This document shows positions 1-64,000 of a DNA stretch of 64,000 bases, in pieces. Positions within the stretch are counted from its first letter, which is position 1; the number at the start of each line of letters is the position of its first letter. The position numbers and the translations under genes are program-made. The stretch is taken from NCBI RefSeq assembly GCF_024204685.1, contig NZ_CP100350.1:248001-312000 (forward strand), given 5' to 3'. Origin of the DNA: Gilvimarinus sp. DA14. GTDB taxonomy: Bacteria; Pseudomonadota; Gammaproteobacteria; Pseudomonadales; Cellvibrionaceae. The notes beneath the pieces were generated by a model. That model saw only the letters and a program-made list of their open reading frames with translations, ran no database searches and was not told the DNA's origin.

Positions 1-1698
1 CCGGATGTGACCTATTACTATTGGGTTGAAGCCGATATTGCCGGGCTTGATGGCGCTTACGAGGCGCGTATGACGTCTACGCTTATCCCCCGGGTTGCGG
101 TGGCAAGTATGGATAACTACGTGGATTTAACCTGGGCGACCAGTCTTAACCTGAGCGATGTTTATATTTATCGCGCACCCACCGACGAGGAAGGCATGGT
201 TCCCGAAAAACCAACGTCCTCCTATGCGCAGGTGAATGGTAAGGCGAGAACCTGGAGCGATGCAGGTACCGAAGAAGGGCAAAAATACTATTACTGGGTT
301 GAGCTGGTAACAGCTGCTGGTGATTCCATTGTTGCCGATCCAGTGTTTGGTGAAAATTTGGTTGTGCCTAAAACCAACCTCAATGCGACCTATGAAAACG
401 GCGTTCTGAATGTTTGTTGGAACCTTGAGAATGTCGAGCCGGGCGCTACCTACAATGAACTCTACCGCAATGATCAGAATCAGGCGGGTGGTCGCACGCG
501 GATTTATCCGATTAGCGATCCAGCTGTGATCTATGACGGTTGCTTTGAGGACGTAGGGCCTGAAGGTGGTTTCCCTGAGGGGCAAGGTTACTGGTATATG
601 TTCAAGCAGGTGGGTAACACGGAAATTGTCGGTCCGTTTGGTAACGGCCTTGCGAGCAATGTAACCAACCTGTCTGCTGAGCTGGATCCTTTGCTAGGCA
701 CCATTAACGTAACCTGGAACCTTTGGAATTTTGGTCAGGATATCGTCAATGTTGATCTGTATCGCAATACCAGCGCCTCGATGAGTGGCCGAACTCTGGT
801 GCGTGAAGATGTGCGCGCTCGTGACGGTCGTTTGCGTGACACAGGTGGTAATGACGGCTTTGTTGAAGGGGAAACCTATTGGTACTCCTTTGAAGTACTG
901 CTGGCCGACAACACCGTGATCAATACCGACCCGGAAGGCGAAGTGCTGTTTGAATTGCCCGCGCCTGAAACAAATCTGATTACTCGTCTGGAAGACGGCG
1001 GTATTCGTATCGACTGGAATCTCGAGAACTTCCAGGGCGAAATGAGTCAGATCGAGCTGCTGCGCAATACTGAAGCGTCGGACCAAGGTGCTATGGTGGT
1101 TGCCTCTGAAGAGCTTGAGCCGCGCGGCGTTTACGCCGAGTACGACGGCCTGGTAGAAGGGCAGACTTACTGGTACATGATGCGCGTTACTATGGCGAAC
1201 GGCGATATTATTACCGGCGAAGCTCTGGGCGAAATTGTGTACGAAGCTAATCCGACTACCACGAGCGTAACCATTAACGAAAATGAAGATGGTTATTGCG
1301 AGATTTCAAATGGTGCGATTGAGAGCAACTGGGCAGGCTTTGAAGGTGATGGTTTCTCCAACACGGATAATGCTGAAGGGGAATTTATTTCCTATAAAGT
1401 CAATATCCAGGAGGCTGGCACTTATCGCTTCTTGCTTCGCTATGCGAATGGTGCCGGAGATAACCGTTTCGCTCTTGTCGATATCAACAGCCAGATCGGT
1501 GCAGCGACAATCGATATGGAAAGCACCAGTGGTTGGGATGTTTGGATGGAAACCCACGTTGACGTCGAGCTCGAGCCGGGTGAGACGGACATCAAACTGC
1601 GCGCCGGCTCCGGTGGTGGTTTGGGTAACGTCGACTATCTGTTTATCGATGCCTTGACCACAGACAGTGCGCCACAACGGATTGCTTGCGCACCCTAA
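1..1698 (+). CDS. Secreted repeat protein with C-terminal carbohydrate-binding module (5' partial)
   Basis: The reading frame is open from base 1, so the start and any catalytic domain lie outside the window. The visible 565 residues hold about four repeats of roughly 100 residues, each ending in a variant of EGQ-YWY and carrying an LYRNT-like strand. This is the pattern of fibronectin-III-like beta-sandwich spacers. From about residue 435 a different domain begins (YCEISNG, then a glycine- and aromatic-rich beta-sandwich ending FIDAL), resembling a CBM35/CBM6-type carbohydrate-binding module. Such tails are common on exported pectate or rhamnogalacturonan lyases of Cellvibrionaceae, and the downstream pectin locus fits that. 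The catalytic activity cannot be read from this window, and the CBM family is a judgement by eye. Confidence 0.7.
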   Translation, partial: PDVTYYYWVEADIAGLDGAYEARMTSTLIPRVAVASMDNYVDLTWATSLNLSDVYIYRAPTDEEGMVPEKPTSSYAQVNGKARTWSDAGTEEGQKYYYWVELVTAAGDSIVADPVFGENLVVPKTNLNATYENGVLNVCWNLENVEPGATYNELYRNDQNQAGGRTRIYPISDPAVIYDGCFEDVGPEGGFPEGQGYWYMFKQVGNTEIVGPFGNGLASNVTNLSAELDPLLGTINVTWNLWNFGQDIVNVDLYRNTSASMSGRTLVREDVRARDGRLRDTGGNDGFVEGETYWYSFEVLLADNTVINTDPEGEVLFELPAPETNLITRLEDGGIRIDWNLENFQGEMSQIELLRNTEASDQGAMVVASEELEPRGVYAEYDGLVEGQTYWYMMRVTMANGDIITGEALGEIVYEANPTTTSVTINENEDGYCEISNGAIESNWAGFEGDGFSNTDNAEGEFISYKVNIQEAGTYRFLLRYANGAGDNRFALVDINSQIGAATIDMESTSGWDVWMETHVDVELEPGETDIKLRAGSGGGLGNVDYLFIDALTTDSAPQRIACAP

Positions 1699-1730
1699 GT
1701 ACCGGGTTAGTTTAAATAAAACCCGTTAGT

Positions 1731-1760
1731 AAAAGGCCAGGCGCAAGCCTGGCCTTTTTT
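1731..1760 (+). terminator. Rho-independent terminator
   Basis: Eight G/C-rich pairs (GGCCAGGC with GCCTGGCC) close a GCAA loop, extended by A-T pairs and ending in a run of six T. It lies 33 bp after the stop codon of the repeat protein. The remaining ~235 bp up to the TRAP operon hold no gene; they are A/T-rich with no convincing -35/-10 pair. Confidence 0.9.
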
Positions 1761-1996
1761 ATGGGGGATTGAGGATTAGTTTTTTGCTGTCGATTTCCCA
1801 CGTTATCCGGGTGACGTTTTGTCCGTCCGGCATTTAGTCGCATTTCCAATAAAGCACGCCTTTTTATATTTCAATTGAACATTTCGTGGGTTACAATTGC
1901 CTGGTTATGATTGCAAATGACGTAACGTGATAAATAATAAGTAATGATGCCGAGTCACTTATAGGTGATCACAGGCTAAATGGTAGGAGAATAATA

Positions 1997-3022
1997 ATGA
2001 GGGCTAACCCAAAGCAGCCCCATGCTCTAAAAGTGTTTTGCTCATGCGCCGCCATCGCGGCGACAGTGGCATTCATTGTTTACTTTGCGGTGGCCTCAAG
2101 CTCCAGCCGGGGCACGACACTTTTTGTCGCTTACGCTCAGAACAGTCAGCCTGTGATTGACGCTTTGCAGCTGCTGGGTGAGCGGGTTGAGCAGAAGACT
2201 GACGGCGCCGTGAAGGTCAAATTTTTTCCCGACAGTCAGCTGGGCGGTGAACGCGAATTAGTCGAGCTGTTGCAGGTGGGTGCGGTGGATATCACCAAAG
2301 TATCTGCCGGTCTTATGGAAAGTTTTTCGCCAGTTTACGGCGTCTTTTCCATGCCATTTCTTTTTGATAATACCGAGCATTTCTATCGCGTTATGGATAG
2401 CGCCGAAATTATGGCGCCGATTTATGCGTCGACGCAGCACAATGGTTTTGTGGGCATGGGTTATTACGATTCCGGTTCGCGCAGCGTTTACGTAAAGGAT
2501 AGGCCTGTGCGTTCGGTGGAGGATTTAGCAGGCCGCAAACTGCGGGTTATGCAAAGTGAAGCGGCGATTGAAATGATGCGTCTGTTGGGCGCGACCCCGG
2601 TGGCGATGGGGCAGGCGGAAGTCTACACCGCCATGCAGCAGGGCATTTTGGACGGCGCCGAGAATAACGAGTTTGCGCTGACGATTGCACGGCACGCGGA
2701 AATTGCCAAGCACTACACTTACACCATGCACACCCGTATCCCCGATGTGGTGTTGATCAGCAACAAAACCTTGGAAAAGTTAACCGATGATCAGGTGGCC
2801 GCCGTTTACGAGGCCATGGAAGAATCCATCGAATTTCAAAAGCAGGCCTGGAGTGAATCGATTGAAGCGACTCGCCAACTTGCGGTCGATGAATTCGGGG
2901 TGACTTTTTATGAGGTTGATTTAAAGCCCTTCGTTGAAGCGGTGCAGCCCATTTACGAGGGGCTGAAACCTTACCCCGAACAGTACGAGCTTTACCGCGA
3001 TGTTCGGGCATTGGGCGATTGA
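1997..3022 (+). CDS. TRAP transporter substrate-binding protein (DctP family)
   Basis: This is a periplasmic solute receptor of 341 residues, the usual DctP size. An N-terminal hydrophobic segment (about residues 15-33) is a signal peptide or anchor. The family core is present: FFPDSQLGGERE, the GRKLRVM stretch whose arginine normally binds the carboxylate of the ligand, and GILDGAENNE. AGGAGA precedes the ATG. It heads a three-gene operon with the small and large permease subunits. Because it sits beside rhamnogalacturonan enzymes with GH105 and kduI/kduD, its ligand is probably an (unsaturated) uronate or short acidic oligosaccharide; that substrate is inferred from context only. Confidence 0.93.
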   Translation: MRANPKQPHALKVFCSCAAIAATVAFIVYFAVASSSSRGTTLFVAYAQNSQPVIDALQLLGERVEQKTDGAVKVKFFPDSQLGGERELVELLQVGAVDITKVSAGLMESFSPVYGVFSMPFLFDNTEHFYRVMDSAEIMAPIYASTQHNGFVGMGYYDSGSRSVYVKDRPVRSVEDLAGRKLRVMQSEAAIEMMRLLGATPVAMGQAEVYTAMQQGILDGAENNEFALTIARHAEIAKHYTYTMHTRIPDVVLISNKTLEKLTDDQVAAVYEAMEESIEFQKQAWSESIEATRQLAVDEFGVTFYEVDLKPFVEAVQPIYEGLKPYPEQYELYRDVRALGD

Positions 3023-3071
3023 GTGCTGACTCGGATCGGTGCAATTATCTGGGAGTGGATCGGAGTAATCT

Positions 3072-3572
3072 ATGATTAATCGCGTTCGCAAGACGCTGGA
3101 CCGAATTATTGTGGCGGTGTGCAGCATCTGGTTGCTGGCCATGGTCGCCATGACCTGCTGGCAAATTATCAGTCGTTATTTACTGGGGGTTCCCAGTACT
3201 TACTCTGAAGAGTTTCTGCGTTTTTCTCTGGTGTGGGTGTCCATGCTGACAATTGCCTACGTGGTGGGCTTGCGCAAACACGTCAGGTTTACCTTGTTTT
3301 CCGATAAGGCCTCGGAGAAGGCGCAACGTTACTGGCAAATCTTGATTGAGCTGGCGTTTTTAGCCTTTGCTGTTTTTATCCTTGTGCAAGGCGGCTATCA
3401 CGCCAGCAGCATCACCATGAACCAGATTTCCCCCTCCTTGGGCCTGCCCATGGGCTATGTCTATTTGGCTTTGCCCATCGCCGGGGCCGTGTTAGCGCTG
3501 TACAGCCTGCTCAATTGTATTCAGTTGTTTACCGGTGAGATGGATCCCGACGAGGAGGCTAACAATGCTTGA
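3072..3572 (+). CDS. TRAP transporter small permease (DctQ family)
   Basis: A 166-residue inner-membrane protein with four predicted hydrophobic helices (approximately residues 12-35, 48-70, 87-112 and 125-152). It carries the family features YSEEFLRF after helix one and GLRKHVRF. DctQ pairs with the large DctM subunit to form the sodium-driven TRAP permease. It starts 49 bp after the binding protein, and its stop codon overlaps the start of the DctM gene by 8 bp, indicating translational coupling. Confidence 0.93.
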   Translation: MINRVRKTLDRIIVAVCSIWLLAMVAMTCWQIISRYLLGVPSTYSEEFLRFSLVWVSMLTIAYVVGLRKHVRFTLFSDKASEKAQRYWQILIELAFLAFAVFILVQGGYHASSITMNQISPSLGLPMGYVYLALPIAGAVLALYSLLNCIQLFTGEMDPDEEANNA

Positions 3573-4860
3573 TGCCGCTTTTGTTTTAATAGCGTCTTTC
3601 GCTTTGTTGCTGGTGTTGGGCATTCCCATTGGTATTTGTATCGCCGTGTCATCGGTGATCACTATTGCCTTGGTGTTACCTTTGGAAATCGCCCTGTTTA
3701 CCACGGCGCAAAAAATATTTTCGAGTCTGGATAGCTTTTCCCTGTTGGCGGTTCCGTTTTTTATTTTATCCGGCGTGATGATGAACACCGGTGGTATCGC
3801 AATTCGCTTGGTGAATTTTGCCAAGCTTTTTAGTGGGCAGATTCCGGGCTCGCTCTCCCATACCAATATTGCTGGCAATATGATGTTTGGTGCGATATCC
3901 GGTTCGGCCATTGCGGCCTCTACCTCTATCGGTGGCGTGATGGTGCCCATGAGCAAAAAAGAGGGTTACAAAAACTCTTTTGCGGCGGCGGTCAATATCG
4001 CTTCGGCGCCTACGGGCATGCTTATTCCTCCCACCACGGCATTTATTTTGTATGCGCTCGCCAGCGGCGGCACTTCAATTGCGGCGCTGTTTGCCGGCGG
4101 TTTGATTGCCGGTGTGCTCTGGGGTGGTGGATGCATGCTGGTGACTTATTTTATTGCGCGGCGCCGGGGTTATCGCTCGGAGCGACTGGTGGAAAAAGGC
4201 ACGGCGCTTCGGGTGACTCTTGAGGCCCTGCCGAGCTTACTGCTGATTATTGTAGTCGTGGTGGGCATTATCGCGGGCGTGTTTACCGCGATTGAAGCCT
4301 CGGCAGTGGCTGTGGTTTACACCGCCTTTCTTACCATGGTGGTGTATCGCTCGGTATCCATGGCGGGCTTGCGCGATGTGCTGGCGCAAACGCTGGTGAT
4401 GTCCGGCATTATTATGTTCCTTTTGGGCACCTCGTCGGTAATGTCTTTTGCCATGGCCATTACCGGTCTGCCGGAATTGATCAGCGGCATGATTCTCGGC
4501 CTGTCGGATAATCCCATTATTGTGTTGTTGGTGATAACGCTTTTCCTGTTGTTGATCGGCACCTTTATGGACATTGGCCCGGCTATTTTAATTTTCACCC
4601 CAATCCTTTTGCCCATTGCCTTAAAGATTGGTGTAGACCCGGTGCACTTCGGCATTTTGATGGTTTACAACCTGTGCATAGGCACGATTACTCCGCCGGT
4701 GGGCAGTGGCTTGTACGTGGGCGCCAGTGTCGCCAATGAAAAAGTGGAAAAAATATTACCGTCTCTGATGCCGTTTTATGGCGTGATCATCTTGGTTTTG
4801 CTGCTGATCGCTTTAGTGCCTGAGGTGACTTTGTTTTTACCAAGAATCTTGGAGTTGTAG
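3565..4860 (+). CDS. TRAP transporter large permease (DctM family)
   Basis: This is the transport subunit of the TRAP system, a 431-residue polytopic membrane protein. It shows DctM hallmarks: PFFILSGVMMNTGGI, GNMMFGAISGSA, IPPTTAFILYA and LLIGTFMDIGPA. The ATG at 3565 is chosen over one ten codons upstream because GAGGAGG lies 6 bp before it and it gives a hydrophobic N-terminus typical of the family. It overlaps the end of the DctQ gene by 8 bp. No gene lies in the 76 bp before the GH42 gene, so the operon may continue into the enzyme genes. Confidence 0.93.
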   Translation: MLDAAFVLIASFALLLVLGIPIGICIAVSSVITIALVLPLEIALFTTAQKIFSSLDSFSLLAVPFFILSGVMMNTGGIAIRLVNFAKLFSGQIPGSLSHTNIAGNMMFGAISGSAIAASTSIGGVMVPMSKKEGYKNSFAAAVNIASAPTGMLIPPTTAFILYALASGGTSIAALFAGGLIAGVLWGGGCMLVTYFIARRRGYRSERLVEKGTALRVTLEALPSLLLIIVVVVGIIAGVFTAIEASAVAVVYTAFLTMVVYRSVSMAGLRDVLAQTLVMSGIIMFLLGTSSVMSFAMAITGLPELISGMILGLSDNPIIVLLVITLFLLLIGTFMDIGPAILIFTPILLPIALKIGVDPVHFGILMVYNLCIGTITPPVGSGLYVGASVANEKVEKILPSLMPFYGVIILVLLLIALVPEVTLFLPRILEL

Positions 4861-4936
4861 TCCCCGGTTTTGTCCGCACGGGCCCTTGGATCAGGACGTT
4901 ACCATCACAAAAAATAATCAGTGGGAGTAGAAGAAC

Positions 4937-7072
4937 ATGCAGCTATCGAGACGAAGCGCTATGAAACTGATGGCCTCGGCGACGGGAATGGCGGCATCCG
5001 CCCCTTATGTTTACGCCGGCAGTAAGTCGACGCGCGGCGCTCAGCCTGCGACCCCATACCAGATGAATCGTTTGGTGCACGGCGTTTGCTATTACCCGGA
5101 GCTGTGGCCAAAAGAAGATGTTGACCGCGACATCGTCGAGATGAAAAAGTTGGGCATTAACCTGATTCGCATCGGGGAGTTCGCCTGGTCAAGCATGGAG
5201 CCGCAAGAGGGAAAAATTTCCACTCGTTTTTTTCGCGACGTGATGGATAAGTTCCATGACGCCGGTATCTCAGTGGTGTTCTGTACGCCCACGCCCACGC
5301 CGCCGCGCTGGTTGACTTACGGCCACCCGGATCGCTTGTTTGTTAACGCCGATGGCGAGCGCTTGATTCACGGCGCGCGCCAACATGTGAGCTACGAACA
5401 CCCCGCCGTGCGCGAAGCCAGTTTCCGAATTATTAAGGCCATTGCGCAGGACTTGGGAGATCATCCGGCGCTGGTGGGGTGGCAAATTGATAACGAACTC
5501 AAATGTCATGTGGCGGAAGATTTTAGTCCCGCGGCTGTGGCTTCTTGGCATCGCTGGTTGAAAGAGCGCTTTGGCACCATTGAGCGACTGAACAAAGAGT
5601 GGGGCACCCACATTTGGAGCACCTACTACAATTCGTTTGAGCAGGTGCCTGCGCCTTTCAAAACGCCGTTTTTGCACAATGCTTCCCTAAGTACCGCGTA
5701 TCGAATGTTTAACCGGGAGCGTATCGCTGAGTTCTCGGATCAGCAGTGCGAGATTATTCGCCAGTACTCTAAGGCGCCGATTACCCACAATACCAATCCG
5801 GCGTTCTCGGTGAATCACGAGCGTTTGTTTGAAAATTTGGACTTTGCCTCCTACGACGCTTACCCCTCCAGCGAACAGTGGGATGCGCTGGTGTTTCGCA
5901 GCGATATGTATCGCGCCGCTAAACCGGGGCGCCCCTTTTGGCTGATGGAAACCAGCGTCGCGCATAACGGCTGGTTGGGAAATCACAGCCCGATGCATCC
6001 CGAAGGTTTTCTCGCGGCCGAGGCCTCGCTGGTGTATGCCATGGGCGGCGAGGGGTTTTGTTACTGGCTCTGGCGTCAGCAGCGTACCGGGGCCGAAATT
6101 CCCCACAGCGCGGTGCTCAGCAGTTGGTATAAGCCGTCTATTGGTTACTCCCAGGTTGAAAAAGTTGAGCAGATGCGACAAAAGCTGGAGCCGCTGCTGG
6201 TAAACAGCCAACCGCTGGTGCCGGAAATTGCCGTCACCTGGTCCGACCACGCCCGGGCGATGATTGAAACCGAGCCCATGGATAAAGACGAAAATTTCCC
6301 CGATAAGTATCAGGGTGTGGTGCAACTGTGGCACAAAAAAGTCTTCGAGCTGGGGTACCACCGTGAAGTCCGGTTTGAAGGTGCCGCCCTTGATGGATTG
6401 AAGTTTTTGATCACCCCGGCCATGCCCTATGTCAGTGAAGAGTTTCTGCAGCGGGTAATTGAATTTGTCAAAGCCGGTGGGATCTGGCTGGCCGGGCCGG
6501 GCACGGGTATGCGTGGCCGCGAGCACAGTATTCCCACCGATTCCGGTCTGGGGCTGCTGGATGATGTGGCCGGTGTGAGCGCCGAGTATGTTTTCCCGCT
6601 GACCGGTACTGGCATACAGGGTAAGGCCGGCGGCAAGACGCTGGATTTCACCGGTTGGTGCGCGGCGCTAAAGGCGGACCACGCCGACACCCGAGTGCTG
6701 GGCACTTTGGAAACCGAGCTGGCGCCGGGCACGGCGTTTCTCACCGAGCGCCGACTGGGTAAGGGCAAGGTCGTACTGCTGTCTGCTCACCCCACTGGCG
6801 AGACCGGCGAGCAATTTTTGCGTGAGCTGATTCAGCGCTACGCCCGCGAGCTGCAATTGCGCCCGCCGTTTGAGGTGAGCGCCGGCACGGTGGTGGCGCC
6901 GCGAGTGGATCAACAGGGGCGCCGTTTGTGGATCGCCGTCAACATGGATGGCCAGGGTGGTCGCTTGGACCTGCCCAGCGGCGCCCGCGATGCTTCCAGT
7001 GGCGAGGCTTTGCAGGGCTCAAGCGTTACTGTTGCCCCCTATGGGTGGAAGGCAGTTGTGCTGCCGTCGTAA
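4937..7072 (+). CDS. GH42 beta-galactosidase, Tat-exported
   Basis: A 711-residue enzyme predicted to remove terminal beta-galactose, for example from galactan side chains of rhamnogalacturonan I. The N-terminus has a twin-arginine motif (SRRSAMK) and a hydrophobic segment ending near YVYA, implying folded export to the periplasm. The TIM barrel begins at about residue 48 (GVCYYPELWP). The acid/base glutamate is E187 in IDNE and the nucleophile is E338 in WLMETS. A trimerisation-like domain and a small C-terminal beta domain follow, as usual for GH42. Most bacterial GH42 enzymes are cytoplasmic, so the export signal is notable. The galactan substrate is inferred from the neighbours. Confidence 0.93.
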   Translation: MQLSRRSAMKLMASATGMAASAPYVYAGSKSTRGAQPATPYQMNRLVHGVCYYPELWPKEDVDRDIVEMKKLGINLIRIGEFAWSSMEPQEGKISTRFFRDVMDKFHDAGISVVFCTPTPTPPRWLTYGHPDRLFVNADGERLIHGARQHVSYEHPAVREASFRIIKAIAQDLGDHPALVGWQIDNELKCHVAEDFSPAAVASWHRWLKERFGTIERLNKEWGTHIWSTYYNSFEQVPAPFKTPFLHNASLSTAYRMFNRERIAEFSDQQCEIIRQYSKAPITHNTNPAFSVNHERLFENLDFASYDAYPSSEQWDALVFRSDMYRAAKPGRPFWLMETSVAHNGWLGNHSPMHPEGFLAAEASLVYAMGGEGFCYWLWRQQRTGAEIPHSAVLSSWYKPSIGYSQVEKVEQMRQKLEPLLVNSQPLVPEIAVTWSDHARAMIETEPMDKDENFPDKYQGVVQLWHKKVFELGYHREVRFEGAALDGLKFLITPAMPYVSEEFLQRVIEFVKAGGIWLAGPGTGMRGREHSIPTDSGLGLLDDVAGVSAEYVFPLTGTGIQGKAGGKTLDFTGWCAALKADHADTRVLGTLETELAPGTAFLTERRLGKGKVVLLSAHPTGETGEQFLRELIQRYARELQLRPPFEVSAGTVVAPRVDQQGRRLWIAVNMDGQGGRLDLPSGARDASSGEALQGSSVTVAPYGWKAVVLPS

Positions 7073-7125
7073 ACCCTGATCTTGCGGCCCCAGGGGCCGC
7101 CTGCCCACAGCACGAGGTATATGCC

Positions 7126-8544
7126 ATGAGCGATAAGCCCCTTCCCCCCGTTGCCGTTAATCGCCGCGCTTTTTTGCACGGCGCCCTGTCAATGGCTGCG
7201 CTGGCCGGTTGCACGTCGACCGCCCTGGTGAAAAAACAAGCCATGCCCATGGAGGAGGTTAACGTGTCGGCACCATTTGCCATGCCGACCCTGCGGATTC
7301 CCGACTTCTCCGGCCGTCCGTCCTACCGTATTACCGACTTCGGTGCCAGGCCGGATGACAAGGTGGCCAATGGTAAAGCCATTCACCGCACCATCGCGCT
7401 GGCCTCCGAAAACGGCGGCGGCACGGTGGTTATTCCTCGGGGCGAGTGGCTGACCGGTAAAATCCACCTGCAAAGTCACGTTAATCTGCACTTGGAAGAG
7501 GGCGCTGTTCTGCTGTTTTCTGAGGACCCGGCCGATTACCTGCCAGCGGTAAAGACTACTTGGGAGGGAATGGAGTGCTATAACTACTCGCCCCTTATTT
7601 ATGCCTATGGTTGCGACAATATTGCCATTACCGGCAAGGGCATGCTCAAGGCCCGGCTGGATGTGTGGGAGGTGTGGTACGGCCGTCCCAAGCCGCACAT
7701 GGATGCTCTGGCCGAGCTGTACCATATGGCCGCCAAGAGCGTACCGGTGCAAGAGCGTCAAATGGCGTATGAGGGGGCCAACCTGCGTCCTCATTTTGTG
7801 CAGTTTAACCGCTGCCGTCATGTTCTGGTGGAGGGCATCTCGATAGAGAATTCCCCCTTTTGGGTGCTGCACCCGTTTCTCAGTAAGGATGTTGTGATTC
7901 GCGGTGTGAGTGTGCACGCCCACGGTCACAATAACGACGGCGTAGACCCGGAAATGACGCAAAATATGCTGATTGAGAATTGCACCTTTGATCAGGGGGA
8001 TGACGCCATCGCGGTTAAGTCGGGGCGCAACCAGGACGCCTGGCGACTCAACCGACCCGCCAAAAATATCGTTATGCGCCACTGCCGAATCAAGCAGGCG
8101 CATCAGCTGCTGGCCGTGGGCAGCGAGCTGTCTGGGGGCGTTGAAAATATCCTGGTCGAGCACTGCCAGTTTGACGACGGCACCGAGTACGCCGGTACCG
8201 GCAACCTGGTATTTATCAAAACCAACGAGCGTCGCGGTGGTTTTGTGCGCAATATTACCGTGCGGGACGTGACCGCCGTTGCCCTGGAGGGTGGGGCGCT
8301 CAGTATTGCCACGGATGTGCTCTATCAGTGGCGGGATTTGGTGCCCACCTACGAGCGCCGCCTGACGCCCATCGAGGGAATCACCCTGGAGAATATTCGC
8401 ATTGAGCAAGCGCGCTACCTGTGCAAGATAAATGGCCAGCAAGCCCTGCCGGTAAAAGACGTCACCCTGAATAACGTTCGCGCCGACCAGTTGAAGGAAG
8501 CGGCCATTCAAAACACCCATGTGGTTCACTTTCAGCGCCGCTAA
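7126..8544 (+). CDS. GH28 polygalacturonase-like lipoprotein, Tat-exported
   Basis: A 472-residue right-handed beta-helix enzyme of the pectin-hydrolysing family. The N-terminus combines a twin-arginine motif (NRRAFLHG) with a lipobox (LAGC, Cys29), so it is probably a Tat-exported lipoprotein. GH28 catalytic elements are visible: NND at 269-271 and GDD at 291-293. The usual Gly-His-Gly region is replaced by AHQLLAVG, and the arginine-lysine site by IKT. The ATG at 7126 is used because an upstream in-frame start would run inside the GH42 gene and bury the signal. Whether it acts on homogalacturonan, rhamnogalacturonan or oligogalacturonides cannot be told. Confidence 0.92.
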   Translation: MSDKPLPPVAVNRRAFLHGALSMAALAGCTSTALVKKQAMPMEEVNVSAPFAMPTLRIPDFSGRPSYRITDFGARPDDKVANGKAIHRTIALASENGGGTVVIPRGEWLTGKIHLQSHVNLHLEEGAVLLFSEDPADYLPAVKTTWEGMECYNYSPLIYAYGCDNIAITGKGMLKARLDVWEVWYGRPKPHMDALAELYHMAAKSVPVQERQMAYEGANLRPHFVQFNRCRHVLVEGISIENSPFWVLHPFLSKDVVIRGVSVHAHGHNNDGVDPEMTQNMLIENCTFDQGDDAIAVKSGRNQDAWRLNRPAKNIVMRHCRIKQAHQLLAVGSELSGGVENILVEHCQFDDGTEYAGTGNLVFIKTNERRGGFVRNITVRDVTAVALEGGALSIATDVLYQWRDLVPTYERRLTPIEGITLENIRIEQARYLCKINGQQALPVKDVTLNNVRADQLKEAAIQNTHVVHFQRR

Positions 8545-8793
8545 CAGGACCGGTGTTTAGCGGCCTTAATCGGCCTCTCTCGTGATGCTTTTTAGCGGGG
8601 GCGGGCCGTGGAAGGCTTCAGGCACATTTTCTCCTCCCGTCAGCGGTTTTGCGCCCCAATTCGGCTCAGCGGTGTGTTTATTCACGGGGCCGGGAGGCTG
8701 CTCGATGGCGCCGGCACGGGTGGTGTGGGGTAGCTCTTTTGGTGATTGATAACAGTCTTAAATCAATCATATAAAAACAAAACAAATCAATAG

Positions 8794-8822
8794 TTGTCAT
8801 TATGTGTCGAACATGCTAGTTT
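8794..8822 (+). promoter_or_regulatory. Possible promoter for the first PL26-like gene
   Basis: TTGTCA (8794-8799) and TAGTTT (8817-8822) are separated by 17 bp, with TG one base before the -10. The -10 is a poor match. It lies in the 342-bp gap after the GH28 gene; the rest of that gap has a G/C-rich first half and an A/T-rich second half with no gene. Confidence 0.3.
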
Positions 8823-8886
8823 TTATCGGTAAATTACAGCCTTGTCGCTGTCTGATAACGATAAAACCGTGCGGGAATGATGCTGG

Positions 8887-11592
8887 ATGAATCGACGTGA
8901 ATTTCTCAAAAAGGGGGGCGTGGCCGCTTCTCTTCCCCTTGCGCTCCCGGCGCTCAACAGTGGTTGTGCGAGCAGCTCACCGGCGCAGGCCACCCAGGCG
9001 CGCCAGTCCGGGCACCTGAGCTGGCTAGAGGGCAAAGAGCCGGCGGTTAAGGCCGGTACAACCTGGGGGCACCCCTGGCCGCAGGGGGCTCTCACGCGCG
9101 AGCAGCCTTTGAGTTTGGTTAACGCATCAGGGGATAAGGTGCCCCTGCAGAGCTGGCCAACCGCCTATTGGCCCGATGGCAGCATCAAGTGGACCGCGCA
9201 CGCGGTTCCGGCGGGAATCTCACTCGGAGATCAGTTTCAGGTAAAAAAGGAGCGTGGGCCCGCCCCGAATCTGCCGGTTCGAGTGACCACCTCCGCTGAC
9301 TCAATCACGGTGGATACCGGTGTGGTGACAATTTCTGTCCCCACCAGCGGCGAGCATCTTATCAGCACTCTGTCACGCGACGGCCGCACGATAAGTAAAA
9401 ACGCACGTCTGGTGGGATTGGTACAGGACCAAGTTGAGCCGGACGCCGTCGCCCAGGTCTTTGCGTTTCAATCCCAAACCCAGTCGGTTTCGGTCGAGCA
9501 AGAGGGGCCGGTGCGCGCGGTGGTTAAAATTGAGGGCGTTCACCAAATTGACAAGGGTAAGCAGTGGCTACCCTTCACCCTGCGCCTTTACTTATACAGT
9601 GGCGCCGAGTCGGTGCGAATCAGCCACAGCTTTGTGTTTGATGGCGATGACCAAAAAGATTTTATTCGCGGTCTGGGGTTGCGCTTTGATGTCGTGCAGC
9701 GCGATGAACTCTACGATCGTCATGTGCGTTTTGTGGGCGAAAATGACGGCCTGTGGGCCGAATCGCCCCAGGGTATTACCGGCCTGCGCCGCGACCCGGG
9801 CAAAGCTGTGCGCGACGCCCAGATTGCGGGCCGTAAAACGCCGCCTTTAAGCGAGTGGCCAAGCGATGTCAGCAGCAGATTGAAATGGGTTCCGGTCTGG
9901 AACGACTTCACCCTATCCCAGCTTAGCGCCAATGGCTTTGCGATTAAAAAGCGCACCAAAGCCGGCCACGCCTGGATCAATGCCGACCAGGGCCAGCGCG
10001 CGGCGGGCACCGCCTATGTAGGTGGCGCCTCCGGGGGTGTGTTGTTCGGTATGCGCGACTTCTGGCAATTGCACCCGGTACAAATTGATATTCGCAATGC
10101 AGGGCAGGAAGAAGCCGAAGCCACCTTATGGTTTTGGTCGCCCGAGGCGCCGCCCATGGACGTGCGTTTTTATCACGACGGCCTGGGGCAGGAAACCTAC
10201 GAGCAGCAATTGGATGCGCTGCGCATTACCTATGAGGATTACGAGCCGGGTTTTGGTACGGCCTACGGCGTAGCGCGCACCACGGATTTTGTCCTGTGTG
10301 TGATGGGCGCTACACCCTCGCGCACCACCAGCGTCAACTGGGCCCGCGAAATTAACACCCCCGGGCAGGTGATGGCGGCGCCCGAAGATATTCTTAAAAC
10401 CGGCGTGTTTGGCGGCCTGTGGAGTCTGCCAGATCGTTCCTCGCCGAAGAAAAAACAGATTGAAGATCGTCTCGCCTGGCAGGTGGATTACTACCGCCAG
10501 CAAGTGGATCAGCGCCACTGGTATGGCTTTTGGGATTACGGCGATGTCATGCACACCTACGATGTTGACCGCCACGTGTGGCGTTACGACATTGGCGGCT
10601 ACGCTTGGGATAACTCCGAGCTCTCGCCGGATTTGTGGCTGTGGTATTCCTTTTTGCGCAGTGGCGATGCCGCAACTTTCCGCCTGGCCGAAGCCATGAC
10701 CCGCCATAACCGGGATGTGGATATTTACCACCTGGGCCGTTTTAAAGGCCTGGGCACCCGTCACAATGTGCAGCACTGGGGTTGCAGTGCCAAACAGCTG
10801 CGCATCAGTACGGCGGCCTATCGCCGTTTTCATTATTATCTCACCGGTGACGATCGCACCGGCGATGTACTCAACGAAGTGATTGACGCTGGCGAAGCAC
10901 TGACCCGCGTCGACCCCACCCGTAAGCTTGCCAACCGCGAGCCGGTGCCGGGGCCCGAGCGGATGCAAGTGGGCACCGACTGGGGGTCGGTGGCGTCAAA
11001 CTGGCTGACGGCCTGGGAGCGCACCGGCGATGACCAGTACCGCCAACGACTGATCGGGGCCATGCGCACTATTGGCGGCAATGCCGATGGTTTTTTTGCT
11101 GGCACCTACGGGTTCGATCCAACCACCAAAAAGTTGTTTGCACCGGCGGATGGCGAGGCCCAGGTATCGCACCTAAGTGCGGTATTTGGCCTGGTAGAGA
11201 TTAATGCCGAGCTAATTCAGCTGCTGGATGTACCCGAGTACAAAGCCGCCTGGCTGCGCTATTGTCGCTTGTACAATGCCAGCGATAAGGAAAAGATCGC
11301 CGCAGTGGGCAAAGCCTTTGGCACTCATTTGGAAGCCCCGCACTCGCGCCTGACGGCCTACGCCGCCGCGCAGAATAAAGATTCGGCTCTGGCCAAGCGC
11401 GCCTGGAAAGAGTTCCGCCTGCCGCAGGAATTCGCCCTGCAGTGGACGGGTGATCATCAGGCCATTCTCGATGTAAAAGGCCCACAGGTGCTCAACCCGG
11501 TAGTCGAGGCTCCCTGGTTGTCCACCAATGACAGCTCCCAGTGGGGCTTGGCCGCAATTCAAAATTTAGCGTTGATTGGTAATGCGTTGTAA
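8887..11592 (+). CDS. PL26-like exo-rhamnogalacturonan lyase, Tat signal
   Basis: A 901-residue protein resembling the PcRGLX/PL26 exo-rhamnogalacturonan lyase family, recognised by the N-terminal TWG-PWPQG motif followed by WPDGSIKW in a first beta domain. A long (alpha/alpha)-barrel-like part contains HWYGFWDYGDVMH, RYDIGGYAWDNSELSPD and HNVQHWG. The N-terminus reads RREFLKKGG plus a hydrophobic stretch, a Tat signal; a cysteine at residue 27 could be lipidated but the lipobox is weak. PL26 enzymes release unsaturated Rha-GalA units from rhamnogalacturonan I. A second family member lies 2.6 kb downstream. Family assignment is from remembered motifs, not a search. Confidence 0.8.
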   Translation: MNRREFLKKGGVAASLPLALPALNSGCASSSPAQATQARQSGHLSWLEGKEPAVKAGTTWGHPWPQGALTREQPLSLVNASGDKVPLQSWPTAYWPDGSIKWTAHAVPAGISLGDQFQVKKERGPAPNLPVRVTTSADSITVDTGVVTISVPTSGEHLISTLSRDGRTISKNARLVGLVQDQVEPDAVAQVFAFQSQTQSVSVEQEGPVRAVVKIEGVHQIDKGKQWLPFTLRLYLYSGAESVRISHSFVFDGDDQKDFIRGLGLRFDVVQRDELYDRHVRFVGENDGLWAESPQGITGLRRDPGKAVRDAQIAGRKTPPLSEWPSDVSSRLKWVPVWNDFTLSQLSANGFAIKKRTKAGHAWINADQGQRAAGTAYVGGASGGVLFGMRDFWQLHPVQIDIRNAGQEEAEATLWFWSPEAPPMDVRFYHDGLGQETYEQQLDALRITYEDYEPGFGTAYGVARTTDFVLCVMGATPSRTTSVNWAREINTPGQVMAAPEDILKTGVFGGLWSLPDRSSPKKKQIEDRLAWQVDYYRQQVDQRHWYGFWDYGDVMHTYDVDRHVWRYDIGGYAWDNSELSPDLWLWYSFLRSGDAATFRLAEAMTRHNRDVDIYHLGRFKGLGTRHNVQHWGCSAKQLRISTAAYRRFHYYLTGDDRTGDVLNEVIDAGEALTRVDPTRKLANREPVPGPERMQVGTDWGSVASNWLTAWERTGDDQYRQRLIGAMRTIGGNADGFFAGTYGFDPTTKKLFAPADGEAQVSHLSAVFGLVEINAELIQLLDVPEYKAAWLRYCRLYNASDKEKIAAVGKAFGTHLEAPHSRLTAYAAAQNKDSALAKRAWKEFRLPQEFALQWTGDHQAILDVKGPQVLNPVVEAPWLSTNDSSQWGLAAIQNLALIGNAL

Positions 11593-11642
11593 ACGCCGGA
11601 CCGGTTTTTAACTCATTTAATACTCTAGAGGTTGTAACAAGT

Positions 11643-12749
11643 ATGCCTACGGTTGCTCATAACATTGAATACACCAGCGTCCGCAACAGCATTGATAAGC
11701 TGATCGATAATCTGGTTAACATTAAAGACGAAACCGGCGAGTTTTTGCTTAAGCTGGAAGACGGCCGGGTAATTGATACCAAAGGCTGGGCCGGGTGGGA
11801 GTGGACCCACGGCATCGGCTTGTATGGCTTGATGAAATACTGGGACATCACCGGTGATGATAAGCCCCGACAAATTATTGAAGACTGGTTTAGTGATCGT
11901 TTTAAAGAAGGCACCACCACCAAAAACGTAAACACTTATTCGCCTTTTCTGACGCTGGCTTATATGTATGAGCGTGACGGCGACCGTTCCTACTTGCCTT
12001 ATCTGGATGTGTGGTCAGAGTGGGTGATGCGCGATATGCCCCGCACCGCCGAAAATGGTCTGCAGCATATTGTCTACAACTCAGAGAACTACCAGCAGAT
12101 CTGGGACGACACCCTGATGATGAGCGTTATGCCGCTCGCCAAAATCGGCTTGGTGCTGGATCGCCCGCACTATGTGGAAGAAGCCAAACGTCAGTTTATG
12201 CTCCACATTAAATATTTGTCCGATCGCAAAACCGGCTTGTGGTTTCACGGCTGGACCTTCGATGGCAACCACAACTTCGCCGATGCATTGTGGGCGCGCG
12301 GTAATAGCTGGGTCACCATCGCCATTCCCGAGTTTATCGAGCTGTTGGATTTACCCGAAACCGATGGCTTGCGTATGTTCCTGGAGGAAACGTTGGAAGC
12401 GCAGGTTAAAGCGCTGCAACAAACTCAACATGCCGATGGCCTGTGGCACACACTGCTGGATGACCCCGACTCATACCTGGAAGCCTCGGCCGCTGCCGGT
12501 TTTGCCTACGGTATTCTCAAAGGTATTCGCAAAGGTTACCTGGATAAAAAATACGAAGAAGTAGGCATTAAGGCGGTTAAAGCGGTGCTGGATAACATCA
12601 GCGCCGATGGCGAGTTGCAACAGGTTTCTTTCGGCACCCCGGTATTCGACGACCTGCAGGGATACCGGGATATTCCGCTAACCTCCATGCCCTATGGTCA
12701 GTCCATGGCAATTCTGCTGCTGGTGGAATACATGAACTACTACATCTAA
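11643..12749 (+). CDS. GH105 unsaturated rhamnogalacturonyl hydrolase
   Basis: A 368-residue (alpha/alpha)6-barrel hydrolase that removes the 4,5-unsaturated galacturonate left by lyases. Family motifs include WEWTHGIGLYG, WDDTLMM (Asp156 at the position of the catalytic aspartate of YteR), HGWTFDG and ADALWARGNSW. There is no signal peptide, so it acts in the cytoplasm on imported unsaturated oligosaccharides. It starts 50 bp after the first PL26-like gene with a GAGG ribosome-binding site. Its products, rhamnose and unsaturated galacturonate, are handled by the mutarotase next door and by kduI/kduD. Confidence 0.94.
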   Translation: MPTVAHNIEYTSVRNSIDKLIDNLVNIKDETGEFLLKLEDGRVIDTKGWAGWEWTHGIGLYGLMKYWDITGDDKPRQIIEDWFSDRFKEGTTTKNVNTYSPFLTLAYMYERDGDRSYLPYLDVWSEWVMRDMPRTAENGLQHIVYNSENYQQIWDDTLMMSVMPLAKIGLVLDRPHYVEEAKRQFMLHIKYLSDRKTGLWFHGWTFDGNHNFADALWARGNSWVTIAIPEFIELLDLPETDGLRMFLEETLEAQVKALQQTQHADGLWHTLLDDPDSYLEASAAAGFAYGILKGIRKGYLDKKYEEVGIKAVKAVLDNISADGELQQVSFGTPVFDDLQGYRDIPLTSMPYGQSMAILLLVEYMNYYI

Positions 12750-12759
12750 TTGCTGTTTA

Positions 12760-12791
12760 CCCCGCCTTATTTTTTTAAAAGTAGGGCGGGG
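12760..12791 (+). terminator. Intercistronic hairpin after the GH105 gene
   Basis: CCCCGCC and GGCGGGG pair around an 18-nt loop that contains a T run and AAAA. No T tract follows the second arm, so this may attenuate or protect the mRNA end rather than terminate fully. Confidence 0.45.
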
Positions 12792-12844
12792 CTGCTTTAT
12801 CAAATTCACAAAACCGCCAAGTCCATCCATTCGGAGTGTGAGTA

Positions 12845-13159
12845 ATGGAAAAGATTGCGTTTGTTATGCAGCTTAAGCCCGGGTTCGAACAGGAATACCA
12901 AAAACGTCACGAAGAAATCTGGCCAGAGCTTGAGAAAGAACTTCGGGATGCCGGGGTGTCGGACTACTCCATTTTTCTGCACCCAGAAACCCTGCAGTTA
13001 TTTGGCGTGCTTAAGCGCGAAGATAATCACACCATGGATGATCTGCCACAGACTCAGATTATGCAGAAATGGTGGCGGCATATGGCGGACATTATGGACA
13101 CCCACGCCGACAACAGCCCGGTCACCACGCCTTTAAATAAAGTGTTTCATTTGGAGTAG
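12845..13159 (+). CDS. rhaM: L-rhamnose mutarotase
   Basis: A 104-residue dimeric ferredoxin-like protein that interconverts the alpha and beta anomers of L-rhamnose. The length and the sequence run typical of RhaM/YiiL are present: [25 protein letters not shown] and the C-terminal [17 protein letters not shown] precedes the ATG. It follows the GH105 gene, whose action on rhamnogalacturonan fragments frees rhamnose. No rhamnose isomerase, kinase or aldolase is visible in the window, so rhamnose catabolism must be completed elsewhere. Confidence 0.95.
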
Positions 13160-13162
13160 TGC

Positions 13163-13951
13163 ATGGGTGTGAGTCATAAAACCTTTGCCGCGCCCCAAGG
13201 GCTGTGTTTGCTAATACTCGCCTTAAGCTTGCTTTGGGTTGCGGGCTGCGCAACCGTACCCCCGCAACAGGTGCAAACGGATACTCTACCCGAGCCTGGC
13301 CCCTTGCTTTACCGCGCGGACTTTGCCAGTGCCGAATCGGTTTCTGACTGGGTAATGGAAGGCCCGGGTGAAGTTTATTTCGATCAGGGCTGGATGACGA
13401 TGCTGTCCCCGGACGAGCAAGGTCATCACGTTTTTTGGTGCCCACAAGAGTTTCCCGATAATTTTATTGCCACCTGGGATGCGCAAAACCTGTATCTGGA
13501 AGCGGGCCTGGTGATTGTATTTTTTGCCGCTTCTGGCGTGAATGGTGAAGATATATTTTCCCCGGACCTGGCTCTCAGAGATGGCACCTTCACCCAATAC
13601 ACCGAGGGTGATATAAAAAGTTACCACATATCTTACTACGCCAATGCCGCGCACAACCCAAGCCGCGGCCACGCCAATTTACGCAAGAACAATACCTTTA
13701 GCTTGCTGCAAAAAGGCGAGCTTGGTATTCCCACAGAATCCACGCGCCCTCACGAGATCACCCTGGTAAAGGAGGGCAGTCGTATCCGCCTCTATGTGGA
13801 TGAACGCAAGGTGATTGATTACACCGATGATACGCCGATGGTGGATGGTGTTGACACCGGCCCGTCACTGGCAGGGGGAAAGATGGGATTTCGGCAAATG
13901 AAGTGGACGCAGTTTCGCTACCGAAATTTTCGCGTTTACGCCTTGCCGTAA
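13163..13951 (+). CDS. DUF1961 (YesU-like) lipoprotein
   Basis: A 262-residue lipoprotein with an N-terminal hydrophobic segment and lipobox VAGC (Cys29). The mature part resembles DUF1961/YesU, a beta-sandwich protein in the Bacillus rhamnogalacturonan (yes) gene set: FWCPQEFPDNF, VIVFFAASG, GDIKSYHISYYAN and RPHEITLVKEG. The fold is lectin-like and a sugar-binding or accessory role is plausible, but no enzyme activity is established to my knowledge. It starts 3 bp after rhaM and is clearly cotranscribed with it. Confidence 0.85.
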   Translation: MGVSHKTFAAPQGLCLLILALSLLWVAGCATVPPQQVQTDTLPEPGPLLYRADFASAESVSDWVMEGPGEVYFDQGWMTMLSPDEQGHHVFWCPQEFPDNFIATWDAQNLYLEAGLVIVFFAASGVNGEDIFSPDLALRDGTFTQYTEGDIKSYHISYYANAAHNPSRGHANLRKNNTFSLLQKGELGIPTESTRPHEITLVKEGSRIRLYVDERKVIDYTDDTPMVDGVDTGPSLAGGKMGFRQMKWTQFRYRNFRVYALP

Positions 13952-14180
13952 CCATTGGCCGAAACCATCGACCGTAAACACCGACCCAAACATGCAAGCC
14001 CCGCAATTAATTGTCCGTGCCAGAGACGTGATAGGGGAAATCCATAATAAGAGGCGACAGCTCGCGTTTGCTCAGTGAATTTTACTCGCTGTTATAAAAC
14101 ACACTATTAGCCCGACAAGTTGAATGCCCAGGCGACAGACTTGAAAAATAATAACCACGACTTTTAGGAAGGCCATAACC

Positions 14181-16889
14181 ATGAGATTTTGCAGAACCTT
14201 TGCCGCGTTGACGAGCCTGTTGTTGGCGGTAGCCTTGAGCGCCGAGGCGCAAGCTAAACCCGCGGTTAAACTGCATTGGCTGAAACCCGATGCCGCCCGC
14301 GCCAGCGTGGGCACCACTTGGGGCGCGCCCTGGCCCCAAGGCGCGGTTCAAGCGCAGAGCGAATTCACGCTTAGCGCTGAGTCCGGATCTTTGCCCGTGC
14401 AAAGTTGGCCGCTGGCCTACTGGCCCGATGGTTCTGTGAAATGGAGCGGTCACGCCATAGCGCCGCTGGCAGTGAACACCGACTCGCTGACCCTTGCGCC
14501 CGGTAATGGCCTTCAGCCCGAGCAGGCATTAACGGTGCGCGAGGACAAAAACAGTATTCGCGTGGACACCGGGGCTATTCAAGCGGTGCTCTCTAAATCT
14601 GGCACACAGCTGATTGAATCGATCAGTCGTCAAGGTCGGGAAACACTACACAATGGCCGCTTGGTTATTCTGGCGCAGAATCAGGCTGAGCCGAAAGTGG
14701 GCGAGCCTCTTACCGTCAATGCGTTTAACGGTCAGCTGAACACGGTCACCCTGGAGCAAGACGGGCCCCTACGGGCGGTGGTCAAACTCGAAGGCAAGCA
14801 CGTCGGTGAGAACGGCCGAGCCTGGATTCCGTTTGTGGTGCGCCTGTACTTTTACGCCGGAGACGATTCGGTGCGGCTGGTGCATAGCATGATCTACGAC
14901 GGCGACCAGAACCAGGATTTTATTCGTGGGGTGGGTGTCCGGTTTAATGTGCCTATGGACGGTCCGCTGCACGACCGGCATGTGCGTTTCTCGGGCGAGA
15001 GTGACGGGCTGTTTGCCGAAGGTGTGCGCGGCATTACCGGTTTGCGTCGCGATCCGGGTGAAGCGGTACGCCGGGCACAAATCGATGGACGGGCGACACC
15101 GCCGCTTAACCAGTGGGCCAAAAGTGTCTCTGACCGAATCAATGTTATTCCCGCCTTTGGCGATTACACATTGACTCAATTAAGCGCCGACGCGTTTTCA
15201 ATTCGCAAGCGCACCCAGCCCGGCTTGGCCTGGGTAGACTCCGCCGCCGGCGGACGTTCGAGCGGGCTGGGTTATATTGGCAGCCCCGAGGGTGGGGTAG
15301 CCTTTGGTATTCGCGATTTCTGGCAGAGCCATCCGTCGCAATTGGATATTCGCAATGCGGCAACCGATAGCGCCCAGGTCACCCTGTGGTTTTGGTCTCC
15401 CGAATCTCGCGCTATGGACATGCGTTTTTATCACGACGGTATGGGGCTGGATACCCACGAGAAACAGCTGGATGCTATGGGTGTGACCTACGAAGATTAC
15501 GAGCCGGGTTTTGCCGATGCCACCGGCGTGGCCCGCACCAGCGAGTTGCGGCTTTGGGCACTGCCCGCTACTCCCGATAGGGACACCACCGTGCAAATGG
15601 CGCGTACCCTGGCCGAGCCTCCGCAAATGGTAGCCCGCCCGAAAGATTATAAAGCGGCCGGCGTTTTTGGCGCGGCCCTATGGAGCTTGCCGGATCGCTC
15701 CACCCCGGCCCAAGCCGCCATTGAAGATCAGCTGGATTTTTATCTGGATCATTACCTGACTCAGGTCGAAGAGCACCACTGGTACGGCTTTTGGGATTAT
15801 GGCGACGTGATGCACAGTTATGATCACGACCGCCACACCTGGCGCTATGACGTAGGCGGTTTTGCCTGGGCCAACTCCGAGCTTTCGCCGGACATTTGGC
15901 TTTGGTATTCCTTCTTGCGCACCGGTCGCGCCGATGTGTTTACCATGGCCGAAGCCATGACCCGCCACACCGGTGAAGTGGATGTATACCACCTGGGGCG
16001 TTTCGAGGGGCTGGGCTCGCGCCACAATGTTAATCACTGGGGCGACAGCGCCAAACAGTTGCGTATTAGCACCCCCGCTAATCGTCGCTTTTATTATTAT
16101 CTGACCGCCGATGAACGGGTGGGGGATTTAATGCGCGCAACTCTGGGGGCCGAGCGACGACTGCTGGACGTGCCGCCGCTGCGTAAACTCAACCGCCCCC
16201 AACCGGATTTTGCCGGCAAACCCTACAGCATGATGATGGGGCTGGGCACCGACTGGAACTCGGTGGCGGCCGCCTGGCTGACCGAGTGGGAACGCACGGG
16301 GGAGCCCGAGTATAAGGACAAGCTTTTGCGCGCGATGCGCAGCATCGGCGAATTTAAACAGGGTTTGCTTTCATCGGGTACCGCTTACGATCCCGACACA
16401 AGTCGTTTTTACCGAGTGGGTGAGGGGGTGTCCGGCTCCCATCTGGCAATGGTGTTCGGCGGTGTAGAGATTAATGCCGAGTTGATTCAGTTGCTGGATG
16501 TGCCCGAATACGAGGCGGCGTTTATTCAGTATGGGCGCTTTTTTAATGCCTCTCGAGAAGAGAAAGCCGAGATTATCGGCCAGCCCTATAACCGCAATCT
16601 TAATCTGGAGCAGGCGCATTCCCGCATGACCGCATACTCTGCCTGGAAGCTGGACGATAAAGCATTGGCGGAGCGGGCTTGGGACGAGTTTTTTGAGGCT
16701 AAGGCGGGCATAAAAGTGTACGGCGCGCCTTATCCGTCGAAAACCATTACTCCGCCTGCGGTGTTGGCTCCGGTCACCGAAGCGCGCGGGGTGTCTACCA
16801 ATGCCGTCTCGCAATTTGGATTAACGGCCATTCAGATTATGGCGTTGATTGGTGAGCAGGCGCCTGAAAATATTCCGGAGCGTGACTGA
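14181..16889 (+). CDS. PL26-like exo-rhamnogalacturonan lyase, Sec signal
   Basis: A 902-residue paralogue of the protein at 8887-11592, sharing its landmarks almost position by position: TTWGAPWPQGA, WPDGSVKW, MRFYHDGMG, YEDYEPGF, HHWYGFWDYGDVMH and FAWANSELSPD. The N-terminus differs, being a Sec-type signal ending near AEAQA with no twin arginines, so the two paralogues use different export routes. AGGAAGG precedes the ATG by 8 bp. The stop codon overlaps the start of the next gene by one base (TGATG). Same functional caveat as for the first copy. The 229-bp gap upstream has no gene. Confidence 0.8.
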   Translation: MRFCRTFAALTSLLLAVALSAEAQAKPAVKLHWLKPDAARASVGTTWGAPWPQGAVQAQSEFTLSAESGSLPVQSWPLAYWPDGSVKWSGHAIAPLAVNTDSLTLAPGNGLQPEQALTVREDKNSIRVDTGAIQAVLSKSGTQLIESISRQGRETLHNGRLVILAQNQAEPKVGEPLTVNAFNGQLNTVTLEQDGPLRAVVKLEGKHVGENGRAWIPFVVRLYFYAGDDSVRLVHSMIYDGDQNQDFIRGVGVRFNVPMDGPLHDRHVRFSGESDGLFAEGVRGITGLRRDPGEAVRRAQIDGRATPPLNQWAKSVSDRINVIPAFGDYTLTQLSADAFSIRKRTQPGLAWVDSAAGGRSSGLGYIGSPEGGVAFGIRDFWQSHPSQLDIRNAATDSAQVTLWFWSPESRAMDMRFYHDGMGLDTHEKQLDAMGVTYEDYEPGFADATGVARTSELRLWALPATPDRDTTVQMARTLAEPPQMVARPKDYKAAGVFGAALWSLPDRSTPAQAAIEDQLDFYLDHYLTQVEEHHWYGFWDYGDVMHSYDHDRHTWRYDVGGFAWANSELSPDIWLWYSFLRTGRADVFTMAEAMTRHTGEVDVYHLGRFEGLGSRHNVNHWGDSAKQLRISTPANRRFYYYLTADERVGDLMRATLGAERRLLDVPPLRKLNRPQPDFAGKPYSMMMGLGTDWNSVAAAWLTEWERTGEPEYKDKLLRAMRSIGEFKQGLLSSGTAYDPDTSRFYRVGEGVSGSHLAMVFGGVEINAELIQLLDVPEYEAAFIQYGRFFNASREEKAEIIGQPYNRNLNLEQAHSRMTAYSAWKLDDKALAERAWDEFFEAKAGIKVYGAPYPSKTITPPAVLAPVTEARGVSTNAVSQFGLTAIQIMALIGEQAPENIPERD

Positions 16890-19800
16890 TGCGATATTTT
16901 TTATTCCTGTTTTTGCTGCTCGCACTGACGGCCCAGGCCGATGATATTCGACCTCTTACAGCGCCGCCTGCTGACCATTCTTCAGCGACGGCATTCACAC
17001 TCGTCAGTGGCAATCGGGCAGCGCCCATAGTCGTCGCTGAGAATGCAGCCAAGGTGATACAAATTGCCGTGCGCGATTTTGCTGCCGATGTCGAGCGTGT
17101 GACCGGCGTGCGGCCGGATATTCTCAACACGCCGCCTCGCAATACGCCTTTTGTTCAGGTGGGGCTCGCCGACGACTTACAAAATCGCTGGGAGGCGTTT
17201 CGGCTTTCGGCCGACTCGACAGTCTTGGCTGTTGAAGGCGCCGACCCGCGCGGGGTGGCTTTTGGTGTGTACGAGCTATCGCAGCGTATTGGCGTCTCGC
17301 CCTGGTATTGGTGGGCCGATGTGCCGGTTGAGCGGCGCGAGCATTTATATCTGAGCCTCGGGCGCGAAGCGGTGGATGCGCCTGCGGTAAAGTATCGCGG
17401 TATTTTTATTAACGACGAATGCTGGGGGCTGGGCGCCTGGGCCGAAAAAACCTTTGAGCCGGACGTGGGCACCCTGGGGCCGAAAACCTATGCGCGTGTT
17501 TTCGAGCTTATGTTGCGCCTGCGCGCCAATGCCATCTGGCCCGGCATGCACCCCTGTACCACGCCTTTTCATCAGGTAGAGGGCAATAGTGAGCTAGCCG
17601 ATGACTACGCGATTGTGGTCGGCTCCAGCCACGCGGAACCCATGCTGCGCAATAACGTGGGCGAGTGGGATAAACCCAAAGACCAATACAACTTTTTGAC
17701 TCACCGCGACACGGTGATGACTTACTGGGAGCAGCGGGTTAAAGAGCGCCGCTCCGGCGAAAGCCTGTGGACCCTAGGCATGCGTGGCATTCACGACAGC
17801 GGTATTGTCGGACCCGAATCCCAGCAAGAGCGCATCGCTGTGTTGGAGGAGCTTTTTGCTGCACAGCGCAATTTACTCGCTGAACATTTGGGCGATGGCG
17901 ATGCTACCCAAGCGGCACAAATTTTTGTGCCCTACAAAGAAGTGCTTAAGGATTATAACGCGGGGCTCAAGGTACCCGAGGATGTAACCATTGTCTGGCC
18001 GGATGATAATTTCGGCTATGTGCGTCGCTACGCGACACCACAAGAGCGAGCGCGCTCCGGTGGGCTCGGGGTTTATTATCACCTGTCGTATTTGGGCTCG
18101 CCGCTTTCCTGGCTTTGGTTTGATTCGCAATCGGTGTCGCTGGTGTGGTCGGAAATGGTTCGCGCCTACGAGCAGGGCGCCCGTTCTTTTTGGGTGGGTA
18201 ATGTGGGCGATTTAAAAGCCCATGAGTTAAGCACGGAGTTTTTTCTCGACCTCGCCTGGAACGCTGATCGAACTTCGCCCGAGGCGCCCATGCAGTTTTT
18301 GCAGGATATGGCCGCGCGGGATTTTGGCGCCGAGCATGGGAAGGCTATCGCCGACATCTGGAAACGTCATCAGCACTTGGCGTTTGCGCGCAAGCCGGAG
18401 CACCTGCAGTGGCATCTTTCTTTGCAAGACTATCACCCCACCGAGTTGACCGACGCGGAAATCGAACAGCGCTTGCAGGCCTATCAAAAGCTGGAGTCGG
18501 ATACCGCGCAGATCGCAAGTTCAATTGCCCCAGCCGCACGGGATGCGTTCTATCAGCTGGTGGAATACCCGGTGCGTGCAGCGGCGGCCGCTAACCAGCG
18601 TTATTTTTTGGCAGAGCTTGCCAGGCGACAAAAAGCCCGTGGCGCACCCGCCGCTCCGGCGACCTTTGCAGCGGCTGAGCAGGCCGCAAAGCGTATAGAA
18701 TCCTTAACCCGTAGGTACAACCGCGAGCTTGCCGCTGGCAAGTGGCAACATATTCTCACCAATGGTGGCGTCTCTCCCAAGGATTGGCTGCGTTTCCAAC
18801 CCGAGCCTCTTCCGCCTTTGGGCGCGCAACAAAAGACGGTCAAAGAGTCGCTTAAACCTGCGATCAACAGTCGCGACTTGTCCACCGCGCAAATACCCTC
18901 CGATGCCCGAGTGGGAGACTTTTTTGAGTTCGAAGGGGTAGTGTCCATCAATGCCGGGCATTTCACCGCGCGCGAGGACAATGCCGAAGGCGGCTGGCGT
19001 TCGGTGGAAGGCCTGGGGCGCACAGGTTCAGCGGTGACGCTATTGCCATCGACTCTTACCGTTAACCCGGATGCCGCTCCGAAGCTTAGCTATCGCTTTT
19101 ATGTGGCAAGCGGCGGCGAGGCCCAAGCGCATGTTCGCTTGTTGCCAACCCATCCGATTGTGCCCGGCAAGGGGTTGCGTTTGGCTCTGGCGTTGGATGA
19201 TAACCAGCCGCTTGCGGTTAACGTAACCGAGGGCTTTGATACCTACAGTCAAGAGTGGAAAGAGCAGGTCTTAGCCAATGCCGCTCACGCGACTGTGCAG
19301 CTTCCCCAGGCGCTTGAACCTGGCTGGCATACCCTGCATTTAGTGGGCGTGGATGCCGGGGTTGTGGTGGATAAATTTGTGATTGATTTCGGCGGGTTAA
19401 AACCTTCCTACGATGGCCCGCCGGAAACCCGTGTTTTGCAAACCACGGCTTTAGAGTCCGACGCGAAAGTCTATCGGTTTGATTTTGGTTCCACTGCAGC
19501 GGAAGGCTATACAACGCTTGGCTCGCAAACACGATACTCACCTGAGCGCGGCTACGGATGGGTGGGCGTCAATACTCCCGATTGCGACGAGGGGGACGCT
19601 TGTGTCTCGGATAAACCTTTTACGCTGGCGGTGGATGTGCCGGAAGGCAATTATCAGGTGAAAGCTATTTTGGGTGCGGACCGTGCAGCCCAAACAACGA
19701 TAAAAGCCGAATCCCGTCGTTTGCTGCTACGCTCTGTTGCAACGGCTGCAGGAGAGCAGACCGAGGCAAGTTTCACCGTAAACAGGCGCAGCCCCCAGCT

Positions 19801-20698
19801 CGAAAGCGGAGGGCGCGTAAGCCTTAACGCGCGCGAGACCGGCCCACAGATGATTGCGCACTGGGATAAGTATTTGACGCTCGAGTTTCTCGGCAGCCCC
19901 GCCGCCGTGAAAGCCCTTGAGATTACGCCGGTGCCAGAGACAACCACGGTGTTTATTGCCGGGGATTCCACGGTTACCGATCAGCGCAAAGAGCCCTGGG
20001 CCGGTTGGGGACAGATACTGCCGGCCTTTTTTGACGCGAACGTGGCCATCGCCAATCACGCCGAATCGGGGCGGGCGCTGTTTAGTTTTGAAGCGGAGCA
20101 CAGGTTGGAAAAAGTACTGGGGGCCATGAAACCCGGAGACTATCTATTTATTCAGTTCGGTCACAATGATCAGAAAGATAAAACCGAGGGCGCCGGTCCG
20201 TTCACGACTTATAAGCAGGATTTACGTGAATACATTGCGGCGGTGCGCGCTAAGGGCGGTATTGTCGTATTGGTTACGCCCATGGAGCGTCGGCGTTGGA
20301 AAGATAACAAGCCCACAGAAACCCTGACCGATTTCGCCCAGGCGGTACGTCAGGTAGGGCAAGAGCAGGGCGTCGCGGTGATTGATCTACACCGGATGAG
20401 TTTGGAGATTTACGCCGCGCTTGGCGAGGCGGACTCTAAAGAAGCGTTTGTTCACTTTCCGGCAAACAGCTTTCCCGGCCAGACAAAACCTATTAAGGAC
20501 GATACTCACCACAGTGTGTACGGTGCGGATCAGCTGGCGCGTGCGGTGGTTGAAGGTATTCGCAAGCATGTGCCTGCGCTGGCGGTGCATTTGCGCGATG
20601 AAGTGCCGCCTTTTGATCCGGCTACACCTGGCTCACCGGATTCTGTTGATGTTCCCCCAAGCCCGGTGTTTACCCTAGAAGCACCCGAAGGAAACTGA
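16889..20698 (+). CDS. GH115 alpha-glucuronidase-like domain fused to CE12-like SGNH esterase
   Basis: A 1269-residue exported protein (signal ending at TAQA, about residue 17). The first ~850 residues match GH115: SPWYWWADVPV, YRGIFINDECWG, LRLRANAIWPGMHP and VTIVWPDDNFGY, followed by the GH115 C-terminal beta domain. From about residue 880 a CE12-type unit follows, made of a beta-sandwich lead (RFDFG, VPEGNYQVK) and an SGNH hydrolase with Ser1027 in GDST, block III FGHND, and the D1205-T-H-H1208 end motif. GH115 enzymes remove (4-O-methyl-)glucuronate; CE12 members deacetylate rhamnogalacturonan. The fusion suggests simultaneous removal of glucuronyl and acetyl decorations. Coupled to the PL26-like gene upstream. 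Confidence 0.88.
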   Translation: MRYFLFLFLLLALTAQADDIRPLTAPPADHSSATAFTLVSGNRAAPIVVAENAAKVIQIAVRDFAADVERVTGVRPDILNTPPRNTPFVQVGLADDLQNRWEAFRLSADSTVLAVEGADPRGVAFGVYELSQRIGVSPWYWWADVPVERREHLYLSLGREAVDAPAVKYRGIFINDECWGLGAWAEKTFEPDVGTLGPKTYARVFELMLRLRANAIWPGMHPCTTPFHQVEGNSELADDYAIVVGSSHAEPMLRNNVGEWDKPKDQYNFLTHRDTVMTYWEQRVKERRSGESLWTLGMRGIHDSGIVGPESQQERIAVLEELFAAQRNLLAEHLGDGDATQAAQIFVPYKEVLKDYNAGLKVPEDVTIVWPDDNFGYVRRYATPQERARSGGLGVYYHLSYLGSPLSWLWFDSQSVSLVWSEMVRAYEQGARSFWVGNVGDLKAHELSTEFFLDLAWNADRTSPEAPMQFLQDMAARDFGAEHGKAIADIWKRHQHLAFARKPEHLQWHLSLQDYHPTELTDAEIEQRLQAYQKLESDTAQIASSIAPAARDAFYQLVEYPVRAAAAANQRYFLAELARRQKARGAPAAPATFAAAEQAAKRIESLTRRYNRELAAGKWQHILTNGGVSPKDWLRFQPEPLPPLGAQQKTVKESLKPAINSRDLSTAQIPSDARVGDFFEFEGVVSINAGHFTAREDNAEGGWRSVEGLGRTGSAVTLLPSTLTVNPDAAPKLSYRFYVASGGEAQAHVRLLPTHPIVPGKGLRLALALDDNQPLAVNVTEGFDTYSQEWKEQVLANAAHATVQLPQALEPGWHTLHLVGVDAGVVVDKFVIDFGGLKPSYDGPPETRVLQTTALESDAKVYRFDFGSTAAEGYTTLGSQTRYSPERGYGWVGVNTPDCDEGDACVSDKPFTLAVDVPEGNYQVKAILGADRAAQTTIKAESRRLLLRSVATAAGEQTEASFTVNRRSPQLESGGRVSLNARETGPQMIAHWDKYLTLEFLGSPAAVKALEITPVPETTTVFIAGDSTVTDQRKEPWAGWGQILPAFFDANVAIANHAESGRALFSFEAEHRLEKVLGAMKPGDYLFIQFGHNDQKDKTEGAGPFTTYKQDLREYIAAVRAKGGIVVLVTPMERRRWKDNKPTETLTDFAQAVRQVGQEQGVAVIDLHRMSLEIYAALGEADSKEAFVHFPANSFPGQTKPIKDDTHHSVYGADQLARAVVEGIRKHVPALAVHLRDEVPPFDPATPGSPDSVDVPPSPVFTLEAPEGN

Positions 20699-20722
20699 GC
20701 GACAAGCTGGGAAGTCGCTCAG
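20695..20722 (+). terminator. Hairpin between convergent genes
   Basis: A perfect 9-bp stem (CTGAGCGAC with GTCGCTCAG) with a 10-nt loop includes the stop codon of the GH115-CE12 gene. No strong T run follows. It lies between the convergent GH115-CE12 and sugar-isomerase genes and is a plausible transcript end. Confidence 0.5.
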
Positions 20723-20754
20723 TATTAAACTGTGGGGCTTTCCCGGGCGCTGGT

Positions 20755-21594
20755 TTACTCAGCGCACTGACGAAGATGCTGCAAAATACCCTGCACGTTA
20801 TCCGGGTTAGTACTTTCCAGAATGGTGTGAATGCCTGGTTTGAGTTTTTGCAATTTTGCGATCAGGTGGCGGTGATCCATGTCGCCGCTACCCGAAGGCA
20901 AGTCGCCGTGTTTCAGGCCGTCTTTAATCACAAAGTCTTTGCTGTGAATCGCCACGATGCGATCGCCAAATAAATCGAAAGCCTCGTCCATTAGCGCTTG
21001 CTGTCGGTGGCATTGGTCCAGCGGGAAAAAGTTAACCGGGTCGTAAATCACCTGAACATTGGGCGAATCTACTAGCTCCAGAAGCTCCAACATTTTTTCG
21101 TAAGTGTGCACGGTATGATGGTGCGCCACACCTTCAATGCCCACAATAGTGCCGTATTTTTCGGCGGTGTCGGCCAGGCGCCGAACCGACTCCACCAACT
21201 CTAAAAATGATTCTTTTGTTCGGCTGTCTGGATGAAAAGTGCAATCGCCATTTTTTGAGCCAGTCTCGGTGCCCACAATCGCGCAGCCAAAATCCCGCGC
21301 AAAGCGCAAGTGCTCTTCAAAGCGTTTTAGCCCTTGTTCTTTGGCTACCGGGTCTGGGTGGATGGGGTTGATATAGCAGCCCAATACCGCAATGGAAATT
21401 CCCTGTGCGGCAAACGCATCGCGTACCTGATTGGCAAAGCCCGGGCTTAGTTGCCCGGGTTGCTCACCGATAAAGGGAAAGGATTTGGCGGGGGCAAGCT
21501 GTACGCAAGACGCGTCATATTGGCCGAGCCGGGCGGCGATCTCTGCGGGTGTGCCCTGGCCGTAGTCGTGTGCTCTCAGGCCCAAGTTCAGCAT
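20755..21594 (-). CDS. Sugar phosphate isomerase/epimerase-like TIM-barrel protein
   Basis: A 279-residue cytoplasmic protein of the xylose-isomerase-like TIM barrel (AP endonuclease 2) superfamily. Metal-site segments are recognisable: VGIEGVAHHH, QVIYDPVNFFP, IVAIHSKDF and the closing ILEST. Members of this family isomerise or epimerise sugars and sugar acids. The substrate here is unknown; by neighbourhood it may act on an acidic or deoxy sugar from rhamnogalacturonan. An AGGA ribosome-binding site precedes the ATG. It is read in the same direction as the double esterase gene 79 bp upstream and faces the GH115-CE12 gene. Confidence 0.82.
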   Translation of the reverse strand: MLNLGLRAHDYGQGTPAEIAARLGQYDASCVQLAPAKSFPFIGEQPGQLSPGFANQVRDAFAAQGISIAVLGCYINPIHPDPVAKEQGLKRFEEHLRFARDFGCAIVGTETGSKNGDCTFHPDSRTKESFLELVESVRRLADTAEKYGTIVGIEGVAHHHTVHTYEKMLELLELVDSPNVQVIYDPVNFFPLDQCHRQQALMDEAFDLFGDRIVAIHSKDFVIKDGLKHGDLPSGSGDMDHRHLIAKLQKLKPGIHTILESTNPDNVQGILQHLRQCAE

Positions 21595-21673
21595 AGTGTT
21601 TTGTCCTATTTAATCGTTCGTCTTTGTAAAACGTTTCTGTTTTTCTGAGTGTGTTTTTTTAGCGCGTCTATTG

Positions 21674-23206
21674 CTATTGCAACCAGTCGGCCAGTTTATC
21701 GGCGACAATCTCGGCGGTGAACTTTGCCCCCTCGAGTGAGGTGTGGGTGTGCTCATCGGCAAAGAATGCTTCTACCTTTTCTGGGCCTAACTCGTCGTAG
21801 CGCTGGCCTACCAGTTCGTGCAGATCAATCAGTTTTACGCCGCTAATGCTCGCGACCTGGCGCGCCCATTGGGGGTAGCTGTCGTCGGGGCGGGCGATTT
21901 TATCGCCGCTGTCATCCCAGATTTTGCGGGGCACTGGGGTAAAAAGAATAGGCGTTACTCCCTGAGCCATCGCCTCGCCGATCATCTTGCGCAGGTACCA
22001 GCCGTAGGTGTGAACCGTCTCAGTTTTACCGGTCAGCATATTGTCGATGGTTTCCTGCGCTTCGCTTATGCCGTCAATGGTGCCCCGGGCGCGCTGATCG
22101 TCGTTGAGCGCTGCCGAATCATTGTGGCCGAATTGAATCAACACATAATCCCCGGGCCGGGTCATATTTAAGGCCCGTTGCCAGTGCCCGCCGGTAACAA
22201 AGGTGCGGCTGCTAAAGCCGCCAATGGCGCGATTGACCAGGTTGTAGGAATCATTCTCGAGGTAATCCCCCAGAAAATCGCCCCAGCCCCATTGGCCGCC
22301 GGCGCCATCGCCCCAGCCGTTGCGCACCGTGGAATCACCCACCATAAAAATGCTGGTTTTCTCGGGGGTGGCTACCACGGGCAGACGCAAAAAAGTCCAG
22401 TCGTAGGCGATAACCTCGCGACCTTTATCGGAATATAAATCGGCCGCCAGGGAGGGGCGCAGCCCTTTGAGCGCAGAGACAATAGTCTCGGCATGAATCT
22501 CGGCACCGGCGCCGTTAAAGTGGGTGTGATCTTTGGGGTAGAGTTCTGCCACCTTTGCGGGGCCGAGCTTTTCCAGTTTGTCGGCCACCAGGTTGGTGAC
22601 ATCGATAAACGGGGTTTCCAGCTCCCAGGCCAGTTGATGCATCCAGTAGCCGTACTGACCGTTGCGCCGTTCAATTCTCCCCTGGTCCCAGCGATTGCGC
22701 GCGGTTAACGACAGCAGAATCGGCGTGGCGTCTTGGGCGCGCACGTCGGCCACCATCTGGCGAATATAGTGGCCAAAGGTATAGACGGTTTCATCTTTGC
22801 CGGTCACTTGATTGGCAATATCGGTTTGCTCGTTGCCTAACCCAGGCAGTGAGCCGCGAGCGCGCCGGTCGTCATTAATTTCACCGGCATCGTTATGACC
22901 GAACTGAATCAGTACCAAGTCTCCGGATTCTACGTCTTCGATCAGCGCTTGCCATAAGCCTTCGGTGATAAAGGTTCGGCTGCTTCTGCCGCCGCGGGCG
23001 CGGTTGTTGACGGTGACTTGCTGTTCGTCAAAGTAAGATTGCAGCTGCGCCCCCCATCCCTGGTGGTCCTCTTCTTGGTAAGAGGCGGCGGTTGAGTCGC
23101 CGGCAATAAAAATGTGCGGTGGGCGCAAGTCATCGGCCAGACTGGGCTGGCTGACTAAAAGAGTTAGGACCATGGAAATAAAGAAACTGACTCGTCCCGT
23201 CCACAT
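21674..23206 (-). CDS. Double CE12-like rhamnogalacturonan acetylesterase
   Basis: A 510-residue exported protein with two SGNH hydrolase domains in tandem. Domain 1 has GDST with Ser38, FGHNDAG and KDHTHF. Domain 2, from about residue 290, has its own GDST, FGHNDSA and DEHTH. Both keep the serine, glycine, asparagine and Asp-x-His blocks, so both look active. The ATG at 23206 is preferred to one 16 codons upstream because CGAGGAAAT precedes it and it opens a clean signal peptide cut near SLA. It probably removes acetyl groups from rhamnogalacturonan I before the lyases act. Confidence 0.9.
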   Translation of the reverse strand: MWTGRVSFFISMVLTLLVSQPSLADDLRPPHIFIAGDSTAASYQEEDHQGWGAQLQSYFDEQQVTVNNRARGGRSSRTFITEGLWQALIEDVESGDLVLIQFGHNDAGEINDDRRARGSLPGLGNEQTDIANQVTGKDETVYTFGHYIRQMVADVRAQDATPILLSLTARNRWDQGRIERRNGQYGYWMHQLAWELETPFIDVTNLVADKLEKLGPAKVAELYPKDHTHFNGAGAEIHAETIVSALKGLRPSLAADLYSDKGREVIAYDWTFLRLPVVATPEKTSIFMVGDSTVRNGWGDGAGGQWGWGDFLGDYLENDSYNLVNRAIGGFSSRTFVTGGHWQRALNMTRPGDYVLIQFGHNDSAALNDDQRARGTIDGISEAQETIDNMLTGKTETVHTYGWYLRKMIGEAMAQGVTPILFTPVPRKIWDDSGDKIARPDDSYPQWARQVASISGVKLIDLHELVGQRYDELGPEKVEAFFADEHTHTSLEGAKFTAEIVADKLADWLQ

Positions 23207-23398
23207 GCTGATTTCCTCGCGAGTTAAATGCCGGTGAATAATGCTTTTTATCATTGTCGATAGATCGGAAACGGCCAGACCAAGGCGCCGGGGTGTGTCT
23301 TATCGTGTCGCCCCTGAGTCTTGTCAGGCCAGTCTGCGGGGGTAAGACTATCATTATATGATCTTTAATGACTACAAATGGTTTAAATAGATTTTATG

Positions 23399-23421
23399 TG
23401 ATTCTGGCAGACGCAGAATCA
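23399..23421. repeat. Inverted repeat in a divergent intergenic region
   Basis: TGATTCTG and CAGAATCA pair exactly around a 7-nt spacer in the 639-bp gap between the leftward double esterase gene and the rightward aldolase gene. It may be an operator, or a hairpin at the 5' end of one transcript. The rest of the gap is A/T-rich near 23350-23400 and 23570-23600 with no gene I can support. Confidence 0.4.
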
Positions 23422-23845
23422 GCCACCTTAATAAAGCGCTTGTTAAAGGGCCACAATAAGGCTTTTCTTGAGTCGGTCCAAGCCGTACTAGTGCGGCTCA
23501 AACTCTATTTCTGCGGCGCCTGATGCCTTCTCGGCACTTTCTCATCGCCAGCCTGACATCTTATAGATTGTAGTTGATTTAAAATGATCGATAATGATAG
23601 TCTGTGATTTGTTGCTGCGTGACATCGCGATGCTCGGGTAACGAACCGTTTGCTCGGGAATATCGCTATTGCCCCTGTGGCCCAGCCCATTGTGTCTGGA
23701 GGGATTCCGCCCCTGTGTGCGAACAGTCCCTAAAGGCATTCCTACGTGCCGCGTGTATCAACGAGAAATGTTTTGACGATAACAAAAGTGTCGCAGGCAA
23801 ACTTGGAAAAGTGCCCTGCGGTGACAAGATAATTGAGGTGAGAAA

Positions 23846-24901
23846 ATGAAAGAAGACATTATAAGTTTGCTGGGCGAAGAAGCCGATTCTCTGCTAGAGC
23901 ATCAATGCAAAGCGATACCCAAAGACAGCATCATTCAGCCCAGCCCGGATTATGTCGACAATATTTTTTCTGTGACCGATCGCCCCGCGCCGGTGCTGCG
24001 CAATTACCAGTCGTTGCTTTCAGTCGGTCGTTTGTCGGGTACGGGGTATATGTCTATTTTGCCCGTGGATCAGGGTATTGAGCACTCGGCGGGCGCCACT
24101 TTCGCGCCCAACCCGATCTATTTTGACCCGCAAAATATTGTCGAGCTGGCGATAGAAGGTGGCTGCAATGCGGTGGCGTCTACCCTGGGTGGTTTGGGTT
24201 CGGTAGCACGGCGCTACGCTCATAAAATTCCTTTTATTGTAAAGCTCAATCACAACGACGCGATGGTGTATCCCTCCAGTTACGATCAGCGCTTATTTGG
24301 CCAGGTGCGCCAAGCCTATGATATGGGCGCCGTTGGTATTGGCGCGACGGTGTATTTCGGCTCTGAGAGTTCACGTCGTCAATTGCAGGAAATTTCCGAA
24401 GCGTTTCAGCAGGCTCACGAGCTGGGTATGGTGACGATTCTGTGGTGCTACTTGCGTAACGATGGTTTTAAAACGGCTGACGGAGATTTTCACTTGGCGG
24501 CCGATTTGACCGGCCAGGCGAATCACTTGGGCGTGACCATTCAAGCGGACATTATTAAGCAAAAAACGGCGGAAACTAACGGTGGTTTTAATGCCGTTAA
24601 AGTGGGTAAAACGCACCCTAAGGTATACGGTGAGTTAACCACCGAGCATCCTATTGATCTGGGGCGTTATCAGGTTGCCAACTGCTATATGGGTCGTGTT
24701 GGGTTGATCAATTCCGGTGGCGCCTCAACCGGTGAGGGCGACTTTTCCGAGGCGGTTCGCACCGCGGTCATTAACAAGCGCGCCGGCGGTATGGGGCTGA
24801 TATCCGGTCGCAAGGCGTTTCAGCGCCCGTTCGCCGATGGTGTGAAGCTGCTGCACACTATTCAGGATGTGTACTTGGATAAAAGCATATCCATTGCCTG
24901 A
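23846..24901 (+). CDS. Class I fructose-bisphosphate aldolase (FbaB/DhnA type)
   Basis: A 351-residue TIM-barrel Schiff-base aldolase, the length of Escherichia coli FbaB (about 350). Typical runs are [28 protein letters not shown] and [15 protein letters not shown], the last containing the candidate Schiff-base lysine region, followed by [12 protein letters not shown]. It probably cleaves fructose-1,6-bisphosphate, but related class I aldolases use deoxy sugar phosphates, and its place directly before kduI and kduD leaves that open. GAGGTGAG lies upstream of the ATG. It probably starts an operon with the next two genes (71-bp and 32-bp gaps). Confidence 0.9.
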
Positions 24902-24972
24902 TTGTTTTCCGGTTGAAATCTGAATGCATGCGCGGGTCGTTTTTTTGGCTCGCCGGAAAAAGGTGATTTGTT

Positions 24973-25812
24973 ATGAATATTATTGAAGAACGCTACGCGG
25001 TTCATCGGGACGACTTCAAGTTTTACGATACCGAAATGCTGCGCCAGCACTTTTTGATCAAAAAAGTGTTTGCGCCCGATCAAGTGTTGTTTGTCTACAC
25101 CCATTACGAGCGCGTGATGGTCGGCGGTGCTATGCCCGTTAAGGAAAAGGTAGCGCTTGAGCCCGTCTATCAACAAAAAGCCAGCCACTTTCTCGAGCGC
25201 CGTGAGCTGGGCGCGATTAATGTGGGCGGTAAAGGCTCGATTACTGTCGATGGTGAGGTTTTTGAGTTGGATACCAAAGAGGCGCTCTATATTGGTCGGG
25301 GCGCTAAAGATGTTGAGTTTGCCAGTGCCGACCCGGCTCAGCCGGCTAAGTTTTATATGAACTCTGCGCCGGCGCATCACGCTTACCCCCATAAAAAAGT
25401 GGGTATGTCAGACGCCAAGGTTCTGGAACTGGGTTCGTCGGAAACCTGCAACGAGCGGCGTATTAATCAGTTGTTAATTAACGAAGTAGTTGAAACTTGT
25501 CAGCTGCAAATGGGGATGACCGAGCTGCAGCCTGGCAGTATTTGGAACACCATGCCAGTACACACTCACAGCCGACGCATGGAGGCCTACTTTTATTTCA
25601 ATGTTCCCGATGAGCAGGCGGTGTGTCACTTTATGGGGCCGGCCGAGCAAACCCGTCATATCTGGGTGGGTAACGAGCAGGCAGTAGTGTCGCCGCCCTG
25701 GTCCATGCACTCGGGGGTGGGCACCGCTAACTACACGTTTATCTGGGGCATGGCGGGTGAGAACCTCGACTATACCGATATGGACTTTCATAAACCCCAT
25801 ACCCTGAAATAA
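24973..25812 (+). CDS. kduI: 5-dehydro-4-deoxy-D-glucuronate isomerase
   Basis: A 279-residue cupin that converts 5-keto-4-deoxyuronate, the ring-opened form of unsaturated galacturonate, to 2,5-diketo-3-deoxygluconate in the cytoplasm. The zinc ligands are in place: H197-T-H199 and E204 in HTHSRRMEAY, with a further histidine in SMHSGVGT. The N-terminal pattern REL-AINVGG is also typical. The start has an AGGTG ribosome-binding site. kduD follows 32 bp later; the pair forms steps one and two after GH105. Confidence 0.97.
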   Translation: MNIIEERYAVHRDDFKFYDTEMLRQHFLIKKVFAPDQVLFVYTHYERVMVGGAMPVKEKVALEPVYQQKASHFLERRELGAINVGGKGSITVDGEVFELDTKEALYIGRGAKDVEFASADPAQPAKFYMNSAPAHHAYPHKKVGMSDAKVLELGSSETCNERRINQLLINEVVETCQLQMGMTELQPGSIWNTMPVHTHSRRMEAYFYFNVPDEQAVCHFMGPAEQTRHIWVGNEQAVVSPPWSMHSGVGTANYTFIWGMAGENLDYTDMDFHKPHTLK

Positions 25813-25844
25813 TTTTAAACGCGAACTTAATATCAGGTGGCATT

Positions 25845-26639
25845 ATGTCCAGCGAACTATTTTCCCTTAAAGGTAAGACGGCACTGATCACTGGGGCGAC
25901 TCACGGTATTGGTATGGCAATGGCGATGGGTTTGGGTAAAGCGGGCGCAAAAATTGTTATTAACGGTCGCTCGTCTCAGGAGAAAATTGATCGCGCGGTA
26001 GAAACCTATCAAGCCGCAGGGGTCGAAGCCTATGGTTATCGTTTTGATGTGACCGACGAGGACCAAGTAGTAGTGGCGGTCGATAAAATTGAGCAAGAAG
26101 TAGGGCCTGTCGATATCCTGGTGAATAACGCCGGCATTATAAAAAGAGTTCCACTCTTGGATATGCCGGTGGCCGATTTTGAAGAAGTTATCAAAACCGA
26201 CTTAACCGGTGTGTTTACCATGACCCGCCCGGTAGCGCGAAAAATGGTTGAGCGTCGCGCCGGCAAGATTATTAATATTTGCTCAATGATGAGCGAGCTG
26301 GGGCGCAACTCGGTAGGAGCATACGCCGCTGCCAAAGGCGGACTGAAAATGCTGACCCGCAATATGGCCACCGAGTGGGCCAAACACAATGTTCAGGTCA
26401 ACGGTATCGGCCCCGGCTATTTTGCCACCAGCCAGACCGAACCCATTCGGGTGGACGGTCACCCGATGAATGATTTTATTATCAACCGTACACCCGCCAG
26501 CAAGTGGGGTGACCCCGACGATTTGCAGGGCGCAGCCATTTTTCTTGCCAGTAACGCCAGTAATTTCGTAACCGGCCAGGTCGTGTATGTCGACGGCGGC
26601 ATTCTCGCCACCATCGGTCGGCCAGCAGGTGAGGACTAG
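25845..26639 (+). CDS. kduD: 2-dehydro-3-deoxy-D-gluconate 5-dehydrogenase
   Basis: A 264-residue short-chain dehydrogenase that reduces 2,5-diketo-3-deoxygluconate to 2-keto-3-deoxygluconate. The cofactor motif TGATHGIG, the NNAGI strand, the catalytic serine in CSMMSELG and the YAAAK pair are visible, and the C-terminus ends VYVDGGILATIGR as in KduD. AGGTGG precedes the ATG. No KDG kinase gene follows, although Eda, the next pathway enzyme after the kinase, lies 9 kb downstream. Confidence 0.93.
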   Translation: MSSELFSLKGKTALITGATHGIGMAMAMGLGKAGAKIVINGRSSQEKIDRAVETYQAAGVEAYGYRFDVTDEDQVVVAVDKIEQEVGPVDILVNNAGIIKRVPLLDMPVADFEEVIKTDLTGVFTMTRPVARKMVERRAGKIINICSMMSELGRNSVGAYAAAKGGLKMLTRNMATEWAKHNVQVNGIGPGYFATSQTEPIRVDGHPMNDFIINRTPASKWGDPDDLQGAAIFLASNASNFVTGQVVYVDGGILATIGRPAGED

Positions 26640-26734
26640 ACGCTGTTGCCCGTCAAAAAGGCTGAATGCTCAAGCCGACTCTATTGAAGGTGCTCCCACA
26701 GAGGATCAACCTATGTGGGAGAGTGAGGGGTGGG

Positions 26735-26760
26735 GCGTCGGAGGTCTGATGTCTGACGCG
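26735..26760. repeat. Dispersed GTCTGA/TCAGAC palindromic repeat
   Basis: The stretch GCGTCGGAGGTCTGATGTC and following bases belongs to a family of short GTCTGAC/GTCAGAC/GTCCGAC repeats. Other copies lie at 26951-26983, 55974-56036 and 58795-58820, all between genes. The surrounding 352-bp gap after kduD holds no gene I can support. Confidence 0.65.
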
Positions 26761-26950
26761 GAACCTAAGTAAAAAGGTGAGCGGGTTTTTATTCGCCGAC
26801 CTGAACCCGTCAACCTTTTCTTTTATTTCCCGCTCACCGTCAACCGTTCTCCATTTCTATTCCCATCCGACATCCGACACGATAGCGTTCTGCGTGAAAC
26901 GGAATTTTATTCGTGCACCGTATCCCGTCAGCCGTTCCCCACATTTATCA

Positions 26951-26983
26951 GCGTCAGACGTCCGACCTCAGACGTCTGACGTT
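26951..26983. repeat. Dispersed GTCTGA/TCAGAC palindromic repeat
   Basis: A second copy of the same repeat in the kduD to aldo/keto reductase gap, built from GTCAGACGTCCGACC and CAGACGTCTGACG. It can fold on itself. The aldo/keto reductase gene ends 8 bp after it. A weaker related stretch (CCGACATCCGACAC) lies near 26865-26880. Confidence 0.65.
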
Positions 26984-26991
26984 TATTCATA

Positions 26992-27972
26992 CTAATAAAC
27001 CCCGCGAATATGCGCCGCAACTTCGTTTTGGTAAAACGCCTTGAGCTCTTCGTGCAGCGATTGCGGCAGCGAAGGCAGTTCACTGACTTTAGCGTTTTCC
27101 AGCACTTGTTCGGCGCGGCTGGCGCCGGGAATAATGGTGGTAACGGCAGGGTGGTCGAGAATCCAGCGCATGGCCATTTGCGCGGTGGTGTAGCCCTCTG
27201 GGGTTAGCTCTTTCACTCGCTCGGCCAGTTCAACGCCTTTTACAAAGGGAATGCCAGCGAAGGTTTCTCCCACATTAAACGCTTCACCGTCTTTGTTGAA
27301 GTTGCGATGATCAGTTTTATCAAATTGAGTATCGGGTTTAAATTTACCGCTCAGCAGGCCACTGGCCAGAGGCAGGCGTGCAATAATGCCAATATCTTTT
27401 TCATCGGCAATTGGCAGCAGTTCTTCTACCAGTTTCTGACGGAAGATATTAAAAATAACCTGCAGTGAGCTCAGGTCGTCGTGTTGCGCGCAAATCAGGC
27501 CTTCTTCAACAGTTTCTACACTGGCACCAAAGTACTGAATGTGTTTTTCCTGTTGCACGGTGCGCAGCCAGTCGAAAATTTCACCGCGCTGCATCACTTC
27601 GGTGGGAATACAGTGCAGCTGAATTAAGTCGATACAATCGGTTTGCAGTCGGTCCTGGGCGCGCTTAAGGCTGTCGCGCAAATCGGTCAGTGAGTAGCCG
27701 TCGGGGTAGGTGCCGGCGCCGCGCCCGTACTTGGTGGCAATATAAGGTTTGTTTGCCAGGCCCTGGGTGTGTTCGCCTACATAGGTTTCACTTTGTCCGG
27801 CGCCGTAGACATCGGCGGTATCGTAAAAATTAATCTTGGCTTCTTGGGCGGCATTAAATATGGCGTCGACGTTACTGCGCTCAATAGGGCCGAAATCGCC
27901 GCCCAGCTGCCAGCAGCCGAGACCGACTTCGCTGATTTTAAAGTCTGTGTTGCCGAGGGTTCGGGTTTTCAT
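26992..27972 (-). CDS. Aldo/keto reductase
   Basis: A 326-residue NADPH-dependent TIM-barrel oxidoreductase. The catalytic set is recognisable: Asp and Tyr in FYDTADVYG, Lys in IATKYG and His in LIQLHC, with the cofactor end segment TTIIPGASRAEQV. A strong AAGGAGAG site precedes the ATG. The substrate is unknown. Relatives near sugar-acid genes reduce sugars, or oxidise fucose- or rhamnose-like sugars, so a role in deoxy-sugar metabolism is possible but not shown. Confidence 0.9.
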   Translation of the reverse strand: MKTRTLGNTDFKISEVGLGCWQLGGDFGPIERSNVDAIFNAAQEAKINFYDTADVYGAGQSETYVGEHTQGLANKPYIATKYGRGAGTYPDGYSLTDLRDSLKRAQDRLQTDCIDLIQLHCIPTEVMQRGEIFDWLRTVQQEKHIQYFGASVETVEEGLICAQHDDLSSLQVIFNIFRQKLVEELLPIADEKDIGIIARLPLASGLLSGKFKPDTQFDKTDHRNFNKDGEAFNVGETFAGIPFVKGVELAERVKELTPEGYTTAQMAMRWILDHPAVTTIIPGASRAEQVLENAKVSELPSLPQSLHEELKAFYQNEVAAHIRGVY

Positions 27973-28109
27973 AGTCTCTCCTTGCAGTGAGTTTTCGCCG
28001 TGTTTCCGGCGATTAGTCAGTTATGCTACCACGACCGGTGTGACAGCTATGGTTCTTAACATTCTTTTAAATAGTGAATGTGCTCATAGGTTACTTGGCG
28101 CGAGCAGTG

Positions 28110-29177
28110 TTATTCGGTGAGGCAGGCCGGGTCAAAGGTATACTCGCCCCTGAGCCAGGCGATGATTTCGCGCGCAGCTTCGTGTTCGCTGAGAGGTTCA
28201 TATCTTTTCAGCAGGCGCAGCCGTTCGCTATCGCCCAAATTGTTCAGTCCTTGTTGCGCGAAAAAATCCGCATCTTGCGCTAAAACGACCGCAAGTGGGT
28301 GGGGGAGGGTATGCTGCAGAGCGGATTCTAAGGTGGTGGGGCCGCCCTGCGTCACTCCCTGTGCAAGTGCGCATAGCGCCGGTAAAGACAGAGCAAACTG
28401 ATTCATTGGGTTGGCGGCAATGCCGGCGATAGCGTCACGGTTGTGAAAGCGGCTGGCCTCTGGTGGTTGCAGATATAAATGTTTGGATTTTATCGCGCCA
28501 TCATTGACCGGATAGTTATCCCAAAGAAAAGGTTTACGCCCTAGCTGATGGGCGGTTGCTTCGAGGTGCGCGAGTGGATAAGTCTCTGAGCATACTTTAG
28601 GGCCGGTCCAGAATATCTCTATGCTCGGGTCGAGCTCGCGCCCGAGTTGTGTCAGATAGCCTTTGGGGCGAGCGCCGAAGACTTTATCGAGCACAGGGTC
28701 ATCGGAATAATAAGTGGGGCACAGCAATATCGTGCCGGCAGTGCTGCGTTGTGCTGCGCGGTGCGCAAGTTCGGCCTGGCGCTTGGCAAGGCCGGGTATA
28801 TCACCGCGCATATCGTCGAAAAACAGGCCCAGCCAGTTCGGATCTAGCTCGTTGATTCGTTTTATTTTTCTATCCAGGGCGTCTGTGTCAGCCTCGCCGC
28901 TGGCACTGCACAAATCCAGCGGACTGAGCCCCAGGCCAAAGCTGATGCCCGCGGTGCGATAAGTGGCGCGCAACTGCTGCAGGGCCAGCCAGTCGTCGGC
29001 CGGCCAGTGCTCGCGCCACCGGCTGCGCAGATGACGGTCGGATTTCGGCGCGTAGAGGTAAAAATCAAACCCTTCGCGGCGCATAAAACTCGCCAAGCGC
29101 TGGCGCTGCTCCCAGCTCCAGCTGCGGCCGAAAAAGCCTTCAAGAATACCGATCGGTGGGGGGGCTGTCTGAGTCAT
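28110..29177 (-). CDS. GH84-like beta-N-acetylglucosaminidase-domain protein
   Basis: A 355-residue protein consisting of little more than a GH84-type catalytic barrel: GILEGFFGRSWSWEQR at the start, YLYAPKSD, and the catalytic pair D121-D122 in FFDDMRGD. WDNYPVND lies in the last third. No signal peptide is seen, so it should be cytoplasmic. GH84 enzymes cleave beta-linked N-acetylglucosamine by substrate assistance, including O-GlcNAc on proteins. The bacterial short form has no assigned role that I can state. It diverges from pgi, and its own ribosome-binding site is weak. Confidence 0.82.
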   Translation of the reverse strand: MTQTAPPPIGILEGFFGRSWSWEQRQRLASFMRREGFDFYLYAPKSDRHLRSRWREHWPADDWLALQQLRATYRTAGISFGLGLSPLDLCSASGEADTDALDRKIKRINELDPNWLGLFFDDMRGDIPGLAKRQAELAHRAAQRSTAGTILLCPTYYSDDPVLDKVFGARPKGYLTQLGRELDPSIEIFWTGPKVCSETYPLAHLEATAHQLGRKPFLWDNYPVNDGAIKSKHLYLQPPEASRFHNRDAIAGIAANPMNQFALSLPALCALAQGVTQGGPTTLESALQHTLPHPLAVVLAQDADFFAQQGLNNLGDSERLRLLKRYEPLSEHEAAREIIAWLRGEYTFDPACLTE

Positions 29178-29291
29178 AGCGCTAGCTTAATGGCTTTGTG
29201 GTGTCTTAGGAAGAGGCTGGGTACGTCTAAGTTTTACTGTAATTTCAATGACCTGTAGCGCTTAAGAAAGGAGCGAAGAGGGCGAGTCAGA

Positions 29292-29320
29292 TTGACACAA
29301 AGGCCCTAGATGCCTATGAT
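29292..29320 (+). promoter_or_regulatory. Strong sigma70-type promoter upstream of pgi
   Basis: A consensus TTGACA (29292-29297) and TATGAT (29315-29320) are separated by exactly 17 bp. Transcription would start near 29327, giving a leader of about 160 nt before pgi. The rest of the 313-bp gap between the divergent GH84-like and pgi genes has no gene. This is the best promoter by sequence in the window. Confidence 0.75.
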
Positions 29321-29490
29321 AGCCGCCTTTTTGCACCGCACTGCACCTTCGTTGGCGCTTCTTTGCGCTGGCACTTAATACACCAATAGGTAAACACGTC
29401 TGGCGCACCAACTTGGAGCGTCAATCTTAAGGGCGTGGCAGTGTGGGAGTCCACCTAAACATGACTGTAATAGAGGATGCGGAGTAACTC

Positions 29491-31137
29491 ATGCCCAGCC
29501 GTACCGAATTGACTACCTGGCAAGCACTTCAGGCTCATGCGAGCGAAATGAGCAAACGTCACATGAGTGACCTTTTTGACGAAGACGATCTTCGATTTGC
29601 CAAATTTTCCCTCCAAGCCCCCAATATACTGCTCGACTACTCCAAAAACCTCATCACCGAAGAAACCCGCACCAAGCTGCTCGATCTGGCAGAAGCCTGC
29701 GAAGTAGAATCCTTCCGCGACAAAATGTTTGCCGGTGAAAAAATCAACCGCACCGAAGACCGCGCTGTGTTGCATGTCGCGCTGCGTGATCAGTCGGGTG
29801 AGGCTCTGGAAATTGATGGCGAAGATGTTCGCTCGCAAGTAAAGCACGAGCTTGAGCGCATGAAGTCGCTGGTGGCGCAGGTGCGCAGTGGCGACTGGCG
29901 TGGTTATACCGGCAAGGAAATGACCGACATCGTCAGCATCGGCATTGGTGGCTCCAATCTGGGCCCATTAATGGTCACAGAAGCGCTGTCCGCCTACGGC
30001 GATGGGCGCTTGAACGTGCACTATGTGTCAAACGTAGATGGCTTCCAGATTGCCGATACCCTGCGCGATCTCGATCCCGAAACCACCTTGTTTGTGGTCG
30101 CCTCGAAAACCTTTACTACACTGGAAACCATGACCAACGCGCGCTCGGCGGAGTCCTGGTTCCTGGATAAAGCTAAAGACAAGAGCTTTATCAATCGCCA
30201 TTTTATTGCTGTGTCCTCAAACCGCGAAAAAGCCACCGAGTTTGGGGTCGCCGAAGAAAATATCTTCGATATGTGGGACTGGGTCGGCGGCCGCTTCTCG
30301 CTGTGGTCTGCGATCGGCTTGCCCATCGCTCTGAACTTGGGCTTTGAAATTTTCGAAGAGCTACTCGAAGGCGCCTTTGAAATGGACCAGCACTTTCGCA
30401 CCGCGCCTTTGGCGAAAAACGCACCGGTTATGCTGGCGCTGATGGGTGTGTGGAACAACAACTTCCTGGGCCGTAAGGCACATGCGCTGTTGCCGTATGA
30501 TCAGTGTCTGCACCGTTTGCCGGCTTATATGCAGCAGGCCGAAATGGAAAGTAACGGCAAGAGCGTTAACTGGGCCGGTGAGCGCATCGACTATTCCAGT
30601 GTGCCACTGATTTGGGGTGAAGTTGGTATTAATGGCCAGCACGCTTTCTATCAGTGTCTGCACCAGGGGACTCAAGTGGTACCAGCGGACTTTATCGGCT
30701 CGGTAGAGCCGTCTCTTGCCGTTAAAGGCCACCACGACGCGCTGATGGCCAACTTCTTTGCTCAGTCTGAAGCGATGATGCGCGGTATTACCGCCGAGCA
30801 GGTGCGCGAAGAGCTGACCGCCAAAGGCATGTCGCCCGAGCGCATTGAAGAGGTTGTGCCACATAAAGTGCACGAGGGTAACCGCCCCACCAATACCATT
30901 TTGATGCAGAAGGTAAGCGCTCGTTCGCTGGGTTCATTGATTGCACTGTACGAGCACAAGATCTTCGTTCAGGGCATTATTTGGGAGGTTCACTCCTTCG
31001 ATCAGTGGGGCGTAGAGCTGGGTAAAGTTCTGGCCAATGGTATTCAGGCGGAGTTGGCCGCCGATGCCGAGATCGATGCAAAGCATGATGCCTCGACCCG
31101 CAATCTGATAGAATATTACAAAAATGCGCGGCCGTAA
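29491..31137 (+). CDS. pgi: Glucose-6-phosphate isomerase
   Basis: A 548-residue enzyme interconverting glucose-6-phosphate and fructose-6-phosphate. The signature segments are present: VSIGIGGSNLGP, SKTFTTLETMTNA, DWVGGRFSLWSAIGLP and the C-terminal EHKIFVQGIIWEVHSFDQWGVELGK (given here as landmarks). Length equals the E. coli enzyme. GCGGAGTAA precedes the ATG. In an Entner-Doudoroff organism it mainly recycles fructose-6-phosphate back to glucose-6-phosphate for Zwf, which fits the five downstream genes. Confidence 0.98.
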   Translation: MPSRTELTTWQALQAHASEMSKRHMSDLFDEDDLRFAKFSLQAPNILLDYSKNLITEETRTKLLDLAEACEVESFRDKMFAGEKINRTEDRAVLHVALRDQSGEALEIDGEDVRSQVKHELERMKSLVAQVRSGDWRGYTGKEMTDIVSIGIGGSNLGPLMVTEALSAYGDGRLNVHYVSNVDGFQIADTLRDLDPETTLFVVASKTFTTLETMTNARSAESWFLDKAKDKSFINRHFIAVSSNREKATEFGVAEENIFDMWDWVGGRFSLWSAIGLPIALNLGFEIFEELLEGAFEMDQHFRTAPLAKNAPVMLALMGVWNNNFLGRKAHALLPYDQCLHRLPAYMQQAEMESNGKSVNWAGERIDYSSVPLIWGEVGINGQHAFYQCLHQGTQVVPADFIGSVEPSLAVKGHHDALMANFFAQSEAMMRGITAEQVREELTAKGMSPERIEEVVPHKVHEGNRPTNTILMQKVSARSLGSLIALYEHKIFVQGIIWEVHSFDQWGVELGKVLANGIQAELAADAEIDAKHDASTRNLIEYYKNARP

Positions 31138-31200
31138 GGCCCGCCAGACCCTGACACAGGGCACACAAAGGGGCCGTTAGTGCCCCGCAAAGCGATACCG

Positions 31201-31219
31201 CGGCACAGCCCTAGTGCCG
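31201..31219 (+). terminator. Hairpin after pgi, possible terminator
   Basis: CGGCAC and GTGCCG pair around a 7-nt loop, followed after 7 nt by a T-rich tract (GTTTTATTGTTTTT). This suggests that edd starts a separate transcript. The rest of the 320-bp gap has no gene and no clear promoter. Confidence 0.45.
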
Positions 31220-31457
31220 GGGTGTCGTTTTATTGTTTTTGCGCCGCTGATTTGACGGCCTTAAACGAGATTAAAAAGCAAGTCCAAGGCGTTATAAACG
31301 CCCGGCCATATTAGAGCGAAAAGCCCCATGGCCACCGCGCAAATTAGCGTGGGTTTGAGGAGAGAGTGACACACTATAGCCACACAAACGGCCTAGATTG
31401 GGGATTAACCCGGCGCGCCGCTTGTATTTCTGAGCATACTGGATCAGTGGTAACGAA

Positions 31458-33272
31458 ATGACCGATAGCAAAATTGCTGCAATTACCGACCGAATAATCG
31501 AAAAAAGCCGTGCAACGCGCGAGGCCTATCTGGCCAAGATTGAGCGCGGACGCTCCAATGGCCCGGCCCGCAAGCGTTTGTCCTGCGGTAATCTGGCGCA
31601 CGGCTTTGCCGCCTGTGGCTCTTCAGACAAACAGGCACTGGCTGAAGGCGACGCCCCCAACCTGGGGATTGTCTCGGCCTACAATGAAATGCTGTCGGCC
31701 CACGAGCCCTATCACAGTTACCCAGATTTAATTAAAAAAGCCGCCCACGGTGTGGGTATGACGGCGCAGTTTGCCGGTGGTGTACCGGCCATGTGCGACG
31801 GCGTAACTCAGGGTCGTGACGGCATGGATTTGTCGCTGTTTTCGCGCGATGTGATTGCCATGGCGACGGCCATTGCCCTGTCGCACGATATGTTCGACGG
31901 CGCTATGTGCCTTGGGATCTGCGATAAAATTGTTCCTGGGCTAACCATCGGTGCGCTGTCTTTTGGCCAGCTGCCAATTATATTCATTCCCGCAGGTCCC
32001 ATGACGCCCGGCTTACCAAATGCCGAGAAAGTGCGCGTGCGTCAGTTGTTTGCCGAGGGCAAAGTGGGCCGCAAAGAACTGCTGGAAGCCGAAAGTGCCT
32101 CCTACCACAGCGCCGGTACCTGTACCTTTTACGGCACCGCAAATTCGAACCAGATGCTGATGGAGATTATGGGGCTGCACCTGCCCGGCAGCTCGTTTGT
32201 AAACCCGGGTACGCCACTGCGTGACGCGCTGACCGAAGCGGCCGTGCAGCAGTTGGCCAAGATTACTACCCACGGCAACTACACTCCCATGGCCGAGATT
32301 GTGGATGAAAAAGCTGTGGTTAACGGCATGGTGGGGCTGCTGGCTACCGGCGGTTCTACTAACCACGCGATTCACTTAATGGCTATGGCACGTGCGGCCG
32401 GTGTGGTGGTTGACTGGCGCGATCTGTCAGAACTGTCCGATGCGGTGCCGTTGATGTGCCGTATCTACCCCAATGGCCTCGCGGATATTAACCGCTTTCA
32501 GGCGGTGGGCGGCATGGGCTATTTGATGCGCGAGCTGCGCGATGCCGGAATTTTGCACAACGATGTCAAAACAGTGATGGGCGAGGGCGGTTTAGAGCCC
32601 TACACCAAAGAGCCTTTCCTGGAAGACGACAAGCTGGTTTGGCGCGATGCGCCGAAAGACAGTTTGGACGATGGTGTGCTGCGCCCGCCGAAAGCGGCGT
32701 TTAGCCCCACCGGTGGCATGAAGCTGCTTACCGGCAACCTGGGTCGCTGTGTAATCAAAGTATCGGCGGTCAAGCCCGAGCACCGTCATGTCAAAGCGCC
32801 CGCTATTGTGTTTCACACCCAAGAGGCTCTGCAGCAGGCTTTTAAAGCGGGTGAGCTGGATAAAGACTTTATTGCCGTGGTCCGCTTTCAAGGCCCCAAA
32901 GCTTGCGGTATGCCCGAGCTGCACAAGTTAACGCCGCCTTTGGGTGTGCTGCAAGATCGTGGCTACAAAGTGGCACTGGTGACTGACGGCCGTATGTCCG
33001 GGGCGTCGGGTAAGATTCCGGCCGCGATCCACCTGACCCCAGAAGCTCTGGATAAAGGGCCAATCGGTCTGGTGCGCGACGGCGATATTGTCGAAGTGGA
33101 TGCCGAAAACGGCGTGCTGCAACTGCACGTTGATGACGCCGAGTTGCAGGCTCGCGAACACGCCGAGTGCGATCTCTCACCGAGCCATGAAGGCATGGGC
33201 CGCGAGCTGTTTGCACCGCTGCGCCAAACCGTGGGTTCGGCCGAAGAGGGCGCCACCGTTTTTCGCTGGTAA
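31458..33272 (+). CDS. edd: 6-phosphogluconate dehydratase
   Basis: A 604-residue iron-sulfur dehydratase of the IlvD/Edd family that turns 6-phosphogluconate into 2-keto-3-deoxy-6-phosphogluconate. Landmarks include [16 protein letters not shown]-like [51 protein letters not shown] and [13 protein letters not shown]. The cysteines that hold the cluster are in CDGVTQG, GICDK and AGTCTF. It begins the edd-zwf-pgl-eda-gap-pyk run on the plus strand. Confidence 0.97.
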
Positions 33273-33322
33273 GAGTGAAACGGATACAGGCGTAAAAAAT
33301 TTAGAACGAGTGGGATTTATTA

Positions 33323-34798
33323 ATGCAAAAGCCTTTTGATTTTGTCATTTTTGGGGGCGCGGGTGATCTGGCTCTGCGCAAATTGATTCCGGCTTGGTAC
33401 CGCGCGTACCGCGAGGGCCAGATGCCGAAGGGCTCGCGGATTTTCGGTACCGTGCGTCGCCACGAGCAGGCCGAAGGCTATCGCGAAATGGTGCGTGAAG
33501 CCGCCTACAGCTACCTGCGCGATGACGAAATCGATAATGACACCTGGAAAGAGTTTGAAGAATGTGTTCACGGTGTTTATATCAATATCACCGAGCTGGA
33601 CGAGCACTGGCATTCGCTGGCAAAAACCCTCGAAGAGGGTAACGAAGAGCGCGTTTTTTACATGGCAACGCCGCCAGCGGTATTTTCCGAGTGCTGCAAA
33701 AACATTCACGATGCCGGAATGATTACCCCCACCTCGCGCGTGGTGGTAGAAAAGCCGCTGGGTTACGACGCCAAGTCGGCCGATTCCATTAACGCCGATA
33801 TCGCCCAGTACTTCGAAGAAAACGCGATTTTCCGTATCGATCACTACCTGGGTAAAGAAACCGTTCAAAACCTGCTGGCGCTGCGGTTTACTAACTGTAT
33901 TTTCGAACACCTGTGGGATTCCAAATCTATTGACCACGTGGAAATCAGTATTTCCGAGACTGTAGGTTTGGAAAGTCGTGCCGGTTTTTACGACGATGCC
34001 GGCGCTCTGCGAGATATGGTGCAGAACCATTTGATGCAGCTGTTGTGCTTGGTCGCCATGGAGCCGCCGAGCAAGTTAAACGCTGACAGCATTCGCACCG
34101 AAAAATTGAAGGTGTTGGACGCCTTACGCCCCTTGGTGGGTGACGATGTGGCTAAAAATACCGTGCGCGGTCAGTATGTGGCCGGTGAAATGGGCGGCAA
34201 GCAGGTGCAAGGTTATTTGGACGAGCTGGGCAAAGACAGTAACACCGAAACCTTTGTTGCGATTCGCGCGCACATTGATAACTGGCGCTGGTCTAACGTG
34301 CCTTTTTACCTGCGTACCGGCAAGCGTTTAAAGCAGCGCTGCGCAGAAATTATCATTCAGTACAAAACCCCGACCCATCATATCTATCCCGATTCTGCAG
34401 GGGCCATGATCCCCAACCGTTTGGTCATCCAGTTGCAGCCGGACGAGCGTGTGCAGATGATCGTTACCTCCAACAATCTGGAAAAACACGATGCCGAACT
34501 GGTGCCGGGCGTGATGGATTTGGGGCTGACCGATCGCTATGAAAAATTCTACTCGGACGCTTACAAGCGGTTGATGTTGGACGCTGCGGCCAATAACCCG
34601 GCGCTGTTTATTCACCGCAATGAGGTAGACGCGGCCTGGAACTGGATCGACCCCATTATCGAAGCCTGGCAACGCCCTGAAAACAAACCTAAGCCCTATG
34701 CGTCGGGCAGTTGGGGGCCGAAAGAATCCGAAGACTTGCTGCGCACCGATGGCAGCGCTTGGTTTAATGCAGGCGATAACATTTTAGGAGAATGCTAA
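33323..34798 (+). CDS. zwf: Glucose-6-phosphate dehydrogenase
   Basis: A 491-residue oxidoreductase that makes 6-phosphogluconolactone. The nucleotide-binding start FVIFGGAGDLALRKL, the substrate-site RIDHYLGKETVQN and the FYLRTGKRLK segment are diagnostic. It follows edd by 50 bp and overlaps pgl by one base (TAATG), so the two are translated together. No HexR-type repressor gene, the usual regulator of zwf in gammaproteobacteria, is found in the window. Confidence 0.98.
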   Translation: MQKPFDFVIFGGAGDLALRKLIPAWYRAYREGQMPKGSRIFGTVRRHEQAEGYREMVREAAYSYLRDDEIDNDTWKEFEECVHGVYINITELDEHWHSLAKTLEEGNEERVFYMATPPAVFSECCKNIHDAGMITPTSRVVVEKPLGYDAKSADSINADIAQYFEENAIFRIDHYLGKETVQNLLALRFTNCIFEHLWDSKSIDHVEISISETVGLESRAGFYDDAGALRDMVQNHLMQLLCLVAMEPPSKLNADSIRTEKLKVLDALRPLVGDDVAKNTVRGQYVAGEMGGKQVQGYLDELGKDSNTETFVAIRAHIDNWRWSNVPFYLRTGKRLKQRCAEIIIQYKTPTHHIYPDSAGAMIPNRLVIQLQPDERVQMIVTSNNLEKHDAELVPGVMDLGLTDRYEKFYSDAYKRLMLDAAANNPALFIHRNEVDAAWNWIDPIIEAWQRPENKPKPYASGSWGPKESEDLLRTDGSAWFNAGDNILGEC

Positions 34799-35505
34799 TG
34801 GCTGTCACAGAGCGCTTTTTTGACTCGCGTGAAGAAATGATCGATGCGGTATTTGATCACACTATCGGCGCATTAAAAGAAGCCATTGAAAAAGGTGATG
34901 GTGCCAGCTTTTTGGTGTCTGGCGGCAGTTCTCCGGCGCCCATCTATAAGCGTTTATCCGAAGCCGACTTGGATTGGAATCAAATAAAGGTCGCCCTGGT
35001 GGACGAGCGCTGGGTTGATTTTGATCACGATAAAAGCAACGAAGCCTTTATTGTAAAAACTTTGCTGCAAAATAACGCCGCCAACGCCAAGCTGATTGGT
35101 ATGAAAAATACCAGTGATACTGCAGCTGCCGGGCTGGCGCAGTGTGAAGCGGCTTATCACACTTTGCCATCACCGTTTGACGTTACGGTGCTGGGCATGG
35201 GGCCGGATGGCCATACCGCCTCTTTGTTTCCGCACGCCCAGGGGCTTGCCGAGGCGTTAGAAACAAAAAACCTCTGTAGTGCTATTACCGCTATTAAAAG
35301 TGAGGTGACCGGCGATTGCACCGAGCGTATGACCTTGTCGCTAAATGGCATTGTCAATTCGCGCCATGTGCTGCTGCTGATTTCTGGCGAGGAAAAACTC
35401 GCCACCTATCGCGAGGCCCTTGAAGGCGATGATGTGGCTGCCATGCCCGTGCGTGCAGTGCTCAACCAGCAGGACGTAGCGGTAACCGTTTATTGGGCTC
35501 CCTAA
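34798..35505 (+). CDS. pgl: 6-phosphogluconolactonase
   Basis: A 235-residue cytoplasmic lactonase of the DevB/NagB-like family that hydrolyses the Zwf product. Recognisable parts are LVSGGSSPAPIYK, ALVDERWVD, GMGPDGHTASLFPHA and RMTLSLNGI. The ATG at 34798 is chosen over one at 34792 because AGGAG ends 7 bp before it and it forms the usual TAATG coupling with zwf. eda follows after 33 bp. Confidence 0.96.
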   Translation: MAVTERFFDSREEMIDAVFDHTIGALKEAIEKGDGASFLVSGGSSPAPIYKRLSEADLDWNQIKVALVDERWVDFDHDKSNEAFIVKTLLQNNAANAKLIGMKNTSDTAAAGLAQCEAAYHTLPSPFDVTVLGMGPDGHTASLFPHAQGLAEALETKNLCSAITAIKSEVTGDCTERMTLSLNGIVNSRHVLLLISGEEKLATYREALEGDDVAAMPVRAVLNQQDVAVTVYWAP

Positions 35506-35538
35506 GAGCAACAAACATTTGAATGTGAGGACAGATAC

Positions 35539-36171
35539 GTGGGTTTATCCATTGATGAGATAGTAAAGGTTGCACCGGTCGTGCCGGTGATGGTTATTGA
35601 AAACCTGGAAGACGCGGTACCTCTGGCGCGCGCGCTGTACAACGGCGGCTTGAAAGTGCTCGAGATTACCCTGCGTACCCCCGTGGCACTGGATGCTATT
35701 AAAGCCATGGTGAGTGAGCTGCCGGAAGACGCTGTAATTGGCTCAGGCACAGTGGTTACTCCCGAAGACCTGCAAGCCTCGGTAGACGCTGGAGCCAAGT
35801 TTATGGTGAGCCCTGGCACTACGCCCGCACTGATTGAAGCGGCCAAAAAATGTCCTGTACCGCTGTTGCCGGGCATTGCCACGCCTTCAGAGGCGATGAA
35901 CTTGTACACCCAGGGCTTTACTCACATGAAGTTCTTCCCCGCAGAAGCGGCAGGCGGTGTACCCATGGTGAAGTCTATCGGCGGACCTCTGCCACAGATT
36001 ACCTTCTGCCCCACTGGCGGTATTAATTTAGAAAAGGCGCCGACTTACCTGGCGCTGCCCAACGTTGCATGTGTGGGTGGCACTTGGATGGCACCAAAAA
36101 ACCTGATCGCGGAGAAAAAGTGGGACGAAATTGAAACCCTCGCCCGCCAGGCGGCCAGTCTCGAGCGTTAA
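35539..36171 (+). CDS. eda: 2-dehydro-3-deoxy-phosphogluconate (KDPG) aldolase
   Basis: A 210-residue class I aldolase splitting KDPG to pyruvate and glyceraldehyde-3-phosphate. The Schiff-base lysine is K131 in HMKFFPAEA; the catalytic glutamate lies in LEITLRTP, and IGSGTV and FCPTGGI are also conserved. The start is GTG, with GAGGA 7 bp upstream. It is the meeting point of glucose catabolism through edd and of pectin catabolism through kduI/kduD and a KDG kinase encoded elsewhere. Confidence 0.98.
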   Translation: MGLSIDEIVKVAPVVPVMVIENLEDAVPLARALYNGGLKVLEITLRTPVALDAIKAMVSELPEDAVIGSGTVVTPEDLQASVDAGAKFMVSPGTTPALIEAAKKCPVPLLPGIATPSEAMNLYTQGFTHMKFFPAEAAGGVPMVKSIGGPLPQITFCPTGGINLEKAPTYLALPNVACVGGTWMAPKNLIAEKKWDEIETLARQAASLER

Positions 36172-36247
36172 TCGAGACTTTTTTATTTACGAGTGAGTTA
36201 GCAATTGCCGGTAAGCCCGGCAACGTCAATTGACAGGAGAGAAACAC

Positions 36248-37258
36248 ATGACCATTAAAGTAGCTATTAACGGTTACGGACGTATTGGCCGCAATGTGCT
36301 GCGTGCACTGTATGAGTCTGGCTACCGCGATCGCATTCAGGTTGTTGCGGTAAATGATTTGGGTGATGCTGAGCTGAATGCCCACCTGACCAAGTACGAT
36401 TCAGTGCACGGCCGTTTCCCCGGCGAAGTATCCGTTAGTGGCGACAAAATGATCGTTAACGGCGACGAAATCCAAATTACCGCTGAGCGCAACCCCGCCG
36501 ATTTGCCCTGGGGCAAACTGGGCGTTGACGTGGTTTACGAGTGCACCGGTATTTTCACCAGTCGTGACAAAGCCAAGTCTCATTTAGAAGCGGGCGCTAA
36601 GAAAGTTATTATTTCTGCTCCGGGCACCGATGTAGATGCCACCGTAGTTTACGGCGTAAACAACGACGTGCTGAAAGCGTCTGATGAAATCATTTCAAAC
36701 GCATCTTGCACTACTAACTGCCTGGCCCCTGTAGCGAAAGTTCTGAATGACAAGTTTGGTATTGAGCAGGGCTCTATGACCACCATTCACGCCTACACTA
36801 ATGATCAGCACCTGAGCGATGTATTCCACAAAGATATTTATCGCGCACGTTCTGCCACTCAGTCTATGATTCCGACCTCTACCGGTGCCGCCCGCGCCGT
36901 TGGCCTGGTGCTGCCCGAGCTGAACGGCAAGCTGGACGGTATGTCTGTTCGTGTGCCGACCATCAACGTATCTCTGGTTGATTTGAACGTGCTGGTTAAA
37001 GAAGACGTTACCGTTGAGCAGGTTAACGCGGCGATGAAAGAAGCGGCCGAAAAGGAAATGCCTGGTGTGTTGGTTTACAACGATGAGCCTCTGGTATCTA
37101 TCGACTTTAACCACCATCCCGCGTCTTCAAACTTTGACTCTAAGCAAACCAAAGTAATGGGCGGCCGCTGGGTAAAAATTATGTCCTGGTATGACAACGA
37201 GTGGGGCTTCTCCAATCGTATGCTGGACAACACCATCGCACTGATGAACGCCAAGTAA
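36248..37258 (+). CDS. gap: Glyceraldehyde-3-phosphate dehydrogenase, type I
   Basis: A 336-residue NAD-dependent dehydrogenase. The Rossmann start [13 protein letters not shown], catalytic Cys154 in [12 protein letters not shown], and [12 protein letters not shown] are present. The ATG at 36248 is selected because AGGAGAG lies 7 bp before it; a start six codons upstream would overlap that site. It is placed directly after eda, so the triose phosphate made by Eda is oxidised by a neighbour-encoded enzyme, and pyk follows after 16 bp. Confidence 0.98.
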
Positions 37259-37274
37259 GAAAAGAGAGAGAGCT

Positions 37275-38711
37275 ATGTTACGCCGTACCAAAATCGTCAG
37301 TACGCTGGGCCCGGCATCCGAGTCTGAAGAAGTTCTGGAAAAGCTCATTCTCGCCGGCGTTAATGTCGTGCGCTTGAACTTTTCCCACGGCTCGCCGGAA
37401 GATCACAAAAACCGCGCCGAGGCGGTTCGCCGCCTGGCGGCCAAGCACGACCGCTTTGTCGCAGTGCTGGGTGACTTGCAGGGCCCCAAAATCCGTATCG
37501 CGCGTTTTGCCGATGGCCCGATCAAGTTAAACATTGGTGACAAGTTTATTCTGGATGCCTCGCTCGAACGCGATGCGGGTAACCAGGAGCGCGTGGGTAT
37601 CGACTACAAAGAGCTGCCGCAAGATTGTAAGCCTGGCGACAAACTGTTGCTGGACGACGGTCGTGTGGTGCTGGATGTGGATAAGATTGAAGGCACCGAA
37701 GTATTTTGTACCACCAGCGTTGCCGGCCCGTTGTCTAACAACAAAGGCATTAACCGTCAGGGCGGTGGCCTGTCTGCGCCAGCTTTGACCGAGAAAGATC
37801 TGGCTGATATTAAAACCGCTGCTGAAATCGGCGTGGATTACCTGGCCGTATCTTTCCCGCGCAGCGCCGATGATATGAACCAAGCGCGTAAACTGCTGCA
37901 TGAAGCGGGTGGTACCGCGGGCTTGGTATCTAAAATTGAACGCGCTGAAGCGGTGGCCGATGATGAGACTCTGGACTCGATCATCGAAGCCAGCGACGCG
38001 GTGATGGTCGCCCGTGGCGACCTGGGTGTAGAGATCGGCGATGAAGAGCTGATCGGTGTGCAAAAGCGCATTATCACTCGCGCCCGTGCGCAAAACCGCA
38101 CCGTTATTACCGCGACGCAAATGATGGAGTCGATGATTAACTCGCCTCTGCCGACTCGCGCTGAGGTTTTCGATGTGGCAAACGCCGTATTGGATGGTAC
38201 CGATGCGGTAATGTTGTCGGCAGAAACCGCGGCGGGTAACTTTCCGGTAGAGACCGTACAGGCGATGGCGCGCGTTATCGTGGGTGCGGAAAAGCATCCA
38301 CAGGCGTGCCGCGAAACTTACCGCGTTGACGAAGAGTTCGGCTCAATCGATCAATCGATCGCGCTGGCGACTATGTACACTGCCAACCATTTGGATGGTG
38401 TGAAAGCGATTATCGCGCTCACCGAGTCCGGTACCACACCGCGACTCATGTCTCGCGTAGGTTCGCAGCTGCCAATTTTTGCTTTCTCTCGCTATATTGA
38501 GACTCAGCGCCGTGTAGCTTTGTACCGTGGTGTTCAGCCAGTGCCGTTTGACACCGACGAAGTGCCAAGCAAAAAAGACTACAGCCGTGCGATCGATATT
38601 CTCAAAGATCGTGGCGTGTTAAAAGACGGCGATCTGGTGATTCTCACCGCTGGCGACAGCAACCAACTGGGCGGCACCAACACCATGAAAGTGATGCGTG
38701 TGGGCGACTGA
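37275..38711 (+). CDS. pyk: Pyruvate kinase (PykA type)
   Basis: A 478-residue kinase making ATP and pyruvate from phosphoenolpyruvate. [34 protein letters not shown], the metal-binding [11 protein letters not shown] and [10 protein letters not shown]-containing segments are diagnostic, and the length and N-terminus are closest to E. coli PykA (480). AGAGAGAG is the ribosome-binding site. It closes the central-carbon cluster and is followed by a strong terminator. Confidence 0.97.
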
Positions 38712-38731
38712 TTCAGTGTGCTACACCAGTC

Positions 38732-38760
38732 AAAAACGGCAGCTTCGGCTGCCGTTTTTT
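38732..38760 (+). terminator. UUCG-tetraloop terminator after pyk
   Basis: A 12-bp stem (AAAAACGGCAGC with GCTGCCGTTTTT) closes a TTCG tetraloop and ends in seven T. It lies 20 bp after the pyk stop and should end the glycolytic transcript. Confidence 0.95.
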
Positions 38761-38812
38761 TATGCGTAAATGCTAAGATGCAACGCTTCAGACATTACGG
38801 TGGAGACCTGTT

Positions 38813-39646
38813 ATGGCGTTTGTGCGCTGGATTCTGGCGATAATTTTTATTAGTTCCTCTGGTGCTCTGCTGGCGGAGCCGTCCCCTTTGCTGCAAGAGC
38901 TAAAAGGCCAGTGGCAGCAGGGCGGTATTTTGCGCGGCAAAGTCCAGCCCGGCACTCAGGTTAAATTTAACGGTAAAGACATTCCTGTGGGCGAGGGCGG
39001 TGAGTTTGTACTGGGCCTGGGGCGCGATGCAGACACGGATGCAAACTTGCTGCTCGAAGGGCAAGGGCGCCAGTGGCAGCAGAGCTACACCGTGGCAAAG
39101 CGGGATTATCGTATCCAGCGTATCGAAGGTGTGCCGCAAAAAACCGTCACTCCATCGCCGGAGCAACAGGAACGCACCCGCCGCGAAGCGGCCCGAGTGT
39201 GGCAAGCGCGCCAGACTATGCGCCAGAGCACCGAGTTTATGCAGGACTTTAAATGGCCCCTGGTTGGCCCCATTACTGGAGTCTATGGTTCGCAGCGCAT
39301 ATACAATGGCGAGCCGCGTTCGCCCCATTACGGGGTGGATATTGCCGCACCCACGGGTACTCCGGTGCAGGCGCCCGCCGGTGGCGAGGTCATACTGGTG
39401 GAGCCTGATTTGTTCTATTCAGGCGGCACCTTAATCATCGACCATGGACAGGGGCTGTCATCAACCTTTATCCATCTGTCTAAAATTCTGGTGGCGCTGG
39501 GAGATCAGGTGACCCAAGGTGAGGTAATCGCCGAAGTGGGCGCCAGTGGCAGGGCTACTGGCGCGCATCTGGATTGGCGCATGAACTGGCTGGGTGAAAG
39601 GGTTGACCCCACCACGCTGGTTGGCCCTATGCCAGAGCAGCCCTGA
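38813..39646 (+). CDS. M23-family peptidoglycan peptidase-like protein
   Basis: A 277-residue exported protein (signal ending ALLA, residue 21). A basic, proline-containing linker leads to a C-terminal lysostaphin-type domain from about residue 147. Zinc-site elements are H172 and D176 in HYGVDIA, H221, and the H252-L-D254 position. The classical motif there is His-x-His, so the last zinc ligand appears replaced by aspartate. It either uses aspartate as ligand or is a non-catalytic activator, as known for EnvC/NlpD-type LytM factors. The domain is otherwise complete. Confidence 0.88.
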   Translation: MAFVRWILAIIFISSSGALLAEPSPLLQELKGQWQQGGILRGKVQPGTQVKFNGKDIPVGEGGEFVLGLGRDADTDANLLLEGQGRQWQQSYTVAKRDYRIQRIEGVPQKTVTPSPEQQERTRREAARVWQARQTMRQSTEFMQDFKWPLVGPITGVYGSQRIYNGEPRSPHYGVDIAAPTGTPVQAPAGGEVILVEPDLFYSGGTLIIDHGQGLSSTFIHLSKILVALGDQVTQGEVIAEVGASGRATGAHLDWRMNWLGERVDPTTLVGPMPEQP

Positions 39647-39731
39647 GCAGTAACGCCGCAAGACACAAGGGCCCGGGCGGTGTAAACTACCGCCCCTTGA
39701 ATTTGTCGCCAACCCTATTAGGTAGTGAGCA

Positions 39732-39929
39732 ATGATAGACAAAAAGCTGCTGGGAATTCTGGTATGTCCGGTCAGTAAGGGCGAGCTGGAATACCACAAA
39801 GAGGCCTCGGAGCTGGTGTGTTACAGCAGTGGCTTGGCCTATCCGGTGCGCGATGGCATTCCGGTAATGCTGGAGTCCGAGGCGCGCCGCCTGAGTGATG
39901 AAGAAAAACAGGCACACAAAAACCGCTGA
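39732..39929 (+). CDS. Trm112-family small protein
   Basis: A 65-residue cytoplasmic protein of the YcaR/Trm112 family. It starts [17 protein letters not shown] and has [12 protein letters not shown], the signature of the family. Trm112-type proteins act as small partners of methyltransferases and other enzymes. Only one of the usual zinc cysteines remains (CPVSKG), as is normal in many gammaproteobacteria. It starts 85 bp after the M23 gene and 61 bp before alaS. Confidence 0.92.
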
Positions 39930-39990
39930 TTCTGCCCGCCGCACGAGTCCGCATGCAATCGATTGACGAGAGTGATCCGACGGAAATTCT

Positions 39991-42591
39991 ATGAAAAGCG
40001 CTGAAATTCGCGACGCCTTTTTAAAATACTTTGAATCAGAAGGGCACACCATTGTGCCATCCAGCTCGCTGGTGCCGGGCGATGATCCGACCCTGCTGTT
40101 TACCAACGCGGGAATGAACCAGTTTAAGGATGTGTTTTTAGGCAGCGACAAGCGCGCCTACAGTCGCGCCACCAGCTCGCAGCGTTGTGTGCGCGCAGGT
40201 GGTAAGCACAATGATCTGGAAAACGTCGGCTACACCGCGCGTCATCACACTTTCTTTGAAATGCTGGGCAACTTCAGCTTTGGCGATTATTTCAAGCGTG
40301 ATGCCATTAAGTTTGCCTGGAAGTTTCTCACTGAAGTGCTGGGCCTGCCCCCCGAGCGCCTGTGGGTAACGGTGCATATTTCCGATGACGAAGCTGCGGA
40401 TATTTGGCAAAAAGAGATGGGCGTTAGCCCAGAGCGTTTCTCGCGTCTGGACGAAGACAATTTTTGGCAAATGGGTGATACCGGTCCCTGTGGGCCCAGC
40501 TCTGAAATTTTCTACGATCACGGCGCCGATGTGCCGGGTGGTCCGCCGGGCAGCGAAAACGACGATTTAGACCGCTATATCGAAATCTGGAACCTGGTGT
40601 TTATGCAGTACGAGCGCCAGGCGGACGGAGAGTTAAAACCCTTGCCGAATCCCTCCATTGATACCGGTATGGGCCTGGAGCGTATTGCGGCGGTCATGCA
40701 GGGCGTGCACAACAACTACGATATCGATTTGTTCCAACACCTGCTCAAAGCCGCTGCTAAGGCGACCGGCTCGGACGATTTAGAACATAAATCGCTGCGG
40801 GTGATTGCCGATCACATTCGCTCCAGCGCCTTTTTGATCAGCGATGGCGTACTCCCCTCTAATGAAGGCCGCGGCTATGTGTTGCGCCGTATTATCCGCC
40901 GCGCTATCCGCCATGGCCACAAGCTGGGGCAAAAAGACGCTTTCTTTAACACCCTGGTGGATGCTCTGGCCGAGGTAATGGGCGAAGCCTACCCCGAGCT
41001 AAACGAGCGCAAGGCACAGATTGCCAAAGTACTGCTCACCGAGGAAGAGCAATTTGCCAAAACCTTGGATAAAGGTATGGGCGTTTTGGAAGAGGCACTA
41101 GCCGATTTGTCCGGCACCGAAATTCCCGGCGATGTGGTGTTTACCCTGTATGACACCTACGGCTTTCCGGTGGATTTGACCGCCGATATCGCGCGCGAGC
41201 GGGATTTAACCATTGACCAGGCGGGCTATGAGGCCGCCATGGAAGCCCAGCGTCAGCGCGCCCGCGCGGCGGGGAACTTTAAAGTCGACTACACCCAGGC
41301 CTCTCTGGATGTGCCTGCGACCGAATTTACCGGCTACAGCGAGCTGGCCGGTGAGAGCAAGGTGCTGGCTCTGCTGCGCGACGGCGCCAGTGTCGAGCAA
41401 ATCAGCGAAGGCGAAGAGGCCGCGGTGGTGCTGGATAGCACACCGTTTTACGCCGAGTCTGGCGGCCAGGCCGGTGATAGCGGCTATCTTGAGGCCGAGG
41501 GAATTCGCTTTGAAGTGCGCGATTGTATTAAACAGGGCAGTCACTTTTTGCACCTGGGGCAGCTGTTGCACGGCAACCTGGTCTCCGGTGCATCCTTGCA
41601 GGGGCAGGTGGACGGCGAAGTGCGTCAGGCAACCGCGTTGAACCACTCGGCCACTCACTTGTTACACGCAGCCCTGCGCAAGGTGCTGGGTGACCATGTG
41701 ACCCAGAAGGGCTCACTGGTGAATTCCGAGCGCTTGCGCTTTGATTTTTCGCACTTTGAGCCCTTGGCCCACGAGCAGATCAAAGCTATTGAGCAGATGG
41801 TCAACGAGCAAATTCTTGCCAATACCCCCGTAGCCACCGAGCTGTGCGATATGGAAACCGCCCAGGCCAAAGGTGCGATGGCACTGTTTGGCGAAAAATA
41901 CGGCGACGAAGTGCGCGTGCTGAGCATGGGCGTGGATAGCTTCTCAGTTGAACTGTGTGGTGGTACCCACGTTAACCGCACCGGCGATATTGGTTTAATG
42001 CGTATTGTCAGTGAGTCGGGTATTGCTTCGGGAGTACGCCGGATTGAAGCCATTACCGGCAAGGCGGCGCTGGCGGCCTTTGACCAGGCTGAAGCACGTT
42101 TGGCTAAGGCCGCTGCCCTGATTAAAGCCAATCCAGATAATCTGGTGGAAAAGCTGGAGCAGTTGACCAGCCAGAGCCGCAAGCTGGAAAAAGACCTGGC
42201 TGCGCTCAAAACCAAGCTGGCCACCGCTGGCAGCCGCGACTTGATGGCCGAGGCCGTCGAGGTGGGTGGTCTTAAGGTTCTGGCGGTTAAGCTCGAAGGC
42301 GCCGATGCCAAATCCCTGCGCGACAGCGCCGATCAGCTGAAAAACAAGCTGGGCTCGGGCGTAGTTTTATTGGCGGCTGAAGATGCCGGCAAAGTGGCTT
42401 TGGTTGCAGGTGTGACTAAAGATGCCACCGCCAAGGTCAAAGCCGGCGATTTAATGCGCTACGTGGCGGAACAAGTGGGCGGCAAGGGCGGCGGCCGTCC
42501 GGATATGGCTCAGGGCGGCGGCACCGATGTCGGCGCTATTGAGGCGGCACTGGCATCGGTTGCCCCCTGGGTTGAGAGCCAGCTGGGATAA
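39991..42591 (+). CDS. alaS: Alanyl-tRNA synthetase
   Basis: An 866-residue class II synthetase charging tRNA-Ala. Domain order is normal: catalytic core ([42 protein letters not shown]), editing domain with [11 protein letters not shown] and the metal-site [13 protein letters not shown], then a C-terminal coiled coil and the glycine-rich [15 protein letters not shown] tail of the C-Ala domain. It stands upstream of lysC and csrA, the common gammaproteobacterial order, but without recA/recX before it. Confidence 0.98.
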
Positions 42592-42602
42592 ATATGACAA
42601 TT

Positions 42603-42624
42603 CTGTAAAAAAATGTTTTTACAG
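42603..42624. repeat. A/T-rich hairpin between alaS and lysC
   Basis: A perfect 9-bp stem (CTGTAAAAA with TTTTTACAG) with an AATG loop lies 12 bp after the alaS stop. It could be a weak terminator for alaS or a 5' element of lysC; the T tract is inside the stem rather than after it. Confidence 0.45.
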
Positions 42625-42735
42625 CTCAAAAATTGATTAACTTTTGACAGCTTATCGTGTTTAATTGCCGCTTTTTGCGCCCAGGCGCAGCAATTGTGCG
42701 TCGATAAGACGTTAAGTGTGAGGGATAGGCCGGGA

Positions 42736-43971
42736 ATGAGCTTATTGGTACAAAAATACGGCGGTACCTCTGTGGGTACGGTCGAACGCATTGAAGCGGT
42801 CGCGGAGAAAGTGGCCGGTTTCCGTGCCCAGGGGCACGATATGGTGGTCGTGGTGTCTGCCATGAGCGGCGAAACCAACCGCCTGATTGCCCTGGCCAAG
42901 GATATCCAGAATACCCCGGACCCCCGGGAGATGGATGTGTTGGTCTCCACCGGTGAGCAGGTGACCATTGCGCTGTTGTGCATGGCGCTGAAAAAGCGTG
43001 GCTGCGATGCCCGCTCTTATACCGGCGGCCAGGTGCGCATTCTCACCGATAGCTCCCACACCAAAGCCCGCATTCAGGAAATCGACGAAGCCAATATGCG
43101 CGCCGATTTGAATGCCGGACGGGTCGTGGTAGTGGCGGGTTTTCAGGGGGTGGACGAAAGCGGCAATATCACCACCTTGGGACGCGGCGGCTCCGATACC
43201 ACAGGTGTAGCACTGGCGGCGGCGTTAAAAGCCGACGAATGTCAGATCTATACCGACGTTGACGGCGTATACACTACAGACCCACGGGTGGTCGACAAGG
43301 CCAGACGCCTGGAGAAAATCACCTTTGAGGAAATGCTGGAAATGGCCAGCCTGGGCTCTAAGGTGTTGCAAATTCGCTCAGTAGAGTTTGCCGGCAAATA
43401 CAATGTACCACTGCGGGTGTTGTCCAGCTTTAAAGACGGCCCCGGCACTTTGATTACCCTCGATGAGGAAGACAGCACTATGGAACAGCCCGTTGTTTCC
43501 GGGATTGCGTTTAACCGCGATGAAGCCAAAATTACCCTGGCCGGTATCCCCGATACCCCCGGCATTGCCTCTAAAATTTTGGCGCCGGTGGGCAAAGCCA
43601 ATATTGAAGTGGACGTTATTGTGCAAAACGTTGGCGCCGACAACACCACGGATTTAACTTTCACCGTAAATCGCGGGGATATGAATAAAACCGTCGATTT
43701 GTTGTCTAACGTAGTGAAGGAAATAGGCGCGCGCGAAGTCATTAGTGATGATGCCATTGCCAAGGTTTCCATTGTCGGTGTGGGCATGCGCTCTCACGCA
43801 GGTGTTGCCAGCACTATGTTTACGGCACTGGCAGAAGAGGGCATTAATATTCAGATGATCACCACCTCAGAGATTAAAATCTCGGTGATTATCAGTGAAA
43901 AATACTTAGAGCTTGCTGTGCGCACCTTGCACAGTGCGTTTGGCCTGGACGCCGAACCTGCGCAGGCTTAA
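42736..43971 (+). CDS. lysC: Aspartate kinase
   Basis: A 411-residue aspartokinase, first step to lysine, threonine and methionine. The kinase domain begins LLVQKYGGTSVG and has LGRGGSDTTGVALAAAL and TDVDGVYTTDPR. Two C-terminal ACT domains follow (from about residue 265: ITLAGIPDTPGIA and VSIVGVGMRSHAGVA), which normally bind lysine and/or threonine for feedback control. The ATG at 42736 gives the standard family length; a start 14 codons upstream adds non-conserved sequence. csrA follows after 228 bp. Confidence 0.97.
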   Translation: MSLLVQKYGGTSVGTVERIEAVAEKVAGFRAQGHDMVVVVSAMSGETNRLIALAKDIQNTPDPREMDVLVSTGEQVTIALLCMALKKRGCDARSYTGGQVRILTDSSHTKARIQEIDEANMRADLNAGRVVVVAGFQGVDESGNITTLGRGGSDTTGVALAAALKADECQIYTDVDGVYTTDPRVVDKARRLEKITFEEMLEMASLGSKVLQIRSVEFAGKYNVPLRVLSSFKDGPGTLITLDEEDSTMEQPVVSGIAFNRDEAKITLAGIPDTPGIASKILAPVGKANIEVDVIVQNVGADNTTDLTFTVNRGDMNKTVDLLSNVVKEIGAREVISDDAIAKVSIVGVGMRSHAGVASTMFTALAEEGINIQMITTSEIKISVIISEKYLELAVRTLHSAFGLDAEPAQA

Positions 43972-44199
43972 TTGAGCTTTTTTTGCTCGCTGCGCAACAA
44001 TAAGGTCGGATGATCTTGGGTTTGAAAAAACCTGAAAAATATTTGGGGGCAGTTCCCCTTTTCGCGAAAAATGGACAATACTTAAAACAAGGAACGTTCT
44101 TCACCGCGCAGGTGGTTAACGATCGCAAAAAGGGGCTAATAGCGGCAGCGGAGTTGGATTCCCAGCCGCACTCACAGGATGGATTGAAGGAGTTTTACT

Positions 44200-44391
44200 A
44201 TGTTGATCTTAACCCGCCGTATTGGCGAAACCCTGATGGTTGGTGATGAAGTTACAGTTACCGTGCTGGGTGTAAAGGGCAATCAAGTGCGTATCGGCGT
44301 TAACGCGCCCAAAGACATTGCTGTACACCGCGAAGAAATCTACCAGCGCATTCAGCGTGAAAAGCAAAATCAGCAAGAAGGCTTGGTATAA
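44200..44391 (+). CDS. csrA: Carbon storage regulator CsrA/RsmA
   Basis: A 63-residue dimeric RNA-binding protein starting [18 protein letters not shown] with the conserved [19 protein letters not shown] segment that forms the RNA-binding surface. It binds GGA motifs presented in hairpin loops and represses or stabilises many mRNAs that govern carbon flux, biofilm and motility. GAAGGAG precedes the ATG. It is followed by its own terminator and by tRNA-Ser, the same order as csrA-serV in E. coli. Confidence 0.98.
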
Positions 44392-44408
44392 GCTTCCACT
44401 GATTGCAC

Positions 44409-44437
44409 AAACGGCAACCACAGGTTGCCGTTTTTTT
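44409..44437 (+). terminator. Terminator after csrA
   Basis: A 10-bp stem (AACGGCAACC with GGTTGCCGTT) and a 3-nt loop are followed by a T run, 18 bp after the csrA stop. Confidence 0.9.
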
Positions 44438-44500
44438 ATGCGTTTTGTTTATGCCTTCGGCGCTGCGGTTAAAAAGTTTCTACCTAAGCCACACAAGTCT

Positions 44501-44527
44501 TTGAATTTCTGCCAAATATGGTATGAT
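44501..44527 (+). promoter_or_regulatory. Probable promoter of tRNA-Ser
   Basis: TTGAAT (44501-44506) and TATGAT (44522-44527) lie 53 bp before the tRNA. The spacer is a short 15 bp; shifting the -35 by one base gives TTTGAA and 16 bp. The -10 is strong. Confidence 0.5.
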
Positions 44528-44579
44528 GCCGCCCCAGTTGACGAGATGCCCCGGCAACTCGATCTGGACAATTTGATAC

Positions 44580-44669
44580 GGAGAAGTGGCCGAGTGGCCG
44601 AAGGCGCTCCCCTGCTAAGGGAGTATACCTTGATCGGTATCGAGGGTTCGAATCCCTCCTTCTCCGCCA
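44580..44669 (+). tRNA. tRNA-Ser (anticodon GCU), CCA encoded
   Basis: A 90-nt type II tRNA with a long variable arm. The acceptor stem pairs GGAGAAG (44580-44586) with CTTCTCC (44659-44665), then G73 and CCA. The anticodon loop reads CTGCTAA, giving GCU for AGC/AGU serine codons. The T arm has GGTTCGAATC. It lies downstream of csrA as in enterobacteria. Confidence 0.97.
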
Positions 44670-44672
44670 TAC

Positions 44673-44704
44673 AAAAAGCCCAACCGAAAGGTTGGGCTTT
44701 TTTT
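44673..44704 (+). terminator. Terminator of tRNA-Ser
   Basis: A 13-bp stem (AAAAAGCCCAACC with GGTTGGGCTTTTT) and a GAAA tetraloop followed by T residues start 3 bp after the tRNA CCA end. Confidence 0.95.
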
Positions 44705-44737
44705 ATGCGGGAAGGCGGGTGAGAAGCCTCGCCGGGT

Positions 44738-44810
44738 TCGACAAAACGCCGGGAGCGTTTTGCACCGAGCGTAGCGAGCCCGCAGGGTGGGCGCAGGACG
44801 CGTCCAGTAC
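44738..44810 (+). repeat. tRNA-linked structured repeat, unit 1
   Basis: About 73 bp, nearly identical to the unit at 44970-45040. It contains two hairpins: CAAAACGC/GCGTTTTG with loop CGGGA (44742-44762), and GGGCGC/GCGTCC with loop AGGAC (44789-44805, one G-T wobble). Both loops present GGA. No open frame in it looks genuine. It follows the tRNA-Ser terminator and precedes a copy of the tRNA 3' end. Confidence 0.85.
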
Positions 44811-44830
44811 ATCCCTCCTTCTCCGCCATA
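44811..44830 (+). repeat. Duplicate of the tRNA-Ser 3' end
   Basis: Twenty bases are identical to 44652-44671, the T-arm/acceptor 3' half of tRNA-Ser with CCA and the next two bases, at a distance of 159 bp. No matching 5' half lies upstream, so this is not a second tRNA. It has the form of an attachment-site repeat or the relic of a tandem duplication. Confidence 0.88.
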
Positions 44831-44834
44831 TATT

Positions 44835-44873
44835 AAAACCGCCGAAGGTCATTTAACCTCCGGCGGTTTTTTT
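44835..44873 (+). terminator. Terminator after the tRNA 3'-end copy
   Basis: AAAACCGCCG pairs with CGGCGGTTTT, with AGGT/ACCT extending inside, followed by T residues. Its position relative to the tRNA 3'-end copy mirrors that of the true tRNA terminator. Confidence 0.88.
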
Positions 44874-44969
44874 AGACACAAAAGGTTAACAGGAGGCGTT
44901 CGACCGCTCATCTGCCTCCCTGCAGTCGCGGCATTTGTGCATCCATGCACATCAAACCCGACTGAGGCT

Positions 44970-45040
44970 CGACAAAACGCAGGGAGCGTTTTGCACCGAG
45001 CGCAGCGAGCTCGCAGGGTGGGCGCAGGACGCGCCCAGTA
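44970..45040 (+). repeat. tRNA-linked structured repeat, unit 2
   Basis: Second copy of the ~73-bp unit. Hairpin one is CAAAACGC/GCGTTTTG with loop AGGGA (44973-44993). Hairpin two is GGGCGC/GCGCCC with loop AGGAC (45020-45036), fully paired where unit 1 has a wobble. It is followed by a degraded tRNA 3' end (AATCCCTCC, 45041-45049) and another terminator. Confidence 0.85.
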
Positions 45041-45066
45041 AATCCCTCCCGCAGCACATACCAAAT

Positions 45067-45098
45067 CCGCCGAAGTCCCTATCATCTACGGCGGTTTT
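45067..45098 (+). terminator. Third terminator of the tRNA-linked array
   Basis: CCGCCG and CGGCGG pair around a 16-nt loop and are followed by five T. It closes the third, degraded iteration of the tRNA-end/terminator/repeat module. The ~80 bp beyond it, up to the tandem repeat, holds nothing I recognise. Confidence 0.75.
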
Positions 45099-45175
45099 TA
45101 TACACTAAAGCCCCGCAACCGACGCTCGACCCCAAAGCCATTACACTTGCCTCACCGAGCTACTCCCCTAGCATT

Positions 45176-45238
45176 CCCCGTACCCCGTACCCCGTACCCC
45201 GTACCCCGTACCCCGTACCCCGTACTCCGTACCCCGTC
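45176..45238. repeat. Tandem array of a 7-bp unit (CCCCGTA)
   Basis: Nine consecutive 7-bp units: seven CCCCGTA, one CTCCGTA and one final CCCCGTC. It lies 91 bp before the GH5 start codon in a non-coding stretch. The copy number may vary between strains by slippage. Confidence 0.95.
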
Positions 45239-45289
45239 GATTTCATCATAAATAAATAACCATTTAAATATAAAAACAAGTACGGTAAA

Positions 45290-45301
45290 GTAATCGATTA
45301 C
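45290..45301. promoter_or_regulatory. Palindromic operator-like site upstream of the GH5 gene
   Basis: GTAATCGATTAC is a perfect 12-bp palindrome with central CG, the symmetry of LacI-family operators, 28 bp before the start codon. An A/T-rich tract precedes it (45241-45280). No LacI-type gene is in the window. Confidence 0.5.
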
Positions 45302-45329
45302 ACAATAACGAATAATACGAGGAGAGTCT

Positions 45330-46592
45330 GTGTCTCGCTTAAGTCATATCTGTATTCCCGCTTTTGTCTTGGCCTTGTGTGCCTGTGGATCAGGCGGCGG
45401 TACAAGCCCGTCCAGTAACAATGTATCCAGCCAGGTCTCGTCTGTGGCGTCCAGCTCGTCGGTGTCGTCTGTGACCGAGCCCGGCAGTGAGTCCTCATCC
45501 AGTCAATCCTCTGTCGCCAGTTCTGAGCCCAGCAATTTTGATTTAAGCAGTGTCGCGCTCAGCCAGAAGCTGGGCGTTGGTTGGAACTTGGGTAATACCC
45601 TTGAGGCCGTGGGTGGTGAGACGGCCTGGGGCAACCCCAAGGCCACTCCCGAGCTTATGCAGGCGGTCAAGGCGGCGGGCTTCGATTCAATCCGTATTCC
45701 TGTAGCCTGGAGCCAGTTCAGCGATGCCGCCAACTTTGTTATTGCCACCGAGTGGATGGACAGAGTTGAAGAGGTGGTTAATGATGCGCTGGATGCCGAG
45801 TTGTACGTGATGATGAATATGCATTGGGATGGCGGCTGGATGCAGCCCACCTACGCCGAGCAGGATTATGTGCTACAGCGTATGGATACCATGTGGCGTC
45901 AAATTGCCGAGCGTTTTGCGAATTACGACGAGCACCTTATTTTTGCCTGTACCAACGAGGTGATGGTGGAGGGGGACTATGGTACCCCGAGCGAAGAGTA
46001 TTACACAGTGCAGAATGGCTATAACCAGCAGTGTGTAGATACGGTGCGCGCCACCGGCGGGAATAACCCCCAGCGCTTTTTGGCGGTGCAGGGCTTTAAC
46101 ACTAATATTGACCACACATTGAGTTTTTTTGCCTTACCCGAGGACCCGGCCGACGACAAACTGTTGGTTGAAGTCCACTACTATGATCCTTTTAACTTTA
46201 CCCTTAACGCTGAAAGCCAGATTACCCAATGGGGTGATGAGGCCGAGGACCCTAGTAAAACAGAAAGTTGGGCCAATGAAGGTCACGTCGATCGTCAATT
46301 TGGGCGAATGAAAGCGCGTTTTGTGGATCAGGGCATTGGGGTGATTCTGGGCGAGTATGGCGCCATGCATCGCCCGAATATCGACCATCACCAGCAGTAT
46401 CAAGTGTATTGGGACGAGTACATCACCGCCTCTGCGCTTGAGAATGGCCTGGTTCCCGTGGTGTGGGACAATGGCGTTACCGGTAATAACGGACTGGGAC
46501 TGTTTAATCGTTCCAGTGCCGAGCAGGCTTTTCCAGTGCTGATAGACGCGATCACCGGGGCGCGCCATAGCGCTAACTCTTTTGTCCGGTAA
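45330..46592 (+). CDS. GH5 cellulase-like lipoprotein
   Basis: A 420-residue lipoprotein: a signal with a lipobox at LCAC (Cys19), a serine-rich linker to about residue 70 typical of Cellvibrionaceae glycosidases, then a single GH5 barrel. Conserved elements are GWNLGNTLEA, IRIPVAW, NMHWDGGW, acid/base E210 in CTNE, EVHYYDPF and nucleophile E342 in LGEYG. It should cleave beta-1,4-glucans or related polymers at the cell surface; the exact substrate is not readable. The start is GTG at 45330, with GAGGAG just before. It is preceded by a palindromic operator-like site. Confidence 0.93.
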   Translation: MSRLSHICIPAFVLALCACGSGGGTSPSSNNVSSQVSSVASSSSVSSVTEPGSESSSSQSSVASSEPSNFDLSSVALSQKLGVGWNLGNTLEAVGGETAWGNPKATPELMQAVKAAGFDSIRIPVAWSQFSDAANFVIATEWMDRVEEVVNDALDAELYVMMNMHWDGGWMQPTYAEQDYVLQRMDTMWRQIAERFANYDEHLIFACTNEVMVEGDYGTPSEEYYTVQNGYNQQCVDTVRATGGNNPQRFLAVQGFNTNIDHTLSFFALPEDPADDKLLVEVHYYDPFNFTLNAESQITQWGDEAEDPSKTESWANEGHVDRQFGRMKARFVDQGIGVILGEYGAMHRPNIDHHQQYQVYWDEYITASALENGLVPVVWDNGVTGNNGLGLFNRSSAEQAFPVLIDAITGARHSANSFVR

Positions 46593-46627
46593 TCGATGCG
46601 ATTGTCTTCGCGATAGGTCGTCTGGCG

Positions 46628-47923
46628 TTAGTTTTCCGCCAGACGATTTACGGTTTGTGCAAAATTCATCACGCCCTGTTCGATTTGGTCGACCCCTTCG
46701 GATACATGGTGAATCTTGGTTTCTCCCTGCTCGGAAATTGAGCTCACTTCTTCCATTTGCGATTTGATCTGTTGCGCCAGTTCGTGGTTGTCGCCTACCA
46801 CACGAGAGATCTCTTCAGTGGCCTCGCTGGTGCGCCCGGCCAGCTGACGTACCTCATCAGCCACTACCGCAAAGCCCCGGCCCTGATCGCCCGCACGGGC
46901 GGCCTCAATGGCGGCATTAAGCGCGAGCAGGTTAGTTTGATCGGCGATTGAGCGAATGGTGGTGACAATTTCTGAAATGTTTTCAGATTGAGCGTTTAGC
47001 TTATCGGTGATCTCGGCGGCCTGTTTAATTTGTGCGGCTATTTTTGTTGAGGTTGCCACCGCATCGTCCAGCAGGCTTTTGGCGTTGAGGGTGATTTGCG
47101 AGGTTTCCTCGGAGGTGGAAGAAGCCGCCTCCACCGCTTGCATGGCCGTGCGCACACGCGGTGAAATGTCACTGGCAAACTTGATGACTTTATACACTTT
47201 ACCCGACGCATCGCGTACGGGGTTATAAGTGGCTTCTAGCCACAGCGTTTCGCCATGCGCATCTTTGCGTTCAAATTTACCAGACATAAATTGTCCAGCG
47301 GCGAGTTGGGCCCAAAAATCCGGATTCTTCTGATAAAAATTGTCGTAGCAAAACATTCGATGGTGTTTGCCGACAATATCCTCCAGTTGGTAGCCAATAG
47401 TGTTTAGAAAGTTGCTGTTGGCGGTAAGGATATTGCCAGTCGGGTCGAATTCAATAACCGCTAAAGAGCGGTCAAGCGCTTCAAAAAGGGCATTGCGATC
47501 GAGCAATGAATTGCGAGACTCGGTCACATCGGAGGCGATTTTAATGACTTTCGAAACCCGATTGCCTTCAAAAACCGGAAAATAACTTGCCTCAAGCCAG
47601 ATCACATTGCCGCGCTTGCCGTAGCGTTTAAACGTTCCCTGCTGGCCTTCACCGGCCGCCAGGGCGCGCCAGAAGCTTTGATATTCCTCGCTGGCAGCAT
47701 AGCCTGAGTCGCAAAACATCCGATGGTGGCGGTTACGTATTTCTTCAAGAGGATAACCGACCACATCCAGAAACAAGTTATTGGCATCGAGGATATCGCC
47801 CGACGGCGTGAATTCGATATAACCCATATGGTTGCGTATGGCGTCGAGACTTGCGGCCAGTTCGCGATTATTGTTTTCTAGCTCCCCAATATGGGCTTCC
47901 TGCTCTTTATTTTTGCCAAACAT
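46628..47923 (-). CDS. BdlA-like soluble PAS-PAS chemoreceptor
   Basis: A 431-residue protein with no membrane segment: a short N-terminal coiled coil, two PAS domains (about residues 25-140 and 147-262, each with an HHRMFC heme- or ligand-pocket-like motif), then a methyl-accepting signalling domain. The hairpin tip is conserved in [37 protein letters not shown] (shown as a landmark of the family in parts: [15 protein letters not shown]). The layout and size match Pseudomonas BdlA, which couples redox or nutrient cues to biofilm dispersal. The role here is inferred from architecture only. It stands alone between the GH5 gene and metH. Confidence 0.92.
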
Positions 47924-48031
47924 ATCCTTTTTTGCTCCTTATCAAGCATAGGCAAAAATAATTATCGGCAATATTTGATCTAGCTCAAGTTTTATTTGAA
48001 AAAAACTGGCTAAAACATCGACAGTAAAAGC

Positions 48032-48057
48032 AAAAACCACCCTAGAGGGTGGTTTTT
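48032..48057 (-). terminator. Terminator downstream of metH
   Basis: AAAAACCACCC pairs with GGGTGGTTTTT around a TAGA loop. On the minus strand it ends in T residues 29 bp after the metH stop. It could also work on the plus strand, but no plus-strand gene leads into it. Confidence 0.88.
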
Positions 48058-48085
48058 TCGCTTAGATCTTCTGTTATTTGGCCAC

Positions 48086-51000
48086 TCACGGCTCATAGCC
48101 AAGCACGGGACTTAACCAGCGCTCAAGCTCGGTCTGTGACATGCCTTTTCGTTCGGCCAGCGATTCCACCTGGTCTTTTTCGATTTTACCAATGGCAAAG
48201 TATTCGGACTCGGGGTGCGAGAAGTACCAACCAGAAACGGCCGCAGTGGGGAACATGGCGTAGTGCTCGGTCAGGGTCAGGCCGGTGTTTTTCTCGGCAT
48301 CCAGCAGCTTAAACAAGGTACCTTTTTCGGTGTGATCCGGGCAGGCGGGGTAGCCAGGTGCCGGGCGAATACCCCGATAGCGCTCGCGAATCAAATCCTC
48401 GTTTGCCAGCGCCTCGTCTTTATCGTAACCCCAAAACTCTTTGCGCACCCGCAAATGCATATGCTCGGCGAGTGATTCGGCCAAGCGATCCGCCAGGGCT
48501 TTAACCATAATCGCGTTATAGTCATCGCCTTTGGCTTCATACTCTTTGGCCAGCTCTTCGGCGCCAATGCCGGCGGTGACCGCAAAGCCGCCAATATAGT
48601 CTTGCTTGCCGCTGTCTTTAGGGGCGACAAAGTCGGCCAGCGAAAAGTTGGGTTTGCGGTTGCCGGGCTTTTGCTGCTGCTGGCGCAAGTGGTGCAGGCG
48701 CGCCAGCTCTTCGCCATCTTCGCCAAACACGGCAATATCGTCGTGATCGACGGTATTGGCGGGCCAAAAGCCGAGTACCGCACGGGCTTTCAGCAGCTTT
48801 TCGTCGATAAGCTTTTTCAGCATCTTTTGTGCGTCGTCAAACAGGTTGCGCGCCGCTTCGCCCACGACTTCGTCTTCCAAAATGCGCGGATACTTACCCG
48901 CCAAATCCCAGCTGATAAAAAACGGCGTCCAGTCGATGGTGTCAATCAGCTGCTCCAGCGGGTAGTCGTCAAAGACTTTAACGCCGGTAAAGCTGGGGGC
49001 AGGGGGGGTGTAGTTTTCCCAATCGGCCTTAAAACCGTGCTCAATGGCGTCTGGGTAGGTGCGCAAAGTGCCACGGGGTTTGCGGTTGGCGTTGCGCACC
49101 CGCACGGCTTCGTACTCGGTTTTCAGGTCGGCAACAAAACCGTCGCGGTTGGCATCGCTTAGCAAGGTGGAGCATACCCCCACCGCGCGCGAGGCATCGG
49201 CCACATAAACCACCTGGTTGATATTAAGCGCCGGATCAATTTTGACGGCCGTGTGCGCCTTAGAGGTGGTGGCGCCGCCAATCAGCAGGGGTTTATCGAT
49301 GCCCTGGCGCTCCATTTCGCGGGCGACGCTGACCATTTCGTCCAGCGATGGCGTAATCAAGCCGGACAAACCGATAATATCGCAGTTTTCTTCTACGGCG
49401 GTTTGCAGGATTTTTTCGCCGGGTACCATCACACCCAAATCCACCACTTCAAAGTTGTTGCACTGCAAGACTACGCCGACAATATTTTTGCCAATGTCGT
49501 GCACATCGCCCTTTACCGTGGCCATTAAGATTTTGCCGTTGGGTTTTGCCCCTTCGACTTTTTCTGCCTCGATGTAGGGCTGCAAGTAAGCCACCGACTG
49601 TTTCATCACCCGCGCGGATTTCACCACCTGGGGCAGGAACATTTTACCGGCGCCGAATAAATCGCCCACCACATTCATGCCGTCCATCAGCGGGCCTTCA
49701 ATCACATCCAGGGGTTTTTCTGCCTGTTGGCGGGCCTCTTCGGTGTCTTCAACAATGAAGGCCGAAATACCTTTTACCAGCGAGTGCTCAATGCGCTTGT
49801 TAACGTCCCAGCTGCGCCACTCCAAATCTTCTTTTTTGCCGCTCTCGCCACCGCCTTCGCGGTATTTTTCGGCAATATCTAACAGCGCTTCGGTAGCATT
49901 GTCGTTGCGGTTTAAAATCACATCTTCGACTTTTTCTCGCAGCTCCTCGGGCAAATCGTCGTACACGGCCAGCTGGCTGGCGTTAACGATGCCCATGTTC
50001 ATGCCCACTTTAATTGCGTGGTACAGGAATACCGAGTGAATCGCCTCGCGCACCGGGTTGTTACCCCGGAAGGAGAAAGACACATTGGACACGCCGCCGG
50101 ATACACCGGCGTGGGGCAGGTTTTCGCGAATCCAGGCGGTGGCCTCAATAAAATCCACCGCGTAGTTGTTGTGCTCTTCAATACCTGTGGCAACGGCGAA
50201 AATATTGGGGTCGAAAATAATGTCTTCCGGCGGGAAGCCGACTTTATCCACCAGCACCCGGTAGGAGCGCTCGCAAATTTCTTTTTTACGCGCGGCGGTA
50301 TCCGCCTGGCCGGTTTCGTCAAAGGCCATGACTACCACGGCAGCGCCATAGCGCATGCACAAGCGGGCCTTTTCAATAAACTCCTCTTCGCCTTCTTTAA
50401 GGCTGATGGAGTTCACTATGCCCTTGCCCTGAATGCATTTAAGCCCGGCTTCAATCACCTCCCACTTGGAAGAGTCCACCATGATCGGCACGCGGGAAAT
50501 GTCCGGCTCGCCTGCAATCAGGTTTAAAAAGCGCACAATCGCCGCTTCGGCGTCGAGCATGCCCTCATCCATATTAATGTCGATAACCTGAGCGCCGCCC
50601 TCGACCTGCTCCAGCGCGACTTCTAACGCGGTGTCATAGTCTTCTTCGACAATTAGGCGTTTAAAACGGGCCGAGCCTGTGACGTTACAGCGCTCGCCCA
50701 CGTTCACAAACAATGAATCTTGGGTGATGTTAAAAGGCTCCAGGCCCGACAAGCGGCACGCGGGCTCGATATCGGGAATCTGGCGCGGCGGGTGCTTGGC
50801 CACGGCCTCGGCAATGGCCTGAATATGATCGGGCCGTGTGCCGCAGCAGCCGCCGATAATGTTTAAAAAGCCGGACTGGGCGAACTCTTCGATAATCGCC
50901 TGCATTTCCTCGGGCTCTTGATCGTACTCGCCAAACTCGTTGGGCAGGCCCGCGTTGGGGTGAGCCGATACATGGCAGTTGGCGATACGCGACAGCTCTT

Positions 51001-51787
51001 GTACATACTGGCGCAGCTCGGCCGCGCCCAGGGCGCAGTTAAGGCCAATGGACAAGGGCTTGGCGTGGGCCAGCGAGTTATAAAAGGCTTCGGTCGTCTG
51101 GCCTGACAGGGTGCGGCCCGAGGCATCGGTAATGGTGCCCGAGATCATCAGTGGCAGCTCGGTGCCCAGCTCTTCGAACACCTCCTGCACCGCAAATATG
51201 GCGGCTTTGGCGTTTAGCGTGTCAAAGATGGTTTCGATCAGAATCAGATCCGAGCCGCCCTCAATCAGCGCTTTGGTCGCTTCTATGTAGTTCTCTACTA
51301 GCTGGTCAAAGGTGACGTTGCGCGCGCCCGGGTCGTTAACGTCCGGCGAGATAGAGCAGGTGCGCGAAGTGGGGCCCAACACCCCGGTGACATAACGGGG
51401 TTTGTGGGGTTCGGCCTCGGTAAGCTCGTCGGCTACCTCGCGGGCGATGCGTGCCCCGGCCAGATTCAGCTCGTAGGCGAGATCTTCCATGCCGTAATCG
51501 GCCATGGAGATTCGGGTGGAGTTAAAGGTGTTGGTTTCAATAATATCCGCACCGGCTTCCAGATATTCCCGGTGAATCTGCTTCATTAGCTCGGGCTGGG
51601 TGATGTTCAGCAGGTCGTTATTGCCCTTTACATCGCGGTCGTAATCGGCGAAACGTTTGCCCCGGTACTCTTCCTCGCTGAGCTTGTGGCTCTGAATCAT
51701 GGTGCCCATACCGCCGTCGAGCACCACAATGCGCTCGGTTAGGGTTTGTTTTAGTTGGGCAATGCGTTGCTCGCGAGGGTTGTTCAT
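48086..51787 (-). CDS. metH: Cobalamin-dependent methionine synthase
   Basis: A 1233-residue four-module enzyme (E. coli 1227) transferring methyl from methyltetrahydrofolate to homocysteine. Module 1 (about 1-330) has the zinc cysteines in GLNCALG and GGCCGTRP. Module 2 (about 350-620) is the pterin-binding barrel. Module 3 holds the cobalamin-binding DVHDIG with His763 as lower ligand. Module 4 (about 920-1233) is the reactivation domain using S-adenosylmethionine, with [12 protein letters not shown]. No cobalamin riboswitch is evident in the ~110-bp upstream gap. Confidence 0.98.
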
Positions 51788-51822
51788 GGGGTAAACCTGT
51801 TTCTCATAGCGGAATAAACAAA

Positions 51823-51851
51823 AGCCCGCGATTTTACAGTAATTGCGGGCT
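51823..51851 (-). terminator. Terminator downstream of the hexose-6-phosphate mutarotase
   Basis: AGCCCGC pairs with GCGGGCT around a 15-nt loop. Read on the minus strand the stem is followed by TTTGTTT. It sits between the end of the mutarotase gene and the start of metH on the same strand. Confidence 0.8.
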
Positions 51852-51901
51852 AAGGTCGTGTTTTTACTGATACAAGTGCCGGGCGGCGAACCGCTCTTAG
51901 C

Positions 51902-52831
51902 TTAAGCGGGCTTAATGCTCATATGCGCGCTTCGCACTTGTCCGGCGGGCAGGTGCCAGGTATCGCCAAGGCAGGCGCCGCGCTCAACGCACACATAGCC
52001 CTTGTGATTGTCGGGACCGATATCGGCAATTTGGCTGCCGGCCTCGGCGCCGATATTCCACACCACCACGCTCGGGCACAGGTCGCCTTCAATGCGGTAG
52101 CGGTGCTGGCCGTCATCCAGGGTCACGGGTAGCTGAATATCTTCGTACACCCGGTCAACTTCGCCGCTGAATGTAACCGGGCCGCTCTGGGTAAAGTACT
52201 TACCACCTTCTACTTTGTCGGAATACTCACGCCCGTCCAGACCCTCGACTCGGGTTGTCTCTAAGCTGTTGATGGCGAAGTAGGTGTGCATTACCCAGCT
52301 GGCGTCAAAGTCCGACTGGCCGGTATTGGTTAGACTCAGGTGCAGCGTTGGCGTGAGTCCGAGAGACAGGGTCAGCTCGGCGGTAAAATCATGCTCGAAC
52401 AGCTCGTCGGCGCTGTGGTGTAGGCTGAGCTTAAGGTGACATACGCCTTCGCTGTCCAGACTGGCGCTGTTTAGCTGCCAGGTGCGGGTGCGGGCTATGC
52501 CGTGTTTCGGGCGCGAGCTGTCCGTCGGGTGGGGGCCAAACCACGGCAGACACAGAGGAATACCGCCGCGCAGGCTGGCGCCCGGACTGAACTGGCAGTT
52601 GGGGCTAAGCCACAGCAGCTCATCGCCACCGGCCGGGGTAAAGCTCAGCAGGTGTCCGCCATTGGTACTGACAATAGCTGTGCAACTGTCGGTTGCTATT
52701 TTGATCAGAGTCAGGCCTGTGCCCTGGCTGCCGGGAAAGCAGGTTTTACTGTCTGTCAGGCTTAAAAAATCGTGTTGATCCACAATATCTTGTAGCGCTT
52801 GCGGAACCTCGGGGCTAGGATTTTGACTCAT
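51902..52831 (-). CDS. D-hexose-6-phosphate mutarotase (YeaD family)
   Basis: A 309-residue aldose-1-epimerase-like beta-sandwich enzyme. Family landmarks are GGHLLSFTPAGGDELLWLSP, IPLCLPWFGPHP, KHGIARTRTWQL, HTYFAI and VCVERGACL. Members equilibrate the anomers of glucose-6-phosphate and related sugar phosphates, which suits the zwf/pgi pathway 18 kb away. It diverges from rapA across 184 bp. Some Pseudomonas relatives are called YeaD or PA0656-like; substrate range is not established here. Confidence 0.92.
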   Translation of the reverse strand: MSQNPSPEVPQALQDIVDQHDFLSLTDSKTCFPGSQGTGLTLIKIATDSCTAIVSTNGGHLLSFTPAGGDELLWLSPNCQFSPGASLRGGIPLCLPWFGPHPTDSSRPKHGIARTRTWQLNSASLDSEGVCHLKLSLHHSADELFEHDFTAELTLSLGLTPTLHLSLTNTGQSDFDASWVMHTYFAINSLETTRVEGLDGREYSDKVEGGKYFTQSGPVTFSGEVDRVYEDIQLPVTLDDGQHRYRIEGDLCPSVVVWNIGAEAGSQIADIGPDNHKGYVCVERGACLGDTWHLPAGQVRSAHMSIKPA

Positions 52832-53015
52832 ACTGCATCCATTTTCTGAATTTGGTTTTGACGAGCCAGCTATTTTAACAAAAACCGAATGCGGGGTTTA
52901 GGGCGGTTTGTTCGGCTCGTGCCGCTCTCGCGGTTAAACGCAAACCCGCTGCATCCTTTAGTTTGCCGTCCAGTCGCAGTATGATGCGCGCCCAAATCAC
53001 AGCAGCGAGGTTACC

Positions 53016-55967
53016 GTGTCGCAGGTAGAAGTCACCTTAGGTCAACGTTATGTCAGTGATACCGAACCCGAGTTGGGGTTAGGTGTGGTGTTACAGGTGG
53101 ACGGTTCTACCGTGGATATCGGCTTTCCCGCCGCCGGTGAAAGGCGCACATACTCGCTTAAGCAGGCACCGTTAAGTCGGGTGCGCTTTACCGAAGGCGA
53201 GAAAATCAAACACCAGGATGGCACCCGTGTAGAGGTGCAAGAGGTGATAGAGCAGGCCGGTTGCTTGCTTTACCAAACCCTGACCGAAGATGGAGAAGAG
53301 CGCGCCGTGCCCGAATTTGAGCTGGACAGTTACGTTCAGTTCTCAACCCCTCGCGAGCGTTTATTTGCCGGGCAAATCGACAAAAGTAATCACTTTTCGC
53401 TGCGCTACCAAAGCCGGGTGTTGCGTCATAAGGTAGAGCAAACCGACACCTTTGGTCTGGGTGGGCCGCGAGTCTCACTGCTGCCGCACCAGCTGTACAT
53501 TGCCGAACAGGTCGCCTCGCGCTTTAGCCCGCGGGTATTGCTGGCCGATGAAGTAGGCCTGGGTAAAACCATTGAGGCGGGCATGATTCTGCACCGCCAG
53601 CTGCTTACCGGGCGCGCCTCTCGCGCTTTGATTATTGTGCCCCCGGCGCTGTTGCATCAGTGGCTGGTGGAAATGCTGCGCCGCTTTAACCTGTCGTTTA
53701 CCCTTCTGGATGAAGAGCGCTGCCTGTCGTTAGAGGGCAAAGACACCGAAGAAGATTTGTTGGACTTTGAGCTGGACGGCGAGGCATTGCTAGATGAAGC
53801 AGAAGCCGAGGCCATTAACCCCTTCGAGCAGGCCCAGTTGGTATTGTGCTCGCTGGATTTTATTACCGCCAATGAGCACCGACTTGCTCAAGCCGAGGCC
53901 GCCGATTGGGATTTGCTGCTGGTGGACGAAGCGCATCACCTGACTTGGAGTCCGAACGCTGCCAGCGAGGAATATCAGGCGGTGGAGCGTTTGGCCCAGC
54001 GCGCGCGCGGCCTGCTGCTGCTTACCGCAACGCCGGAGCAACTGGGGGTAGAAAGCCACTTTGCCCGCCTGCGCCTGCTGGACCCAGACCGCTACTATGA
54101 CCTGGAAGCTTTTACCCGCGAGCAGGCCGATTACGGCCCGCTTAGCGATCTGGTGGAAAGACTGCTGGCGCTGCGCCCGGCCGAGAGTGAGCAAACGGGC
54201 GCTATTCCCGCCGATATTCAGACCGAGCTGGCTGAGTTCTTAGACAAGCCCCAATTAGAGTCTTTGCAAAAGCAGGCCAGCGCAGATTCTTTAGCGGCGA
54301 CCATTGATGAGCTGATCAGCGTGTTGCTGGATCGCCACGGCACCGGCCGCGTACTGCTGCGTAATACTCGCCATGCGGTGGCAGGTTTCCCCCGTCGCCA
54401 TCTGCACACTTACGAGCTGGAACTTGAGGCAGGCGATGCTGACGTTCTGGCGGCAATGGACTTAGCCGCACAGCTGCACCCGGAAGAGTACTGGCAGGCA
54501 CAGGGCGACTGGTGGCTGAACGACCCGCGTGTGCTCTGGCTAAAAGACTTGATAAAAGAAAAACGTGGGCAGAAAATTCTGGTGATCTGCGCCAGCAGCG
54601 ATACCGCGCAATCGCTGGAGCTGTACTTGCGGTTGCGACACGGTATCGCCTCGTCGGTTTTCCATGAGGATATGAACCTAATTGCCCGCGACCGGGCCGC
54701 AGCTTATTTCGCCGATACCGAAGAGGGCGCTCAGGTGTTGATTGCCTCGGAAATCGGCAGCGAGGGGCGTAACTTTCAATTTGCGCAGGATTTGGTGTTG
54801 TTCGATTTGCCGCTCAATCCAGACCTGCTGGAACAGCGCATCGGCCGTTTGGATCGCATAGGCCAGGCCGGGGATATTCATCTGCACCTGCCGCTTTACA
54901 GTCATGCCGACAACCCCACCGCGCAACAGAAGCTGGCGCGCTGGTACCACGAGGGTATCAACGCCTTTGAGCATACCTGCGCAATAGGCCACAGTGCCTT
55001 TGTAGAATTTGAAACGCGTTTGCTAAAGGCGCTGCAGGGCGAGGGCGAAGACTTCGCCGCGGTACTGGACGATACCCGCACCTATGCCGACAAGCTCAAT
55101 GCCGAACTTCAGGCCGGGCGCGATAAACTGCTGGAGCTGAACTCCTGCCGCCCGGGTAAGGCCGAAGCTTTGGTGCACAGCCTGAGCGAGCAAGACGCCG
55201 ACCCGGAGCTGCCCGAGTACATTATGCGCGCTCTGGACAGCTTTAACGTGGACTATGAGCGCCACAGTGAAAATGCCTGGGTGCTGCATCCGGGCGAGCA
55301 TATGCGGGTCGATCCATACCCGGGCCTGCCAGAATCCGGTTTAACCGTTACCTTTGATCGGGAGCAGGCCCTGTCGCGGGACGATATGAGCTTTCTTACC
55401 TGGGAGCACCCTTTGGTGCGAGGCACCCTGGAGCTGATAGCCGACACTGAATACGGCAATACCGGTGTGGCCACTCTGAAGCTGCCACCACTTAAGCCCG
55501 GCACCTTAATGGTCGAAGCGGTATTTTGTCTCTACAGTCCCGCCCCGTCTGAATTGCAGTTAAGTCGCTATATCCGCGAGCCTTTGGTTCGGGTATTGTT
55601 AGACAGCAATGGTAAAGACTTTGCCCAAGTGCTGGGGGCTGACAAACTGCATCAGTTGCTGAAAAAAGTCCCCCGCGCCAGTGCACAAGAGTTGGTGCGC
55701 CACAGTCGCGAGCCTATCTCCAAACTACTGGACCAGGCCGAAGCACAGGTAGCGCCACTACGCGACCAGCAGGTGGCCGATGCCCAGGCGCTGGCTAAAG
55801 CCGATATCGGCCGCGAGATTGAACGTCTGCAAGACTTGGCTCGGGTTAACCCCAACATTCGTGAAGAAGAACTCAATTACCTGCAAACCCGGCTGGACAC
55901 CAGCTTGGAATGTTTAGACCACGCCAGCTTAAAACTGGATGCAGTGCGGGTAATTATTACGGTGTGA
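53016..55967 (+). CDS. rapA: RNA polymerase-associated ATP-dependent protein RapA
   Basis: A 983-residue Swi2/Snf2-type ATPase (E. coli 968) that binds RNA polymerase and aids its recycling from stalled or terminated complexes. Walker A GLGKT is at residues 181-185, Walker B is in LLVDEAHHLTW, and the helicase C lobe shows ASEIGSEGRNFQFAQ and LLEQRIGRLDRIGQ. The N-terminal tandem Tudor-like region starts GQRYVSDTEPELGLG. The start is GTG with GAGG upstream. Confidence 0.97.
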   Translation: MSQVEVTLGQRYVSDTEPELGLGVVLQVDGSTVDIGFPAAGERRTYSLKQAPLSRVRFTEGEKIKHQDGTRVEVQEVIEQAGCLLYQTLTEDGEERAVPEFELDSYVQFSTPRERLFAGQIDKSNHFSLRYQSRVLRHKVEQTDTFGLGGPRVSLLPHQLYIAEQVASRFSPRVLLADEVGLGKTIEAGMILHRQLLTGRASRALIIVPPALLHQWLVEMLRRFNLSFTLLDEERCLSLEGKDTEEDLLDFELDGEALLDEAEAEAINPFEQAQLVLCSLDFITANEHRLAQAEAADWDLLLVDEAHHLTWSPNAASEEYQAVERLAQRARGLLLLTATPEQLGVESHFARLRLLDPDRYYDLEAFTREQADYGPLSDLVERLLALRPAESEQTGAIPADIQTELAEFLDKPQLESLQKQASADSLAATIDELISVLLDRHGTGRVLLRNTRHAVAGFPRRHLHTYELELEAGDADVLAAMDLAAQLHPEEYWQAQGDWWLNDPRVLWLKDLIKEKRGQKILVICASSDTAQSLELYLRLRHGIASSVFHEDMNLIARDRAAAYFADTEEGAQVLIASEIGSEGRNFQFAQDLVLFDLPLNPDLLEQRIGRLDRIGQAGDIHLHLPLYSHADNPTAQQKLARWYHEGINAFEHTCAIGHSAFVEFETRLLKALQGEGEDFAAVLDDTRTYADKLNAELQAGRDKLLELNSCRPGKAEALVHSLSEQDADPELPEYIMRALDSFNVDYERHSENAWVLHPGEHMRVDPYPGLPESGLTVTFDREQALSRDDMSFLTWEHPLVRGTLELIADTEYGNTGVATLKLPPLKPGTLMVEAVFCLYSPAPSELQLSRYIREPLVRVLLDSNGKDFAQVLGADKLHQLLKKVPRASAQELVRHSREPISKLLDQAEAQVAPLRDQQVADAQALAKADIGREIERLQDLARVNPNIREEELNYLQTRLDTSLECLDHASLKLDAVRVIITV

Positions 55968-55973
55968 TTTTCC

Positions 55974-56036
55974 GTCTGAAGTCCGATGTCTGACGTTTAA
56001 GTGTTTACGTCTGACGTCAGACCTCCGACATCAGAC
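55974..56036. repeat. Dispersed GTCTGA/TCAGAC palindromic repeat
   Basis: An extended copy right after rapA: GTCTGAAGTCCGATGTCTGAC, then a 12-base gap, then ACGTCTGACGTCAGACC and CCGACATCAGAC. TCTGACGTCAGA is a perfect palindrome within it. It shares the motif set of the copies near 26.7-27.0 kb and 58.8 kb. Confidence 0.75.
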
Positions 56037-56052
56037 AGTTTTCGAGGCTTTT

Positions 56053-56340
56053 ATGTTTATATTTTCCGCCGACGCCACGGCCCGCAAAGACATCGACGAA
56101 GATGTTAAACAGGGCCAGCAGGTGCCGTTTATTGTCTATATCCACTTTGCGGATATGTTCGGCGCCGAGCAGTTGTGCAAAATTTATTTAATGCGCGCGG
56201 GCTTTACCGATATCAAAATCAACAATCGCAAAACGGTCGCCCCCTCGCTGCTAGCCGATGAGCGCGTACTCGCCGCCGACAAAGCCATGAGTGAAGCGGT
56301 GGACGGTGGCTATCATATTCAGATGTTTGACGATTTTTAA
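56053..56340 (+). CDS. Small conserved-looking protein of unknown function
   Basis: A 95-residue acidic-to-neutral soluble protein without signal or membrane segment. GAGG precedes the ATG by about 7 bp, and codon use resembles the neighbouring core genes, so I believe it is translated. I do not recognise a family. It lies alone between rapA and the bPH2 pair, in the same direction, separated from rapA by a dispersed repeat. Confidence 0.7.
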   Translation: MFIFSADATARKDIDEDVKQGQQVPFIVYIHFADMFGAEQLCKIYLMRAGFTDIKINNRKTVAPSLLADERVLAADKAMSEAVDGGYHIQMFDDF

Positions 56341-56425
56341 ACTTTCACCACCGGCCGCGTAACCCACCATACGCGACTCCCATATTTCAGATAAGATACC
56401 CTCATAATAATCAAGGAATGTGTTT

Positions 56426-56977
56426 ATGAGCCTGCAAGACGCGGTAGTCACCGCCGAACAACTCCCTCCGCTTGACCGTGAGCCCTGGTCTGCGATCTCG
56501 CCATCCTATCGCGCCGTGCTGCGCTGGACGGTGTTGCTGTATTGTCTGTTTCCCCTTATTGGTCTTGGGTTGGTCATTACTTTTAATCTGGAGCATTTGC
56601 AAACGCCCGCCAAAATTGCGGCGGCGGTACTCATTGTTTTCGCCTTGTTTTTGCTGGGGGTGTGGGTACCGCGAAGGGTGCATCACACTCAGTATTTGCT
56701 GCGAGAGCTGGATATTCACAAGCGCACCGGCTTTTGGTGGCATAAAACCGTATCCGCGGGCACCAATCGCATTCAGCATATTGAAGTCACTCAGGGGCCC
56801 ATTGAGCGCTTGTACCGTTTAAGCAAGCTGGTGCTGTACACCGCTGGAGGTTATCAGTCTGATATAAAAATCCCGGGTCTGCCAACCGACGAGGCGCACC
56901 GTTTAAAGCAGTATTTAACCGAGCGCATTGCTACCGAAGAACTGGCAGATGCGGAGACCGACCATGGCCAGCATTGA
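56426..56977 (+). CDS. bPH2-domain membrane protein (YdbS-like)
   Basis: A 183-residue protein with two membrane helices (about residues 33-55 and 63-82) followed by a bacterial pleckstrin-homology bPH2 domain containing LDIHKRTGFWWHK, RIQHIEVTQGPIERLYRL and IPGLPTDEAHRLKQYL. ATG 56426 is preferred to GTG 56420 because AAGGA then lies 8 bp upstream. It overlaps the next gene by 14 bp. YdbS/YdbT-like pairs are widespread and of unclear function, possibly in envelope lipid transfer or stress. Confidence 0.9.
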   Translation: MSLQDAVVTAEQLPPLDREPWSAISPSYRAVLRWTVLLYCLFPLIGLGLVITFNLEHLQTPAKIAAAVLIVFALFLLGVWVPRRVHHTQYLLRELDIHKRTGFWWHKTVSAGTNRIQHIEVTQGPIERLYRLSKLVLYTAGGYQSDIKIPGLPTDEAHRLKQYLTERIATEELADAETDHGQH

Positions 56978-58481
56978 GGCGGAGGCCTTAACCTGGCACC
57001 GCGTTTCGCCCATTGCCACGGTTTACTTTGCGTTAAAAACCATTCCCGCCCTGGGCCACCTGTGGCCCGCACTCATTCCGCTGGTGGCCGCGGGTGAGAC
57101 CGTGCGGCATTTCTTCTTCACCTGGGGTTTTCCGGCGCTGATTTTACTGGTGCTGGTGGGGGTGGTGCTGCACTGGTGGTTTTTCAGCTTTGCGATTGAA
57201 GAAAAACGCCTGACGCTGCGCAGCGGGGTGCTTAACCGCACCCGTTTAAGCCTGGACTTTGAGCGTGTGCAGCAGGCGGATATCGCTCACCCGTTTTACT
57301 TTCGCCCGTTTAACCTTGCCACGCTGGGGTTAGAAAGCGCCGGCTCTTCGCAGCAGGAAGTAGACATACCCGGCATACCCATTGCGCTTGCAGAATCATT
57401 GCGTCGGGATATTTTAGAGCAGCAGTTGCAAGCGAAAAGTGATAAGCAAACGCTTGAAAGCGAGACGCGAACAACACAAAAAACCGCACCGGATTATCAG
57501 CTGAACTTAAACGCTGCAGAAATTGTCCGCTACGGCTTAATGCATAATTCTCTGTTGTACTTAGCGCCTCTGGCGGCACCTTTTGGTCAATATTTGGGGC
57601 CAGTGTTCGAGCAATCACTCGCGCAGCTTGAGGCCTCGCAGTGGTATTCATTGTTCGATTGGCTGAGCACTAATCTCGCTATTTCCATCGGCGTGGTGTT
57701 GGCGGTGTTTGCGGTGCTGGTGGGTACAACATTCCTGTTTGGTTTGTCGGTGATCTTAGCGTTATTTCGCTTTTGGAATTTCGAATTAACCCGCGTAGGC
57801 GAGCGCTATCAAAGCCGCGCCGGGCTCACCACCATTCGCACCCGCGGTTTTAAAACTCACAAGCTGCAAAAAGTCACCTTAGCTCAGGGGCTAATCGCCA
57901 AATGTTTAAAACGCTATACCGTGCACATCAGCAAAGCCGGTGGCGGCGTTGCCGTGCAAACAGCCCAGTCGCAAGACAAGCACTTTCTTGTGCCGGTAGT
58001 CGATTGGCTTAACTGGTTGCTACTGCGCGGTGAACTAAACATGCCAGCGGCTCGCTGGCGGCGAGTGCACAGCTTTAGCTGGCGTTTTCCCTTTGTGGTT
58101 TACTCGGCGTTGATTTGTACCTTGAGCGCAGCCTTCGCCATTGCCTTCGGCCCCTGGGCGCTGCTAGGTTTGTTGCTGCTACCGCTGGTGTTTTTCATCA
58201 GCCGCCGCCTGTGGCGACAGAAGGGCTATTTTTATAACGGCGAGTGGCTCGCCTGGCGCAAGGGGTTTATCGGCTTTAGCGAACAGTGGTTGCCGGTGGG
58301 CAAACTGCAAAAAGTCGAGGTGTGCGAAACACCGCTTAAGCGCTGGGTGGGTTTGTGCGATCTGCAAGCACTAGGGGCGGATGGCAAGGTGATTTTGGTG
58401 TGTTTGCCGAAGGCCGAAGCGCTTCGGCTTCGGGATGCGCTTTTGACAGGAGTGGTGATGTATAAAAAGCCTTGGTTTTAG
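56964..58481 (+). CDS. Multi-bPH2-domain membrane protein (YdbT-like)
   Basis: A 505-residue membrane protein with several hydrophobic pairs (about residues 22-80, 185-285 and 370-415) alternating with three bPH2 modules: RSGVLNRTRLSLDFERVQQADI, RAGLTTIRTRGFKTHKLQKVTL and RKGFIGFSEQWLPVGKLQKVEV mark them by position. It follows the YdbS-like gene with a 14-bp overlap and a GGAG site, so the two proteins probably form one complex. The stop lies inside a terminator hairpin. Confidence 0.9.
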   Translation: MASIEAEALTWHRVSPIATVYFALKTIPALGHLWPALIPLVAAGETVRHFFFTWGFPALILLVLVGVVLHWWFFSFAIEEKRLTLRSGVLNRTRLSLDFERVQQADIAHPFYFRPFNLATLGLESAGSSQQEVDIPGIPIALAESLRRDILEQQLQAKSDKQTLESETRTTQKTAPDYQLNLNAAEIVRYGLMHNSLLYLAPLAAPFGQYLGPVFEQSLAQLEASQWYSLFDWLSTNLAISIGVVLAVFAVLVGTTFLFGLSVILALFRFWNFELTRVGERYQSRAGLTTIRTRGFKTHKLQKVTLAQGLIAKCLKRYTVHISKAGGGVAVQTAQSQDKHFLVPVVDWLNWLLLRGELNMPAARWRRVHSFSWRFPFVVYSALICTLSAAFAIAFGPWALLGLLLLPLVFFISRRLWRQKGYFYNGEWLAWRKGFIGFSEQWLPVGKLQKVEVCETPLKRWVGLCDLQALGADGKVILVCLPKAEALRLRDALLTGVVMYKKPWF

Positions 58482-58488
58482 GCTTTTT
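58464..58488 (+). terminator. Terminator overlapping the end of the YdbT-like gene
   Basis: AAAAAGCCT pairs with AGGCTTTTT around a 7-nt loop that leads into the stop codon. It marks the left edge of the accessory islet; the repeat at 58489-58733 begins immediately after. Confidence 0.85.
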
Positions 58489-58733
58489 GTTTGCCCGGGT
58501 CGCCGGGTGGGCGAGTCACTTTTCTTTGTTTGGGCAAAGAAAACTAACGAAAAGAAAGCCCACCCCGGCGAATGGCCCTTCGGGTACCCTCACTACGGTC
58601 AATTTTTGAGGGCCGTATCGACGCGTCGTCCGTGGCGCGGGGATACTTGCGCAAACGTCCGTGTTTGCTTACCCACAAAAATAGACCTTCGTTCGGCTCA
58701 TTCGCAGGGGCCCGGGGTGTGCCATGCTGATAA
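58489..58733 (-). repeat. Islet repeat, copy A (inverted)
   Basis: About 240 bp that, read on the minus strand, match the repeat at 62774-63042. Shared blocks are TGCGAATGAGCCGAACGAAGG, TTTTTGTGGGTAAGC, GATACGGCCCTCAAAAAT, GTAGTGAGGG, GGGCCATTCG and CTTTTCGTTAG. The minus strand has hairpin GCAAAC/GTTTGC with loop ACGGAC (58651-58668). It defines the left end of the islet. The gap 58482-59350 holds this repeat, two hairpins and no gene I can support. Confidence 0.88.
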
Positions 58734-58794
58734 TTAGGCGGATATGGATCATCCGATTGCGCTTATTTTGTCGCAGGGCAATCATTTTCTTCGT

Positions 58795-58820
58795 CGAACT
58801 TCAGACGTCCGACATCAGAC
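58795..58820. repeat. Dispersed GTCTGA/TCAGAC palindromic repeat
   Basis: CTTCAGACGTCCGACATCAG and following bases, the fourth site of the family also found after kduD and after rapA. Confidence 0.65.
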
Positions 58821-58846
58821 GTTACCCCGTTGCCAAACGGGGTAAC
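58821..58846. repeat. Perfect 11-bp hairpin
   Basis: GTTACCCCGTT and AACGGGGTAAC pair exactly around GCCA. No T run follows on the plus strand. It directly abuts the dispersed repeat, so the two may form one element. Confidence 0.6.
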
Positions 58847-59135
58847 CTGTGGCACTATTTTCATCAAGTGTTTAGTGGTCTTGGTCGGCTTGTTTAAGTC
58901 GGATTAAATCCACATCCGGGCCAGCGGAAAGGTAGGGTAAACAGTGCGTCGGGACTGATGTGCGGGCACTTCGCCCTTCTGTTTTGAAATCCAATCTTTC
59001 CCTTTGGCCCGTTATGATATGTCGTGAACTATTGGTTTTTGATCAGCAAAACCATTGTGATTGTAGAAAGTAAGCTGGCTCACTTTGTTTTTCTGGTTTC
59101 ACTGATGTTGCTGCAATAAATGCGATAGTATTCAG

Positions 59136-59168
59136 CTGCTTAGAGCGTAAATCTAATACTCTAAGCAG
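59136..59168. repeat. Perfect 10-bp inverted repeat before the first cassette gene
   Basis: CTGCTTAGAG and CTCTAAGCAG are separated by 13 bp in A/T-rich sequence, about 180 bp upstream of the first small membrane-protein gene. It could be an operator or the end of an incoming transcript. Confidence 0.5.
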
Positions 59169-59350
59169 GAGTGATATGTTGCCAGTGTGAAAGTAAGACG
59201 GCTTCTTTACAAACTAGAATAAATACGCCAAGTGGTCATCAATTTGAGAGTTATCATAAGCTTGGAAGAAATTCTTAAAAGTTTTCTAGGGAAGATATAT
59301 TGCCTAGCGTATTTTTCAACTCGCACATTAATAAGCTGTTAGTGTTCTTT

Positions 59351-59680
59351 ATGAAGAGTAGAGTGCCAATAATATTTGTAATTTTACTCGTTCTACTATT
59401 GATGGCGGGCGGGACTTTCCTGGGCCTTTTTTCTTGCGGCGGCTATATTTGGCATGAGCAAGTAATTTATTCATTAATCATTGTGCTTGTAGCTCTTTGT
59501 ATGTTCAATCCAGTTCGCGCGTTCAGAGGTAAGTGGCAAAGAGGCCTCATTCCTATAGCCGCTTTGGTATCGTTCCTTTCTGTTAGAGCGTCGGTATCAG
59601 CATTTTATCCAGCGGCACCAGATTCAATTGCGTCTTTTATCCAATCTTTTTGGGTCGGTCTTATTCATGGTCCGTGCTAA
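59351..59680 (+). CDS. Small membrane protein of unknown function (cassette gene 1)
   Basis: A 109-residue protein with three likely membrane helices (about residues 5-28, 35-53 and 68-85) and a cysteine-glycine segment FSCGGYIW. ATG 59351 gives a normal inner-membrane N-terminus but has no clear ribosome-binding site; TTG 59300, with AGGGAAG upstream, would add 17 residues. Base composition is more A/T-rich than in the core genes. An attC-type site starts 3 bp after the stop, so it looks like an integron-type gene cassette. Family not recognised. Confidence 0.6.
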   Translation: MKSRVPIIFVILLVLLLMAGGTFLGLFSCGGYIWHEQVIYSLIIVLVALCMFNPVRAFRGKWQRGLIPIAALVSFLSVRASVSAFYPAAPDSIASFIQSFWVGLIHGPC

Positions 59681-59682
59681 AA

Positions 59683-59757
59683 CACTAACAAGTCAATTAA
59701 CTACGCGCCTACGGCGCCGGACGCAGAAAAGCTGCGCCGGTTATTGAGGCGTTAGGC
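59683..59757 (+). mobile_element. attC-type recombination site
   Basis: A 75-bp imperfect palindrome with the parts of an integron attC: a left outer core CACTAAC (degenerate), inner arm TCAATTAAC pairing with GTTATTGA with one extra base, a central hairpin CCGG-A-CGCAG / CTGCG-CCGG, and a right core GTTAGGC that matches GTTRRRY exactly. It lies between the stop of one small gene and 25 bp before the start of the next, where cassette sites belong. No integrase gene is in the window. Confidence 0.75.
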
Positions 59758-59782
59758 GCGCGAGTAAATTGAGCAATAAAAT

Positions 59783-60217
59783 ATGAATCCCATTCAAAAT
59801 CTCAGACAGCATATAACGAAAGATTACCTAGAGCGTCTCAGTAATATGGCACTTGCAGCGGCGGGTTTTTCTAGCGGTTTAATTGTTTTACTCGTTCAAG
59901 CAAAGGGTCAAGCACACTACAACGAAATTTCCGTTTGGTCTGCCATACTGTCACTAATGTTATCACTTGGTGGGTGGCAGTATTTTCTACCTTATATTTT
60001 GTATGGGGAGAAAACGTACGAGCATATCAATTTATATTTGGTGGCCTTCTTGCAGGTATTTATTGTGCTTGCACTTTTCATTGCTGTGTGTGCACTTGTG
60101 TGGAAGTTGATGTGGTGTGCAGGGGTGGCTCTTATAGTTACAGGTATTGGCCTAGTTATATTTGTAGTCCGCCACAATTGGAAAGTCGCAAATTACAGTG
60201 GTAGTCAAAAAGCCTAA
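59783..60217 (+). CDS. Small membrane protein of unknown function (cassette gene 2)
   Basis: A 144-residue protein with about four hydrophobic helices (residues 22-41, 50-71, 83-105 and 109-128) and charged ends. No family is recognised. It begins 25 bp after the attC core GTTAGGC. Its stop codon lies inside GCCTAAC, the left core of a second attC-like site, which is typical for cassette genes. The ribosome-binding site is weak, also common in cassettes. Confidence 0.7.
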   Translation: MNPIQNLRQHITKDYLERLSNMALAAAGFSSGLIVLLVQAKGQAHYNEISVWSAILSLMLSLGGWQYFLPYILYGEKTYEHINLYLVAFLQVFIVLALFIAVCALVWKLMWCAGVALIVTGIGLVIFVVRHNWKVANYSGSQKA

Positions 60218-60340
60218 CAAGGCCCATCAGGCTCAGCCGCGTAGCGGCTTGGACCTCCGTTGCGGTGCTTGTTTTGCGGTTTACGCTACGCTACCGCAAA
60301 ACATTCACCTCCACTGCGGCCCCGGTGGGTGGTGTTACGT
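60212..60340 (+). mobile_element. Second attC-like site (degenerate)
   Basis: About 129 bp, close to the length of Vibrio-type repeats. The left core GCCTAAC fits RYYYAAC exactly. The centre is a perfect 11-bp hairpin (TGTTTTGCGGT with ACCGCAAAACA). The right end GTTACGT departs from GTTRRRY at one position. Outer arm pairing (CCCATC with GGTGGG) is partial. The next gene starts 10 bp later. Confidence 0.55.
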
Positions 60341-60350
60341 GTGTCAAGAT

Positions 60351-60659
60351 ATGAAATGTTTTCGAGATAAGTCGCACTATTTCTATTGGTTTTTGGGAGT
60401 GGCGATTATCGGTTTTGCCTCAAGGGTAGCTTATAAGGTTTACAGTGGAGATGGTCTTGAGACATATCTCAGCGTTAGTTTAGTTCAATGGAATTACGTT
60501 GGCGCTTTGGTTTTTTTGGTATCTGTGCCGGTGGCATGGATACTTTTTAGAGTTTGTTTCAGCCTGGAGGAGAAAAACGCCTTTCGTAAATGGAAGTCGG
60601 CCTTGAAAGAGAGTAGAGCGAATCGTGCTAGCAAAAGTAGAAACACGAAGAAAAGGTGA
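60351..60659 (+). CDS. Small membrane protein of unknown function (cassette gene 3)
   Basis: A 102-residue protein with two membrane helices (about residues 10-27 and 45-65) and a very basic C-terminal tail (KWKSALKESRANRASKSR). The longer open frame starting at 60198 is mostly attC sequence, so ATG 60351 is preferred; no good ribosome-binding site is seen. No attC follows its stop. It is the last gene before islet repeat copy C. Confidence 0.6.
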   Translation: MKCFRDKSHYFYWFLGVAIIGFASRVAYKVYSGDGLETYLSVSLVQWNYVGALVFLVSVPVAWILFRVCFSLEEKNAFRKWKSALKESRANRASKSRNTKKR

Positions 60660-60704
60660 CAGATTTATTTTTCGTGTTTTACGTCGAGTGAGCCGGGTTT
60701 CGCC

Positions 60705-60935
60705 CGATTACATCTGAGCTGAACGGAGGCCTGTTTTAGTGGTTGAGCGCTCTGGACGAGCGCGAAAGGATTGAGCGCACAGGGACGTGCGATTTAAACC
60801 GACCGCTAAAGTAGGCCGGAGAGAGGGCACCCCGCAGGGGCCAGATGTTGGGCAGGGTTTTTGGTTACTTTTTGCCGCAAAAAGTAACTCGCAACGCCCG
60901 GCGATGCGGGCATATAAAAAGCCGTTAATTTATAA
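60705..60935 (+). repeat. Islet repeat, copy C (diverged)
   Basis: The right end matches copy B closely: AAAAGTAACTCGC, then GCCCGGCGATGCGGGCATAT and AAAAAGCCGTTAATTTAT (60880-60934 against 62988-63042). The left part keeps GAACG-AGGCCTGTTTT and AGGGGCCA. It has two loop-conserved hairpins: GCGCTC/GAGCGC with loop TGGAC (60747-60763) and CGCAC/GTGCG with loop AGGGAC (60776-60791). The 408-bp gap it occupies has no gene. Confidence 0.82.
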
Positions 60936-60992
60936 CTTATCACGAGCTATTGAGACAAGAGATTCAGTTAAATAAGCGATAAATGGGGACAA

Positions 60993-61012
60993 GCGTGAGT
61001 ATATACTCACGC
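60993..61012. promoter_or_regulatory. Perfect 20-bp palindrome upstream of the nuclease-like gene
   Basis: GCGTGAGTAT is followed directly by its reverse complement ATACTCACGC, 55 bp before the ATG of the PD-(D/E)XK-like gene. A contiguous palindrome of this length and position suggests the operator of a dimeric regulator; it could also be a cruciform or a hairpin in the leader. No regulator gene is adjacent. Confidence 0.6.
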
Positions 61013-61067
61013 ACACCAAGCTGCCTATTACATAATTTTGGCTTTTACCTGTGATGAAATAGTATCT

Positions 61068-61523
61068 ATGATCGACCACGAGAGATTTCGGGCCTTGGTT
61101 AAGGATCTTTATGCCACGGTCAACGAGCTGGAGTGTATGTTTCCGGGCAGGCACTTTACACCGGATGGGCATATGGTCGGCAGCTTGGGAGAGTGCCTAG
61201 TAGCTGATGCCTACGATTTGACGCTTATGACAGCATCTAACAAAGGCTATGATGCTGTGACGGAGAGTGGCTTAGAGGTTGAGATTAAGGCGACACAATC
61301 TAATACTGTTGGTTTCCGAAGTCAGCCTCAGCATGCAATCATCATCAAAATTATGCGTGACGGGACATTCGAAGAAATCTATAACGGGCCCGGAGCTTTA
61401 GTATGGGAGCTATTCACGGGTAAACGGCTACCGAGTAATGGTCAGTTTCAGGTGTCTCTCAGTAAGCTACGACAACTTAACCAAACTGTGATTCAAACGG
61501 ATCGGGTACCTAGAATTAACTGA
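61068..61523 (+). CDS. Putative PD-(D/E)XK nuclease-like protein
   Basis: A 151-residue soluble protein. A helix-rich N-terminus leads to GECLVADAYDL, then YDAV and EVEIKAT. E42, D62 and E72-x-K74 are spaced as in the catalytic core of PD-(D/E)XK nucleases, followed by a strand and QHAIIIKI. The family resembles small restriction-like domains of unknown function. ATG 61068 is preferred to an upstream TTG, although neither has a clear ribosome-binding site. No methyltransferase or antitoxin partner is next to it. The nuclease reading is inference from motif spacing. Confidence 0.6.
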   Translation: MIDHERFRALVKDLYATVNELECMFPGRHFTPDGHMVGSLGECLVADAYDLTLMTASNKGYDAVTESGLEVEIKATQSNTVGFRSQPQHAIIIKIMRDGTFEEIYNGPGALVWELFTGKRLPSNGQFQVSLSKLRQLNQTVIQTDRVPRIN

Positions 61524-61682
61524 AATGGCAATATTCGTATTGCTGAGGACTCGGCCTTACATTTCCGCCTAAGCGGTAAATGAATCAGCATTCTAAATAA
61601 GCATCGCGACATACAGATAAACATTGGGGCTAAAATGCTGAGTAGGCGGCATACAGCAAAATATGAGTATAGATAAAGGAAT

Positions 61683-62723
61683 ATGCGTTTTAACACTAAG
61701 CTATTAATTGGCGCTGTGGTTTTTCTGCTTCTGGTTTTTGTCAGCTTTAAGGTGGTATTAAAATCCACAAATCAGGAATATCCTGCCAAGTGGCAAAATA
61801 CAGTGGTAAATCCAGTCGCTCGCACTCCAGCGGCCGATCCGTCAAAGAGCGAGAAAACCGAAACGGCGAGCGGCTTGTCGAGTGAAGCGTCTCAGGCTCG
61901 GGGATATCACGGGGGTGAGACGTTTGAAGATTGGTTGGTTCAGTACTTAGCGAATTCGGCCAGGCCGAATGAGATGCTGGCGTTGATGTTGATGCGTATA
62001 CCCGATAGTTCAGAAGAAGTCGCGCGTCTACGTGAGCTGATCAACCAGACATCAGAAAAGGCGCTGGCGCTGTGCCTGTTGGCTCAATCCAGTGTGGAGG
62101 ATGCCCCAGTCATCACTTCGCAAGAACTGGAAATGTTGAAATCTTTGGCGCCGGATAATGCGGTGGTGGACGATATTCTTGCTGAGCACGCTTATCGTTC
62201 TGGTGATTTTTCTCAAGCGTTAGAGCATTTTCAGAACGCCGGAAATGCGCCGAGCAATAATGCCTATCAGGCGAAATATATAGAGATGATTGGCGATGTG
62301 TACCTTGATCGCTACGGTTATCTCACCGGCGATGAGTTCACAGATATACTAGGCGTGAGCGCGGCTCAGACGGTGCCTGGCTTGAGATTCGTTCATCAGG
62401 TTTGCTATGCAAACGCCCTTGATGCTGCTTGGCATAGTGCGTGTGCCAAACGTGCGGACGTTTTATTTAGGCAAGGAGAAACGCTGGTCGAACGCGCGGT
62501 CGGCGCTGGTCTAGCGTTAGATTTCGACGACACTAATGCTGCGCGGTATAGCGAGCAGATTCAACGAGATCAATTGGAGTTTATGGAGTTGAGCGAAGCC
62601 TTGAATGAGAAAATTACCGTTTCCGGCGGCATGATTAACCGCGAGCTTTGGCAGGAATATATCGCCCTCTACGAACAAGAAAGGCAACTGGCTGCGTTAC
62701 GTTTTCTGGTGAAAAGATTGTAA
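61683..62723 (+). CDS. Membrane-anchored protein of unknown function
   Basis: A 346-residue protein with one N-terminal membrane helix (residues 7-26) and a periplasmic helical body. Residues 100-200 alternate short amphipathic helices (LRELINQTSEKALALCLLAQ, DILAEHAYRSGDFSQALEHF by position) that resemble tetratricopeptide-type repeats; two cysteines near 245-260 (HQVCYANALDAAWHSACAKR region) could form a disulfide. AAGGA precedes the ATG. I do not recognise a family. It lies between islet repeat copies C and B, 159 bp after the nuclease-like gene. Confidence 0.75.
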   Translation: MRFNTKLLIGAVVFLLLVFVSFKVVLKSTNQEYPAKWQNTVVNPVARTPAADPSKSEKTETASGLSSEASQARGYHGGETFEDWLVQYLANSARPNEMLALMLMRIPDSSEEVARLRELINQTSEKALALCLLAQSSVEDAPVITSQELEMLKSLAPDNAVVDDILAEHAYRSGDFSQALEHFQNAGNAPSNNAYQAKYIEMIGDVYLDRYGYLTGDEFTDILGVSAAQTVPGLRFVHQVCYANALDAAWHSACAKRADVLFRQGETLVERAVGAGLALDFDDTNAARYSEQIQRDQLEFMELSEALNEKITVSGGMINRELWQEYIALYEQERQLAALRFLVKRL

Positions 62724-62773
62724 GAGGCTAAGATAGCTTTGATAAACGGATCAGGTGAAACCTGTACATCCAA

Positions 62774-63042
62774 TGATCAGAGTGGCACACCTGGGGCCCC
62801 TGCGAATGAGCCGAACGAAGGCCTGTTTTTGTGGGTAAGCACGCAGGACGCGTGCGCAAGTATCGCCGGGACAGGGAGGTCTTGTCGATACGGCCCTCAA
62901 AAATAGGCCGTAGTGAGGGGGACCCGTCAGGGCCATTCGTCGGGGTGGGCTTCTCTTTTCGTTAGGTTTCTGTTGGCCAAACAACAGAAAAGTAACTCGC
63001 TACGCCCGGCGATGCGGGCATATAAAAAGCCGTTAATTTATT
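62774..63042 (+). repeat. Islet repeat, copy B
   Basis: About 270 bp, the inverse of copy A, defining the right end of the islet. It contains hairpin GCACGC/GCGTGC with loop AGGAC (62839-62855), an outer pair GTATC/GATAC around 62859-62890, and CGGCC/GGCCG. An open frame inside its complement resembles one in copy A at the peptide level (HYG-FLRAVSTR), but this follows from DNA identity. The 387-bp gap it fills has no supported gene. Confidence 0.88.
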
Positions 63043-63052
63043 AACGCCCAAT

Positions 63053-63087
63053 AAAAAACCGCCACAGCAGTCTCCTGCTGTGGCGGT
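63053..63087 (-). terminator. Terminator of the RNA helicase gene
   Basis: A 13-bp stem (ACCGCCACAGCAG with CTGCTGTGGCGGT) closes a 4-nt loop. On the minus strand it is followed by TTTTTTATT, 24 bp past the helicase stop. Confidence 0.93.
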
Positions 63088-63110
63088 ACATCAATTACCC
63101 GTAGGTGAGC

Positions 63111-64000
63111 TTACGCTTTACGCTTACGCGGCTTAGCCTTCCCCTTATCCCCACCTTTACGCATAGGCCCGCGGTCCTCACTCAGTGACAACTGCTGACC
63201 ACGCACATGCAGCGAGGCAATTTTCTTCGTCTGTGCGGGAGCTAGGTCTTCAGGCAGATCCAAGGTCGCGAAGCTGTCGAACAGTTTAATCTGGCCGATG
63301 CTGCGGCCTTTTAAACCGGCTTCGTTGGCGATGGCACCGACGATATCACCTGGGCGTGCGCCGTGGTTGCGGCCCACTTCAATGCGGTAGCGCTTCATGC
63401 CTTCTTCCGGGCCACGGTTGCTGCGACGGGGGCGTTCGCCACGCTCGCCGCGATCACGGCTGCGCTCGCGCTCGGGTTTGATTTCGGCAAATTTAACCTG
63501 CAGCGGACGGTTCTTTTGCAGCAGGTAGGCCAGGGCGGTGGCAATCGCTTCTGGCTCTAGGTCGTTCTCACGGCTGTATTTGGCCAGCAGCTCTTCGAAA
63601 AAGCTCATGTCTTCTTCGCTGTTGACCACATCGGTAATCTGCTGCAAGAACTGATCGATACGCGCGGCACTGACCGTGTCGCCGCTGGGCAGCTTCATGG
63701 CTTCAATGCGCTGGCCGGTGGCTTTCTCGATTGAGTAAAGCAGGCGTTTTTCGCGCGGGGCGACAAACAAGATGGCTTTGCCCGAGCGACCGGCGCGGCC
63801 GGTGCGGCCAATGCGGTGTACGTAGGCTTCGCTGTCGTAAGGAATGTCGTAGTTAATAACGTGGCTGACGCGCTCAACGTCAATACCGCGGGCGGCAACG
63901 TCGGTGGCAATCAGAATATCCAGCGATTTGTTTTTTAAGCGCTCAATGGTGCGCTCGCGCAGCGCCTGGTTCATGTCGCCGTTAATGGCGGCAGCACTGT
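63111..64000 (-). CDS. deaD: DEAD-box RNA helicase, C-terminal part (5' end outside window)
   Basis: The frame stays open to the last base, with AAINGDMNQ before the first internal methionine, so the start lies beyond the window. Visible are helicase motifs IV-VI (IATDVAARGIDVERV, YVHRIGRTGRAGR), a linker, and a C-terminal DbpA/CsdA-type RNA-binding domain (MKRYRIEVGRNHGARPGDIVGAIA region) ending in a lysine-rich tail. DeaD/CsdA helps ribosome assembly and mRNA unwinding, especially in the cold. It flanks the islet on the right. Confidence 0.93.
   Translation of the reverse strand, partial: SAAAINGDMNQALRERTIERLKNKSLDILIATDVAARGIDVERVSHVINYDIPYDSEAYVHRIGRTGRAGRSGKAILFVAPREKRLLYSIEKATGQRIEAMKLPSGDTVSAARIDQFLQQITDVVNSEEDMSFFEELLAKYSRENDLEPEAIATALAYLLQKNRPLQVKFAEIKPERERSRDRGERGERPRRSNRGPEEGMKRYRIEVGRNHGARPGDIVGAIANEAGLKGRSIGQIKLFDSFATLDLPEDLAPAQTKKIASLHVRGQQLSLSEDRGPMRKGGDKGKAKPRKRKA

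Follow-up and report, generated by a model that had tools for sequence, protein, structure and literature searches.

Tandem repeats behind a tRNA-Ser gene of Gilvimarinus as candidate CsrA-binding tRNA-linked repeats

The tRNA-Ser locus and its two repeats

The DNA considered here is a 64,000-nucleotide stretch of the chromosome of Gilvimarinus sp. DA14, referred to below as the window, and the features described lie on its forward strand unless the minus strand is named. At 44200..44391 is csrA (PF02599, 86.9 bits over 44200-44355, the stop codon being taken from the sequence), just upstream of a pair of repeats as an earlier sequence-only reading of this DNA had placed it. It is one of two csrA-like genes in the genome, the other being represented by a PF02599 match at genome position 1263815 in a genome search. 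A tRNA-Ser(GCT) gene at 44580..44669 (ARAGORN; Rfam 60.3 bits) is the host gene of the repeat array. Two terminator-like hairpins, T1 between the tRNA and the first repeat (44673..44704) and T2 on the 3′ side of that repeat (44835..44871), were recognised from the sequence and are absent from the list given by a consensus terminator scan.

The repeat unit is about 85 nt long and both copies have two small hairpins between an outer pair, HP1 and HP4. Copy 1 (44735..44828; 80.2 bits over 44735-44819 with R1, a covariance model described below) opens with a T-arm-like GGTTCGA and runs through HP1, the two small hairpins and HP4 to a tRNA 3′ end. Its HP1 (44742..44762) has the arms CAAAACGC (44742-44749) and GCGTTTTG (44755-44762) around the loop CGGGA (44750-44754), and in its HP4 (44789..44805), the source of the motif CAGGACG, GGGCGC (44789-44794) faces GCGTCC (44800-44805) across the loop AGGAC (44795-44799). 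The last 18 nt (44811..44828) are by sequence identity an exact duplicate of the tRNA-Ser 3′ end, CCA included, and in the predicted fold a closing stem, P1, brings its 5′ strand at 44708..44721 to a partner at 44810-44825. Copy 2 (44966..45050; R1 76.8 bits) has HP1 at 44973..44993 (arms 44973-44980 and 44986-44993, loop AGGGA 44981-44985), HP4 at 45020..45036 (arms 45020-45025 and 45031-45036, loop AGGAC 45026-45030) and a tRNA 3′ end cut to 9 nt, AATCCCTCC (45041-45049). Since the minimum-energy fold of copy 1 taken alone is without HP1, which is present in that of copy 2, what is said of HP1 rests on comparison. Further downstream, GTACCCC-like units form a short tandem repeat at 45180-45235.

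Are these then tRNA-linked repeats (TLRs)? Two marks of a TLR are a place directly 3′ of a tRNA or rRNA gene on the same strand, which the pair has (the tRNA ends at 44669 and the R1 match begins at 44735), and an identity of 18–19 nt to the 3′ end of the upstream gene, which copy 1 shows with its 18 nt and copy 2, with 9 nt, does not. TLRs are further expected to be transcribed by read-through from the upstream gene and then processed, and copy 1 has a terminator-like hairpin on either side. The Rfam model of the related RtT RNA, RF00391, gave copy 1 30.9 bits (E 0.00073, over 44699-44828), below its gathering threshold of 45.

Stem covariation and loop content among the relatives

As a BLAST query the unit found matches in 16 of 61 genomes of the family, its own included. 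There the units follow genes for tRNA-Ser, Arg, Pro, Phe and Asp, and often form tandem arrays in which the tRNA end is repeated. R1 was built from 19 units, its seeds being mostly GGA copies, and it gave 20 matches at E ≤0.01 in the Gilvimarinus genome and matches in 128 of 274 genomes of the class. Such a model and genome scan was the check proposed in the sequence-only reading for its view that the GGA loops are kept while the stems vary with pairing maintained, and the view is borne out. Over 130 class matches (128 distinct), in an alignment that is fitted to the model and so leans towards it, covariation was 0.507 against 0.127 for shuffled alignments, a value reached by none of 500 shuffles; 22 of the 24 pairs had changed on both sides, and controls in which the partners were slid gave 0.03-0.09. 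In two of the match sets one copy, from genome G630, is present twice.

A second, loop-blind model, R2, had both loops written as N. At E 0.001 it gave matches in 165 of the 369 genomes of the class that were scanned, and 40 places from among the stronger matches listed were followed up. The set on which the loops were judged consists of 51 loci used in neither model, with 66 matches in 36 genomes, two of which (G215 and G111) also gave seeds elsewhere. Covariation in it was 0.608 against 0.163 for shuffled alignments. R2 was itself built from 34 of 84 masked sequences, all from R1 matches, and with the proviso that some GGA bias may thereby remain, GGA stands in the loop of HP1 in 47 of the 66 and of HP4 in 46, where shuffling the letters within each loop leads one to expect about 12.5 and 17.0; the control hairpins HP2 and HP3 have it in 0 and 7 (expected about 4.5 and 4.3). 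Neither loop has GGA in 16 of the 66 copies.

Dispersed repeats with some arrays of near-identical units are also what would be met if these were ordinary REP-like DNA hairpins whose loops hold GGA by chance and have been kept alike by recent copying, and REP-type hairpins with random loops had been named beforehand as what would tell against selection on the loops. However, the 66 copies contain 35 distinct versions of the HP1 5′ arm, both-sided changes occur at 8 of the 9 HP1 pairs, and GGA distinguishes the HP1 loop from the control loops of the same units. With loops that are not random and stems that covary, the REP-like account is very improbable. Chance as the source of the GGA loops was ruled out by the loop-blind model and the control hairpins.

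The two loops also go together. Taking the best copy per locus within the class, both have GGA in 36, neither in 10 and one only in 5, for which Fisher's test gives p 1.3e-6, a guide only since related genomes are not independent. Among 29 matches outside the class GGA is in HP1 of 17 and in HP4 of 25 (17 both, 8 HP4 only, 4 neither), a weaker coupling, and in a set of 19 mostly from outside the class it is not significant (p 0.47). In a genome of another class (G480; L378 and L396) the two loops have changed jointly at two loci, both reading AGTA in place of AGGA. For the 15 best copies in the Gilvimarinus genome the figures are 14 with GGA in HP1 and 12 in HP4. There is also a TLR subtype without GGA (L032, L037, L040, L050, L126, L199, L209), often with a short first loop, and with a longer last hairpin whose loop is, for example, CCTA or CTTA.

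Other loop counts differ in their rules. A separate one took the best 51 of 68 and the best 119 of 130 matches, counted GGA up to one base into the stem, and excluded hairpins that could not be placed (165 and 152 of 170). A pattern scan found GGA in loop 4 of 33 of 36; it listed 80 of 119 stretches, the 20 records that were scored include a MAG, and only loop 4 counts there because the pattern demanded GGA in loop 1.

Searched with the element, a phage collection gave no match, and a phage origin was rejected on that ground; a plasmid collection yielded a single record, from Serratia marcescens (6 places, at best 75% over 30% of the query). E. coli genomes returned nothing when searched with the RtT consensus of Rfam.

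Known CsrA-binding RNAs and the islet repeats

In E. coli TLRs were already known in 1978, and no function could be given to them until those linked to 5S proved to bind CsrA; they are named and described by Stenum et al. 2021 (PMC8144298). According to that report E. coli RrB, flanked by two terminators behind 5S, brings CsrA down with it in pull-downs and is shifted at 50–200 nM, a mutant with three GGAs changed shows no CsrA shift, and CsrA is the protein most strongly enriched with rrB. Deletion and overexpression of rrA/B/F had modest, similar effects, and the other 19 E. coli TLRs, in tRNA operons, have a CsrA score below 0.01 (PMC8144298). We find that the rrB locus scores 47.3 bits with R1 and 36.9 with R2, its HP1 loop being CGGGA and its HP4 loop AGGAC. 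RrA, RrB and RrF have the two loops of copy 1 and match both models, and they share with it the order of hairpins, the copy of the upstream gene's 3′ end and the place between two terminators. The host gene is 5S rRNA there, whereas it is tRNA-Ser here, and PMC8144298 reports conservation only within the Enterobacteriales, to be set against the 128 of 274 class genomes above and the presence of tmRNA- and 5S-linked copies in the Gilvimarinus genome. The E. coli rrnB T1-T2 region, common on plasmids, holds both GGA hairpins (L405), and a warning about the rrnB terminator region on plasmids was given by the same authors (PMC8144298).

E. coli rttR, of the RtT family (RF00391), has the closing stem, the T-arm-like start and the duplicated tRNA end in common with the window pair, and differs in that its two matching loops have GCA where those of the window have GGA; the argVYZQ spacers gave one weak partial match of 14.3 bits. 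As 19 TLRs score below 0.01 and the rttR loops read GCA, the CsrA type seems to survive in E. coli behind 5S alone, whereas other members of the class commonly have it behind tRNAs. RtT-family transcripts have been reported in Thioalkalivibrio and Actinobacillus.

How well do the sites themselves suit CsrA? RUACARGGAUGU is the consensus reported from SELEX, and a single dimer spans two sites that lie 10–63 nt from each other (PMC7652899). The GGAs of each window copy are 41 nt apart, and in 43 relatives the gap is 34–58 nt with a median of 46. CsrA-sequestering RNAs are expected to have GGA in at least two hairpin loops, and each window copy has two. The stems, of 6–9 pairs, are longer than those of most SELEX ligands (PMC7652899). 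The likeness that had been noticed between CAGGACG and the CsrB loop consensus is general, 40 of 46 GGA-bearing HP4 sites having the CsrB-like reading CA(N)GGA(N)G. With CsrB/CsrC and RsmX/Y/Z the units share this context and GGA hairpins of a kind that holds CsrA, but those RNAs have many sites and a unit has two. A regulatory RNA cut from a tRNA transcript is known in 3′ETS-leuZ (PMC8144298), which pairs with sRNAs and not with CsrA. Searched with the Rfam model, the Gilvimarinus genome gave no match to CsrB (RF00018) at E 1, and its one weak RsmZ match, holding a single GGA, was judged spurious. The sequence-only reading's idea of a dispersed set of CsrA-binding or CsrA-titrating elements gains support as a prediction, from the non-random loops, the covarying stems, the spacing of the GGAs and the likeness to E. 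coli rrB.

The nearness of csrA, on the other hand, is weaker evidence than had been thought, because a common csrA–tRNA-Ser gene order explains it. At least seven genomes from seven families (G071, G122, G150, G161, G287, G310, G316) have an element 0.3–0.7 kb 3′ of csrA and on its strand, and E. coli also has the order csrA–serV. Among the 274 class genomes the element occurs in 115 of 235 with csrA as against 13 of 39 without detected csrA, which is not significant (p 0.084). Nine of those 13 are assemblies of at most 90% completeness, while G073 is 100% complete and has one element match; GGA is kept in both loops in three assemblies without detected csrA (G183, G068, G247).

Elsewhere in the window are three islet repeats, for which a hairpin design common with the tRNA-linked pair had been proposed. 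That holds for the paired GGA loops, and not for kinship: the islet repeats are of a different RNA family, TwoAYGGAY (RF01731), with another overall fold and no duplicated tRNA end. One, at 58590..58694 on the minus strand, has 49.8 bits, above the gathering threshold of 43; another, at 62813..62916 on the forward strand, is TwoAYGGAY-like, with 39 bits, below that threshold; and a divergent one with two GGA hairpins (loops TGGAC and AGGGAC), recognised from the sequence at about 60720..60850 on the forward strand, has no Rfam match at E 1. Their hairpins are at 58651-58668 (loop ACGGAC, minus strand), 60747-60763, 60776-60791 and 62839-62855. "Seven" hairpins had been announced for the two kinds of repeat together, in a list that names eight, and all eight are present.

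CsrA binding by TwoAYGGAY was predicted in 2014 (PMC4333381). At E 1 there are 23 matches in the Gilvimarinus genome, of which 12 exceed the threshold, and the family occurs in 18 of the 274 class genomes. Both GGA triplets are invariant in 16 cores, with stem covariation of 0.467 against 0.176. Those 16 are what remained of 20 cores, themselves taken from 20 of the 23 matches; of the four set aside, two were not duplicates. Pfam searches with nine proteins of the islet region found no transposase. At 77096-77833 of the genome a TLR stands between two TwoAYGGAY copies within 740 nt (L101). A similar insert of about 40–50 nt (ACAAGGTGAAT...GAGAGGG...) lies inside a GGA hairpin of both families, in HP4 of a TLR (L030) and in the second hairpin of two TwoAYGGAY copies (L025, L027), as though GGA hairpin loops were a target for some insertion.

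Linkage to tRNA, tmRNA and 5S genes, and possible function

Among 264 matches pooled from three alignments, 155 distinct ones lie within 700 nt of a tRNA gene on their own strand, and in 94 of these 12 nt or more of the tRNA 3′ end are present. The upstream strand of the 94 fits the element's own tRNA, with 22.8 against 18.0 (sd 0.39) when tRNAs are permuted, a value not reached in 2000 permutations. The attachment is not confined to tRNA: in the Gilvimarinus genome one copy is behind tmRNA, with an 18-nt duplicate, and two are about 190 nt behind 5S rRNA genes, one of them with 7 nt of the 5S end and the other with no clear duplicate. Outside the class two copies are behind tmRNA.

The T-arm is a usual integration point, and duplicated gene ends and tandem arrays would be natural for small, mobile or selfish non-autonomous DNA that enters tRNA, tmRNA and 5S genes at their 3′ ends and restores the end, much as integrases use them, its hairpins being recognised by a mobility enzyme and CsrA being irrelevant. 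Genome G436, with 19 matches of equal or near-equal score and two examined stretches (L379, L389) without tRNA, suggests recent spread and fits this too. Mobility of this kind does not, however, predict loops that are fixed as GGA and change together, a CsrB-like context, or an upstream strand fitted to each tRNA, and as the whole explanation we think it unlikely, if worth keeping in mind. Mobility may explain how the units spread, and can hold beside a role in CsrA binding.

Outside these loops, copies with and without GGA are built alike, which suits another possibility, in which the elements act only in the processing or stability of the upstream tRNA transcript, as a decoy 3′ end or an RNase landing site, with the GGA loops serving another protein; recognition of the repeat by RNase E has been suggested (PMC8144298). 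It leaves the paired GGA loops unexplained and sits badly with CsrA heading the proteins enriched with rrB (PMC8144298), and it strikes us as a good deal less likely still than mobility alone.

What we favour, and regard as probable from sequence features and comparison, is that the window pair are TLRs of the CsrA-binding kind, acting as sponges tied to growth. Read-through of T1 behind tRNA-Ser would yield the repeat RNA, a point against which the terminator-like nature of T1, ahead of copy 1, has to be counted. In the closing stem, seen in the sequence and by comparison, the upstream strand pairs with the copy of the tRNA 3′ end, and that copy probably recruits the enzymes that process tRNA tails, so releasing a small RNA. 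Its two GGA loops, at their spacing of 41 nt, could both be held by one CsrA dimer, to judge from E. coli rrB. With units behind genes for tRNA, tmRNA and 5S rRNA, a greater output of the translation machinery would bring more of their RNA, lower free CsrA and tie CsrA control to growth. The TwoAYGGAY islet repeats, of a different family with paired loops of like kind, could add binding sites.

The kind of element has a precedent in E. coli; its spread, the linkage to tmRNA and the coupled loops appear to be new. A search of the open-access literature found no report of GGA hairpins in tRNA-linked TLRs outside the Enterobacteriales, and TLRs are not mentioned in the accessible parts of an account of CsrA-related sRNAs in Alcanivorax (PMC9788540) or of a Csr binding model across species (PMC12889724).

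The results suggest that paired CsrA-type hairpins are common in the TLRs of the class and that E. coli, whose tRNA-linked ones are predicted not to bind (PMC8144298), is not typical. They also suggest that making the translation machinery may at the same time make RNAs that soak up CsrA, which would let a growth-coupled level of Csr control be tested directly, with the covariance model supplying candidates in any genome. More tentatively, and with somewhat less than even confidence, one may imagine that in a large part of the Gammaproteobacteria, and in genomes of at least one further class, tRNA, tmRNA and 5S genes carry a common tail module that releases bivalent CsrA decoys. Many small sponges, and not only CsrB-type RNAs, would then set CsrA activity by the output of stable RNA, and the paired loops would co-evolve with the binding protein, including in the genome where they read AGTA.
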